DNA of 47,980 nucleotides from Planctomyces sp. SH-PL62. Lineage in GTDB: Bacteria; Planctomycetota; Planctomycetia; Planctomycetales; Planctomycetaceae. The notes under the pieces were generated by a model. It had not been told where the DNA came from. It ran no database searches and saw nothing but the letters and a program-made list of their open reading frames with translations. Shown here piece after piece: positions 1-47,980 of the stretch. Within the stretch, counting starts at the first letter, position 1. The number at the start of each line of letters is the position of its first letter. The stretch covers positions 1-47,980 of the forward strand of contig CAMDPX010000025.1 in NCBI GenBank assembly GCA_945905295.1, given 5' to 3'. The position numbers and the translations under genes are program-made.

Positions 1-62
1 GTCAGCCCCCCGGTGATCGCGGTCTCCACTGAAACCGGGGGGCTGACGCCGCCCCGCTCGCC
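1..62. repeat. Palindromic intergenic element, family A, truncated at window start
   Basis: The left arm (1-14) pairs with the start of the right arm (34-62), which reads accggggggctgacgccg and then ccccgctcgcc. Complete copies lie at 32526-32613 and 46546-46628, and another truncated copy is at 47937-47980. The outer part of the left arm is missing here, so the window begins inside the element. Confidence 0.9.
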
Positions 63-119
63 AGGACATCATTTTTTCACAGCCTCAAAGCGACAGCGGA
101 ACGATGTGGATATGCCGTG

Positions 120-1286
120 CTACGCGTGACGCTCTTCAAACAGCTTGACCGCCGTTTGAACCACCAGCAGGTGCTGTCGGACGCGGTCGTGGAACGGACC
201 ACGCATTCCCGTTTCGATCGTGAAGCCCAGGCCGTATTGCCGAGCGGCGAAGTCGACCAGATTCAAACCCTCGCCGCGCTGCCCGGCATCGAGCCAATAC
301 ACGCCCCGTTCCAGCCGCTGAAAAAACGAACCCGGTGAGTAATCCTCCGGTGCGAGCTTCGTTCCCGACGCCGCGACCGCTCGGATGGCTTCGCTGGCGA
401 TGCGGCGTTCCCAGACTTCATCGTCGTCGGTCCGTTGGCGGCGAGCGGACATCCAAAACGAATCGCCGCCGTGCTCGTGCAGATCGAAGGTCAGGCCCGG
501 TTGGATTTCCGCCATCAAGCGGCGAGCACAACGGACTTCAGCGGGAGACCACGCCGTGTCCAGAAAGCGGTTCAGGTGCAGCACCTCGCCGTCCGGCGTG
601 ACGATCAACGTGTAGGCCCGCTCCAGCGGCCCGGCTCCCGGCATGTCGTCGGTCCGCGAGGGATAATAAATGCGGCGTCCCTTGAGCGGTTCGAGAAACG
701 CCGCACCTTTTTCAACGCCACGGTACAGGCCGCGGTTCGCATAGCCGTATTCGCCCATCAGCACGAGCAGCGTTTCGCCCTCATCGAAGAGCACCTCGCC
801 CCGTTTCCGCAGCAGCGCCTCCGCATCCGCCAAAGTCTCGACTTGTGGAAGCTCACCCAGTCCGAGACTCAATGCGTAGCGATACCCATTCAAGCCAATC
901 GGATCGCGAGTCGGTATGACCCACACCTCGTGCTTCGTTTGCAGCCGATCAATCAACTCAACAGCCGCCACCACTCCGGCATGTTCGGTCGAATGAGCAC
1001 CGGCGGAGATAAAGATGGCGGGCTTCTTGGTCCCGCCCGTCTTCACCCCCACGATGGGAGATTTGTCCGGCGCGAATCCCAACGTGCGCAACGTATGCCC
1101 CCGCTTGCGAAGCGTGTCGAGCAAATCGGCATAGCGCCCAAACGGACGCGGAGCAGCCTCTCGTTCCGTTTGCGCGGATAGCAATGCGGGCACCGCCAAA
1201 CCGCTCAGACAAAGTCCCCCAGCACGGAGCAACGAGCGACGAGTCAGACCGTTGACGGAGTTCTTCTCGGCAAAAACCGACGGCAT
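120..1286 (-). CDS. Tat-exported M14-type zinc carboxypeptidase-like protein
   Basis: The 388-residue protein begins with a twin-arginine signal (TRRSLLRAGG, then a hydrophobic stretch ending ALLSAQ), so it is probably exported. The mature part has an M14 peptidase / succinylglutamate desuccinylase-like pattern: HSTEH (H98, E101) fits the HxxE zinc ligands, DLHEH (H270) could supply the third ligand, and FTIETG near the C-terminus fits the catalytic Glu region. An ATG at 1286 is preferred to the one 81 bases upstream because GGGAG lies just before it and it puts the Tat signal near the N-terminus. The natural substrate is unknown; a peptide or acylated amino acid is likely from the family. 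It is the last gene on this strand before the repeat at the window edge. Confidence 0.75.
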   Translation of the reverse strand: MPSVFAEKNSVNGLTRRSLLRAGGLCLSGLAVPALLSAQTEREAAPRPFGRYADLLDTLRKRGHTLRTLGFAPDKSPIVGVKTGGTKKPAIFISAGAHSTEHAGVVAAVELIDRLQTKHEVWVIPTRDPIGLNGYRYALSLGLGELPQVETLADAEALLRKRGEVLFDEGETLLVLMGEYGYANRGLYRGVEKGAAFLEPLKGRRIYYPSRTDDMPGAGPLERAYTLIVTPDGEVLHLNRFLDTAWSPAEVRCARRLMAEIQPGLTFDLHEHGGDSFWMSARRQRTDDDEVWERRIASEAIRAVAASGTKLAPEDYSPGSFFQRLERGVYWLDAGQRGEGLNLVDFAARQYGLGFTIETGMRGPFHDRVRQHLLVVQTAVKLFEERHA

Positions 1287-1644
1287 GTTCGTCTCCCTCA
1301 CGCAGAGAAGAATATCACCTCCACCGCCCACACGTTCGGCGAAGGTCGCCAAGCATGAGCCGAGCACATCAGCGAATCAACCACCAGCGGTTCGACGTCT
1401 CAACCAATACCGGCACGCTGGTGCATAACCTATGTCGGGATGATGCGTGTCGGAATGCTCGATGAACACGCAAGCCAAACTCATGTCACCACAGCTCGTT
1501 GCCAGCCGTTCGATCAAAGCACAGAGTGAGCAGCGACTTCTTGCCATCCTGGTTGAGTTCCGAAGTGACGAACACTCGGCTTTCTGCCAGCTTTGTTTTC
1601 CCCACGAGAATGGTGCGTTGTTCGGATTGCGAATTCCGTGGTCG
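1287..1644. other. Gap without a supported gene
   Basis: Only short open frames are found (for example 1377-1670 minus and 1447-1650 plus), none with a recognisable domain or convincing start. It lies between the peptidase and the 3' end of the nuclease-transposase fusion and may hold the outer end of that insertion. I could not see an IS66-type terminal inverted repeat. Confidence 0.5.
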
Positions 1645-4572
1645 TCATGAGCTTGGAATCGGTTCCGCACTTCCCCCGTCCAAATGAGTCGACTTGTCCG
1701 AGACCAACGCCGTCGCCGAGTTATTGTTCTGTGGTTGGTGCTTCTTTGCTGTCTGTCGCCGGCTTCGACGCGATTGCATCCAAGTTGGTGGGTGTAATTC
1801 GATAGTCAGTGGTGGCTTTCGCTGTCTTCGGCTGTTGCGAAACTTCTCGATATCCGTTTCCCGCGACAGAAGAAATCTGAGGAAACTGACTCGTTTGTAT
1901 TTGCAGGTCAGGTAGATGCTCAGCAGCACCAAATAATCTTTGAGTCCAGACTCCTTGACCATTCCATCGGCATATTCCCGGTAGTAGGCGAAATGCTTAA
2001 CGGCGTGCTCTGCGTTGTTGTTGTTCCAGGGCACGTCGTCGTGATCCACGAACGTGAAGAGCTTGTCCCGGTTTTTCAGGAGCCGCGTGCGATAGCCTTC
2101 CGCAACCTCTGATCGAAACGGTTGCCTCGCGATGCCCTCAAAGAAGCGTCCGATGGATCGCTGGTGTTTGCTGAGGTGCTGCCGTTTCAGTCCGTGTCGG
2201 TCGATGGTGGTGACAATCGCACGCAGCAACTTTCCGAAGCTGTCGGCGAGCGATTTCAATTCCTCGTCCCAAGGGTTGCCTCGGATGTCCTGATTGAAAT
2301 CCCTGATGAGGTGGATCAAGCATTTTTGCTGCGGGCAATCCAGCGAGTCGTACGCCGCGTAGAAATCGGTCACGAGCACTCCCCGAAAGCTCTTCAGCAG
2401 ATCATGCAGAAAGTCTCCCTCGCGAGACGCTCGGTACATGAGCACGACTTCCTCCAGATTTGTGAAGATCCAGACGTAGCCCTTACCAATCTGCTTGATA
2501 TGGAATTCCGTCTCGTCGGCGTGAATCAGGACTCCGCTCGCGATCTTTTCCACGAGTTTTTCGTATGTCCCCGCGTAATAGTTGGCCAACTCCCTTTTGA
2601 ACTCACAGACATCCGGGGTCGTGATAGGCAGGCCAAAACAATCTCGGAGGCTTTCCGCGACGTGCGCAAAGGGCTTCCGGTGAGCCACATACTCATAGAT
2701 GGCCCAGCTCTTCAGTGAATGAAAATGCTCAGCAACTCGATGGTATTCGTCGGCAAGAAACTTCTTTTGGCAACGGCCACAGCAATACCAAGCGGATGTG
2801 ATCCGCGTGACAGACCTCCGAATCCCTGTGCGGGTGACGAGAAGATCGTACGCCAGACGAGCCAACCGCCCATCGATCCTCTTTGCGAGGTCCGTCGCTC
2901 CGCAAAACGGACATTTCTCCGCCGTGATTTCGACAATGCGGTTAGGTCGAAGGTTTTTCTTGCCCAGTTTTCGGCGCTCCTGCCTTCGACTCTTTCTCAA
3001 CGTCTTACTCGTCCGGATGAAGACTCTGTCGCGCTGATAATCAAAGTACGCACGGTCGTTGACGAACTCGAAATCGGGAATCGCAAATTCGATTTGGCAC
3101 CATTCTCGACGGCTCGATTGTGGGGCGATTTCCTCCACCCGACAGACCTGATTTCCCTCGTGGTTGAGACCAGTCTTCACTGCGGGTTCCGCGCGGCAGG
3201 TAGTGACGAGCACTTCCGTGACCCGTTTGAGAGCGGCACAGTCCTCCAGATTGTAAGTCAAGAGTCTGTCCTTGTACGTCGAAAGGCCGCCTTCTTCCCA
3301 CCGTCTGCGCCAGACGATGCTCTGGATTCCCGATGCATCCAATTCTGTCCATCGGAAGCCAAGGTAGCCGGCAATGTCTTTCAGCCCATTCGAGTACGTG
3401 GGAAAGTAGAAGTGCGAGTGAATGACGGAGAGAACGTTTACCAGGCGACCAAGAATCTTCTCGCCTAGTTCTGGCTGGCCGGAATCCTTGCTCATCCGCT
3501 TCACGAATGCGGACTCATAGCTGCCGTACGCGTACAACAAGTACGGTTCGTTGCGATCCAAGATCTCACGAAACTGTTGGAAGATCCGGACTTCGTCGGC
3601 GGAATTGTCCGCCCAAAAAGAATGATGCTCCTGCGCGCCGTTTTGCTCGACGATCATCCCCACCAAATACACGAAGTTGCGTTCCGGATCGCCTTCGAGA
3701 TCAAGATAAATTTGGGTGGGCGAGACGGGTAATTCCGGAGAACCGAGAACGTGGATCTTCTTTTCGCGGATGGCAAGTGCCTGCACAGCATGTTGGCGAG
3801 CTGACGGCTTCTGCTTCAGTGGCTTGCTGTTTCTCCTGGGACGGAATGTGCAAGACAATTGAGTGACCGTGAAAATCCCTCTGCGGGCATACTTCTTGAT
3901 CTCACTCTCGGACATTGCCCGCAGCAGGCTTAGGTCATCTTTGGATGCCGCCTCTGCATGGCAGCGGCAACGAAACTCACAGATTTCGCAGTGTCGATTG
4001 AGCATCAACTGCGGCAGCGTATCCGACGCTCGACTCTCCTTGAGTTCTTGGAGGACTCGCTGTGCCTGAACACCGTTCGATCGGAGCCGCACTCGGCGGA
4101 TCGTGCAATCGTGACCATAGACAAGTAGTCCCCAGCGCGGCTCCGCACCCTGAATCTCCGCCAAAATCAGGCCGAGTACTTCCAGTAACGTCCGCTGCTC
4201 CCTGCCGGGCCTTTCAGTTCCGTGGAACAGTACCGGGAGATAGTGGAACGCCCCCAACTTCGATGGGCCATGAGCGCGTTTCAACCCGTCGAAGACCAGC
4301 AACATCTGATCGTTGTCCAACACCGCATCGAAGACGTAAGAAGCCCCTCGCTTCAAGGTAGACGTTGAGAGCACAACATCCCTTTCGATTTCGTCCGCAG
4401 ACAAGTTGGCAACGATTTTGTCAATCGCCTTGCGCTTCACCCGATCGCGCGCTTCGAGCAGCAGGATCTCAAATTCCGACTTGGTGCCTGCCTGCGCCGC
4501 GAGTTTGAGATGTGCCTTGAACTTACAGTTCAAATACGACTCAACAACTTCCGAAGTGAGCTTTGTGGCCAT
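1645..4572 (-). CDS. TM0106/RecB-like and RNase H-like nuclease fused to IS66-type DDE transposase
   Basis: This 975-residue protein joins two families. Residues 1-240 match the COG2251/TM0106 RecB-like fold, including a four-cysteine cluster (C195, C198, C202, C204) as in Fe-S or zinc nucleases. Residues 285-460 match a YprB-type RNase H-like domain, with DLEGD (D291, E293) and YNLEDC. From about 540 there are zinc-ribbon CxxC pairs and an IS66 transposase core with DDE residues D686 (ADET), D736 (VTDFYAAYD) and E855 (NNNNAEHAVK). In the RecB-like part the usual YExxDxK segment reads YLPVLFH, so the canonical Glu and Lys seem lost. The ATG at 4572 (MATKLTSEVVESYL) is chosen over a GTG at 4593 because it begins the conserved region. 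The gene follows the methyltransferase in the same direction by 69 bases. No IS66 accessory genes or terminal repeats are visible. I believe similar long proteins occur elsewhere, but cannot verify that here. Confidence 0.85.
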   Translation of the reverse strand: MATKLTSEVVESYLNCKFKAHLKLAAQAGTKSEFEILLLEARDRVKRKAIDKIVANLSADEIERDVVLSTSTLKRGASYVFDAVLDNDQMLLVFDGLKRAHGPSKLGAFHYLPVLFHGTERPGREQRTLLEVLGLILAEIQGAEPRWGLLVYGHDCTIRRVRLRSNGVQAQRVLQELKESRASDTLPQLMLNRHCEICEFRCRCHAEAASKDDLSLLRAMSESEIKKYARRGIFTVTQLSCTFRPRRNSKPLKQKPSARQHAVQALAIREKKIHVLGSPELPVSPTQIYLDLEGDPERNFVYLVGMIVEQNGAQEHHSFWADNSADEVRIFQQFREILDRNEPYLLYAYGSYESAFVKRMSKDSGQPELGEKILGRLVNVLSVIHSHFYFPTYSNGLKDIAGYLGFRWTELDASGIQSIVWRRRWEEGGLSTYKDRLLTYNLEDCAALKRVTEVLVTTCRAEPAVKTGLNHEGNQVCRVEEIAPQSSRREWCQIEFAIPDFEFVNDRAYFDYQRDRVFIRTSKTLRKSRRQERRKLGKKNLRPNRIVEITAEKCPFCGATDLAKRIDGRLARLAYDLLVTRTGIRRSVTRITSAWYCCGRCQKKFLADEYHRVAEHFHSLKSWAIYEYVAHRKPFAHVAESLRDCFGLPITTPDVCEFKRELANYYAGTYEKLVEKIASGVLIHADETEFHIKQIGKGYVWIFTNLEEVVLMYRASREGDFLHDLLKSFRGVLVTDFYAAYDSLDCPQQKCLIHLIRDFNQDIRGNPWDEELKSLADSFGKLLRAIVTTIDRHGLKRQHLSKHQRSIGRFFEGIARQPFRSEVAEGYRTRLLKNRDKLFTFVDHDDVPWNNNNAEHAVKHFAYYREYADGMVKESGLKDYLVLLSIYLTCKYKRVSFLRFLLSRETDIEKFRNSRRQRKPPLTIELHPPTWMQSRRSRRQTAKKHQPQNNNSATALVSDKSTHLDGGSAEPIPSS

Positions 4573-4641
4573 AGCGAAAACCTGAGAGCACACCGGGTGC
4601 CACTGGCGAGGGGCTTCGCCGATTGCCAGGAGGCGATCCAG

Positions 4642-6777
4642 TCACGCATCTTCAAAGAGCAGCTTCTGTGGTGGCGGACGGCGGCGGACTGGTTCACTGG
4701 GGGCGAGCGCGTGGATGTCATCGTCGATGTGACGTGCGATGGACTCGAAGTCATCAGGGGCGCGGAGCAAGGTGAGGAGTTGGCCGAGCAGCACGATGCG
4801 GCGGTCGTTGAGGGACAAACTAAAACCTTCCGCGTACAGACGCAGGAGTTTCTTCCTCGCGGAAGCCAGTGCGTCCGACTCAGTGGGAGGAACGATGTGG
4901 GCCATCGTGTCTCGTTTGCGGCAGACGAGGATGATGTCGAACTGGATTGGCTCCTTGGCCTGCGACTTGGGAGTCGCGACGGACATCTCGGCCTTGACCG
5001 GCTGCGAGTTCACGACGAGGAAGCCCGCTCCAAGAATCGCCTTCGCCAAGGACGCCCAGCCTTCGTGGCGCGAATGGTGATAGCTGAAGACCAGCAAGCC
5101 ATCGCCTCGTAGCACGCGATGGCATTCGCGGAAAACGCCTTGCAACTTCTCGGCGAACTTATCGGCGTCGGCGTCTTGAACCTCGGAGAGATGACGTGTT
5201 GTGGAGCCGGATGAGGGCTGCGATCGGCTCCCCATCTGCTGCCACGCGAAGAAGAAGTCGGCCAACTCTGAGTAATGGACGTTGTCGAAGAACGGCGGGT
5301 CGGTCACGACGAGGTCGATGCTCTGATCGGCTAAGCCGGTGATCGACGAATCGCCGCACGACAAGTAGATGCCGCGCGGAGCCAAGTCGCCGTTGGTCGG
5401 CCATTGCGGTTCGATCCGTCCCGTGAAGGCTGGCGAGCACTTGCGGGCCTCGCCGCTGTGGCCATTCACTTCGGTCGGTTGCTCGCGGTACTGCACGGCT
5501 CGTAGCAATCGCGAGGGGAACAGCGTCGAGAACGAGCCGGAACTCTTCGGTGTGCCCCACACGTTCGCTTCGATGGGCGTCCGCTCCGGCTTGAGGATGT
5601 GGTGCGAGAACATGTGCCGCACCGCGCCGGTCCCTTCGCCTTTGTAAGACGCGAAGAGGTTGTTGAACTCCAGCACGCCGGAGAACAGCGTCAGCATCGC
5701 GCATCGAGCTGGCAGGTCGTCGATCTTCAAGATCGCCGCGCGCAGCCAGCCGAGCGCGAGCAACTGCCGGTCGTTGAAGAAGTCGTGCCACGACGTGAAG
5801 CCGTAGCCCATCGCTTGCCGCGTGTTGTGACCGTACTCCAACGCGAGGTCGGGCAGCGTGAGTTCACCCGCCTCGACGGCGCGACGCAACTCGACCGAGC
5901 ATTGCTCATACGCCGCGAGGTCGTCGGCAGTCGCTCGCAGATATTCTTTACGACCGTCTTTCGTCAGGACCAGCTTACCATACAGCCGAAACGCGGGCCG
6001 AGTTTTTTGTTGGGCGATCACGTCGAGAATCTTGAAGTCGCAGTTGCAGCTTCCGCAGTGTCCCTTGGTGCCTCGCGCGGTTCCGGTACTTGGATCGAAC
6101 GGATGTCCGCACTCTGTGCAAGTCGCCGCGTCGTCGCCATGCAGGCCGGGGGCGATGTCGCCGCAGTTCGGGCAATAGACTTGGACTTCGGGCTTGCGAT
6201 CCGGATAAGCGTTGCGTGCGATCACATAAGACGGAAACAGATCGACGACCCGCGAGCAGTCGGGGCAAGTGGCCTGCATGACCCAGAACGAATACAGCAC
6301 GTCACACGGCCGACCCCGCTTGTCGATCGAGCGGTAGAGCTGCCGAATCTTCGGAGCGATGTCGGCTTCGAGCTGCGCGAACGCGGCCTGCAACTCGTGC
6401 TCGCTTAACGGCCCCAACGCCGTCGTGACCGCTTCGACGGCGACCGGATTGATGTCGCGTCCGAGCGCAGTGAAGCCCAGCTTGTGAGCCTCACCGACCG
6501 TCGTCCCCGATCCCATAAACGGATCGAACACAGTTTGCCCTGCGAATGCGTGCGAGCGATAGAACTCGGTGGCCAAGTTCGCGGACGTCGGCAGTTGGCA
6601 TCCCAACAAGATGCCGCGAAAGACCGAACCCAAGCGCTTCGCCCACCATTTGTGGACGTGATAGATCGGGCGATGAATCTCTTTCCGCCAACTCTCGCGC
6701 TCGGCAAGGTGTGAGAGGAACTCGAACGGAAAATCATCGGACTCGATTAGCCGTGCTTCAGTGGTCGCTGTCATCAT
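4642..6777 (-). CDS. DNA methyltransferase with zinc-ribbon insertion (modification subunit)
   Basis: The 711-residue protein has the SAM-binding motif I FDPFMGSGTT (D85) and the catalytic motif IV DPPF (D493), the order seen in amino-methylating (N6-adenine or N4-cytosine) enzymes of the alpha or gamma arrangement. The roughly 400 residues between them include several CxxC pairs (CPDC, CPNC, CTEC, CGSC) that look like two zinc ribbons. The N-terminal KWWAKRLGSVFR block resembles large methylases of the DUF1156 type. Start: GAGGAGG lies immediately upstream of tandem ATGs at 6777 and 6774. The gene overlaps the end of the upstream endonuclease gene by about 20 bases, so the two are translationally coupled. 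It most likely protects host DNA from that endonuclease. The target sequence cannot be inferred. Confidence 0.85.
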   Translation of the reverse strand: MMTATTEARLIESDDFPFEFLSHLAERESWRKEIHRPIYHVHKWWAKRLGSVFRGILLGCQLPTSANLATEFYRSHAFAGQTVFDPFMGSGTTVGEAHKLGFTALGRDINPVAVEAVTTALGPLSEHELQAAFAQLEADIAPKIRQLYRSIDKRGRPCDVLYSFWVMQATCPDCSRVVDLFPSYVIARNAYPDRKPEVQVYCPNCGDIAPGLHGDDAATCTECGHPFDPSTGTARGTKGHCGSCNCDFKILDVIAQQKTRPAFRLYGKLVLTKDGRKEYLRATADDLAAYEQCSVELRRAVEAGELTLPDLALEYGHNTRQAMGYGFTSWHDFFNDRQLLALGWLRAAILKIDDLPARCAMLTLFSGVLEFNNLFASYKGEGTGAVRHMFSHHILKPERTPIEANVWGTPKSSGSFSTLFPSRLLRAVQYREQPTEVNGHSGEARKCSPAFTGRIEPQWPTNGDLAPRGIYLSCGDSSITGLADQSIDLVVTDPPFFDNVHYSELADFFFAWQQMGSRSQPSSGSTTRHLSEVQDADADKFAEKLQGVFRECHRVLRGDGLLVFSYHHSRHEGWASLAKAILGAGFLVVNSQPVKAEMSVATPKSQAKEPIQFDIILVCRKRDTMAHIVPPTESDALASARKKLLRLYAEGFSLSLNDRRIVLLGQLLTLLRAPDDFESIARHIDDDIHALAPSEPVRRRPPPQKLLFEDA

Positions 6778-7546
6778 CGACCTCCTCGACGGCCATTGCG
6801 TCTTGAGCAACGCGCATCGCAACGGGATCGGTCGGAGAACCCTTCAATCGCCACGCTGAAAACAGATGCTCGCGGCCTGCGTGCGGGTTCGGCACGTTCG
6901 TCGGTCGCAGTTCATTGGTTTGCAGGTCGAACGAGTACGCAATCACCAACTCGTCGGCCTCGCGGCGACACAACTCGCCGACGCACACGAACTCACGACT
7001 GAGCTTCACTTCCGCTGGCAAAATCAGCGTCTGTCGGTGGGCCACGCCGTCCACCAGGCGAAACGGAGTCGGCACGACATACATCTTGCGATCTCGAATC
7101 AGGAGGTCGCCGTAGCTGCCGAAGCCTTTCACGCTCTTGTTGTGATGGATGTAGTCGTGATCCGCATTCAAGAAGTCGCCGTGGCAGACGACGAGATCAA
7201 GGACCGGATAAGCATTTCCATCCGGCTGCTTGGGATATCGCCCAAAGACATAGTAGATCGCGCGACCGTTGTGCGATCCGGTCGGCACTTGGCTGTTGCT
7301 GTCAAAGCTCGCGTCCCGCCCCGGATAGGCCAGTCCCTTCAGTTCATAGCCGTCAGTCGTAGCCACCATGCGGAAGTCGGGGTAACTATTTCGACCGCCG
7401 ATCTCGAAGTTCTGCCCCGCGTGTTCCAGACGAGCCTTGAACCAGTTCTGAAAGTGGAATTCCTTGTCTGTGCTGCTGACGCGATGGATCAACTCGCCAG
7501 CGAGAATCGCTTCCACGCACACCTTGAAAACATCCTGAGCAGACAT
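6758..7546 (-). CDS. PD-(D/E)XK restriction endonuclease-like protein
   Basis: The 262-residue protein contains a canonical PD-(D/E)XK active site: YPDF (D57) followed ten residues later by YELKG (E68, K70). No DNA-recognition domain is recognisable, which is normal for type II endonucleases, whose sequences diverge rapidly. Its end overlaps the start of the methyltransferase gene, so gene order is endonuclease then modification enzyme in one transcript. An AAGG lies 4-8 bases before the ATG. Role and pairing come from the motif and context; the sequence does not show whether the pair is a classical type II system or part of a larger defence cassette that includes the nuclease-transposase gene downstream. 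Confidence 0.75.
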   Translation of the reverse strand: MSAQDVFKVCVEAILAGELIHRVSSTDKEFHFQNWFKARLEHAGQNFEIGGRNSYPDFRMVATTDGYELKGLAYPGRDASFDSNSQVPTGSHNGRAIYYVFGRYPKQPDGNAYPVLDLVVCHGDFLNADHDYIHHNKSVKGFGSYGDLLIRDRKMYVVPTPFRLVDGVAHRQTLILPAEVKLSREFVCVGELCRREADELVIAYSFDLQTNELRPTNVPNPHAGREHLFSAWRLKGSPTDPVAMRVAQDAMAVEEVDDDSDH

Positions 7547-7720
7547 CGGCCTTGGATTCCTTTCGTCGTCGATCCGGTCGTCACGCAGGGGCGGAGAAAA
7601 ATTTGAAGAGGCTTCGCGTGTTCGGTGTTTGGGTCATGTTATTCGATTTCTGTTTGAGGCAACACTTCCTGTGGCAGCGATCCGTGTTGACCGAGTGCGT
7701 TTCTGGCGAGTGGAGGCCGA

Positions 7721-8069
7721 TCACAGATATTGGCGGAACCACGCGAGCACGCGGCGCGACATGTCGAGCAGATGTGGGCGTTCTTTGATCGCGCGGTCTT
7801 CTCGCGGATCGACGATGAGTTCGGTCGGCACGCTCTTGTCTTTGAGTGTGCGGTAAAAAGAGGTACGACTGCTCGACCGGCACGTCTTGGTCCTCGGCAC
7901 CGTGCGGAATCAGCGTCGGCGTGTTCAAGTTCTCGTGGTATGACAACAGGCAGAACTTTTGAAATCTTCCGGCGGGTTCATCGGGCGACTCGGCGTAGTG
8001 GATCGCATCCCAATCGGCGAGCGAACTCTTGGTGATGAGACCCGGATGGGTTGTAGCTGGCGTTATCAT
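7721..8069 (-). pseudogene. Remnant of S9 (prolyl oligopeptidase) family peptidase, C-terminal part, frameshifted
   Basis: One frame reads NTPTLIPHGAEDQDVPVEQSY, the typical S9 segment around the catalytic Asp. It then loses the frame, and a second frame continues with ELIVDPREDRAIKERPHLLD and RVLAWFRQYL before a stop at 7721-7723, the usual S9 C-terminus. The catalytic His position (normally PREGHG) reads PREDRA. The upstream two thirds of a normal S9 peptidase are absent, so this is a decayed fragment, not a sequencing slip in an intact gene. Confidence 0.75.
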
Positions 8070-8137
8070 CGTGCGTTACGATGCCGCCCAGTTTCGTCGT
8101 TCGCTGTTCATGTCCTTCCTCTTCGCGAGTTTTTTCG

Positions 8138-8983
8138 ATGTGCCAATACAGGATTTGGAAATGCGGTCTAGTCTGGTTCGGATTGGCCCTGATCCCCTCA
8201 CTGGCCCGTGCCGAGGGTCTGGATTATCCACTGACGGCAGTGGCTTCGGCCGATGGTCTGAGCCTGTTCATCGCCGATCTGAATCAACCCGGCCTCTGGA
8301 AGTTGAGCGACGGCAAGCTCACGTCGTACTTTCAGGCGTCGAAGAAATTTCGCACGCCGTTGAACCGGGTCCGGTGCGTTGGGCTGGATCGAAACGGCAA
8401 AGTTCTCGCGGGGGATTCGTCCACGCGTGAGGTCTTTCGCTTTGACGATGAGGGCAAACCACAGCCGCTGACTAACGGTGGGATCGGCATTCCGATGGAC
8501 TTGGTGGTCGATCCCGACAACAACATTTTTGTCACCGACCTGGAACTGAAATGGATTTGGAAGATTCCCGCCGCCGGTGGCAAGGCGGAGAAATTCGCTG
8601 AGGTGGATGCTCCGCATGGTCTCGCGATCGACGCGGACAAGAATCTGTGGGTGGTCTCGCATGGCAAGCATCAACTCGTGCGAGTCACGGCCGAAGCGAA
8701 AGTGGAGATCGTCGTGGAAGGCCGGCCCTGGCAGTTTCCGCATGAAGTGGAACTCGACAAAGACAAGACGGCGTTCGTCACTGATGGCTATGGCAAAGCG
8801 GTCTGGAAGGTGCCCTTCGGAGGCAAGCCGGAGAAAGTCGTCTCTGGCGAACCGCTGATGAATCCGGTGGGCCTGACTTGGCAGAACGGCAAGCTGTTGG
8901 TGATCGATCCGCGCGCGAAAGGCTTATTCGCCGTGGACTCGTCTGGAAAACTTTCACCGGTTCCAACGGCATTGGAAAAGTAA
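8138..8983 (+). CDS. Secreted NHL/SMP-30-like beta-propeller protein
   Basis: The 281-residue protein starts with a Sec signal (MCQYRIWKC, hydrophobic core, LARA|EG). It then shows repeated strands of the kind G-x-P-x-D-L-V-V-D-P-D-N-N-I-F-V-T-D, typical of NHL or SMP-30/gluconolactonase propellers. The ATG at 8138 is preferred to an in-frame ATG 57 bases upstream because it places the signal peptide at the N-terminus. No enzyme motif is evident; it probably binds a ligand or partner outside the cytoplasm. It precedes a DUF1501 gene, which is followed by a second secreted propeller protein. Confidence 0.75.
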   Translation: MCQYRIWKCGLVWFGLALIPSLARAEGLDYPLTAVASADGLSLFIADLNQPGLWKLSDGKLTSYFQASKKFRTPLNRVRCVGLDRNGKVLAGDSSTREVFRFDDEGKPQPLTNGGIGIPMDLVVDPDNNIFVTDLELKWIWKIPAAGGKAEKFAEVDAPHGLAIDADKNLWVVSHGKHQLVRVTAEAKVEIVVEGRPWQFPHEVELDKDKTAFVTDGYGKAVWKVPFGGKPEKVVSGEPLMNPVGLTWQNGKLLVIDPRAKGLFAVDSSGKLSPVPTALEK

Positions 8984-8995
8984 GAACCTGTCTCC

Positions 8996-9108
8996 GTAGG
9001 GTGGGACAAGGTCGCTTCGAGCGCCGGCCCACCAATCGCTCTTTCATTGATGGCGTTGTTTATCGGATGGTGGGCCGGCGCGGCGAAGCGCCGCTGGTCC
9101 CACCCTAC
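8996..9108. repeat. Palindromic intergenic element, family B (GTAGGGTGGGAC)
   Basis: The element begins gtagggtgggacaaggtcgc and ends with its near complement, ggtcccaccctac. A second copy at 11743-11881 shares both arms but has a different and longer middle. It lies between the propeller gene and the DUF1501 gene. Confidence 0.9.
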
Positions 9109-9159
9109 AAACTGCGGCGTTGGCGAAGTAAGGCGCACGCCCTTGGGAGCTGATCCGAC

Positions 9160-10584
9160 ATGTCGAGTGTCGCCACATCGCTGCCAAAGCTTCGGTCAGA
9201 GACTCGTCGCCGAGTGTTGCAGGTGGGGACTCTCGGATTGACGGGGCTAACGCTGGCGCATGCGCTGCGGGCCGAAGAAGCCAAGACGCTCCGATTGGAA
9301 TCTTCAACCATCGGTTCGTCGCGTGCGAAGGCGTGCCTGCTGATTTATCTCGATGGTGGTCCTAGTCCGATCGACCTGTTTGATTTGAAGCCAGAATCTC
9401 CCGCTGAGATTCGCGGACCGTATCGGCCGATCGCCAGCAGCGCACCGGGTGTGACCGTCGGCGAGTTGCTGCCGCGCGTCGCTCAGCAGATGCACCGGCT
9501 GGTGCAGATTCGGTCGGTGCGGCATGACGAGGGGGTGCATGATCCGGCCGTGTATCAAATGCTGACGGGTTACAAGCATCTCAGTTCGTCGGGCGGATTG
9601 AAGGTCGAGCCGACCGACTTGCCACACCTCAGCAGCGCGTTTTTGCGAGCTGACAAATCTCCCACTGCGATGCCGAAAGCGATTCAGCTTCCCGAGATCA
9701 TGAAGATGGAATCTCGTGTGCTGCCTGGCCAGAACGGCGGCATTTTGGGACCGTCGTTCGATCCTTTTCTGGTCGAGTTGTCGATGAGCGGTGTCGTTCA
9801 GAAGCCGCAGCTTCACCGGGCCGACGGTGTCTCCGTCGATCGCTTGCGTCGCCGCTCGATGCTTCTGCGAGAGTTCGATCACGACTTGAGCCGGCTGCGA
9901 CATCTCGCGACCGAACGGCTGGATTCTTACCAGCAACAGGCGTTGTCGATTCTGGAATCCTCCGCTGTGCAGCGTGCCTTCGACATGGAAGATGAGTCTC
10001 CGGAGACACACGACAAATATGGCCGACATCGGCATGGTCAGTCGGTGTTGTTGGCTCGGAGATTGATCGAGGCGGGAGCGAAGTTCGTCACCGTCTATTG
10101 GGGCCACGAGGATCAAGACTGGGCGGACGGGCGCGGCCCGCGTCCGGCGAACAATCCGTGGGACACGCATCGCAATCATTTTCCGCTGCTAAGCCAGTCG
10201 CTCGCGCCGCGAGCGGATCAAACGCTCGCGGCGTTGCTGGAGGATCTCGCACGGCGCGGGTTGCTCGACGAGACGCTGGTGGTCTGGATGGGAGACTTCG
10301 GCCGGACGCCGCGCATCTCGAAGCCGTGGGCCAGCCGCGATCACTGGCCGGGCGCGAACACCGTGTTGCTGGCCGGAGCGGGCTTGCGCGGCGGCACTGT
10401 TTTCGGCGCGACCGATCGGCACGCCGCCGAGGTCATCACCGATCCGGTCTCGCCCGGCGATCTCACCGCGACCATGCTCGCCGCGCTGGGTGTCGATCCC
10501 ACGCAATACATCTCCGATGCCAGCGGTAAGCGACATCGCGTGTCGCCCGGTCAATCGTTGTGGGATCGTTTGCCGCTGGCGTGA
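9160..10584 (+). CDS. DUF1501 family Tat-exported protein (first of four)
   Basis: This 474-residue protein has a twin-arginine-like N-terminus (ETRRRVLQVG, then a hydrophobic stretch ending LRAEE). It carries the DUF1501 hallmarks: LDGGPSPIDLFDLKP, the HD-rich segment near the HDEGVHD motif, WDTHRNHF, and MGDFGRTPRIS followed by RDHWPGAN. DUF1501 belongs to the alkaline phosphatase/sulfatase superfamily, and the conserved Asp and His residues look like metal ligands; biochemical function is unknown. GGGAG lies upstream of the ATG. In planctomycetes these genes commonly sit beside DUF1549/DUF1553 cytochrome genes. Here the neighbours are two secreted propeller proteins instead. Confidence 0.88.
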   Translation: MSSVATSLPKLRSETRRRVLQVGTLGLTGLTLAHALRAEEAKTLRLESSTIGSSRAKACLLIYLDGGPSPIDLFDLKPESPAEIRGPYRPIASSAPGVTVGELLPRVAQQMHRLVQIRSVRHDEGVHDPAVYQMLTGYKHLSSSGGLKVEPTDLPHLSSAFLRADKSPTAMPKAIQLPEIMKMESRVLPGQNGGILGPSFDPFLVELSMSGVVQKPQLHRADGVSVDRLRRRSMLLREFDHDLSRLRHLATERLDSYQQQALSILESSAVQRAFDMEDESPETHDKYGRHRHGQSVLLARRLIEAGAKFVTVYWGHEDQDWADGRGPRPANNPWDTHRNHFPLLSQSLAPRADQTLAALLEDLARRGLLDETLVVWMGDFGRTPRISKPWASRDHWPGANTVLLAGAGLRGGTVFGATDRHAAEVITDPVSPGDLTATMLAALGVDPTQYISDASGKRHRVSPGQSLWDRLPLA

Positions 10585-10684
10585 TGTCCTGAGTGCAGTT
10601 GAACGTTGCCGTTGAGCGGTCCGCCAGAACTGGCCGAGTTCGTGATGTCAGTTTTTTTCGCCTGCGCGTGGGAGTTGAAGGCAG

Positions 10685-11668
10685 ATGACGAACACTCCGC
10701 GGACTTCTCGAATCCTGGCCATTTGGCTGAGCTTGTTCGCGGCCACAGGTGCCGTCGCTGATGAACCTGCGCGTCCGGACGTGGATGTGACCGAGTACGC
10801 TCCGAAAGGGGACTCCTTTCGCGGTTGTACGCACCTCTTGTTTCGAGACAACTTGGAACTCGTCACGACCGGCAAGCGGTTCCACTTTCGCCGCGCGGGA
10901 GAAACGGCGTTTCGCGAATCGCCGCTGATAATGTTTGATGACGCGCATGCGGTGGTCTTCAATGTTCGCGACCAGTTGTTCTATGCCACCGATACTGCCA
11001 ATCATCGCCTGTTCTCGTTCCGCGATCCCGCCAGCGGCGACATCGAACGATCCGTGACGACGCTGGCGGGCGTGAAGCTGGATCGACCGCACGACATCGT
11101 GGTGGATGCAGACGGCTGGCTGTACGCGTTGAATCCGAACAAGGCGGAAGTCATTCGGTTTCGTGGCTTCGGGGACCAGGAAAGTGTTCTCGATCTTTCC
11201 CAGCAACTCGGCAGCTACTCGCGCGCTCTGACGGTGGTGGGCAAGACGTTGTACGTGGTCGGTTCCAGCGCCGGGAAAATCGTGGAGGTCGACAACTTCG
11301 AGCGGCGGGAGTATCGAGTGCATTCGAGTTTCGGAAAACGTCGTGATGCGGTGGCCGGAAGTTGGCAGACGACAGGACTCGTACTCAATGACGTCGATTT
11401 CTATCAGGGAGACTGGTACGCCACGTCCTACTTCTGTCCCACGTATTCGCAGCAGACCGACAGCAACGAGAAGAAGTTCCTCCGCTTCAAAACCTGGAAA
11501 GATTTTGAGACCGGGAATTGGGAGGATCTGAGTCACCTGCTGCCGCGCGATCTCGTTCCGTACTATCTCACGCCGCATGACGACAGCCTTTACGTGGCCA
11601 CCTTTTCGCACGAAGCCCAGAATCAGCCGGGGCGGATCTATCGCGTGGCTCGCCGCCCCACAAATTGA
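10685..11668 (+). CDS. Secreted beta-propeller-like protein
   Basis: The 327-residue protein has a signal peptide (RILAIWLSLFAATGAVADE) and propeller-like repeats such as LDRPHDIVVDADGWLYALNP and AVVFNVRDQLFYATDTANHR. GAAGG precedes the ATG closely. It follows the DUF1501 gene by 100 bases on the same strand, and both lie between two copies of repeat family B. No catalytic motif is visible. It is related in style, not closely in sequence, to the propeller protein at 8138-8983. Confidence 0.7.
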   Translation: MTNTPRTSRILAIWLSLFAATGAVADEPARPDVDVTEYAPKGDSFRGCTHLLFRDNLELVTTGKRFHFRRAGETAFRESPLIMFDDAHAVVFNVRDQLFYATDTANHRLFSFRDPASGDIERSVTTLAGVKLDRPHDIVVDADGWLYALNPNKAEVIRFRGFGDQESVLDLSQQLGSYSRALTVVGKTLYVVGSSAGKIVEVDNFERREYRVHSSFGKRRDAVAGSWQTTGLVLNDVDFYQGDWYATSYFCPTYSQQTDSNEKKFLRFKTWKDFETGNWEDLSHLLPRDLVPYYLTPHDDSLYVATFSHEAQNQPGRIYRVARRPTN

Positions 11669-11742
11669 TCTCCCATTCTGGCGAAACAGGTCGTCCATGA
11701 TCGCGGTCGAAGGCACGGCCCTGCTGGCGGAGATCGGAGGCC

Positions 11743-11881
11743 GTAGGGTGGGACAAGGTCGCTTCGACCGCCGGCCCACCAGAATTGGACGAAAGATGCT
11801 CGACGCTTTGCGGGCGAAGCCGTGGATCTCATTGCAAATCCGAGTGGTGGGCCGGTGCCGAAGCGGCTTGTCCCACCCTAC
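11743..11881. repeat. Palindromic intergenic element, family B, second copy
   Basis: The arms gtagggtgggacaaggtcgc and the complementary gcggcttgtcccaccctac bracket about 100 bases of unique spacer. The first copy is at 8996-9108. The two copies flank the DUF1501 gene and the second propeller gene. Confidence 0.9.
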
Positions 11882-11967
11882 GCTGCAAAGTGCGTCGTGC
11901 GTCCACGTCGCTGTGGACGATGTGTTCTGCGTTGCCCGGCCAGTTGCGTGACCGTTAGGCTGACGAC

Positions 11968-12531
11968 ATGTCATCCGACGTCTCAATGCTGCTGAGTGCG
12001 ATCCAACACGGTGACTCCGGTGCCGTGGATGAGCTGTTGCCGCTGATCTACAACCAGTTACGAGAGATGGCTCGCGCGAAGTTGGCTCACGAGTCGGCGG
12101 GACAGACCTTGCAGGCGACCGCTCTGGTGCATGAGGCTTACCTCCGGTTGGTCGATACGCCGGTGGCTCAAAAGTGGCACAGTCGCAAATACTTTTTCGC
12201 CGCTGCTGCGGAAGCGATGCGGCGGATCTTGATTGAGAGTGCTCGTCGCAAGCAGGCTCTCAAGCGTGGCGGCGACCTGGACCGGATCGATGTCTCGCTG
12301 AGCGAACTTCCGGAAACGGGTTCTGCCGTCAACGTGCTGGAGATCGACGAGGCATTGACTCGTCTGGCGGCTCAAGACGCTCAGGCGGCGGAACTGGTCA
12401 AGCTGCGGTTCTTCACCGGCTTGCCGCTGGTCGAAGCCGCGGAGATGCTGGATATGTCCGAACGCTCGGCACGCCGCTTGTGGGCCTACGCACGCTCGTT
12501 CTTGTTGGAAGAATTGTCGCCGGAGGATTGA
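11968..12531 (+). CDS. ECF RNA polymerase sigma factor (TIGR02999 type)
   Basis: The 187-residue protein matches the planctomycete/acidobacterial ECF group TIGR02999. Region 2 includes LLPLIYNQLREMARAKL and LQATALVHEAYLRLVD, and region 4 reads AELVKLRFFTGLPLVEAAEMLDMSERSARR, a helix-turn-helix for the -35 element. It directs transcription of an unknown set of genes. It lies 190 bases upstream of a Ser/Thr kinase gene on the same strand, a pairing typical of this group, where the kinase is thought to control the sigma factor. No anti-sigma factor is visible. Confidence 0.92.
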   Translation: MSSDVSMLLSAIQHGDSGAVDELLPLIYNQLREMARAKLAHESAGQTLQATALVHEAYLRLVDTPVAQKWHSRKYFFAAAAEAMRRILIESARRKQALKRGGDLDRIDVSLSELPETGSAVNVLEIDEALTRLAAQDAQAAELVKLRFFTGLPLVEAAEMLDMSERSARRLWAYARSFLLEELSPED

Positions 12532-12559
12532 GGAACGAGGTCGCAAACACTTTCCGATC

Positions 12560-12618
12560 AGCCGCAGGGCGCTAGCCCCGGTTTGTGCCATCCGAACCGG
12601 GGCTAGCGCCCTGCGGCT
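12560..12618. repeat. Palindromic element, family C (GGCGCTAGCC), intergenic copy
   Basis: Perfect arms agccgcagggcgctagcccc and ggggctagcgccctgcggct surround a short loop. It lies between the sigma factor gene and the kinase gene. A related palindrome sharing the ggcgctagcc core lies inside the kinase coding region at 13437-13508. Its transcript would form a very stable hairpin and might attenuate kinase expression, but there is no T-run, so it is not a classic terminator. Confidence 0.9.
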
Positions 12619-12721
12619 CTCGCGACAAAATCCAGAATTCTTGGCCGGGTGCGTTGGCGGATTACGCATGAGTCTGTGGAATCGACTGGAATTCTCGCCC
12701 GCGAATACGTTGCGATGAACC

Positions 12722-15700
12722 ATGCACGAACGAGACCTCTTCACGACCGCGCTGGAAATTGACGACGAGTCGGCTCGGCGGGCGTACCTCGATGCCGCGT
12801 GTGCTGGCGATCCGGCTTTGCGCGCGCGGATCGAGCGGCTGCTCACGCGCGCGGGCAACACGGGAGATTTTCTGGAACAGCCGGCGGCGGATTTGTGTTC
12901 GGACATGGACGCCGAGTGGCTCGCGGAAGCCCACGAGCCGCAGCCAGCCAGCAGCGATCCCCCGACGATGATTGGCAAGGCGGACGACACAGGCCAGACG
13001 ATTCTTTTGAATCAGTCGCATTCGGCCGCAGCGGAATCGAACTCCAAAGTGATGGCACCGTCGCAGAGTGCAACGTCCTCGGCATCATCCCTCTTCGGCA
13101 CGTTGTTCGGCCGCTATCAAGTCGAACGTGTGCTGGGTTCGGGGGGCATGGGCGTCGTGTATCTGGCAGAAGACTTACGGCTGGGGCGGCGCGTGGCGTT
13201 GAAGATTCCCAAGTTCGATGCCGACGACAAATTCCATTTGAGCGAACGGTTTCGCCGGGAAGCGCGGACGATGGCGTCGGTGCTGCATCGCAACCTTTGC
13301 CCGATCTTCGATGTCGATGAGCAAGACGGCACGCACTATTTGACAATGGCTTTTATTGATGGGGAGTCGCTCTCGCAGATCATCAAAGCCGGTCACGAGC
13401 GAGCGGCCGGGACTGACTCGAATGATCGAATCGTGAGCGGCAAGGCGCTAGCCGCCGGTGGTTGCAAGGCGATCGGTGACTCGAAACCGGCGGCTAGCGC
13501 CGTGCCGCTTAAAGGTGGGATGTTCACGGCGCGGCAGATCGCCGAGTTGATTCGCAAGTTGGCGCTGGCGCTGGACGAGGCTCATCGCGCGGGAGTTGTG
13601 CATCGCGACCTGAAACCGGCCAACGTCATGATCGACCGCAGCGGCGAGCCGATCCTGATGGACTTCGGACTCGCTTGGATGGCGCATGAGGCCGACGCGC
13701 GAGTGACGCAGTCGGGAGCAATCATCGGGACTCCAGCGTATATGTCACCGGAGCAGGCCGAAGGCCATGCCGAAAAGGTGGGACCAGCGTCGGACATCTA
13801 CAGCTTGGGAGCCATCCTCTTTGAACTGCTGACTGGCCGGCCGATTTACACCGGCGGAATGACGCGGGTGCTGTACCAGCTCACGCATGCGGCCCCGACG
13901 CGGCCCAGTGAGATTCGCAGTGATGTTGATCCGCAACTGGAAGCGATCTGTTGGAAGGCGATCTCTCGCCGACCAGAAGATCGATTCGCATCGGCAGCGG
14001 AGTTTGCAGAGGCACTCGCGAGTTTTCTGGATGATCGGCCGTCGGGAATCTCGGATCGACTTTCCGTCGTTCCAAATTTCGGCTCGGCGTCCAGTCGAGT
14101 CGTCCTTTCGGATCGCACCGAAGTGCTGCCGCAGGACATCGGCGCAGACACGATTGCGTATGTGAAGCCTCAAGTCGTCCAGCGCGGCAAGTCGCGCGTC
14201 GTGTTGGCGAGCCTGTTACTGCTCGGCGTGCTCGGAGTCGTGTGGGCGGTGATCGTGGCCAGTCGCACTCAGCCACAGCGCGACCACGTGGTTCAGAAGG
14301 ACAATGGCGGGCGAATCGCTCAGCCGGACAAGTCGCTGCCGGACAATTCGCTGCGGAATGCGCCGCTGAGCGCGATCGCCCCGTTTGATCCGCAGCAAGC
14401 TCGCACGTACCAGGAGGCGTGGGCCAAGCATCTCGGTGTGCCGGTCGAGCACACGAACTCCATCGGCATGATGTTCGTGCTCATTCCGCCCGGCGAGTTC
14501 CTGATGGGCAGCACCGACGAGCAAGTCGCAGCAGCGGAGAAGATCGCGGAGGAGACGAATGCCGACGCCACAACCAAGGCCCGCATTCAAAAATCCGAAC
14601 GACCTCAACACCGAGTCGTGATCACGAAACCGTTTCTCCTCGGAGCGACGGAAGTCACGATCGCTCAGTTTCAGAAGTTCTCCGCGACCGGATTCCGCAC
14701 CGAAGCGGAAAAGCTGGCGAAAGACGCGACGTCGGAAACGTATCTCACTCCCGGTTACCCGGTGACGGTCGACTCGCCGGCAGCGGTCATCACTTGGAAC
14801 GATGCGGTCGCCTACTGCCGCTGGCTGAGTGACGTTGAACACTCCATGTATCGACTCCCCACCGAAGCCGAGTGGGAATACGCCTGCCGCGCCGGCACGA
14901 CGACACAGTATTCGTTCGGCGACAATTCCCAGGAACTCGCGAACTTCGGCTGGTTCAAAGAGAACAGCGACAATCGCTCGCACGAGGTCGGACAGAAACG
15001 GCCGAATGCGTTCGGCCTGCACGACATGCACGGCAACTTGTGGGAATGGTGCCAAGACTTCTACGACGAGAGTTGGTATGCGAAGTCCCCAACGGACAAC
15101 CCCACCGGCCCGGCGCTCGGCTCGCAATATGTGATCCGCGGCGGTTTCTGGCCCAGCAGCGCGTCCACCTCGCGCAGTGCGCATCGCGGTCGCACGATCC
15201 CCTCCAATCGCAGCAACCATTTTGGCTTTCGAGTCGTCCGCGAACTCAACGCGATCAGTCCGCCGCAAGCGGCCCGTCTCGCGCCGCTCAAATTTGAGCT
15301 TGGCGGACAGTTGCCGTCGGTGACGAAAGCGACCGGTCTCAAGCTGGGAGACCTCGATGGCGACGGCGATCTCGATTTGTTCGTCGCGATGCTGAAGGCT
15401 CCCAGTTTGGTGTTTCACAACGATGGCAACGGGGGGTTCACCGATCGCGGACAACAACTCGGTGACGGTGACAACGCCAGCTTCGCGGTCGCACTGGGAG
15501 ACCTCGATGGTGACGGTGATCTCGATGCCTTCGTCTGCAACTCGGACGATCAAGCGGACGCGATCTGGCTCAATGATGGTCGCGGCACGTTTCAACGCTC
15601 GCCGCAATCCTTCCCGCCTAGCTTTTCCAACGATGTCGTACTGGCTGATGTCGATGGCGATAAAGACTTGGACGTCGCCGTCTCGAACTGGAAAGGCCCT

Positions 15701-16324
15701 GTCGAGATTTGGATCAACGACGGAGCCGGGCTGTTCGTCAACCGGCAATCCATCGCACGAATCGGTAACACCGGCGTTGCGTTGGGCGACTTGGACGGCG
15801 ATGGCGATGCCGATCTCGTGCTGACCTGTATCGGCGGTGACAACCGCGTGTGGCTCAACGACGGCCAGGGACATTTCACGGACAGCGAACAGTCCCTCGA
15901 ACTCGACGAGAGTACTTCCGTGGCGTTGGGCGACCTTGACCGAGACGGCGACCTCGACTTGTTCTTCACGGGAAATCACGGCAACGGCGTCTGGTTCAAC
16001 GACGGTCACGGCCGCTATCGCGCCGGCGAGCAACGACTCGGCAGCGACAAGTGCGAGGCGGTCGAACTGGTGGACCTCGATGCCGACCACGACCTCGACG
16101 CCGTGACCATCGGCGGTGGTTGGAGCGACTCGCAAACACGATTCGTGTGGCTGAACGACGGCCAAGGCCGCTTCCAAAAAGGCCCGGCACTCGCAGCCGG
16201 CAACACGCAGTCGCTGGCCGTCGGCGATCTCGATGGCGACGGGGATGCCGACGTCGTCTTCTGCAATCTCGATCAGCCCGGCGAAGTCTGGATCAACCAA
16301 TCGAACCAATCGACGATCCCGTGA
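12722..16324 (+). CDS. Ser/Thr protein kinase - formylglycine-generating-enzyme-like - FG-GAP repeat fusion
   Basis: The 1200-residue membrane protein contains, in order: a variable N-terminal region (1-130); a Hanks-type kinase (about 132-425) with GSGGMG (139-144), K161, HRDLKPAN (D296) and DFG (D314); one membrane helix (about 492-513); an FGE-sulfatase domain (about 580-840; NSIGMMFVLIPPGEFLMGS, RLPTEAEWEYACRAG, GNLWEWCQDFYDE, GFRVVRE); and VCBS/FG-GAP repeats (about 870-1195; repeated GDLDGDGDLD). The kinase faces the cytoplasm and the rest should be outside. The FGE part may bind ligand instead of oxidising sulfatases. Calcium-binding repeats suggest adhesion or sensing. Probable partner: the ECF sigma factor upstream. 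Residues about 239-262 are encoded by a palindromic element inserted in frame between the hinge region and the catalytic loop. Confidence 0.92.
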   Translation: MHERDLFTTALEIDDESARRAYLDAACAGDPALRARIERLLTRAGNTGDFLEQPAADLCSDMDAEWLAEAHEPQPASSDPPTMIGKADDTGQTILLNQSHSAAAESNSKVMAPSQSATSSASSLFGTLFGRYQVERVLGSGGMGVVYLAEDLRLGRRVALKIPKFDADDKFHLSERFRREARTMASVLHRNLCPIFDVDEQDGTHYLTMAFIDGESLSQIIKAGHERAAGTDSNDRIVSGKALAAGGCKAIGDSKPAASAVPLKGGMFTARQIAELIRKLALALDEAHRAGVVHRDLKPANVMIDRSGEPILMDFGLAWMAHEADARVTQSGAIIGTPAYMSPEQAEGHAEKVGPASDIYSLGAILFELLTGRPIYTGGMTRVLYQLTHAAPTRPSEIRSDVDPQLEAICWKAISRRPEDRFASAAEFAEALASFLDDRPSGISDRLSVVPNFGSASSRVVLSDRTEVLPQDIGADTIAYVKPQVVQRGKSRVVLASLLLLGVLGVVWAVIVASRTQPQRDHVVQKDNGGRIAQPDKSLPDNSLRNAPLSAIAPFDPQQARTYQEAWAKHLGVPVEHTNSIGMMFVLIPPGEFLMGSTDEQVAAAEKIAEETNADATTKARIQKSERPQHRVVITKPFLLGATEVTIAQFQKFSATGFRTEAEKLAKDATSETYLTPGYPVTVDSPAAVITWNDAVAYCRWLSDVEHSMYRLPTEAEWEYACRAGTTTQYSFGDNSQELANFGWFKENSDNRSHEVGQKRPNAFGLHDMHGNLWEWCQDFYDESWYAKSPTDNPTGPALGSQYVIRGGFWPSSASTSRSAHRGRTIPSNRSNHFGFRVVRELNAISPPQAARLAPLKFELGGQLPSVTKATGLKLGDLDGDGDLDLFVAMLKAPSLVFHNDGNGGFTDRGQQLGDGDNASFAVALGDLDGDGDLDAFVCNSDDQADAIWLNDGRGTFQRSPQSFPPSFSNDVVLADVDGDKDLDVAVSNWKGPVEIWINDGAGLFVNRQSIARIGNTGVALGDLDGDGDADLVLTCIGGDNRVWLNDGQGHFTDSEQSLELDESTSVALGDLDRDGDLDLFFTGNHGNGVWFNDGHGRYRAGEQRLGSDKCEAVELVDLDADHDLDAVTIGGGWSDSQTRFVWLNDGQGRFQKGPALAAGNTQSLAVGDLDGDGDADVVFCNLDQPGEVWINQSNQSTIP
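13437..13508. repeat. Palindromic element, family C, inside the kinase coding sequence
   Basis: A 23-base arm starting gcggcaaggcgctagcc pairs, with one mismatch, with the arm ending ggctagcgccgtgccgc. It shares the ggcgctagcc core with the intergenic element 12560-12618. The 72-base length keeps the kinase frame open and adds an Ala/Gly-rich segment (GKALAAGGCKAIGDSKPAAS). Confidence 0.85.
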
Positions 16325-16360
16325 CGTCGTGGAGGTTGATCCAACTGCGCACCGTTGCTC

Positions 16361-16386
16361 GTAGTGACCCCATTTATGGGATCGAG
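16361..16386. repeat. Short palindromic element, family D (GTAGTGACCCCAT)
   Basis: The sequence gtagtgaccccatttatggg resembles, in one arm, the element at 34084-34159 that ends ggggtcactac. It lies between the kinase gene and the dehydratase gene. Confidence 0.55.
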
Positions 16387-16464
16387 ACCGACCGGTACCA
16401 TGCACGAGCCAACAAGAGCTTGCACCCGCCTCGAATCCAGACACACCTGAAGGACGCGCCGCCG

Positions 16465-17466
16465 ATGCCGATTCCCATCGCAACGATTCGTGACGTCCGT
16501 GAAGCCGAAGTTGTCATTCGCGAGCATCTTTCTCCCGCACCGCTGATCCGGTCGTATGCGTTGGAGAAAGAACTCGGCTTGCCCCCCAGTCGCCGAGTCT
16601 GGCTGAAGGACTACGGTTGGACTCCCTCGGGATCATTCAAACTGCTGGGCGGTCTGAACTGGATGTCGCACAACCTGGAGCGCATCGGATCGCGACCGGT
16701 CGCGGCGCATTCGTCGGGCAACTTCGCGTCCGGGATCGCATTCGCCGGAATGCGGTACGGCAAGCGAGTCATCATCGTGATGCCCCAGAGCGCCCCGCGC
16801 GTGAAGTTTGAACTGACTCGATCGTTCGGCGCAGAGATCCGCACGTATGACATCACTCGCGACCACGAGACCGGCGAGCGAGATCGTCTGACTCGCGAAA
16901 TCGCCGATGGAGAAGGAGCCATTCAAGCCTCTCCGTATGACGACCCGCACGTCATCGCCGGTAACGGCGTGGGTGGACTGGAAATCGTGGCCGAGTTGCA
17001 ACGTCAAAGCCGCACGGTCTCGCAGTTCTTCTGTCAGGTCAGCGGCGGCGGATTGATGGCCGGGCACGCGCTCTCGATCGCGGACGGATTTCCAAACGCC
17101 CAAATCATTGGTGTCGAACCGGCGGGAGCGGACGATTTCCGTCAATCGCTCGCCACCGGTTCGCGAGTCCGCATCGAGCGCCCAGCCAGCATTTGCGACG
17201 GGCTCTTGTCATACGATGTCGGAGAACACAACTGGCCGATCTTGCGGAAGCTCGTCCAGCAGTCGGTCGTGTCGTCGGACGCGCACACACAATCGGCCAT
17301 GCGGTGGCTGTGGGACCGGCACGGCTTACGAACCGAACCGTCCGGTGCGATCAGCGTCGCCGCCTTGCTCAGCCGACAAGTGAATCTGACCGGAGACGGC
17401 GATCTCGTGGTCGTGATCAGTGGTCGCAACGTCGATGACGATGCGTTTCGGACGTGGATCGCCTAA
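16465..17466 (+). CDS. Threonine/serine dehydratase-like PLP enzyme
   Basis: This 333-residue protein has fold-type II PLP enzyme motifs: TPSGSFKLLGG with Schiff-base Lys K59, the substrate-binding loop HSSGNFASG, and the phosphate-binding loop VSGGGLMAG. The order and length fit catalytic domains of threonine or serine dehydratases, and no C-terminal ACT domain is present, so isoleucine feedback is unlikely. Substrate cannot be read with certainty; threonine synthase-like or hydroxy-aspartate/ectoine-type enzymes are alternatives. The ATG at 16465 begins MPIPIATIRDVREAE, the usual family start, and has GAAGGA upstream. The frame stays open far upstream, but that part overlaps the kinase gene on the same strand in another frame and is not believed. 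Confidence 0.8.
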   Translation: MPIPIATIRDVREAEVVIREHLSPAPLIRSYALEKELGLPPSRRVWLKDYGWTPSGSFKLLGGLNWMSHNLERIGSRPVAAHSSGNFASGIAFAGMRYGKRVIIVMPQSAPRVKFELTRSFGAEIRTYDITRDHETGERDRLTREIADGEGAIQASPYDDPHVIAGNGVGGLEIVAELQRQSRTVSQFFCQVSGGGLMAGHALSIADGFPNAQIIGVEPAGADDFRQSLATGSRVRIERPASICDGLLSYDVGEHNWPILRKLVQQSVVSSDAHTQSAMRWLWDRHGLRTEPSGAISVAALLSRQVNLTGDGDLVVVISGRNVDDDAFRTWIA

Positions 17467-17558
17467 TTCGACTGTACGAGATTCTCATTGAAGACCCCAT
17501 CCGGCTTGCCCGGATGGTGAAAAAGATGGAGAGCTAACCAGCGAGTACCCACCAATCT

Positions 17559-17609
17559 CCCCAACTCTCGCGTTCCTCCGCCTTTGGCGGAGGAACGCGA
17601 GAGTTGGGG
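17559..17609. repeat. Long perfect hairpin
   Basis: A 24-base arm starting ccccaactctcgcgttcctc pairs perfectly with its complement across a 3-base loop. It lies downstream of the dehydratase and upstream of the transporter. With no T-run on either side it is not a standard intrinsic terminator; it resembles the other mobile-looking palindromes of this window. Confidence 0.9.
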
Positions 17610-17712
17610 GGCGTTGCAACGGCATTAACTAGCCCGCCATCTACTTCACCAACGGCACGAGGCCGTTGGGGTCTAAAGTGCTACAGTCGAACTAATGATT
17701 GGAAGCCACCGC

Positions 17713-19266
17713 ATGAGTCCACCCCCGCCGTCAGTCGCACCCGCGTCGCGGATGACCCAGCGTTTCCTGGATGTCGTGGAAGGGGTGGGCAACAAGTTCC
17801 CCGATCCGGCGTTCTTGTTTTTGTTCGCGCTGTTCATCACTTGGGGTCTCTCGGCTTGTCTTGCGCCGGTGGAGTTCGCCGAACTTGATCCGCGAACGCG
17901 CGAGCCAATCCGGATCGCCGATCAACTCAGTGCCGCATCGCAGATCAGCTTCCTGGCGAACATGGTCAAGACGTTTATCGAGTTCCCGCCACTCGGACTG
18001 GTGTTGGTCTCGATGTTGGGAGTTGGCGTGGCGGAGCACACCGGCTTTATTCCGGCGATGCTGAAGAGCCTGCTGCGACTGACTCCCCAACGGTTCCTGA
18101 CGCCGATGCTGTTGGTCGTGGGGATTCTGAGTCATTCGATTGGCGATCCTGGATTCGTGCTGGTGATTCCGTTGGGTGCAGTGATCTATGCCGCGGCCGG
18201 GCGGCACCCGCTGCTGGGGATCACCACGGCGTTTGCTGGTGTCGGAGGGGGCTTCAGCGCGAACTTTCTCCCGTCCGGTCTCGATCCACTGTTGCAAGGC
18301 TTCACGCAGAAGGCGGCGCAGATCATTGATCCCAACATCACCGTCAATCCGCTGTGCAATTGGGGATTCATGAGCGCTTCGTGTCTCGTGATCGTCGGCG
18401 TCGGTTGGTTCGTGAGCGACTGCATCATCGAACCACGCCTGCAACGTCTGCCTGTGGACGGTGAGGCCGTCGTGGATACCGGGATCAATCGTCTCGAACC
18501 GCGCGAGCTGCGCGGACTCATGGCGGGACTGGCCGTGCTGATGGCTCTGCTGATCGGCCTGGCTTGGTCGGTCTGGCCGTTGGATTCCGCCTGGCGCGTG
18601 GAGGGGGGAAGTCTTGTGGGACGCGATGCGCCGCTGATGAAGGCCATCGTGCCGCTCATCTTTCTGCTGTTCCTCGTCCCGGGTGTTGTTCACGGATATG
18701 TCGCGGGGACGGTCACGAGCCATCGTGACATCGTGCAAGGGATGACCAAGTCCATGACCTCGATCAGCTACTACCTGGTGATGGCCTTCTTCGCCGCGCA
18801 GTTCACAGCGGCGTTTACACAATCCAATGTGGGAGTGCTGCTGGCCGTCAAAGGAGCGAACACGCTCGCGGCCATGCACCTGCCACCCCAAGTGACGATC
18901 CTGGGAGTCATTCTGCTGACGGCGATGGCCGACCTGTTGATCGGCTCGGCCTCCGCGAAGTGGGCACTGCTCAGCCCGATCTTCGTCCCCATGCTGATGT
19001 CGTTGGGAATCTCCGCCGAACTGACGCAAGCGGCGTATCGCATTGGCGACTCCACGTCGAACATCATCACGCCCCTGATGCCCTACTTTCCGCTGGTGGT
19101 GGTCTACTCGCAGCGCTATGTGAAGAACACGGGCATTGGAACTCTGACTTCGTTGATGCTGCCGTACTCCCTGTCGTTCCTGGTCACCTGGAGCGCGTTG
19201 CTGATGATGTATTGGGCGTTGGGCATCCCGTTGGGCTTGCAGGCGACGTACACCTACTCCGGCTGA
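17713..19266 (+). CDS. AbgT family transporter
   Basis: The 517-residue integral membrane protein matches the AbgT (p-aminobenzoyl-glutamate transporter) family along its length, with the family signatures SIGDPGFVLVIPLGA, GGFSANFLPSGLDPLLQG and YRIGDSTSNIITPLMPYFPLV. Around eleven to thirteen hydrophobic helices can be counted, plus re-entrant-like segments. Family members import p-aminobenzoyl-glutamate or export sulfonamides; the substrate here is unknown. The ATG at 17713 has GGAAG upstream and gives a normal N-terminus; an in-frame ATG at 17695 is possible. No peptidase partner (AbgA/B) is adjacent. Confidence 0.87.
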   Translation: MSPPPPSVAPASRMTQRFLDVVEGVGNKFPDPAFLFLFALFITWGLSACLAPVEFAELDPRTREPIRIADQLSAASQISFLANMVKTFIEFPPLGLVLVSMLGVGVAEHTGFIPAMLKSLLRLTPQRFLTPMLLVVGILSHSIGDPGFVLVIPLGAVIYAAAGRHPLLGITTAFAGVGGGFSANFLPSGLDPLLQGFTQKAAQIIDPNITVNPLCNWGFMSASCLVIVGVGWFVSDCIIEPRLQRLPVDGEAVVDTGINRLEPRELRGLMAGLAVLMALLIGLAWSVWPLDSAWRVEGGSLVGRDAPLMKAIVPLIFLLFLVPGVVHGYVAGTVTSHRDIVQGMTKSMTSISYYLVMAFFAAQFTAAFTQSNVGVLLAVKGANTLAAMHLPPQVTILGVILLTAMADLLIGSASAKWALLSPIFVPMLMSLGISAELTQAAYRIGDSTSNIITPLMPYFPLVVVYSQRYVKNTGIGTLTSLMLPYSLSFLVTWSALLMMYWALGIPLGLQATYTYSG

Positions 19267-19504
19267 TGCGGGCGGGAGCAGCGTCATTTCGCCTGGAACA
19301 AGGAACGCTTCGCAGAACTTTTCAAAAGCCGCGCGTCCCCCAGACAAATCGCGTGTCCCGAATCGGTCACGGCGCGGCTGATGACTTCAGCACGGCCGAT
19401 GACGGCCGTCACGAGTCGCAAAGTATTCTGCGCTGCCCCACCCCCACGCCGGTGCCAACGATCAGCGAATTGAATAACTGACAAACGACCGGTAGCTTGC
19501 GGGC

Positions 19505-21238
19505 ATGAATACGACTTCATCCGTCTCGCGAATGTTGCAGCCGTTGATCCTCGTGATCGTGGCTGCGTTGTTTCAGTCCTTTCGGCCCGGATCAGCAGAG
19601 CTTGTCGCTGACGAGGTCGTGCAAGCTTTTCGTGACAACGTTGTCGATCCCGCACACTGGCGACTCTCGAAATCGACGCCACAGGTCAAAGTCGAGATCG
19701 AGGATGAGGCCTTAGTCACCACGGTCGACCCCAGTTTTCAGGGCGTGGCCGTGCTCATGGATCATCTCGGAGACTTGACCGGCGATTTTGAGGTGCGGTG
19801 CGATCTTGAGGTTCTGGAATCTCCAGCCATCAAGAGCGGATGGATCAATCTGGAACTCGTCTTGTTCGGTGCGGACGGACAATTCCACTCGATGATGGGA
19901 CTCGATCCAAATGACGGTTCCCGATTCAGTGCGCTCTTCATGCCCAGCGCGGCCGCCGACAAAGCCAATCGCCAGCAAATCTTCGTGTCGGTGGTCCAGA
20001 AGGGAACGAAGGGAACGCTGTGCCTCCAGCGGATCGGTGCCGAGATCCTTGTCGGCCACATTCACGAGGACAAGTTCGTCGAAATCAAACGCCTCCCCTG
20101 TTTTACAACCCCGATGAGATTGCGATCCCAGTGTTTCATGCGAGATGCGATGCCGACTCCGACCAAGTTTCGCTTCGACAACTTCAAGATCCGCCGGTTG
20201 TTTCCGGAAGCGGTTGTCGCAGCGTTCAAGGCCGCGAATCGGAACGGCGATCAAGCGTTGTCCGTCGACGAGTTCATTGCCGGCCGCAGTGCGGCCGATG
20301 TCGCCAAGCGAGACTTCAAGCTGTACGACTTCAACGAAGACGGCGAACTGAACGTCGAAGAGTTTGCCTGCGTTCGCGAAGCGATGTCCTTCGACCAGCC
20401 GGGAGTGTTGCCCGATTATCTCACGCGTTGCGTCGAACTGGCGGTCGCGGGACTCGATCAATCGTTTGGCAAATGGGATCAGATTCCTCTCCGAAATGTC
20501 GACGCGGATCAATTCGTTGCGGCCTGCTTCGCCGAGCTAGAAACCCTCTCGAACAACAAGATCCGCGCGAACCTGCGCGAGGCCGATCCGAATCAGGATC
20601 AACAGGTGAGCCGTGCAGAAGCTCGGCGGTTTATTGAGATTCAGCTTGGCGTGCGACGGAATGACGGAAAACTGTTGCGACATCCAAATGGCATGGTCGT
20701 CAATCAGGGCTTGTGGTTGCAGATCGATACCGACAAGAACGGCGTGGCCGATCGGGCCGAGTACCTGGAGCACTCAGGGGCCGGGGAGAAAGCGGCTGAA
20801 GAATTCACGAAGGCCGATCTCGATGGCAACGATGTCATGACGTTCGACGAATTCAGCCGAGTACCGGGACGAGGATTCAGCGATCCGGTGCAAGAATTTC
20901 GCAGGATGGATAAGAACTTGGACGCTCGGCTTGATCGGCAGGAACTGATCGCGGGAACGCCCGATTCGCAGAAGAGGCTGGCTCAACATGCCTTTCCCGG
21001 ATTTGATCTCAACCAAGATGGCGTCCTGTCACTGATCGAATACTGTCTGACTCCGCAAGCCAACATGATCCTGAATTGGACGACGGAACTGCTCGACGAT
21101 GGCGACAGCGCTCTGTCGTTTTCCGAGTTCAATATCGACCAGTCGCGGTATCCGATGCTCCGACAGGTTTACTTTCAGCTCTTGGATCGCAATGGCGACA
21201 AGCAATTGACGACCGACGAGTTCAATTTCAAGAAATGA
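19505..21238 (+). CDS. Secreted protein with N-terminal lectin-like domain and about nine EF-hands
   Basis: The 577-residue protein begins with a signal peptide (residues 1-32, ending GSAEL). Residues 40-235 look like a beta-sandwich of the DUF1583 or lectin type (GDFEVRCDLEVLE, KFRFDNFKIRRL). Residues 240-577 carry EF-hand loops such as NRNGDQALSVDEF, DFNEDGELNVEEF, DTDKNGVADRAEY, DLDGNDVMTFDEF, DLNQDGVLSLIEY and DRNGDKQLTTDEF, about nine in all, some degenerate. It should bind several calcium ions outside the cytoplasm. No enzymatic motif is seen. Confidence 0.82.
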   Translation: MNTTSSVSRMLQPLILVIVAALFQSFRPGSAELVADEVVQAFRDNVVDPAHWRLSKSTPQVKVEIEDEALVTTVDPSFQGVAVLMDHLGDLTGDFEVRCDLEVLESPAIKSGWINLELVLFGADGQFHSMMGLDPNDGSRFSALFMPSAAADKANRQQIFVSVVQKGTKGTLCLQRIGAEILVGHIHEDKFVEIKRLPCFTTPMRLRSQCFMRDAMPTPTKFRFDNFKIRRLFPEAVVAAFKAANRNGDQALSVDEFIAGRSAADVAKRDFKLYDFNEDGELNVEEFACVREAMSFDQPGVLPDYLTRCVELAVAGLDQSFGKWDQIPLRNVDADQFVAACFAELETLSNNKIRANLREADPNQDQQVSRAEARRFIEIQLGVRRNDGKLLRHPNGMVVNQGLWLQIDTDKNGVADRAEYLEHSGAGEKAAEEFTKADLDGNDVMTFDEFSRVPGRGFSDPVQEFRRMDKNLDARLDRQELIAGTPDSQKRLAQHAFPGFDLNQDGVLSLIEYCLTPQANMILNWTTELLDDGDSALSFSEFNIDQSRYPMLRQVYFQLLDRNGDKQLTTDEFNFKK

Positions 21239-21266
21239 CCGTACTCGCGCGAGGGTTTGAGGGATC

Positions 21267-21644
21267 ATGCCAGAACTCAAGACTCCGCAGGACTCCACGC
21301 CGTATCCGCGTGATCCCAAGAGCCGTCCGGCTGTGCCACCGTTACCAGATGGCAATTTCGTGTATGTTCAAGATCAGGTCGGTGTGATTTGGATTCTGCC
21401 GGATGGTCCGCATCGACATCCGCGTGTCTTGGGAAATGCTCTGCCAGCACGATACGCAGGTGATTTGCGAGTCCTCCACGGTAGAATCCACGACGTCACG
21501 AATTTGTCGGGCACCTTTCAATACGACGAGCGCGATGGACTTTTGGAAGTCGCCGCCGAATTGCGTCGAGTCGGCTTTGAAGTCGAACCCGGAGCGGTAC
21601 GATTCTTCCCGCAAGACGGATCGCGGCCGGAAATCTTGGAATAG
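21267..21644 (+). CDS. Small uncharacterised protein
   Basis: This 125-residue protein is not recognised. It is soluble, with a proline-rich start (YPRDPKSRPAVPPLPDG) and a compact core featuring GVIWILPDGPHRHPRVLGNA, HDVTNLSGTFQYDERDGL and a C-terminal EPGAVRFFPQDGSRP. The dense Gly/Asp/His pattern suggests a small beta-rich domain. The next gene, a receiver-like protein, begins 18 bases after its stop, so the two are probably co-transcribed and may work together. Confidence 0.65.
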   Translation: MPELKTPQDSTPYPRDPKSRPAVPPLPDGNFVYVQDQVGVIWILPDGPHRHPRVLGNALPARYAGDLRVLHGRIHDVTNLSGTFQYDERDGLLEVAAELRRVGFEVEPGAVRFFPQDGSRPEILE

Positions 21645-21662
21645 ACCGGAACTTAAAACGCC

Positions 21663-22151
21663 ATGTCCACCCGACTCGAAATCGTCATTCTCGAAGACAA
21701 CCACGCGCGTCGCCACGCAATGCGAACCGCGTTGACGGATCGATTCCCGCAATACACTGTTCGATTTTTTGTCACCGCCGGAGAGGCGATTGCGCATCTG
21801 GTGGACCACTGGGATGAGGTGCTCGCGGTCGCGCTCGATCATGACTTGGACCTCATTCCCGTTGATCCCAGCCGCATGATTGATCCGGGGTCAGGACGCG
21901 ACGTCGCGGACTTTCTGGCCGCTCGATCGCCGCGGTTTCCAGTGATTGTGCATTCGACGAATGTGCAAGCCGTCATTGGCATGCTGGCCGTGTTGCAGGA
22001 AGCTGGCTGGCAAACGGAGCGGGTGATTCCGGATGCAGGTGACGAATGGATCACTCGCGAGTGGTTTCCGACCTTACGAAACGCGATCGTTGATTCGGTC
22101 GAGCAGCATGTCGCCGAAGTTGGGGCTCAACCGGAACTGGCGGAAGTGTGA
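21663..22151 (+). CDS. Receiver-like domain protein (cREC, cyclic-phosphate processing type)
   Basis: The 162-residue protein has the pattern of the atypical receiver domain described as cyclic-phosphate processing receiver: an acidic pair (VILEDN), a phospho-acceptor-like Asp in VALDHDLDL, and a VHSTN segment replacing the usual Thr/Ser strand. The canonical terminal Lys is not evident. No output domain is present. It follows the small orphan protein by 18 bases and precedes a DUF1501 gene by 6 bases, so all three may share a transcript. Whether it is phosphorylated or acts on RNA ends is unknown. Confidence 0.7.
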   Translation: MSTRLEIVILEDNHARRHAMRTALTDRFPQYTVRFFVTAGEAIAHLVDHWDEVLAVALDHDLDLIPVDPSRMIDPGSGRDVADFLAARSPRFPVIVHSTNVQAVIGMLAVLQEAGWQTERVIPDAGDEWITREWFPTLRNAIVDSVEQHVAEVGAQPELAEV

Positions 22152-22157
22152 GGGCGA

Positions 22158-23591
22158 ATGATGACTCAACTCGCTGACCATCGCTGTCCTGGTCCGTGTG
22201 ACCGGCGGACTTGGCTCAAGGTCGGCGGCTTGAGCATGGGTGCTCTGGCGACCGGGCTGAACCCGAATCTCGCGCGGTTGCTCGCAGCAGCAGAGAACGA
22301 TGGTGGCAAGCAGACGGTCTCCAAAGATTTCTCCGTGATTCTGTTCTGGGCCAATGGTGGTCCAAGTCATTTGGACCTGCTGGATTTGAAACCGCACGCC
22401 CCGGCCGAGTACCGCGGCGAGTTCTTGCCGATTCGGACCAATGTGCCCGGCATCGAGATCACCGAGATGCTGCCGAAGCTCGCGACGATGGCGGACAAGT
22501 TCGCGATCGTCCGCAGCCTGCATCACGAGCGCGGCGAGCACTCCGGCGGAACCAATCGGCTTCTCACCGGCTATCCGTCCAAAGCCGCGAACCTCAATGA
22601 CTCGGAGTTCCCGGAAATCGGCTCAGTCGTCGCGAAGCAATTGGAGACGCAAGCTCGCGACATCCCGTTGTTCATGGCCAACACGAAGTTCTACGGCGGC
22701 GGGCCGGCGTATCTCGGACCGGCGTATGCCCCGTACATGCCCAGTCCGAATCCGCGCTCGTCCACCGGAGATAATCAATACGATCCGATCCCGATCTATC
22801 GTTCCGCCGACTTGGCCGACAACCTCTCGATTTCGTCCGAGGGAGTGTTGGCACTCAACCGTCGGCGCGGGTTGTTGAAGTCGCTGGACTCGCTGCCGCG
22901 CATCCTCGATCAGCACGGGACACTGCCGATGCTCGACGGCTTGCAGCGCCGGGCCATCGAGATGCTCTCCAGCAGTCGGACTCGCGAAGCGTTCGATCTG
23001 TCTCGCGAAGACGAACAGACTCGGCAGCGATACGGGCACACGCACTTCGGTAAGAGCTTGTTGACGTGCCGTCGCCTCGTCGAATCGGGAGTTCGCTTCG
23101 TGCAGTGTCAGGCGGAATATCGACTGAGACCTGAAACCGGACGGACCAGCAACTTCGACGACCATTCAGTCAACTCGCATATCTTCAATTCCTACCGCGA
23201 GAAGCTGCCGTCGTTCGATCTGTCAGTGTCGGCATTGATCGATGACCTGCACGCTCGCGGGCTGAGCGACCGCGTGCTGTTCCTGTTCTGTGGCGAGTTC
23301 GGCCGGACTCCCAAGATCGCATACCAAGACCCGAGCGGCCGACCTGGCCGCGATCACTGGCCACGCGCCATGAGCGTCTTCCTCGCCGGCGGCGGCATGA
23401 AGCTGGGCCAAGTCATCGGCGCGACCAATCGGCGCGGCGAAGAACCGATTGATCGGATTATGGACAGCAACTGCCTGCTCGCCACGATCTACGACCGCTT
23501 CGGCATCGACACGGCGACGTCGTATCTCACCAACGCCGGTCGCCCGATTCCGATTCTCACGACGGGACAACCAATCGCAGAGTTGATGTAG
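22158..23591 (+). CDS. DUF1501 family Tat-exported protein (second of four)
   Basis: The 477-residue protein has a twin-arginine signal (CDRRTWLKVGGLSMGALATG) and the family blocks WANGGPSHLDLLDLKP, RSLHHERGEHSGGTNR, CGEFGRTPKIAY and GRDHWPRAMS. GAGGG lies before the tandem ATG. It starts 6 bases after the receiver-like gene, an unusual association for a DUF1501 gene. Substrate and role are unknown; the superfamily suggests metal-dependent hydrolysis in the periplasm. Confidence 0.88.
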   Translation: MMTQLADHRCPGPCDRRTWLKVGGLSMGALATGLNPNLARLLAAAENDGGKQTVSKDFSVILFWANGGPSHLDLLDLKPHAPAEYRGEFLPIRTNVPGIEITEMLPKLATMADKFAIVRSLHHERGEHSGGTNRLLTGYPSKAANLNDSEFPEIGSVVAKQLETQARDIPLFMANTKFYGGGPAYLGPAYAPYMPSPNPRSSTGDNQYDPIPIYRSADLADNLSISSEGVLALNRRRGLLKSLDSLPRILDQHGTLPMLDGLQRRAIEMLSSSRTREAFDLSREDEQTRQRYGHTHFGKSLLTCRRLVESGVRFVQCQAEYRLRPETGRTSNFDDHSVNSHIFNSYREKLPSFDLSVSALIDDLHARGLSDRVLFLFCGEFGRTPKIAYQDPSGRPGRDHWPRAMSVFLAGGGMKLGQVIGATNRRGEEPIDRIMDSNCLLATIYDRFGIDTATSYLTNAGRPIPILTTGQPIAELM

Positions 23592-23647
23592 TGCTTCATG
23601 TTTTCGAGATCAATCGTCCCTGTCTCCGACGACATCGAGTCGGCGGA

Positions 23648-24034
23648 CTAACTTGATTCGGTCTTAGTGTTGTCGCGTTTCGGTCGCCTGAAATTGATGA
23701 TTGAGGCAAGGACGAAACCAACGAGTGCTCCAGTAAAGCTGCCTATTGCGTCACACCTGACGCTCTCTCCGAAGCCGTGATCGTACAAGTACACGGAACT
23801 GAGAATCGCAGGCGACAGAAATGCAAACCCGAAGGACGCCCCAAGACTGGTTCCAACAGCCGTAGTGATCGTGGCAGCACGAGTTCTGGAGTCGCTCAGC
23901 AGAAACGCGACGAAAAGCAGCACGGCAACAACAATGCTCGCGGTCCCCAACGGTTCCATCACAAGAAATGGAACACAGCAAATCGTCAGACCGTACACAA
24001 CGACCAGGATTTTTGATCTGAGCCTGGGTCGCAT
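23648..24034 (-). CDS. Small four-helix membrane protein, unknown function
   Basis: The 128-residue protein has about four hydrophobic segments (residues 8-25, 29-47, 54-80, 95-112) and a charged C-terminal tail. No family is recognised. GAGGACG lies upstream of the ATG. It starts 21 bases after the stop of the DUF444 gene on the same strand, so it may be part of that operon. Confidence 0.6.
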   Translation of the reverse strand: MRPRLRSKILVVVYGLTICCVPFLVMEPLGTASIVVAVLLFVAFLLSDSRTRAATITTAVGTSLGASFGFAFLSPAILSSVYLYDHGFGESVRCDAIGSFTGALVGFVLASIINFRRPKRDNTKTESS

Positions 24035-24055
24035 GGTCTATCGTCCTCGAATCGG

Positions 24056-25165
24056 TCACTTCCCTTTGCCAAGGAACAGCTTGATCGAGTCGTAGATCGC
24101 GTCGCGGTTCGGGATTTCGGAGAGCACGAGGTTGTCGTGCTTGCCGTTGATCCGCTTCAGTTCGCGGATGTAGTCGCCGCTGCCGTATGGGCTTTTCACT
24201 TGGCCGTAGCAGTACAGGTTGCAGACCGGCAGCAGGTCGGTCATCAGCATTTGCAGGCAACTGACGTTGTCCTCGCCCCAGTTGTCGCCGTCGCTGAATT
24301 GGAAGATGTAGATGTTCCAATCGTCCGTCGGGAAGTCCCGTTCGATGACTTGCTTGGCGACCGTGTATGCCGAACTGATCCGCGTGCCGCCGCTCTCGTG
24401 CGTGTGATAAAAGGTGTTCTCGTCAACCTCTTTGGCGACCGCGTCGTGGATGACGTACCGCACCTGCACGCCGTCGTATTGGCTCTGCAACCAAGTGTCG
24501 ATCCAGAACGACTCGGTGCGGACGATCTCTTTCTGCTCCTGCGTCATCGAGCCGGACACGTCCATCATGTAGATGATCGCCGCGTTGGCCTGCGGATCGG
24601 AGATCGTCTTCCAGCTTCGGTAGAGTTGATCTTCCTTCATCGGCACGATCTTCGGCTTAGTGAGATCGTAGTCGTTCGAAGCGATGCTGCGTTTGAGCGC
24701 CTGCTTGTAGGTCCGCTTGAAATGCCGCAGCGACTGCGGGCCGGTTTGCCGGATGCTGCTGTATTTGTCCTTCTGCGTTTTGAGCGAGTCGTGACCTTTC
24801 GGCTGAATGTTCGGCAGCTCCAATTCCTGAGCCAGCATCTTGGCCAGTTCTTCGATGGAGATCTCGACATCGCGCGTGTGTCCGCTCCCCGGCTCGCTGC
24901 CGGCCTGGCCTTCACCGTCTTCCTGATTGCCGCCGCTGCCAATCGGCTGCCCGACTTCCCCCTCGCCTTGAGCGACCCCGCCCGATCCCTTCTGCCCGTG
25001 GCGGAAGTGCGGGATGTCGATACTCGGCACCGGGATCGTCACCAGCCGCCGCCCCTGCCGCCCCGTCATCTCTCCGTGAGTGATGTATCGGCGCAGGTCT
25101 TTGCGAACTCGTCCTTTGACAATCTCTTTGAATCGTTGCACGTCTCGGTCGATGGCTCTTGTCAT
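24056..25165 (-). CDS. yeaH: DUF444/YeaH family protein, partner of PrkA kinase
   Basis: The 369-residue protein matches the YeaH/YhbH (DUF444) family: an N-terminal basic region (MTRAIDRDVQRFKEIVKGR), a Gly-rich low-complexity linker, and a von Willebrand A-like domain with a MIDAS motif (MMDVSGSMTQ). In other bacteria it is encoded with PrkA and SpoVR and acts in stress and stationary-phase responses. The start at 25165 is preferred, with TGAGG upstream. prkA lies 1.5 kb upstream on the same strand, but a membrane protein gene and a toxin-antitoxin unit sit between them. No spoVR is in the window. Confidence 0.88.
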   Translation of the reverse strand: MTRAIDRDVQRFKEIVKGRVRKDLRRYITHGEMTGRQGRRLVTIPVPSIDIPHFRHGQKGSGGVAQGEGEVGQPIGSGGNQEDGEGQAGSEPGSGHTRDVEISIEELAKMLAQELELPNIQPKGHDSLKTQKDKYSSIRQTGPQSLRHFKRTYKQALKRSIASNDYDLTKPKIVPMKEDQLYRSWKTISDPQANAAIIYMMDVSGSMTQEQKEIVRTESFWIDTWLQSQYDGVQVRYVIHDAVAKEVDENTFYHTHESGGTRISSAYTVAKQVIERDFPTDDWNIYIFQFSDGDNWGEDNVSCLQMLMTDLLPVCNLYCYGQVKSPYGSGDYIRELKRINGKHDNLVLSEIPNRDAIYDSIKLFLGKGK

Positions 25166-25213
25166 ATCACGCCTCAATTGATTCGGACGAAGCTCGTCCG
25201 TCGATTGTCAAAA

Positions 25214-25612
25214 CTAATCCCGCATCAAGGCTCGAAATCCGGCTTGAATGAAGTGTTTATCCGAGGTCAATGCGCTGGCGATCTTCATTTCCCGCATCAC
25301 GACAAATGAAACGCAATCCACAAGTCCCCATTCTTTGTCACGATGCAATTTGTAGAGCGCCATGGCCGTACTCAAGATTTCGGGATCGAGCCTCACGATT
25401 TCCGCTTCGGTGGAGTTTTCCAGTTCGTCGAACAGAGCGGAGGCTTCGTCTCGAAATCCTCTCGCGAGTCCATTTCCAACTTCCAAGAGAACCGCATCCG
25501 TTGTCACCAAGCTCTGCCCGCGAAACTCACCGGCGAGCACCACAGCCTTGTCGTGAAACTCGTCGCGCTCATTGATGAGGGCCAGGAAGAAATTGGTGTC
25601 AACGAACGTCAT
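25214..25612 (-). CDS. PIN-domain toxin (VapC-like ribonuclease)
   Basis: The 132-residue protein has a typical PIN domain: VDTNFF (D5), LLEVGN (E44), WGLVDCVSF (D99) and TSDKHF (D118), the four acidic residues that hold magnesium in VapC-type ribonucleases. Its start overlaps the end of the upstream antitoxin gene by 14 bases, the usual coupling of toxin and antitoxin. The RNA target is unknown. It lies between prkA and the DUF444 gene, which are often neighbours, so the unit probably inserted there. Confidence 0.85.
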   Translation of the reverse strand: MTFVDTNFFLALINERDEFHDKAVVLAGEFRGQSLVTTDAVLLEVGNGLARGFRDEASALFDELENSTEAEIVRLDPEILSTAMALYKLHRDKEWGLVDCVSFVVMREMKIASALTSDKHFIQAGFRALMRD

Positions 25613-25829
25613 CGAAACTCTTCGCTCCGCTGGCGTACTGTTCGTGGTTTACGGAAAAGTCCGGCGGCGCGGAAATACGAATCTTCTGAAGCCGGTCCAT
25701 CAGCGTCTCGGAAGCTGGCGGCTGATCGGTCTTTGGCTTCGCGAACCGCTTGACCAATTCGTACAACGCCGGCAGCCGAGCCTCTTCGACTTTGTCGATC
25801 TCCTGTTGAATCAAATCCTTCGTGCTCAT
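25599..25829 (-). CDS. Antitoxin, DUF2281-like
   Basis: The 76-residue acidic protein (MSTKDLIQQEIDKVEEA, then LPALYELVKRFA) resembles DUF2281 antitoxins, which often accompany PIN toxins. Its 3' end overlaps the toxin start by 14 bases. Its ATG overlaps the stop of a small upstream reading frame (25826-25936) in an ATGA arrangement. It should neutralise the toxin and may autoregulate. Confidence 0.75.
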   Translation of the reverse strand: MSTKDLIQQEIDKVEEARLPALYELVKRFAKPKTDQPPASETLMDRLQKIRISAPPDFSVNHEQYASGAKSFDDVR

Positions 25830-25936
25830 CTGAGAAAACTCCGATCGAAGTCGCTGGGCGAGACTCCCGCTTGTCGCGCGGCTTCGTCCACGAGAGCCTT
25901 CGTTGTCCTGGCGAGATGGATGGTGTTTGGTGTCAT
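25826..25936 (-). CDS. Small 36-residue protein at the head of the toxin-antitoxin unit
   Basis: This short frame encodes MTPNTIHLARTTKALVDEAA followed by RQAGVSPSDFDRSFLR. Its stop shares an ATGA with the antitoxin start, so translation is probably coupled. The sequence is basic and helical. It could be a DNA-binding regulator or the remnant of a larger one. It is too short to assign with confidence. Confidence 0.45.
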   Translation of the reverse strand: MTPNTIHLARTTKALVDEAARQAGVSPSDFDRSFLR

Positions 25937-25991
25937 CGAGATGCTCAGTAAATGAACCTGTCCTTACCTGTCCCATATCCCCTTCAAATGG

Positions 25992-26564
25992 TCATGCCGT
26001 TCCCTTTTCGCTTGCAAGAACAACCTGACGATCGATCTTCTGGATTCGGCGTAGCTGTGAAAAACCGGCTAGCGAAAGCAATGGCCCACCGATCGCCACT
26101 CCCAACAACAAAAACAGTCCCTTACGGATGAATGGGCCAGCGGTATGCAGCCAATGCCCTTCGGGTGGATCAGGTGCCCAGGAGGCCCACCAACAGTATG
26201 CCCCAAAAAGCAATGCGGCGGTCACCGAGCCGATGAGTCCAAACAGAATCAATCCGTATGAACGACGCCGTAAACCTCTTCGGTATTCGTTGTCGTGCCT
26301 TAATCCATTTGAAATCAATTTCTTCACGTCGTAGAGCACATCCAATCGCGTCCGAAATCGGATCTCTCCATGTGGCAACCGAAAGCAGAGCTTCTCCTCT
26401 TCGTAGAGGTCCAAAGGATCAATAAGTCGATGAGCCAAGTCGATCGTGGTCTCGATCACGCAATCACCATTTGGTGTCGTCAGAGTTAATCCTGAATCAG
26501 ACCACTCCAACACCCATTGTTCGGATGCGTTTTCGATATCAGGGACTAGACAATGCCGAGGCAT
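25992..26564 (-). CDS. Two-helix membrane protein, unknown function
   Basis: The 190-residue protein has a soluble N-terminal region (about 1-100), two hydrophobic segments (about 104-127 and 148-168) and a short basic tail. No domain is recognised. It lies between prkA (upstream) and the toxin-antitoxin unit on the same strand, and it may be part of the prkA operon or of the inserted segment. Confidence 0.55.
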   Translation of the reverse strand: MPRHCLVPDIENASEQWVLEWSDSGLTLTTPNGDCVIETTIDLAHRLIDPLDLYEEEKLCFRLPHGEIRFRTRLDVLYDVKKLISNGLRHDNEYRRGLRRRSYGLILFGLIGSVTAALLFGAYCWWASWAPDPPEGHWLHTAGPFIRKGLFLLLGVAIGGPLLSLAGFSQLRRIQKIDRQVVLASEKGTA

Positions 26565-26663
26565 ACGATTCTTAATTTCGCCGAAAATGACTGATGATGG
26601 TGAACTAGCAAATTAGCCAACCAGTCGGGAATTTTTAGGCCAGTACACAGATGCCGGCTCGAT

Positions 26664-28718
26664 CTACTCACTCTTCGAGTCCCCGCGAGCAAAGATGCTG
26701 GCCACATATTGCAACACGTCCGTCGCCGACTCTTCGTTGTAGCCGAAGTTGCGGATGAGGCGGCTTTTGACGATGTCGATCTTTTCTTGCGTTTCTTTGT
26801 CGATCACGTTCGACACGAGGCTCGTCAGCTTGATCGTGTCTTTCTGGTCCTCGAAGAGTTTCATCTCCAGCGCCTTTTGCAGGCGTTCGTTGGTCTTGTA
26901 ATCGAACTTCTTGCCGTCGAGAGCCAAGGCCCCGATGTAGTTCATGATCTCGCGGCGGAAGTCGTCTTTGCGAGTTTCCGGGATGTCGATCCGCTCTTCG
27001 ATCGAGCGCATCAGGCGTTCGTCCGGTTGCTCCTCTTCGCCGGTGAACTTGTTCTTCACCTTTTCACGCTGCGTGTAGGCTTTGACGTTGTCGATGTAGT
27101 TGGAACTGAGCCGCATCAGCGCGTCTTCGTCGGCGGCGATGGCGCGTTGGACTTCGTTCTTGACGACGTCGGTGTACTCGTCACGCACGACGGAGATGAG
27201 TTGGCGATAGCGCTCGCGGACCTCCTCGGCCCCGACCAGCGAGTGATGCTTGAGTCCGCTTTCCAACTCCTTCATGACCATGAACGGGTTGAGACTGGTG
27301 GCGGACGGGTTGACGACCAGGGCATTGCTGATTTTGTCCTGAACGTAACGCGGGCTGATGCCGTGCAGGCCCTCGGCTTTGGCTTCGCGGCGGAGCTGCA
27401 CGATGTTGTCGGTCGTGAATCCGGGCAGCGTCTTGCCGTTGTAGAGTTTCATTTTTTGCAGCAGGCTCAGACCGTGATGCTTGGGCTCTTCCAGCCGGGT
27501 AAGCACCGCCCACATGGCCGCCGTTTCGAGCGTGTGCGGGGCAATGTGTTTGCCTCGGACCCGCTTCTCGTTGTAGTCCTTCGTGTAGATACGGATCTCG
27601 TCGGAGAGCGTGGTGACATACGGCACGTCGATCTTGATCGTGCGGTCGCGCAGAGCTTCCATGAACTCGTTCGACTGGAGCTTGCGGTATTCCGGCTCGT
27701 TGGTGTGGCCGATGATGACCGTGTCGATGTCGGTCTGAGCGAACTTCTTCGGCTTGATCTTGTGCTCCTGCGACGCGCCAAGCAGGTCGTACAGGAACGC
27801 CACGTCGAGCTTCAGGACTTCGATGAACTCGATCATGCCGCGGTTCGAGACGTTGAATTCGCCGTCGAAGTTGAACGCTCGCGGATCGGACTCGCTGCCG
27901 AATTCGGCGATCTTGCGGTAGTTGATGTCGCCGGTCAGTTCCGTGCTGTCTTGGTTCTTCTCGTCCTTCGGCTGGAACGTGCCAATGCCGATGCGGTCTT
28001 GCTCGGACAGGAAAATGCGTTTGACGACGACGTCTTCGACCACCTTGGTCCAGTCGCCGTTGTATTGCATCTGCCGCTCGCGGAATTCGTAGCGGCACAG
28101 CGGGCACAGCTCGCCCGTGAATTCGAGCGGGTACTCATGCTCGCCGACCTTGGCCTTGCGGTTCAAATCGACGAACTCGCGAACCGAATCTCGCTGAGCG
28201 TCGGGCACGAGCTGCAACGGCGATTCGTGCATCGGACACCAAGTGATGCTGCCGTCGGCCTCTTTCCAGCCGAACGAATACAACGCACCGGCGTCCGTCC
28301 AACTGTAGTGCTCCAACCCGCGCTTCAACTGGCGGGCGATCGTGCTCTTCGAGCTTCCGACCGGGCCGTGCAGCAACAACACGCGGCGCTCGCTGCCGTA
28401 TTTGAGCGCGGCGGATTTGAAGACGTTGACCAAATCCATCAGCGTCTTGGTCAGGCCGAAGATGGCGTCCTCGCCGCCGTGGTCCGGGTCGTCGAAGAAC
28501 TTGTAGCGGATGAGATTCTCTTTGGAGTTCTCGACCTTGTAGGTGCCGTAGGACATCACCATGTCGTACAGCCGTTGATACGCCGTGCGGTTCACGCCGG
28601 GCTGCTGACAACTGATGTCGAGGTAGTCCGAGAACGTGCCGACCCAGTGCTCTTGGCGAAATGCCTCGGGGCTATGTTTCGAGGAAATGTTTTGCAGAAG
28701 TTCGCGACCTGTCGACAT
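26664..28718 (-). CDS. prkA: PrkA family serine protein kinase
   Basis: The 684-residue protein matches PrkA (about 640-690 residues usual): an AAA-type N-terminal domain with P-loop GPVGSSKST (from residue 118), an insertion with CxxC pairs ([25 protein letters not shown]), the sensor-like FVLIGHTNEP-equivalent [13 protein letters not shown], and the C-terminal PrkA domain. AAGGA precedes the ATG. PrkA acts in the cytoplasm in general stress, nitrogen starvation and sporulation responses; some homologues have proved to be AAA proteases, so the kinase name is historical. Its usual partner, the DUF444 gene, is downstream on the same strand. Confidence 0.95.
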
Positions 28719-29176
28719 AGCACCGTTCCTTGTGAGGAGGAAAAAGGCGTGTTAGGGACTTGCCGCTGCCGGTATCACGAACCGACAGCGGAAAGTTGGT
28801 TGTTCTTCAGTGCTCATCAGTGGTGTTTTGAAAACAAGAGAAAGGGACCGTCACTCAACCTCGCGTGGCGAGCGGGATATTGGCCAACGGGGCCGGGCGT
28901 CTCACGCAGCGAGGGATCGCGGCATCGCACCGCGAAGCAATCCCGAGACGTGCGGGTCCGACCTTCCTTGGCCAAAGCCGACTTGTCAGCGAAGAACAAT
29001 TCAAGAATCCGCTGGATGATGCCCTTCCTGGGAGCTACCAGCGAAGTTGGGGAGGCATGTCAATCCGGTGAATTATCACGTCAGGGGAAAGTGAGGCAAG
29101 ACGAGTTTTCCCACTCGTGACTTCACGACGAAGAGATTGCGGCGAATCGTCAGCATTTTTGAAAGCCGTACCGCGA
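28719..29176. other. Non-coding gap upstream of prkA
   Basis: No supported gene, repeat or RNA is seen. The region must hold the prkA promoter. A downstream terminator for the DUF1501 gene could also lie here, but no hairpin with a T-run was found. Confidence 0.5.
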
Positions 29177-30658
29177 TCACGCCAGCACGTCTTCAATCGG
29201 TTGCCCATACTGTCCGATGGGAACCGGACGACCAAGCTTGTCTTGTATCGTCAGATGCGGATCGAGTCCCATCGCCGAGTAAATCGTTGCCGCAATGTCG
29301 GCATGATTGACGGGACGATCTTTGACCCACGCCGCTTGATCGTCTGACGCTCCGTAGACCGTGCCGCCGCGAATGCCGGCTCCGGCCAGCAGCACCGAAT
29401 AGCAATGAATCCAGTGATCGCGGCCGGCGTCTTTGTTGACTCGCGGAGTACGGCCGAAGTCGCTCATCACCACCACCAGCGTTTCGTCGAGCAACCCGCG
29501 TCGTTCGAGATCTTCCATCAGCGAAGAGAACGACAGATCCACGACCGGCAGGTATTTCTTGAGGATCTGAAAGTTCCACATGTGCGTGTCCCAGCCAAAA
29601 TCCTGGAACGTGCCGCTGCCGAGCCGGCCGTTGTACCAGTCCCACAACACCGTCACGAACCGCACGCCGCTCTCGATCAGATTCGCCGCGATAAACGTGC
29701 TGTTGCCGAACAGCGTGTCGCCGTACCGCTCGCGAACCGTCGCATCGATCCGAGCCGGATCGAACGCTGCTTTCAGGGTGTTCGAGGTCAACACGTCGAA
29801 CGCCTTCTGCTGAAAACGATCGAAGCCAGACACAGCCGTTTGTAAGACCGGCCCGCGCAGTTGTTGGTCAAGCTGTTCGAGCAGTCCCTTCCGCTGGCTC
29901 AGCCGATCAATCGTCACGCCTTGAGCCAGCACATTGTCCGGCAGATGCGGAATGCCTTTGACGAGTGCCGGATCTTCACGCACGGTGATCGGCACACCGG
30001 GATCAGTCGTCGGCGTACACATGGCTTCCAGCGGATCGAATCGCGGACCGAGGAACCCGGCATACGGCCCGGCCTTCGTCGTACCTCCGCCCCAGCCGAG
30101 CGGCGCGGGCAAGTGGGCATAAGCCGGCAAGTCCGAGGGAGGCGCGGGACGCTTCGCGAACGCTGGCAACGCTCGCTGCTGATTCAGGTATTCGATCACC
30201 GAACCCATGCTCGGTGGATACGAATCCTTGAGCGGTCGCAGGTCTTCGAGGAACTGATCCCAGCCGGTGAAGCTGGGCATTGTGTTGTGGCAGTTCGAGC
30301 GATTGACCACCGACCGCACGATCGCCGCCTTGTGCATCCACTTCGCCGAGCGTGGCAGGTGCTCGCAAATCTGAATGCCGGGAGCACTGGTCGCGATCGG
30401 ATGGAACTCACCGCGCACCTCAACGGGTGCCTGCGGCTTCATGTCGTACATGTCCTGAGTCGGAGCGCCGCCGTGCAAATACATCACGACGACGCTCTTC
30501 GCTTTGCCCACTCGCGGCGGTTGCGATCCAATCGACTCTGCTCGCAGAACCCTCGGCAACGACAATCCGCCGAGCATTCCAAGCGTACCGGCCTGCAACG
30601 TCTCGCGGCGCGTGATCCCGTCGCAAAACCGCCGCCGTCCACCAAGCATCGTGAGCAT
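29177..30658 (-). CDS. DUF1501 family Tat-exported protein (third of four)
   Basis: The 493-residue protein has a twin-arginine signal set back from the N-terminus (GITRRETLQAGTLGMLGG). It carries LHGGAPTQDMYDMKPQAP, RSVVNRSNCHN, WDTHMWNFQ, MSDFGRTPRVNKDAGRDHW and a C-terminal MGLDPHLTIQDKLGRPVP. GAGGA lies 7 bases before the ATG at 30658; an adjacent GTG at 30661 is in the same frame. The 'SGG/NGG' of the other copies reads HGG here. The gene stands alone. Confidence 0.88.
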   Translation of the reverse strand: MLTMLGGRRRFCDGITRRETLQAGTLGMLGGLSLPRVLRAESIGSQPPRVGKAKSVVVMYLHGGAPTQDMYDMKPQAPVEVRGEFHPIATSAPGIQICEHLPRSAKWMHKAAIVRSVVNRSNCHNTMPSFTGWDQFLEDLRPLKDSYPPSMGSVIEYLNQQRALPAFAKRPAPPSDLPAYAHLPAPLGWGGGTTKAGPYAGFLGPRFDPLEAMCTPTTDPGVPITVREDPALVKGIPHLPDNVLAQGVTIDRLSQRKGLLEQLDQQLRGPVLQTAVSGFDRFQQKAFDVLTSNTLKAAFDPARIDATVRERYGDTLFGNSTFIAANLIESGVRFVTVLWDWYNGRLGSGTFQDFGWDTHMWNFQILKKYLPVVDLSFSSLMEDLERRGLLDETLVVVMSDFGRTPRVNKDAGRDHWIHCYSVLLAGAGIRGGTVYGASDDQAAWVKDRPVNHADIAATIYSAMGLDPHLTIQDKLGRPVPIGQYGQPIEDVLA

Positions 30659-30740
30659 CACATCGTCCTCGGAACGGTGCGTCTAAAGCGTCAGCAAACT
30701 ATCGACCGCACCGGACGCTCACAAGCCGTTCTTGATGCGT

Positions 30741-30797
30741 GTAGGCCGAACAATCCTGTCCGACTTTGATTGGGACGGACAGGATTGTCCGTCCTAC
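30741..30797. repeat. Imperfect palindromic element
   Basis: The arm gtaggccgaacaatcctgtc pairs, with few mismatches, with ggacaggattgtccgtcctac. It ends directly at the stop codon of the bisphosphate nucleotidase gene (30798), between that gene and a divergent DUF1501 gene. Confidence 0.8.
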
Positions 30798-31775
30798 TTA
30801 GCCAACGTGCTCACGGATCGCTCGCAGCACATCGTCGTGCAGTCTGCCATTGGTGACGACGACTCCGCGATTGGCGGAGAGTTCGCGGCCGTGAGTGAAC
30901 TCCAACGGCTTGCCGTCGATGTCAGTGACTTTGCCCCCCGCCTCTTCGACGACGAGGACTCCTCCGGCGTGATCCCAGATCTTCTCGCGATAGTCTTTCT
31001 TCGTCGGCAGGCGGAGATAGACATCTCCTTCGCCGCGCGCGACGACCGCGTACTTGGCTTGGCTGTCGAGCCGCACCGGCTGCTTCACGATTCCCAACGA
31101 GGCCGAGATCATCGCCGAGCGGTCGTGCGCGCTGTGTCCGGATTCGACCGACTCGCACAACCTGACGTCCGCCCATTCCGACGTGGGCGTGACCCGTATC
31201 GGAAGAGCCGGAGAATCGCCGAAGCAGGATTGCACGTTTGCGCCTTGGCCGCGCACCGCAAAGAAGATGGTGCCGGCGTCGGCAACTCCGCCCGGTTCGA
31301 GCGGCAAGTTCGGGCAGCCGAGGATCGCCACTTCGATCTGGCCGTTGACGATCAATGCCAGCGAGACCGCGTATTGCTCGCTTCGCAGAAAGCCTTTCGT
31401 GCCGTCGATTGGGTCGAGCGTCCAGAATCTCGGACCAAACGAGTTCGCGCCGCCGCGATCAATCCAGCGGCAGATCTCTTCCGGCGAACCGTTCAGTCCG
31501 ATGCGGCTCAGCTCCGACTGCACTCCGTCGAGTGACGATTTGTTTTCCGGCTGACGCAATTCTGCCGAGTCTTCCTCGCCGATGATCGGATCGTTCGGAA
31601 ATGCCTCGCCGAGCGCGCGGCAAATGACCGCCTGGCTGGCGAAGTCGGCGATGGTCACCGGACTCTTGTCCTGTTTCTCCATCGCGGCGGGGATCGCGCG
31701 TTGAACATTGCGGCAGACTTCAGCCGCTCGACGAACGGCGGCGACAGCGATGGAAAGCTCTGTGGAGAATGTCAT
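30798..31775 (-). CDS. 3'(2'),5'-bisphosphate nucleotidase / inositol monophosphatase family
   Basis: The 325-residue protein carries the lithium-sensitive phosphatase motifs: GEEDS, LDPIDGTKGF and IWDHAGG, which bind the metals. Length and the DPIDGTKGF variant favour CysQ/HAL2-type enzymes that remove the 3'-phosphate of pAp or PAPS from sulfate assimilation and CoA metabolism; inositol monophosphatase activity is the alternative. The ATG at 31775 is chosen; an upstream GTG at 31790 is possible, and no good ribosome-binding site is seen for either. The next gene starts divergently 175 bases away and encodes an alarmone-hydrolase-like protein. Confidence 0.85.
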   Translation of the reverse strand: MTFSTELSIAVAAVRRAAEVCRNVQRAIPAAMEKQDKSPVTIADFASQAVICRALGEAFPNDPIIGEEDSAELRQPENKSSLDGVQSELSRIGLNGSPEEICRWIDRGGANSFGPRFWTLDPIDGTKGFLRSEQYAVSLALIVNGQIEVAILGCPNLPLEPGGVADAGTIFFAVRGQGANVQSCFGDSPALPIRVTPTSEWADVRLCESVESGHSAHDRSAMISASLGIVKQPVRLDSQAKYAVVARGEGDVYLRLPTKKDYREKIWDHAGGVLVVEEAGGKVTDIDGKPLEFTHGRELSANRGVVVTNGRLHDDVLRAIREHVG

Positions 31776-31950
31776 GAAGGGTGTTGTCACGTTTCAAAAA
31801 GAGGATCACGGCAATCGGCTTTCGGCCGGACTTCGTCGCTCTGTGGACCCTGTTGATCAGAGCTCGGCGTTGATATATCAAGTCTGTGAACTGATACAAA
31901 GTCGGCCGCCTCGGGAGACTCGGTCAGCAAGGCGTTCGCGGGAGTAAGTG

Positions 31951-32514
31951 ATGACGATGACGATGGCTCAAGCGGCGTTGCAGTTGGCGCTCGAAGCACA
32001 TGCCGGGCAGACGCGGGACGGACGGGACGGCGAGTGGCGGCGACCGTACTTTGTGCATCCGGTGCAAGTGGCGGCGAAGCTCAGCGAGTGGGGGGCGGCG
32101 GACGAGACGCTCTTCGCGGCCGCGCTGCTGCATGACGTGCTCGAAGACACGAGCGTGCCGGCTCAGACGATTCGCCAGCAGTTCGGTGACGCGGTGTTGC
32201 GGCTGGTTGAGGAACTGACATGCTCGGCGGATCGTGACAAGCTCGAGTACATGCGTTCGTTCGACACAGCGTCGGTCGAGGCGTTCGTCATCAAGCTGGC
32301 GGATCGCTGGTGCAACGTCAGCGACTTCTGCGTGGAGGAACCGGGGTACGCTCCGAAGTATCTGCGAAAGGCCACACCGCTGTTCGAGTTCGTGCAGCGC
32401 CGGCAGTCGGAGATTGAGGGGCGGTTCGGAGCGAACGTGTGGCTGCGAATTCGAGCCGACTTGGTGACGCTCTGCCGCAGGGTCGATCTGCATGAAGGAA
32501 CGTTCGGGTTGTAA
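31951..32514 (+). CDS. HD-domain hydrolase, MESH1/SpoT-hydrolase-like
   Basis: The 187-residue single-domain protein resembles the hydrolase half of RelA/SpoT and the stand-alone MESH1 (small alarmone hydrolase) group: RPYFVHPVQVA (H36), AALLHDVLEDT (H61, D62, E65, D66) and KLADRWCNVSDF. It lacks synthetase, TGS and ACT domains. Likely reaction: removal of the 3'-pyrophosphate of (p)ppGpp; human MESH1 also acts on NADPH, so other nucleotides are possible. GGGAG lies 6 bases before the ATG. Confidence 0.8.
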   Translation: MTMTMAQAALQLALEAHAGQTRDGRDGEWRRPYFVHPVQVAAKLSEWGAADETLFAAALLHDVLEDTSVPAQTIRQQFGDAVLRLVEELTCSADRDKLEYMRSFDTASVEAFVIKLADRWCNVSDFCVEEPGYAPKYLRKATPLFEFVQRRQSEIEGRFGANVWLRIRADLVTLCRRVDLHEGTFGL

Positions 32515-32525
32515 TCGCGTGTTTT

Positions 32526-32613
32526 GGCGAGCGGGGCGGCGTCAGCCCCCCGGTGAGTTCGCCCCCCGACGAGTTCGCCGCAAGACCGGGGGGCTGACGC
32601 CGCCCCGCTCGCC
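32526..32613. repeat. Palindromic intergenic element, family A, complete copy
   Basis: The 28-base arm beginning ggcgagcggggcggcgtcag is perfectly complementary to the arm ending gccccgctcgcc, separated by about 30 bases containing gagttcgcc twice. It lies between convergent HD-hydrolase and queF genes. Confidence 0.95.
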
Positions 32614-32622
32614 TGGACCGTA

Positions 32623-32982
32623 TTAAGCGAAGCGGTCGTAGCGCACTTTCACGCTCGTCTGAATTCCGCCGCGCGGCGTGAAGTTGGCCACGATCGTCAT
32701 CCAACGCGGCTGCGTCGCCGCGACCATGTCGTCGAGAATGCGATTCGTCACGCTCTCGTAGAACGCACCGTGATTGCGGTACTGCTGGAGATACAGCTTC
32801 AGCGACTTCAATTCGTAGCAGAGTTGATCGGGGACGTAGGTGATTGTCAGCGTCCCGAAATCCGGCTGGCCGGTCTTCGGACACATCGACGTGAACTCCG
32901 GGCAGACCGTGACGATCTCGTAGTCGCGCTGCGGGTAGGGATTGTCGAACGTTTCTAAAATCGCTCGCGAAATGTCGCTCAT
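32623..32982 (-). CDS. queF: NADPH-dependent 7-cyano-7-deazaguanine (preQ0) reductase
   Basis: The 119-residue protein matches the short, unimodular QueF type: catalytic Cys in [14 protein letters not shown] (C34, D41), the NADPH/substrate segment YELKSLKLY and the C-terminal [13 protein letters not shown]. It reduces preQ0 to preQ1 in queuosine tRNA modification in the cytoplasm. It ends close to the family A palindrome, and other queuosine genes are not in the window. Confidence 0.96.
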
Positions 32983-33045
32983 GACGTAACAAACCTCTGG
33001 GCTGACTGACAGGAATTGATGCGGTCGGATTCTAGGGGCGAGCCC

Positions 33046-33078
33046 AAAAAAAGGCCCGGACCAAAACCGGTCCGGGCC
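33046..33078 (-). terminator. Intrinsic terminator of the Ala/Lys-rich protein gene
   Basis: On the minus strand an 11-base GC-rich stem (ggcccggaccggttttggtc and complement) is followed at once by seven Ts. It lies 32 bases after the stop of the gene at 33110-33832, a textbook Rho-independent terminator. Confidence 0.92.
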
Positions 33079-33109
33079 TCTTGCTGGGTGTCATCGACAT
33101 CGAGCCGAA

Positions 33110-33832
33110 CTATTCCTTCTTCTCGTCGGCCTTCTTCTCGTCCTTCTTTGCCGCGTCGTCCGCAGCCTTCTTATCGGCAGCGGCTTTGTCGTCGGCAGCC
33201 TTCTTCTCGTCGGCAGCCTTCTTCTCGTCGGCAGCCTTCTTCTCGTCAGCAGCCTTCTTCTCGTCAGCAGCCTTCTTCTCGTCAGCAGCCTTCTTCTCGT
33301 CGGCAGCCTTCTTATCGGCAGCGGCTTTGTCGTCAGCAGCCTTCTTGGCGTCAGCAGCCTTCTTCGCTTCGGCATCGGCCTTGGCTTTCGCTTCGGCGTC
33401 GGCTTTGGCTTTCGCGTCAGCGGCGGCCTTGGCGTCAGCAGCTTTCTTCGCGTCGGCGTCGGCCTTGGCTTTCGCCTCGGCGGCGGCTTTGGCATCGGCC
33501 GCTTTCTTTGCGGCGGCGGCTTTCTCTTCGGCAGCCTTCTTCGCGGCGGCACCGTCTTCGACCGGCGGTGGCGGAGCGGCCTTCTCTTCGTACGCCTTGG
33601 GCTTGGCATCGCTCGGCGAGGGGGTCATCGGAGCCGCTGCGCCGGTCGCGCAAGCTGCTGCTGGCTGACAGCAGGTCGGGGCCGCTTGCTTGCAGCAAGT
33701 CTGAGCGACGGGTTGGCAGCAGGTCACTTTGACCTTCTTGCACTTCACGGGTTTGCAACAATCTTTGGCGGAAGTCGCCGCGGGCAGGAACAGTCCGGCT
33801 CCCGCAATCAGGCACCACATTGCACGCTTCAT
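33110..33832 (-). CDS. Secreted Cys-rich and Ala/Lys/Asp-repeat protein
   Basis: The 240-residue protein starts with a signal peptide (MKRAMWCLIAGAGLFLPAAT SA). A Cys-rich segment follows (CCKPVKCKK, CCQPVAQTCCKQ, CCQPAAACA). After a short Pro-rich hinge, about 150 residues are nearly all Ala, Lys, Asp and Glu, including seven KKAADE units, forming a long charged alpha-helix or coiled coil. The lead cysteines could cross-link chains or bind metal. The pattern suggests a cell-wall or envelope-spanning fibre; no enzyme motif exists. The gene has a strong terminator. Confidence 0.8.
   Translation of the reverse strand: MKRAMWCLIAGAGLFLPAATSAKDCCKPVKCKKVKVTCCQPVAQTCCKQAAPTCCQPAAACATGAAAPMTPSPSDAKPKAYEEKAAPPPPVEDGAAAKKAAEEKAAAAKKAADAKAAAEAKAKADADAKKAADAKAAADAKAKADAEAKAKADAEAKKAADAKKAADDKAAADKKAADEKKAADEKKAADEKKAADEKKAADEKKAADEKKAADDKAAADKKAADDAAKKDEKKADEKKE
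33186..33313. repeat. 18-base tandem repeat in coding sequence
   Basis: About seven copies of an 18-base unit (gccttcttctcgtcggca on the plus strand, some with tcagca) encode KKAADE. The array is flanked by near-identical direct copies of gccttcttatcggcagcgg, so copy number may vary by slippage or recombination. Confidence 0.85.
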
Positions 33833-34083
33833 GGAATCATCTCCTCGGGTTGTTAGTGTCAGGGTTGCGAATCGTCTCTCGAACGGCGAAGCCCAGCGAC
33901 CACCTCCTGCCAGCCGGAGACACTATCCGACCCGCTGGGCAGCGACCGAAACGGCGGCATGATGGGAGGTGGCTCGGCACCCGGCAAGGGAGCGGGTGGG
34001 GATTACCACGCACGATTCCGCCTCCCGCCGAGTCGTGACGGTTGGAATGAGAGCAAAGGGATGTGGTAAATACGCCCGCGCTC

Positions 34084-36182
<2,099 letters not shown>

Positions 36183-36324
36183 TCAACGCCGTTGACCCCG
36201 GCTTCACCTCGGAGGTTCGTTGTTGTGAAATGAGGCAGGTTCGTGGCATCATGCCGCTGATCCGTGTGTGACTCAACAGTCCGTGAGGCAGGTCACGCCG
36301 AGGGTGGTCGTCGGAGAGCGAGCG

Positions 36325-38394
36325 ATGCGGCGGCGAGATGTTCTCACAATGGGTGGCATGGCGGGGCTGACCGCGAGCCTCCCCGCATGGCTGCGTGCTC
36401 AAGAGCGAGTCGATTCTCAGACGCCCGTCGAGAGCCGGATGTTCGGCAAAGCCAAGTCCGTTTTGATGCTGTTTTTATCCGGTGGTCCTCCTCAGCATGA
36501 GACGTTTGATCCAAAACCGGATGCTCCGGCCGAGATTCGTGGGCCGTTCAATCCGATCAGCACGTCGGTGCCGGGAATTCAGTTCTGCGAGTTACTTCCG
36601 CGCACCGCGCTGCGAGCACATCGGCTGGCAGTCATTCGATCGATGTTCACGAACAACAACATTCACGGCGGCAGCGGCTATTGGGTGCTGACCGGCCGGC
36701 AGCTTCCCAGCGGCGACGGCGAGAACGCTCTGCCGACCGATTGGCCGAACATCGCGTCGATCGTGAAGCTGCTGCGGCCGAGCGAGCGCTTGCCGTCGCT
36801 CTCGGCCGTCACGCTGCCGGAGTTGTTCATCGGCAACGGCGGCAACATCGAGTCGGGCCAGTTCGGCGGCATCCTCGGCCCGCAGTGGAGTCCCGAATTC
36901 ATCGAGTGCAAACCGGCCGACAATGCGAAAAGCTTTCAACTCGGCGGCATGTACTCGCCGCGAGTCTCCGGCGAGCAGATGAAGCAGCGAGTGACATTGC
37001 TCGATGCGCTGGGCCGCAGCTTCGAGGGGGCCCCGCGCAGTGCCACCGTTCAAGTGCATGACAGAATCACGCAGCAAGCGTTCGAGTTGCTCACGTCGGG
37101 CGGCGCGCGGCAAGCGTTCAATCTGCACGAGGAACCGGATTCGGTCCGAGACCGTTACGGACGATACCCGTGGGGGCAAAGCGTGCTGCTCGGCCGACGG
37201 CTGATTGAAGCGGGCGTCCGATTCGTCACCGTCAACTGGCCGCGCATCCCCGGCGACCGAGGTGTCGATAACCCGCTGTGGGACACGCACGCTCGCAACG
37301 CCGATCGCATGGAAGATGTCCTCGCGCCGCAGTTCGATGTCACGTTCGCCGCGCTGTTGGACGACTTGCAGGAGCGCGGCTTGCTCGACGAAACGCTGGT
37401 CGTCGCTGTCGGAGAATTTGGTCGCACTCCGCGCATCAACGCCAACGCCGGCCGCGATCATTGGGGGCCGGTGATGAACGCGGTCCTTGCCGGAGCCGGC
37501 ATCGCGGGGGGCCAAGTCTATGGCAGCAGCGACAAGCAAGGGGGATATCCCGCGACCGATCCGGTCAGCGCCGGCCATCTCGCCGCAACGATCTTTCATC
37601 TCGTCGGCATCAATACGCAGGGCACGTTCCGAGATCGCGTCGGCCGCGAACTGAGCATCACTGACGCTGAGCCGCTCTTCAAATTGCTGGGGGACGAACC
37701 GGCGACGTTGCAACGTATCGCGTCATCCGGCGACGTCATTCGAGTGCCGCCATTCCGCGAAGGCTCATTGAAACATCCCGACTTCTCGACCACAGAGACG
37801 CTGCTTCCTGCCGATGCACCCGCCAGTCCGAAAGGCTGGCGAGCCGCGCCGCTCGTGGATGCGCCGACAACTCTGTTTGGAGCGCAACTGCTTCTGCCAC
37901 ATGCCGCGCTCGGCCTCTGGCCCAATCGCTCGGCCGACACTGCAACGATCCCGGCTCAAGCTCAAGCGATCCTCGCTCAACAAATCCTCGATCCTCAAGC
38001 CGGACACTTCACGGCCAAGGCGATCCTTGCCGGCGACGGTTCGTCGCGAGCCGCCTTCGAACAATTCTTTCTCAAACATTTCCGCTGTCGCCTGACGCTG
38101 TTCCGCTTCAACGAACCCCCGAAGTCGGCTCTGAAACGAACCGAACTCGCGTCGCTCGAGTTTGCTCCGACGTGGCTGGATGCTAAAGCCGCGAATTGGC
38201 AAACCATCACGCTCGAAAAGCAACTCGCCCCCGCTGCGCTGGGCGCGAACTTTTCGTTCGGACTGGGCATCGGCGTCGCGTTGGTCATCGAACGCAAGAC
38301 CGACGGCCCGCTGCCTGTCCCTGCTGATTTCGGCGAAGCCTTCGTGCGAGTCCAACGCATTGACGTGGAATTCCGCGGATGGCAGATCGCTTGA
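36325..38394 (+). CDS. DUF1501 protein with long C-terminal extension (fourth of four)
   Basis: The 689-residue protein opens with a twin-arginine signal (MRRRDVLTMGGMAGLTASLP) and contains the family blocks LSGGPPQHETFDPKP, GGSGYWVLTGRQ, WDTHARNAD, VGEFGRTPRINANAGRDHWGPV. DUF1501 homology ends near residue 450 (HLVGINTQGTFRDRVGRELS). About 225 further residues follow, with no motif I recognise, and include FRCRLTLFRFNEPPKSAL and a C-terminal beta-rich region ending VDVEFRG-like. An in-frame GTG at 36268 extends the frame, but GGAG before the ATG at 36325 and the placement of the signal favour the shorter form. Confidence 0.85.
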   Translation: MRRRDVLTMGGMAGLTASLPAWLRAQERVDSQTPVESRMFGKAKSVLMLFLSGGPPQHETFDPKPDAPAEIRGPFNPISTSVPGIQFCELLPRTALRAHRLAVIRSMFTNNNIHGGSGYWVLTGRQLPSGDGENALPTDWPNIASIVKLLRPSERLPSLSAVTLPELFIGNGGNIESGQFGGILGPQWSPEFIECKPADNAKSFQLGGMYSPRVSGEQMKQRVTLLDALGRSFEGAPRSATVQVHDRITQQAFELLTSGGARQAFNLHEEPDSVRDRYGRYPWGQSVLLGRRLIEAGVRFVTVNWPRIPGDRGVDNPLWDTHARNADRMEDVLAPQFDVTFAALLDDLQERGLLDETLVVAVGEFGRTPRINANAGRDHWGPVMNAVLAGAGIAGGQVYGSSDKQGGYPATDPVSAGHLAATIFHLVGINTQGTFRDRVGRELSITDAEPLFKLLGDEPATLQRIASSGDVIRVPPFREGSLKHPDFSTTETLLPADAPASPKGWRAAPLVDAPTTLFGAQLLLPHAALGLWPNRSADTATIPAQAQAILAQQILDPQAGHFTAKAILAGDGSSRAAFEQFFLKHFRCRLTLFRFNEPPKSALKRTELASLEFAPTWLDAKAANWQTITLEKQLAPAALGANFSFGLGIGVALVIERKTDGPLPVPADFGEAFVRVQRIDVEFRGWQIA

Positions 38395-38585
38395 AGACAT
38401 GTTGGCAACCGCGAGTCTTGGGCGAGAGGGCGTGATGGGTAATCCGTCGCGCAAGTTACGGCAGGGCGCTTCTGGGCAAACGCTCATCGGAGAAGTAGAG
38501 TTGCTGCGGCGAAGATCGATTCCCAGAAAGCGTCCATCTTGGAAAGAACGATCGAGTGCCGTGAAATCTTGGGAGACGAACAGCG

Positions 38586-40850
38586 ATGCAATTAAGTCTC
38601 GTGCGTCACCTCAAACCGTATGGTTTTTTTCGCCGGTTCCCAATCGCCGAGCGTCCGCGTTTTGGTTCTGAGCACTCGCTGCGGTTCGCGGAATTGTTGC
38701 AAGAGTTCGCGGCCCGTCCTTCGGACGTCGAGCAGCGTGCCAAGTTGCTCAGCGAGCGTGCCTACATTGAGGAATTGGCGGGCCGGGGGGAAGCCGCGCA
38801 GCGATCCTTGGCGCAGGCGATCGAACTTGTGTCTGGCCGCGCTCCGGCACTGGCTCACGAGTTTCGATATCAGAGCGCGAAGCTGCGCTACCGGTTGTCG
38901 GACCTCTCCGGAGCACAAGCGGCGCTGGAGAATCTGGTGGCAGTCTCAGAGATTTCTCCACAGTTACGGCGTCGAGCGTATCTGATCCTTGGACGTGTGG
39001 AACTCGATCAAGGCCGATTCACTTCGGCTATCACGGCGCTCAACCATGGACTGTCGGGCGACAATACCAAAACGAACCGCGATTCGGGTAACTTTGACCT
39101 GATCTACGCGCACTTTCATCAGATGGGCCGCGAGCGTGCTCGTGAGATCTTGGCGACCGTTGAAGAGCAGATTGAGTCGGGAGATCGAATCGGCCAGGTG
39201 GCGATCGCCTACTACCGTGGCTGGCTCGAGCAGCGAAATTTTGCCGTGTCGCGGGCGTCTCTGGAATTGGCACGCGACAAGTCCCATGACCTGCCCTCGA
39301 AAGACCCGGCCGCATGCTGCGAGCTGTCGCTGGCGCTGCAGGATTTCCGGTGCGGGCGGCTAAAGGAATGCCTTGCCGGTTGCGATCGTGTCCAAATTCT
39401 GACAGGGCCGGACTCGCGGCCGGACCTGCCGCTGTCGGCACAGTTACTTCGCGGCCGGACATTCATGGTCCAGGGCTACTATGCGGCGGCGATCGAGCAG
39501 TTCAAACGTGCGTGCGAAGTCGCCTCCGTGAAGCGTCTCGAGATCCTCGGAGCCCGGGCATATGAAGGGCTGGCCGATGTCCATGCCCTGATCGGAGAAA
39601 TCCTGCCGGCTCGAGCGGCCATCACCGAAAGCCTGCGACTCCACCGTAAAACCGGATATGCGATCGGGGAGGGGATTGCGCTGTTAACCCTCGCGTCGAT
39701 GGAGCGGCAGTCAGGCGAAGCGGAGCAGGGACTGACGGCTCTGAAGTCCGGGAAGGAAATCGCTCAAAGAATTGAGAACAACGTCGAGCTGGCGAGGGCT
39801 GAAATCGAGTTCGCCGAAGTTTGCCTCTGCAATCACGACTTGCCAGGTGCCGGGACCGCACTGGCTGCGGCGGAGAAACTTTCCGAAGCGTTGGAGAGCA
39901 GTGATCGACTCGCGACAGTGAAAGCTCTCCAGGCGAAGGTGCTCTCTCTTCAGGACCGTCCCACCGAAGCGTTGGCGCGACTCAGCGAGGCAGAGAAGCT
40001 CGTTGCCGAAAATCCCTGCCGTATCTTCCTTGCGGAGATTCTGGCTGTGCGTGCTGAAGTCATCGAAGACGGAGGCGACCGCGAAGGTGCTTCCAGACTG
40101 CTCGCCCAAGCGAGCGAACAGGCTCTGCAAAGTGGTGCCATCGGTCTTGCGGAGGAGTATCGGCGTTCGTCCGAGGAAGTTCGAGAACGCGAATTCGCCC
40201 GCGGGTTGTTGGAACGTTATTTCGACGCCCGCGTGGTGTCCCGATTGCTCGCCCGCCCAGAACGGCGCACCGCAGATAGTCACGATCAAGTGGTGGCGAT
40301 CCTCTTCAGCGATATCCGTGGCTACACAACCCTTTCCGAGAACCTTTCGCCTCACGAAGTCGTGACTTTGCTCAATGAGCATTTCGGAGCGATGTCGGAA
40401 GAGGTCCAGCAGTTCGGCGGTCTGATCGACAAGTTCATCGGCGACGCCATCATGGTTGTGTTCGGCGACCCTGGCTCTCCGCGAGAGGACGATGCGTCGC
40501 GTGCCGTCCAAGCCGCCGTCGCGATGGTACGCCGACGCGAGGATATGAATTGGAAGCGAGCGAGCGCGGGATTGCCCCCCGTGAAAATCGGAGTCGGGAT
40601 TCACATCGGCCCTGTCATCATGGGCCATATCGGTTCCGAGCGACGGCTGTCCTACACCGTGATTGGCGACGCCGTGAATATCGCGTCGCGACTGGAAGCG
40701 GCCACCAAGGAATACAATCAACCGATCCTCGTCAGTGAAGATGTCGCGCGAGCTCCAGGGCAGTTGCTGCCCGTCTCAGAAATCGGTGAGCTCAACTTGA
40801 AGGGCCGGGCCGCCCCCGTGCGAGTGTTTGCTGTGGAATGCTCGCCGTAA
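38586..40850 (+). CDS. Class III adenylate cyclase with TPR-like N-terminal half
   Basis: The 754-residue cytoplasmic-looking protein has about 540 residues of helical repeats of TPR type (many ARAEIEFAEVCL- and GAxxA-like pairs) and a C-terminal class III nucleotide cyclase domain: LFSDIRGYTTLSENLS (metal D576), FIGDAIMVVFG (metal D620), KIGVGIHIGPVIMGHIGS, SYTVIGDAVNIASRLE. The Lys in IDKFIGD favours ATP over GTP. Expected product: cAMP. The repeats probably hold the domain to a regulator. GGGAG lies upstream of the ATG. Confidence 0.88.
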   Translation: MQLSLVRHLKPYGFFRRFPIAERPRFGSEHSLRFAELLQEFAARPSDVEQRAKLLSERAYIEELAGRGEAAQRSLAQAIELVSGRAPALAHEFRYQSAKLRYRLSDLSGAQAALENLVAVSEISPQLRRRAYLILGRVELDQGRFTSAITALNHGLSGDNTKTNRDSGNFDLIYAHFHQMGRERAREILATVEEQIESGDRIGQVAIAYYRGWLEQRNFAVSRASLELARDKSHDLPSKDPAACCELSLALQDFRCGRLKECLAGCDRVQILTGPDSRPDLPLSAQLLRGRTFMVQGYYAAAIEQFKRACEVASVKRLEILGARAYEGLADVHALIGEILPARAAITESLRLHRKTGYAIGEGIALLTLASMERQSGEAEQGLTALKSGKEIAQRIENNVELARAEIEFAEVCLCNHDLPGAGTALAAAEKLSEALESSDRLATVKALQAKVLSLQDRPTEALARLSEAEKLVAENPCRIFLAEILAVRAEVIEDGGDREGASRLLAQASEQALQSGAIGLAEEYRRSSEEVREREFARGLLERYFDARVVSRLLARPERRTADSHDQVVAILFSDIRGYTTLSENLSPHEVVTLLNEHFGAMSEEVQQFGGLIDKFIGDAIMVVFGDPGSPREDDASRAVQAAVAMVRRREDMNWKRASAGLPPVKIGVGIHIGPVIMGHIGSERRLSYTVIGDAVNIASRLEAATKEYNQPILVSEDVARAPGQLLPVSEIGELNLKGRAAPVRVFAVECSP

Positions 40851-40856
40851 TGCCGA

Positions 40857-41795
40857 TCACTCGCCGTTGAGCACGCTCAGGTGCAAGGCCACGCAGTCCG
40901 CCAGTGCGGTGACGTTGTAGCCCCCTTCGAGCAGGCTCACGACTTTGCCGCCGCAATGCTCCTTCGCCACGCCGAGCACCTGCTGACTGAGCGTCGCGAA
41001 GTCTTCGGTCTCCAGGCCCAGCGAACCGATCGGGTCTTGCGTGTGGGCATCGAAGCCGGCGCTGATGAGCACCAACTCTGGCCGACAGCGCTTCGCCGCA
41101 TCATTCAGCATCGTCTCGAACCGTGTGAGATATTCGCGTCGTGCCGTGCCGAACTTCACCGGCAAATTGAAGATCGTTCCCGATCCTTTGCCCTTGCCGG
41201 TTTCGTCGGCGTCTCCGGTGCCGGGATAAAACGGCGAGCGATGTGCTGAGAAGAAATGAATCTCACCGTCCTCGTAGAAGATGTCCTGCGTGCCGTTGCC
41301 GTGATGCACGTCCCAATCCACGATCAACACGCGCCGCAGTCCGTGCGCCTGAGCCTGCCGCGCGGCAATCGCCACGTTGTTAAACAGACAGAATCCCATC
41401 GGACCACCGGCCAGCGCGTGATGTCCCGGCGGCCGGATCAAGCACAACGCTCGGCGATGCTTGGCGTCCGCCGCCAGTACTTGATCGACCGCCGCGCAGG
41501 CCGTGCCCGCCGCTCGCTCGGCCACTTCAAAAGACCGCTTGCTGCAAACGGTGTCCGCCTCGATGCGCCCGCCACCGTCTCGGCAGAAGCGCTCAACACG
41601 AGCGACATGCTCGGCCGAATGGACACGCTGCAATTGCTCACGCGACGCCGCCGCGATCTTGCCGGCCACGCATGACTGATCCAGTTTCAATTCGGTCAGC
41701 TTGGCGGTGATGCTTCGCAGCCGCTCCGCTTTTTCCGGGTGCTGACCACCAGTGTCGTGTTCGAGGAAGAGTGGGTCCGTGAAGAGCAGCGTCAT
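40857..41795 (-). CDS. Histone deacetylase family (class II-like) hydrolase
   Basis: The 312-residue protein has the arginase/deacetylase-fold zinc enzyme motifs [44 protein letters not shown] and LLEGGYN. Bacterial relatives act on acetylpolyamines, acetoin-utilisation targets (AcuC) or acetyl-lysines; the substrate here is unknown. The stop lies 6 bases from the stop of the cyclase gene on the other strand, so the two are convergent. Confidence 0.92.
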
Positions 41796-41826
41796 GGAAC
41801 GTCTCGTTCAGAAGGTTTAATCCTCG

Positions 41827-41991
41827 GTAGCCTGACTCTCCGAGTCGGGACTTTCACGAACGCATTCCCGACTCGGAGAGGCTGTGAAAGAATTGGTAGC
41901 TGAACTCGCCAGAGTTCAGTTTTCTCGGCGAATTCTGAAGTCTGGCGACTTCAGCTACCAAAAAGGTCACAGCCTCGGAGAGTCAGGCTAC
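41827..41991. repeat. Nested palindromic element
   Basis: The outermost arms, gtagcctgactctccgag at 41827 and its perfect complement ending at 41991, enclose two smaller palindromes: cgagtcggga with tcccgactcg, and ggtagctgaactcgcc with ggcgacttcagctacc. The last arm contains the stop codon (41988-41990) of the lipB-like gene. Confidence 0.88.
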
Positions 41992-42770
41992 GATTTGAAA
42001 TGGCGTTCAGCCATGTCGTCCAGCGGCCCGATGAAGACTCGCCGCTTTGTTCGCTGAAGGCCGGGAGCTTGGGTGTAAAGATGCGTGTGCTCATATCCCA
42101 GTCGTTCGGCGAGATTGCGAATCAGGCTTTCGCGGACCTTGGGGATCGCCGTCAGCCGTTGTCGCGCGGCCTCCAACGACGTCGGCCGCAAACCGCGCGA
42201 GTTGGTGCGTGTCGAACGCAGCAGCGACAGGTCCGGTCGCACGTTGACCGTCAGACCATGCGACGTCACCCACGACCGCACGGCCACCCCTACCGTCGCC
42301 AGTTGGCCGAGCGAGCAGAACACTCCCGGCTCGTCAGGCAACCGATGAGCCGAGACGCGCAGTTCGTGGCAGACGTCGAGCACGGCCTGTTCTAAGCGTC
42401 GACGATACTCGTCCAGTCCGAGACCCAACCGTTGCAGCGGCACAATCACGGAGGCCGACAGTTGTCCGGGGCACTGCATCCAAGCTCGGCCGCCGCGGTT
42501 CAGCCACCGGACGTCGATTCCCAGTGTCTGCAACTCGGCCGGTTCGCGACGCACGTCTGTCCGACTCCCTTCGCGGCCGATCGTCACCACCGGCGGATGT
42601 TCGCAAATGAAGAGCCCGCCCTGTCGGTCGTCGCGTTGGATCACTTCGTCCCGAAACTGTTCTTGCAGACGCAGCGCCGATTCAAAGTCCACCGTCCCGA
42701 GCAGAAAAACCTCCAGGGAATTGGAGGTTCGCTCGGACGACGACCAGCGGGAGGATTCAGAATCAAGCAT
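41988..42770 (-). CDS. LipB (octanoyltransferase) homologue lacking catalytic residues
   Basis: The 260-residue protein aligns with LipB over LFICEHPPVVTIGR, the RGG block and a SHGLTVNV block. However, the consensus TYHGPGQ reads WMQCPGQ, the conserved Lys of GKIAAIG is Gln (GQLATVG), and the PCG segment that carries the nucleophilic Cys reads TNSRGLRPTS. Thus both the thioester Cys and its Lys partner are missing. It may be a regulator, a lipoyl-related transferase with another mechanism, or a decaying paralogue. The reading frame is intact. The stop codon lies in the nested palindrome downstream. Confidence 0.78.
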   Translation of the reverse strand: MLDSESSRWSSSERTSNSLEVFLLGTVDFESALRLQEQFRDEVIQRDDRQGGLFICEHPPVVTIGREGSRTDVRREPAELQTLGIDVRWLNRGGRAWMQCPGQLSASVIVPLQRLGLGLDEYRRRLEQAVLDVCHELRVSAHRLPDEPGVFCSLGQLATVGVAVRSWVTSHGLTVNVRPDLSLLRSTRTNSRGLRPTSLEAARQRLTAIPKVRESLIRNLAERLGYEHTHLYTQAPGLQRTKRRVFIGPLDDMAERHFKS

Positions 42771-42827
42771 GACAATTCACCAAGTCATCTGGTCCGGGGT
42801 CAGGCACCCTGCCTGTGGAACGCGATT

Positions 42828-43697
<870 letters not shown>

Positions 43698-43825
43698 CAA
43701 GTCTTCTTTCAGGCTGGCACGCGGCTCGCGTGCGGGTGGCGGATTGTAAGTGCCAATCGAAAGATGCCTCAACCGCGAATGTCATCCTTGATCCGCCGCA
43801 CCGCACGACGTACTTTGCAATCCAC

Positions 43826-45820
43826 ATGGATGACCTCTCGAAATTGAATGCCGCGCAGCGCGATGCTGTCACAACGCTGTCCGGTCCGCTGCTGGTGCTC
43901 GCTGGGGCCGGCACTGGGAAGACGCGCGTCATCACGGTGCGCATCGCGAACCTGATTCGGCACGGAGTTGATCCGGAACGCATTCTGTCGGTGACGTTCA
44001 CCAACAAGGCCGCGAAGGAAATGTTGGAGCGAGCGCTGGCGCAGCTCGGCGGCAAGCCCAAGCGGAAGCCGTGGATTTCGACGTTTCACAGCTTCTGCGT
44101 CCGCGTGCTGCGACAAGACATCGAAGAACTTGGCTATCCGAAGAACTTCACGATCTACGACCGAGGCGATCAGGAATCGGCCGCTCGCCGAGCGTTGCGC
44201 GACCTGCGCGTCGGCGAGAAGCAGATGCGGCCTGCCGATCTGGTGAATCGAGTCAGCCAATGGAAGTCGCAAGGCGTCCTGGCCACCGACGCCAGCGATC
44301 ACGTCGAGCATGACGGTGATGTCGTCGCGGCGATGGGCTACAAGAAGTATCAGTCGATCCTGAAGTCGTCCGGCTCGGTCGATTTCGACGACTTGTTGCT
44401 GCTGACGAACCGGTTATTTCATGAGCATCCCGACGTGCTCGAAAAGTATCAGCGGCGTTTCGACCATGTGCAGATCGACGAGTATCAGGACACGAACGGC
44501 TCGCAGTTCGATTTGATCGAGGCGCTCGTGCGCGGGCACCGCAATCTGTGCGTGGTCGGTGACGACGACCAGTCGATCTATGGCTGGCGCGGGGCGGACA
44601 TCTCGCACATCCTCAAGTTTCCGCAGGTCTTTCCCGGCACGAAGGTTGTCCGTCTGCAAGAGAATTATCGTTGCACCGAGCAAATCCTCGGTCTCGCCAA
44701 CAGTCTCGTGCGGCACAACCGCAACCGGCACGAGAAGAAACTGTTCGCGTCGCGCAGCGTCGCCGGTTCGGTCCGTTACCGCGAGTACGAGAACGAAGAA
44801 CTCGAAGCCGAAACGGTCGTCCGCGAGATCGAATTCAACCTGCGTCACGAACGAGCCAAGTCCGACGACTACGCCATCCTATTTCGCACGAACGAGCAAC
44901 CGCGCGTCTTCGAGGTGCAGCTTCGCCGATTCAAAGTCCCGTATCTGCTGCTGGGCCAGCGATCCTTCTTCGACAACAAGGAGGTCCGCGATTTGTTGGC
45001 GTATGTGCGAGTGATTTCTCAGCCGCTCGATGAGCAATCGCTGCTGCGAATCATCAACACTCCGGCTCGCAGCATCGGCGATACGGCGGTCGAAAAGATT
45101 CTCGCACGAGCGGTCGCTCGCAAGATTCGCTTCTTCGATGCGGTTCCCAGCCTCCGCGATGAGAAAGAGATCACGTCCAAGTCCGCGACCGCCGTCGAAG
45201 CGTTCGCGACTCTGCTGACCGATTTTCGTCGCCGCTTTGAGGAGGCTCCCAATCGCATGGCAGAGACGTTTCACGAACTGCTCGAAACGATCGACTACGA
45301 CCTGGAAATCCAACGGCAGTACAAAGAGCCGGACCAACAACTCGCTCGGCAAGGAACGATCGAGCAACTGATCGACACGATTAAGGACTACGTCGCCAAC
45401 GCGGACGAACCGTCGCTGAGCGGCTTCCTCGACAACGTCACGCTGTCCGACCGCGACATGGGATCGGACAAGGATGAGCAACTCAAACAGCGCGGCGTCC
45501 GCCTGATGACGATTCACTCGGCCAAGGGACTGGAGTTTCCGCGCGTCTACCTCGTTGGCATGGAAGAGGGTTTGTTACCGCATCGCCGCTCGGTCGATGC
45601 CGAAGGCGAATCGCCGGAGTCGATCGACGAAGAACGCCGCCTGTGCTACGTCGGCGTCACGCGCGCGAAAGATTCGCTGACATTGACCCGCGCGCAGTTC
45701 CGGAAGAAATGGGGCAAGCTGCGCGAAACGATTCCGTCGCGATTCTTGCACGAGATGTTCGATGAACTCCCCGCGCCCGCCGAGACCGATCCAGCGGACG
45801 AGATCGAAGCGGCGGATTAA
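43826..45820 (+). CDS. UvrD/PcrA/Rep-type DNA helicase
   Basis: The 664-residue superfamily 1A helicase has all main motifs: NAAQRDAV (Q), AGAGTGKTRV (I), TFTNKAAKEM (Ia), QIDEYQDTN (II), VGDDDQSIYGWRGA (III), LQENYRCT (IV), MTIHSAKGLEF (V) and VTRAKDSLTL (VI). It unwinds DNA in repair or replication restart. UvrD and PcrA cannot be told apart by motif. The ATG at 43826 (MDDLSKLNAAQ) fits the family start; more upstream in-frame codons are unlikely. Confidence 0.93.
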   Translation: MDDLSKLNAAQRDAVTTLSGPLLVLAGAGTGKTRVITVRIANLIRHGVDPERILSVTFTNKAAKEMLERALAQLGGKPKRKPWISTFHSFCVRVLRQDIEELGYPKNFTIYDRGDQESAARRALRDLRVGEKQMRPADLVNRVSQWKSQGVLATDASDHVEHDGDVVAAMGYKKYQSILKSSGSVDFDDLLLLTNRLFHEHPDVLEKYQRRFDHVQIDEYQDTNGSQFDLIEALVRGHRNLCVVGDDDQSIYGWRGADISHILKFPQVFPGTKVVRLQENYRCTEQILGLANSLVRHNRNRHEKKLFASRSVAGSVRYREYENEELEAETVVREIEFNLRHERAKSDDYAILFRTNEQPRVFEVQLRRFKVPYLLLGQRSFFDNKEVRDLLAYVRVISQPLDEQSLLRIINTPARSIGDTAVEKILARAVARKIRFFDAVPSLRDEKEITSKSATAVEAFATLLTDFRRRFEEAPNRMAETFHELLETIDYDLEIQRQYKEPDQQLARQGTIEQLIDTIKDYVANADEPSLSGFLDNVTLSDRDMGSDKDEQLKQRGVRLMTIHSAKGLEFPRVYLVGMEEGLLPHRRSVDAEGESPESIDEERRLCYVGVTRAKDSLTLTRAQFRKKWGKLRETIPSRFLHEMFDELPAPAETDPADEIEAAD

Positions 45821-45831
45821 CGGAGAAGGCA

Positions 45832-45914
45832 AAGAGCCCGACGAATCGAAGGAGACGACGAATCCTGACAACTACCGACATTCGTCGTCTCCTTCGATTC
45901 GCCGGGCTCCTTTT
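45832..45914. repeat. Long hairpin, possible terminator
   Basis: A 32-base arm (aagagcccgacgaatcgaag and on) pairs almost perfectly with the arm ending cgccgggctcctttt. It lies 11 bases after the helicase stop. The right end runs into TTTT, so it could terminate helicase transcription, although the stem is far longer than usual and fits the palindromic-element class of this genome. Confidence 0.85.
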
Positions 45915-46052
45915 CAATTCCCTTCGACGTCGGCGCAGTTCATGCCAATGATGGCAAGCCTAAGATTGAGGAGGCTTCGCACATGAGCTTGTCGGCTCAT
46001 TAGCAAGTCGTCATCGTTCGCCCGCTCAATTCCAGATCAGGATGTCACGCGC

Positions 46053-46538
46053 ATGTCACACGGATTTCTAGGCTATTCCTCGACCTTCATGCTCGACTTC
46101 GTGGTGACGGCGCTGGTCCTGATCGTGCCGGCTCTGCTGGCAAGTGTGTACCTGGTGAAGGTCCGGCGGAATTACGTCGCGCATCGAAATCTGCAACTGG
46201 TGTTGGCCAGCGTGCTGCTGGTGGCGGTCGTTGCGTTCGAGGTGGATATTCGCATTCACGGCGGCTGGCGAGCGATTGTCGGAACACGCACGCCCGCGTT
46301 GTCGGTCGAGCAACTCGCTGCCGTCAAACAGATTTTGTCCGTGCATCTCGTCTTCGCGATCTCAACGCCGCTGCTGTGGGGGACGACGATTGCGCTGGCG
46401 CTGAAACGGATGACGAAACCACCGGCTCCGTGCGAACACAGCCGGCTGCACAAGACCCTCGGCTGGCTGTCGGTGATCGACCTCGTGCTGACGTCGGCGA
46501 CCGGGTTGCTTTTCTACTACCGAGCGTTCATCGCCTAA
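46053..46538 (+). CDS. DUF420 family membrane protein
   Basis: The 161-residue protein has four to five hydrophobic segments. The spacing of conserved His residues (YVAHRNLQL, IRIHGGWR, SVHLVFAI, HSRLHKTLGW) and the ending TGLLFYYRAF match DUF420, a family often found near cytochrome oxidase assembly genes and suspected of haem or copper handling. No such genes are in this window. Confidence 0.75.
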   Translation: MSHGFLGYSSTFMLDFVVTALVLIVPALLASVYLVKVRRNYVAHRNLQLVLASVLLVAVVAFEVDIRIHGGWRAIVGTRTPALSVEQLAAVKQILSVHLVFAISTPLLWGTTIALALKRMTKPPAPCEHSRLHKTLGWLSVIDLVLTSATGLLFYYRAFIA

Positions 46539-46545
46539 AGGACTT

Positions 46546-46628
46546 GGCGAGCGGGGCGGCGTCAGCCCCCCGGTTGAGTTGTCGTGATCATCGCTGAACA
46601 CCGGGGGGCTGACGCCGCCCCGCTCGCC
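46546..46628. repeat. Palindromic intergenic element, family A, complete copy
   Basis: The arms are identical in sequence to the copy at 32526-32613 and are perfectly complementary, while the loop differs. It lies between convergent DUF420 and zinc-ribbon protein genes. Confidence 0.95.
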
Positions 46629-46638
46629 TGGATATTGG

Positions 46639-47781
46639 CTATTGCGCGCGTTCGGAGCGTTGCGGGACGGCCGATTCGAGGTCATCGCCAAAATGTGCCG
46701 GCGGGACGGGCCCGCGCAAGCTGATTTCGCGAGCCGCCTGTTCGATGCGAATGATGTGGTCGCCGAGTTGTTCGATGCGCTTGTTGACCTGCTCGGTCGT
46801 TTGTTCCAGGCCGCCGGACACGAGCGTCACGACTCCGAAGAACAACAGCATCTGCCCGGCAGTCGCGAGCAGCCAACCCATCGGAGCGTAGTTGGCCGGG
46901 CCGCCGAAATAGCTCCACACGACCAAGCACGCTCCGGCCGTCATGCCGAGCACTCCGGCATACGCCAGAAACTGTCCCGCCATCGCCGACCAACTTCCGG
47001 TCGAGCTTGATTCAGAACGCCACACGGCCGGATCCCAAGTGGGAAACCAGAGCACCGGCCGGCGCGGTTCGCGCTTTGTTTCCGTCACCGTCGGTTTCGA
47101 TGCGAACGGCCCCAGCGACTCTTCGGACGGAGCCATCGCTGGTTTTGCGCTCGCGAAGCGATCGGCGGGATGCGCTGCGTCCACACGATAGACGTTGTTT
47201 GCCGGAGCGGTGGCCACGAACGGTATGGGAATGATTGTCGGCCCCGAACTCGTCGCGTCCGGCGGAACCGCCAGCGGATTAGGGTTCGGCGCGGCCAGAG
47301 GTCGTGACGGCTCAACCGCGGTCGCGAGGGGATTCGTGAATTGGGCCAATGATGGCTCACCAAACAAATCGCGTTTGACTTCGGGGACGCTTGGAATCAC
47401 CGCGGCCGTCGGCGGGATCGTCGCCTCTGCGGTAACGGTCTCGGCCTGGGGCACGGCCTGGGGCACAGAGATGACTGTTGCGACGTCCGGCTCTTTCGAT
47501 GGTTCGACGCTCGTGGGAACGGAAATGGTCGGTCTGGCTGCGACGCTCGGAGGGCTCGGCGTTTTGGGAATCGGCCCAAAGGGATCAATGACTTGTCCGC
47601 TGGACCAGCGTTGAAGTAGCTCGCGAGCATCCTTCGTCCGATCACCAAGTCGTTCGGTGATCGGGCGCGTGGGAGGCAGGTCAATGGTGCTCAGCAATGC
47701 GCCGCAGATCGTGCAGAAGACGCGCTGGTTGTCCGCCGAGACCTCGGCAGCTACGTCGGATTGGCACTTCCCACACCACAT
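46639..47781 (-). CDS. Zinc-ribbon, Pro-rich linker and two-helix membrane protein
   Basis: The 380-residue protein starts with a zinc ribbon (MWCGKCQSDV, CTICGALL). A roughly 230-residue Pro/Ala/Ser/Val-rich, low-complexity linker leads to two membrane helices (about 275-297 and 307-329), then a coiled coil with EQTTEQVNKRIEQLGDHIIR. The N-terminus is cytoplasmic if the ribbon binds nucleic acid or protein there. No homologue of known function is recognised. Confidence 0.7.
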   Translation of the reverse strand: MWCGKCQSDVAAEVSADNQRVFCTICGALLSTIDLPPTRPITERLGDRTKDARELLQRWSSGQVIDPFGPIPKTPSPPSVAARPTISVPTSVEPSKEPDVATVISVPQAVPQAETVTAEATIPPTAAVIPSVPEVKRDLFGEPSLAQFTNPLATAVEPSRPLAAPNPNPLAVPPDATSSGPTIIPIPFVATAPANNVYRVDAAHPADRFASAKPAMAPSEESLGPFASKPTVTETKREPRRPVLWFPTWDPAVWRSESSSTGSWSAMAGQFLAYAGVLGMTAGACLVVWSYFGGPANYAPMGWLLATAGQMLLFFGVVTLVSGGLEQTTEQVNKRIEQLGDHIIRIEQAAREISLRGPVPPAHFGDDLESAVPQRSERAQ

Positions 47782-47936
47782 CGGGCATCCTGCCGTTTGA
47801 AAAAACTTCCGTGCGAAGAACTCAATGTCATCACCGCGAATTTATGGCGAGACTGGAAATTCACGCAAGACCGTTGTTGGGATGGCGACTCGTCTCCGCG
47901 CTGCGGTCGGAGGTCGTTATACCTCAACGCGACACA

Positions 47937-47980
47937 GGCGAGCGGGGCGGCGTCAGCCCCCCGGTGAGTTCGCCACCGAA
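47937..47980. repeat. Palindromic intergenic element, family A, truncated at window end
   Basis: The left arm ggcgagcggggcggcgtcag is complete, but the right arm is missing because the window ends. The partial loop (gagttcgcc) resembles that of the copy at 32526. Confidence 0.92.

Follow-up and report, generated by a model that had tools for sequence, protein, structure and literature searches.

A conserved fusion of Cas4-like, exonuclease and IS66-type transposase domains as a tentative mobility enzyme of small elements at host-gene 3' ends

Introduction

What is the role of a protein that joins nuclease-type domains and the DDE core of an IS66 transposase in a single chain? The question is raised by a gene at 1645..4572, on the reverse strand, of a 47,980-nucleotide stretch of planctomycete DNA, analysed as a whole and called the window here. 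A first-pass annotation read its 975-residue product as a TM0106/RecB-like and RNase H-like nuclease fused to an IS66 DDE transposase, possibly forming either a transposon with built-in nuclease function or a host-domesticated transposase used in defence. No publication naming such a fusion was found among the titles and abstract openings of the literature searched.

Results

The fusion is real and conserved

The frame is unbroken, starting from an ATG at 4572 (975 aa) or from an alternative GTG at 4593 (982 aa). TIGR03491, the TM0106 family profile, matches residues 6-453 (E 4.5e-70; 236.9 bits vs a cut-off of 97.45), PF13482 matches residues 288-455 (E 4.3e-25), and the IS66 profiles together cover residues 528-901: PF03050 at 619-870 (E 1e-28; 101 bits vs a cut-off of 23.1) and NF033517 at 528-901 (E 1e-47; 163 bits, below its cut-off of 180). 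A single frame thus joins both halves, as had been proposed. Of 151 loci found with homologues, 80 were kept, and in all of them the protein spans the exonuclease through the DDE part, which supports a conserved functional fusion; a 94% identical copy of the window protein is present in another MAG. Locus counts leave out L001 (the window), L015 (equal to L014), L082 (equal to L041) and L085 (a fragment), and most also leave out L083. The first-pass annotation had raised the concern that misassembly created the fused frame. For this, or for a decaying pseudogene, the window itself offers nothing; some relatives are broken or cut (frames below 860 aa in 13/85 loci), but both parts recur in the 80 loci kept, fusions form one group in both trees, and dN/dS between the window and its relative L002 is 0.15, with both halves below 0.18. 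Together with conservation across 70 proteins, these data rule that explanation out. The frame is real, conserved and single-copy.

Distances of the nuclease and DDE halves correlate (Mantel r 0.75; 0/1000 permutations equally high), and fusion rows fall on one side of a branch with a support of 100/100 for the DDE half and only 89/74 for the nuclease half. The DDE half is separated from ordinary IS66 transposases by a stem of 2.18 changes per site. Judging from these trees, a single origin is favoured. Most genomes carry one copy (12/21 and 18/20), the nearest pair noticed within a MAG (L023/L062) is 90% identical over 1.3 kb, and no identical copies were seen in the genomes compared, where MAG assembly may hide them. 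The fusion is rare yet widespread in bacteria: two phylum scans at E<=1e-120 gave 2/387 and 2/347 genomes, the query genome counted, and both halves were found in 4/392 genomes of the window's phylum, as judged by reading the rows. Three plasmid records match, two of them covering at least 80%; phages gave no match, and viral contigs none beyond six short peptide patterns.

A Cas4-like domain without its catalytic residues is followed by an exonuclease and a DDE core

We aligned 70 fusion proteins of at least 860 aa, including the window's and with duplicates L015 and L082 removed. The Cas4-like domain (residues 1-211; 3940..4572, reverse strand) aligns in the predicted model with Cas4 of 7mi4 (VIA-align Z 16.6, 184 aligned residues, rmsd 2.9). 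Cas4 is also the only PADLOC match of the protein (E 4.6e-7), and Cas4 of PDB 8d3l matches at E 6.1e-6. The four-cysteine cluster previously placed at C195-C204 needs one correction: C195, C198 and C204 are present in 70/70 fusions while C202 is not conserved, and the fourth cysteine is C16 (61/62 ungapped rows), as in Cas4. The modelled domain thus has a Cas4 fold with four cysteines of the Fe-S cluster type, the cluster itself being predicted. The RecB/Cas4 catalytic residues D, (D/E)-x-K and Q are lost: (D/E)-x-K is absent from all 27 fusion rows displayed, whereas the D...D-x-K...Q pattern is kept in 8/9 other TM0106 proteins compared, L087 being the exception. Two of these nine are ~500 aa long, and the other seven measure 916-1031 aa. 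Moreover, all 70 fusions have N379 where TM0106 proteins have the D of their VDL motif (9/9 compared). The suspected loss of the RecB-like acid and lysine is therefore borne out.

The second domain (residues 284-466; 3175..3723, reverse strand) carries the complete DEDDy signature of 3'-5' exonucleases: DxE, the motif II acidic residue and YxxxD. D291, E293, Y440 and D444 are invariant in the 70 aligned proteins, and E353 is kept in 91%. Family-B polymerase chains align to these residues of the model at Z 13-15. Exonuclease activity is predicted from these residues, and this RNase H-like part is probably the sole active nuclease of the N-terminal half, as the first-pass annotation had reasoned. 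A zinc-ribbon-like set of four cysteines follows at residues 554-601 (2770..2913, reverse strand), with C554, C598 and C601 in 70/70 fusions and C557 in 98%. The IS66-type DDE core (residues 619-870; 1963..2718, reverse strand) has D686, D736 and E855 invariant in 70/70, confirming the catalytic triad named earlier. Structure comparisons used the whole fusion model; since the exonuclease domain dominates the VIA-align rows, the fold of the DDE half was judged by Foldseek alone, whose best match is the ISCth4 transposase (E 7.7e-8). The model is thus predicted to fold as a Cas4 domain, a polymerase-type 3'-5' exonuclease and a DDE transposase.

In the window, the fusion is part of a 6.0-kb transferred block

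The window and L002, from another planctomycete, share a block of 6.0 kb at 1577..7580 (reverse strand; ends uncertain by tens of bases; 93% identity) within unrelated flanks, so the whole of it was transferred in one piece. The block exceeds the span first proposed, that of the gene alone, and also encodes a 726-aa DNA methyltransferase (4642..6822, reverse strand; PF01555; 93.5% identical in L002) and a 262-aa candidate restriction endonuclease (6758..7546, reverse strand) with a PD...ELK motif recognised by eye. The latter is without a match in Pfam, NCBIfam and PADLOC, and its relatives adjoin a methyltransferase on Tabrizicola and Acidiphilium plasmids. By our own reading of the genes, the L002 copy is flanked on both sides by apparent type I R-M remnants.

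The ends of the window element are not detectable, and it has neither a gene-3'-end repeat nor a tRNA. Terminal repeats had been anticipated around 1300-1700 and 4570-4640; between 1300-1700 and 4560-4800 there is no direct or inverted repeat of at least 10 bp, and comparing 1200-1700 with 7450-8000 gave neither an exact repeat of 12 bp nor one of 16 bp with two mismatches. A wider comparison of the flanks gave just two inverted matches (E 0.26). L002 has one direct pair (16 bp with 2 mismatches; ~6% by chance) and, farther out, a 31-bp match (E 0.003). A transposon with a built-in nuclease stays plausible; the terminal repeats foreseen for it are not supported in the window.

Inverted repeats are rare and TnpB was not found

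Exact inverted repeats of at least 14 bp occur in 3/75 loci: 21 bp in L040, a dispersed one in L053 and an A/T-rich one in L060. At 13 bp they occur in 9/75 loci vs ~2 expected; these counts cover exact matches, and imperfect or short repeats may remain. The L040 repeat lies near the gene (-229/+74) and is possibly a transposon end. For six repeat-bounded units with known ends, local alignment of the sequence just within those ends gave only short chance-level matches and no inverted repeat. In the 4-kb flanks, a first count of 909 inverted matches vs 7 in a mismatched control was inflated by N runs in L066 and L076; with N excluded there are 17 of at least 13 bp vs 1 in the control, many of them within L053. 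Counts of GTAAGCG are flat across these flanks.

In ordinary IS66 elements, the TnpB accessory gene lies beside the transposase, being missing in one IS66 subgroup. With TnpB-like proteins common to five of eight ordinary IS66 loci as queries, a tblastn search (E<=1e-3) of 84 fusion loci, among which L002 stood in for the window, gave no match. Fusion elements thus differ from an ordinary IS66 element: TnpB was not found, inverted repeats are rare and copy number is low.

Some units are bounded by direct repeats of gene 3' ends

Direct repeats (E<=1e-3) surround 17/83 loci vs 1/26 controls, and exact ones of at least 16 bp were found in 8/75 loci vs 0/450 mismatched pairs. In nine of 83 loci, direct repeats of 25-155 bp at a gene 3' end bound a unit; the other 74, many of them on short contigs, show no such repeat. 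Because loci were picked via the fusion, finding it in every unit is not evidence on its own. The repeat lies at the 3' end of tRNA-Gly (L046), tRNA-Asn (L047) and tRNA-Glu (L029), at a tRNA end (L035), mostly just downstream of tRNA-Glu (L048), and at the 3' ends of comM-type genes (L018 and L220), a thrS-type gene (L219) and a gene without family assignment (L218). In L218 a 155-bp gene-end repeat is present three times, bounding one fusion-only unit and one PIN-toxin unit. The fusion is the sole gene visible in the units of L029 and L048. In L029 the repeats coincide with both contig ends, and an assembly overlap may have produced them. In the ORFs of the nine units, which were read and in part run against Pfam, no tyrosine integrase was seen.

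T-arm/acceptor ends of tRNAs were found at 16/80 loci (19 matches in 628 kb vs 1 in 263 kb of control), and complete tRNA genes showed no clear excess (10/81 fusion loci vs 2/30 control stretches); nine later-fetched loci had no tRNA or tRNA end. L046 and L035, from different phyla according to their records, share AAAGCACTTACG at 6-8 bp inside the left repeat, and L027 has a form with one mismatch 17 bases after a tRNA end. Preceded by CTCCA, the exact motif was found in L046 and L035 only, across 347 + 337 genomes of two phyla; with ~1 chance match expected per Gb, the failure to find it elsewhere says little.

Toxin-antitoxin and Abi genes are in excess around the fusion

Neighbours were classified by inspecting the proteins, some of which were also run singly against Pfam. 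On this basis, a toxin-antitoxin (TA), Abi or R-M gene is close to the fusion in 26/78 loci (L002, L005, L013, L018, L020, L025, L035, L037, L045, L046, L049, L051, L052, L054, L056-L060, L067-L071, L073 and L080), i.e. ~21 after merging related groups, and in 4/9 later loci. L005 was counted on a ParE match below cut-off, and L051 and the later locus L217 on a lone antitoxin-like or HTH protein; L021, L036, L042 and L047 are not in the count. The flank scan covered 215 of 219 selected ORFs, the four omitted being pieces of fusion genes. As controls, 40 stretches were requested, 37 obtained and 30 long enough. Among their 108 small ORFs in 253 kb there is no TA pair, within a size range (65-210 aa) that may miss bigger TA proteins, for example AbiEii. 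We did not score as pairs a lone XRE HTH (L156), a RhuM-like piece (L179) or a Mut7-C protein seen there. This shows an excess of TA/Abi neighbours around the fusion. Control neighbours hold type I R-M and a C5-methylase, one member each, so enrichment of R-M alone is not shown.

Tyrosine integrases are found near L013 (96 bp upstream), L014, L041, L045 and L068 (beside an IS91-like gene), as well as near the Acaryochloris and Calothrix plasmid copies of the fusion; in L035 one abuts the left repeat from outside. L022, L056, L059 and L068 look like integron cassettes by eye, with attC-like ends, and a strict attC pattern scan found none.

Discussion

We favour, tentatively and with a rough probability of 0.45, a reading in which the fusion is the mobility enzyme of small elements (~3-6 kb) at host-gene 3' ends, often with an addiction or defence module. 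The catalytically dead Cas4-like domain would hold on to a single strand or the end of the DNA, trimming of the 3' strand would fall to the DEDDy exonuclease, and cutting and joining to the DDE domain. The element would carry its own copy of the gene 3' end, leaving the host gene intact and a direct repeat of 25-155 bp behind, and TA or R-M cargo (in the window, the methyltransferase and candidate endonuclease) may punish its loss. If the fusion does insert DNA, a transposase would have become an integrase specific for gene 3' ends through two kinds of module used in CRISPR adaptation, a case of targeted DNA insertion by a single protein that would account for the movement of some lone TA or R-M units in which no integrase is visible. 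A further step, more doubtful, is that the clamp and the 3'-trimming exonuclease make the DDE transposase a site-specific integrase that puts small units at the 3' ends of conserved genes, replaces the gene end in doing so, and stacks the units into integrase-free arrays of addiction modules, as L218 may illustrate; such a recombination system would differ from ordinary transposition as well as from the tyrosine and serine integrases.

Long repeats of a gene 3' end are the mark of tyrosine integrases, and we know of no DDE enzyme that leaves them. This, with the integrases near some loci, weakens the mobility reading and makes a serious rival of the idea that the fusion is cargo: a transposase-derived defence nuclease that attacks invading DNA and owes its mobility to tyrosine recombinases acting in trans (tRNA integrases or an integron integrase). 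We consider this quite possible. It would account for the repeat structure, the integrases near L013, L014, L035, L041, L045 and the two plasmid copies, and the integron-like surroundings of four loci; copy number, mostly one per genome, and the mere 90% identity of the closest MAG pair fit it too. The TA, Abi and R-M neighbours, with the L002 copy between its apparent R-M remnants, keep a use in defence alive as a rival. Yet no integrase was seen within the nine repeat-bounded units, those of L029 and L048 show the fusion alone, the end motif of L046 and L035 was not found elsewhere in 684 genomes, and PADLOC yields Cas4 matches only. Were the fusion cargo, it would add a new candidate to the defence effectors of mobile islands.

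An IS66-type insertion sequence that acquired a nuclease domain and transposes ordinarily, with tRNA and TA context hitch-hiking, is unlikely. The profile matches, the intact triad, the DDE fold, the L040 repeat and the excess of 13-bp inverted repeats all speak for it, but longer inverted repeats are confined to three of 75 loci and missing inside six unit ends, TnpB, which five of eight ordinary IS66 loci have in common, was found in none of the 84 fusion loci, no identical copies were seen, and the DDE half sits on its long stem. The mobility-enzyme reading thus remains the favoured one, and both it and the cargo reading offer a way to test a family whose annotation goes no further than nuclease or IS66 transposase.

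Comparison with known systems

With TM0106 proteins the fusion shares its entire N-terminal half, the cysteine cluster and the DEDDy residues; unlike them, it has lost D-x-K and Q, has N379 for the D of VDL, and carries a C-terminal DDE transposase. The DDE core, zinc-ribbon-like cysteine pairs and profile matches (PF03050, NF033517) are those of IS66, from which the fusion departs in its N-terminal Cas4-like and exonuclease modules, its NF033517 score below cut-off, its long branch, the rarity of inverted repeats and the lack of a detected TnpB. IS66 elements make an 8-bp target duplication, whereas known fusion units show 25-155-bp repeats at their ends. In this they resemble the tRNA islands of tyrosine integrases, with insertion at gene 3' ends, an element-borne replacement of the 3' end and direct repeats, and differ from them in that no such integrase was seen inside the nine units. 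CRISPR adaptation (Cas4/Cas1/Cas2; 7mi4, 8d3l) places Cas4 and DnaQ-type trimming beside an integrase, and the fusion likewise combines a Cas4 fold and a DnaQ/polymerase-type exonuclease with a DNA-joining enzyme. In the fusion, the Cas4 part is without nuclease residues, and joining would be done by an IS66-type DDE protein in place of Cas1; its Cas4-like and DnaQ-like modules would be analogous to those of CRISPR adaptation, here in one chain with a transposase.

A single protein joining nuclease and IS66 transposase parts

The 975-aa fusion protein (1645-4572, minus strand; single copy in its 8.6-Mb genome) matches a TM0106/RecB-like nuclease over residues 6-453 and an IS66 transposase over residues 528-901 in profile searches. 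A structure model built from 56 aligned relatives reached a mean pLDDT of 84.7 with a pTM of 0.53, so that the placement of domains relative to one another is unsure. In structure comparisons of this model, residues 1-211 resemble Cas4 (Z 16.6) and residues 284-466 resemble family-B polymerase chains (Z 13-15), while the top Foldseek match is the ISCth4 transposase (E 7.7e-8). We counted residue conservation in 70 full-length fusions, including that of the window: the exonuclease residues D291, E293, Y440 and D444, the DDE residues D686, D736 and E855, and the cysteines C195, C198, C204, C554, C598 and C601 are unchanged in all 70.

One scan of 84,980 species genomes gave 151 encoding places, and the span from exonuclease to DDE domain is present in all of the best 80 of these 151. 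Record titles of the matches include planctomycetes, verrucomicrobia, acidobacteria, proteobacteria, nitrospirae, bacteroidetes and cyanobacteria, with many MAGs. The fusion is rare (4/392, 2/387 and 2/347 genomes in three phyla) and mostly single copy (12/21 and 18/20 genomes in two counts). The two halves vary together (Mantel r 0.75). In the tree of each half, the 25 fusions sampled fall into a single group, with strong support in the DDE half (100/100) and weak support in the nuclease half (89/74). Frames shorter than 860 aa, found at 13 of 85 loci, are due to contig ends or broken frames. Two contigs carry diverged fusion genes in tandem: L055 (3719-6748 and 7203-9413) and L017 (3209 onward and 8648-9943).

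Repeat-bounded units at gene 3' ends

Comparing both flanks of each fusion gene (E≤1e-3), we found direct repeats at 17 of 83 fusion loci versus 1 of 26 controls. In nine of the 17 the repeat sits at the 3' end of a gene. At tRNA genes, the units thus bounded hold the fusion with AbiEi/AbiEii (L046, tRNA-Gly 3' end, 30 bp), with UPF0175/DUF3368 (L035, a tRNA end, 28 bp exact), with a ParB-like HTH protein and a Schlafen-AlbA_2 protein (L047, tRNA-Asn 3' end, 25 bp), or alone (L029, tRNA-Glu 3' end, 44 bp; L048, tRNA-Glu, an imperfect 77-bp repeat, most of which lies immediately downstream of the gene). In L018 (143 bp at 82%) and L220 (28 bp) the repeat is at the 3' end of a Mg-chelatase gene read as comM, and both units hold the fusion and a HigBA-like pair; in L219 (92 bp at 87%; MNT/HEPN, fusion and Uma2) it is at that of a class II aminoacyl-tRNA synthetase gene read as thrS. 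In L218 (reverse complement), a repeat of 155 bp at 89% overlaps the 3' end of a gene of no assigned family, and its three copies (2879-3033, 6242-6396, 7243-7397) enclose adjacent fusion-only and PIN-toxin units. No tyrosine or serine recombinase was seen inside the nine units, whose ORFs were read and part of whose small ORFs were searched with Pfam. Repeats at the other eight loci (L003, L005, L022, L032, L052, L053, L074, L076) are dispersed, distant, attC-like or ill-defined. A dispersed repeat around GCAGCCGACGT occurs near several fusion genes (flanks of L053, L050, L071 and L081), with seven copies in the scanned L053 flanks.

Within 2.5 kb of the fusion, 16 of 80 loci have T-arm/acceptor ends (19 matches in 628 kb), versus 1 match in 263 kb of control; complete tRNA genes show no clear excess (10/81 loci versus 2/30 controls), and the nine loci fetched later have neither. 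AAAGCACTTACG is found 6-8 bp inside the left repeat of both L046 and L035, two loci from different phyla, and L027 has AAAGCATTTACG, one mismatch away, 17 bases past a tRNA end; the motif positions (L035 2192, L046 3801, L027 3956) are immediately inside or past the 3' ends of tRNAs. CTCCA followed by exact AAAGCACTTACG was found in 1/347 and 1/337 genomes, that is, at the two source loci, with about 1 match per Gb expected by chance. Such rarity speaks weakly against a common integrase site.

Defence and addiction neighbours

From reading the neighbouring proteins, we assigned a toxin-antitoxin (TA), Abi or restriction-modification (R-M) gene within 1.3 kb of the fusion in 26 of 78 loci: AbiE pairs, HigBA-like pairs, PIN/VapC, UPF0175-DUF3368, DUF5615, MqsA, Abi_2 and one methyltransferase. 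Four of the nine later loci add an antitoxin-like HTH (L217), PIN (L218), MNT/HEPN (L219) and a HigBA-like pair (L220). VapC also lies upstream of the fusion in a plasmid copy from Acaryochloris. Among 108 small ORFs in 253 kb drawn at random from fusion-holding genomes there was no TA pair; the control neighbours did include type I R-M, a RhuM-like piece and a C5 methylase.

In the window, positions 1577-7580 (fusion, PF01555 methyltransferase and a 262-aa protein) are shared with L002, a Planctomycetia MAG, as 6.0 kb at 93% between unrelated flanks. The dN/dS values are 0.15 (fusion), 0.13 (methyltransferase) and 0.06 (262-aa gene). On Tabrizicola and Acidiphilium plasmids, relatives of the 262-aa protein, a candidate endonuclease from a motif recognised by eye, are encoded next to a methyltransferase, and no fusion is annotated in the plasmid stretches inspected around them; the two genes fit a stand-alone R-M module. 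Repeat comparisons around the block found no repeats marking its ends. The evidence shows transfer as a block. On either side of the block, L002 carries what we read as type I R-M remnants (HsdM, HsdR; 133-960 and 7035-7313). Elsewhere the window has 41-bp repeats at 97.6% (8994-9034/11741-11781 and 32526-32566/47937-47977), palindromic hairpin or MITE-like repeats of ~50-120 bp (12560-12618, 17559-17609, 41867-41987, 45831-45912, 46546-46628) and overlapping internal repeats at 33115-33559, likely a tandem-repeat region.

How the fusion may move

A protein able to trim and join DNA, sites at gene 3' ends and a variable addiction module would suit a self-mobile unit, and we tentatively take the fusion as the mobility enzyme of such small units (probability about 45%). 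The loci were selected by the fusion, so its presence in every unit is by design, and this tempers the estimate, as do signs of other movers. The unit repeats resemble those of tyrosine integrases, such an integrase lies near L013, L014, L035, L041, L045, L068 and two plasmid copies, and four loci look by eye like integron cassettes; it is thus quite possible that the fusion is cargo, serving defence and moved in trans. That it belongs to a decorated IS66 element seems unlikely; among the signs for this reading is an exact 21-bp inverted repeat in L040, a possible transposon end, with one arm 229 bp upstream of the fusion gene and the other 74 bp downstream.

Comparison with other TM0106 proteins

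The PD-(D/E)xK site (Asp, D-x-K, Gln) is retained in eight of nine other TM0106 proteins, and (D/E)-x-K is absent from the five fusions aligned with them and from 27 fusion rows of another alignment. With these residues lost, the Cas4-like part probably serves a structural role or binds DNA. The exception among the nine, L087 (a 916-aa frame not seen with IS66), likewise has its D-x-K and Q residues gone, and is possibly an intermediate form. The Asp of the VDL motif is present in all nine other TM0106 proteins, whereas all 70 fusions have Asn (N379) at that site.
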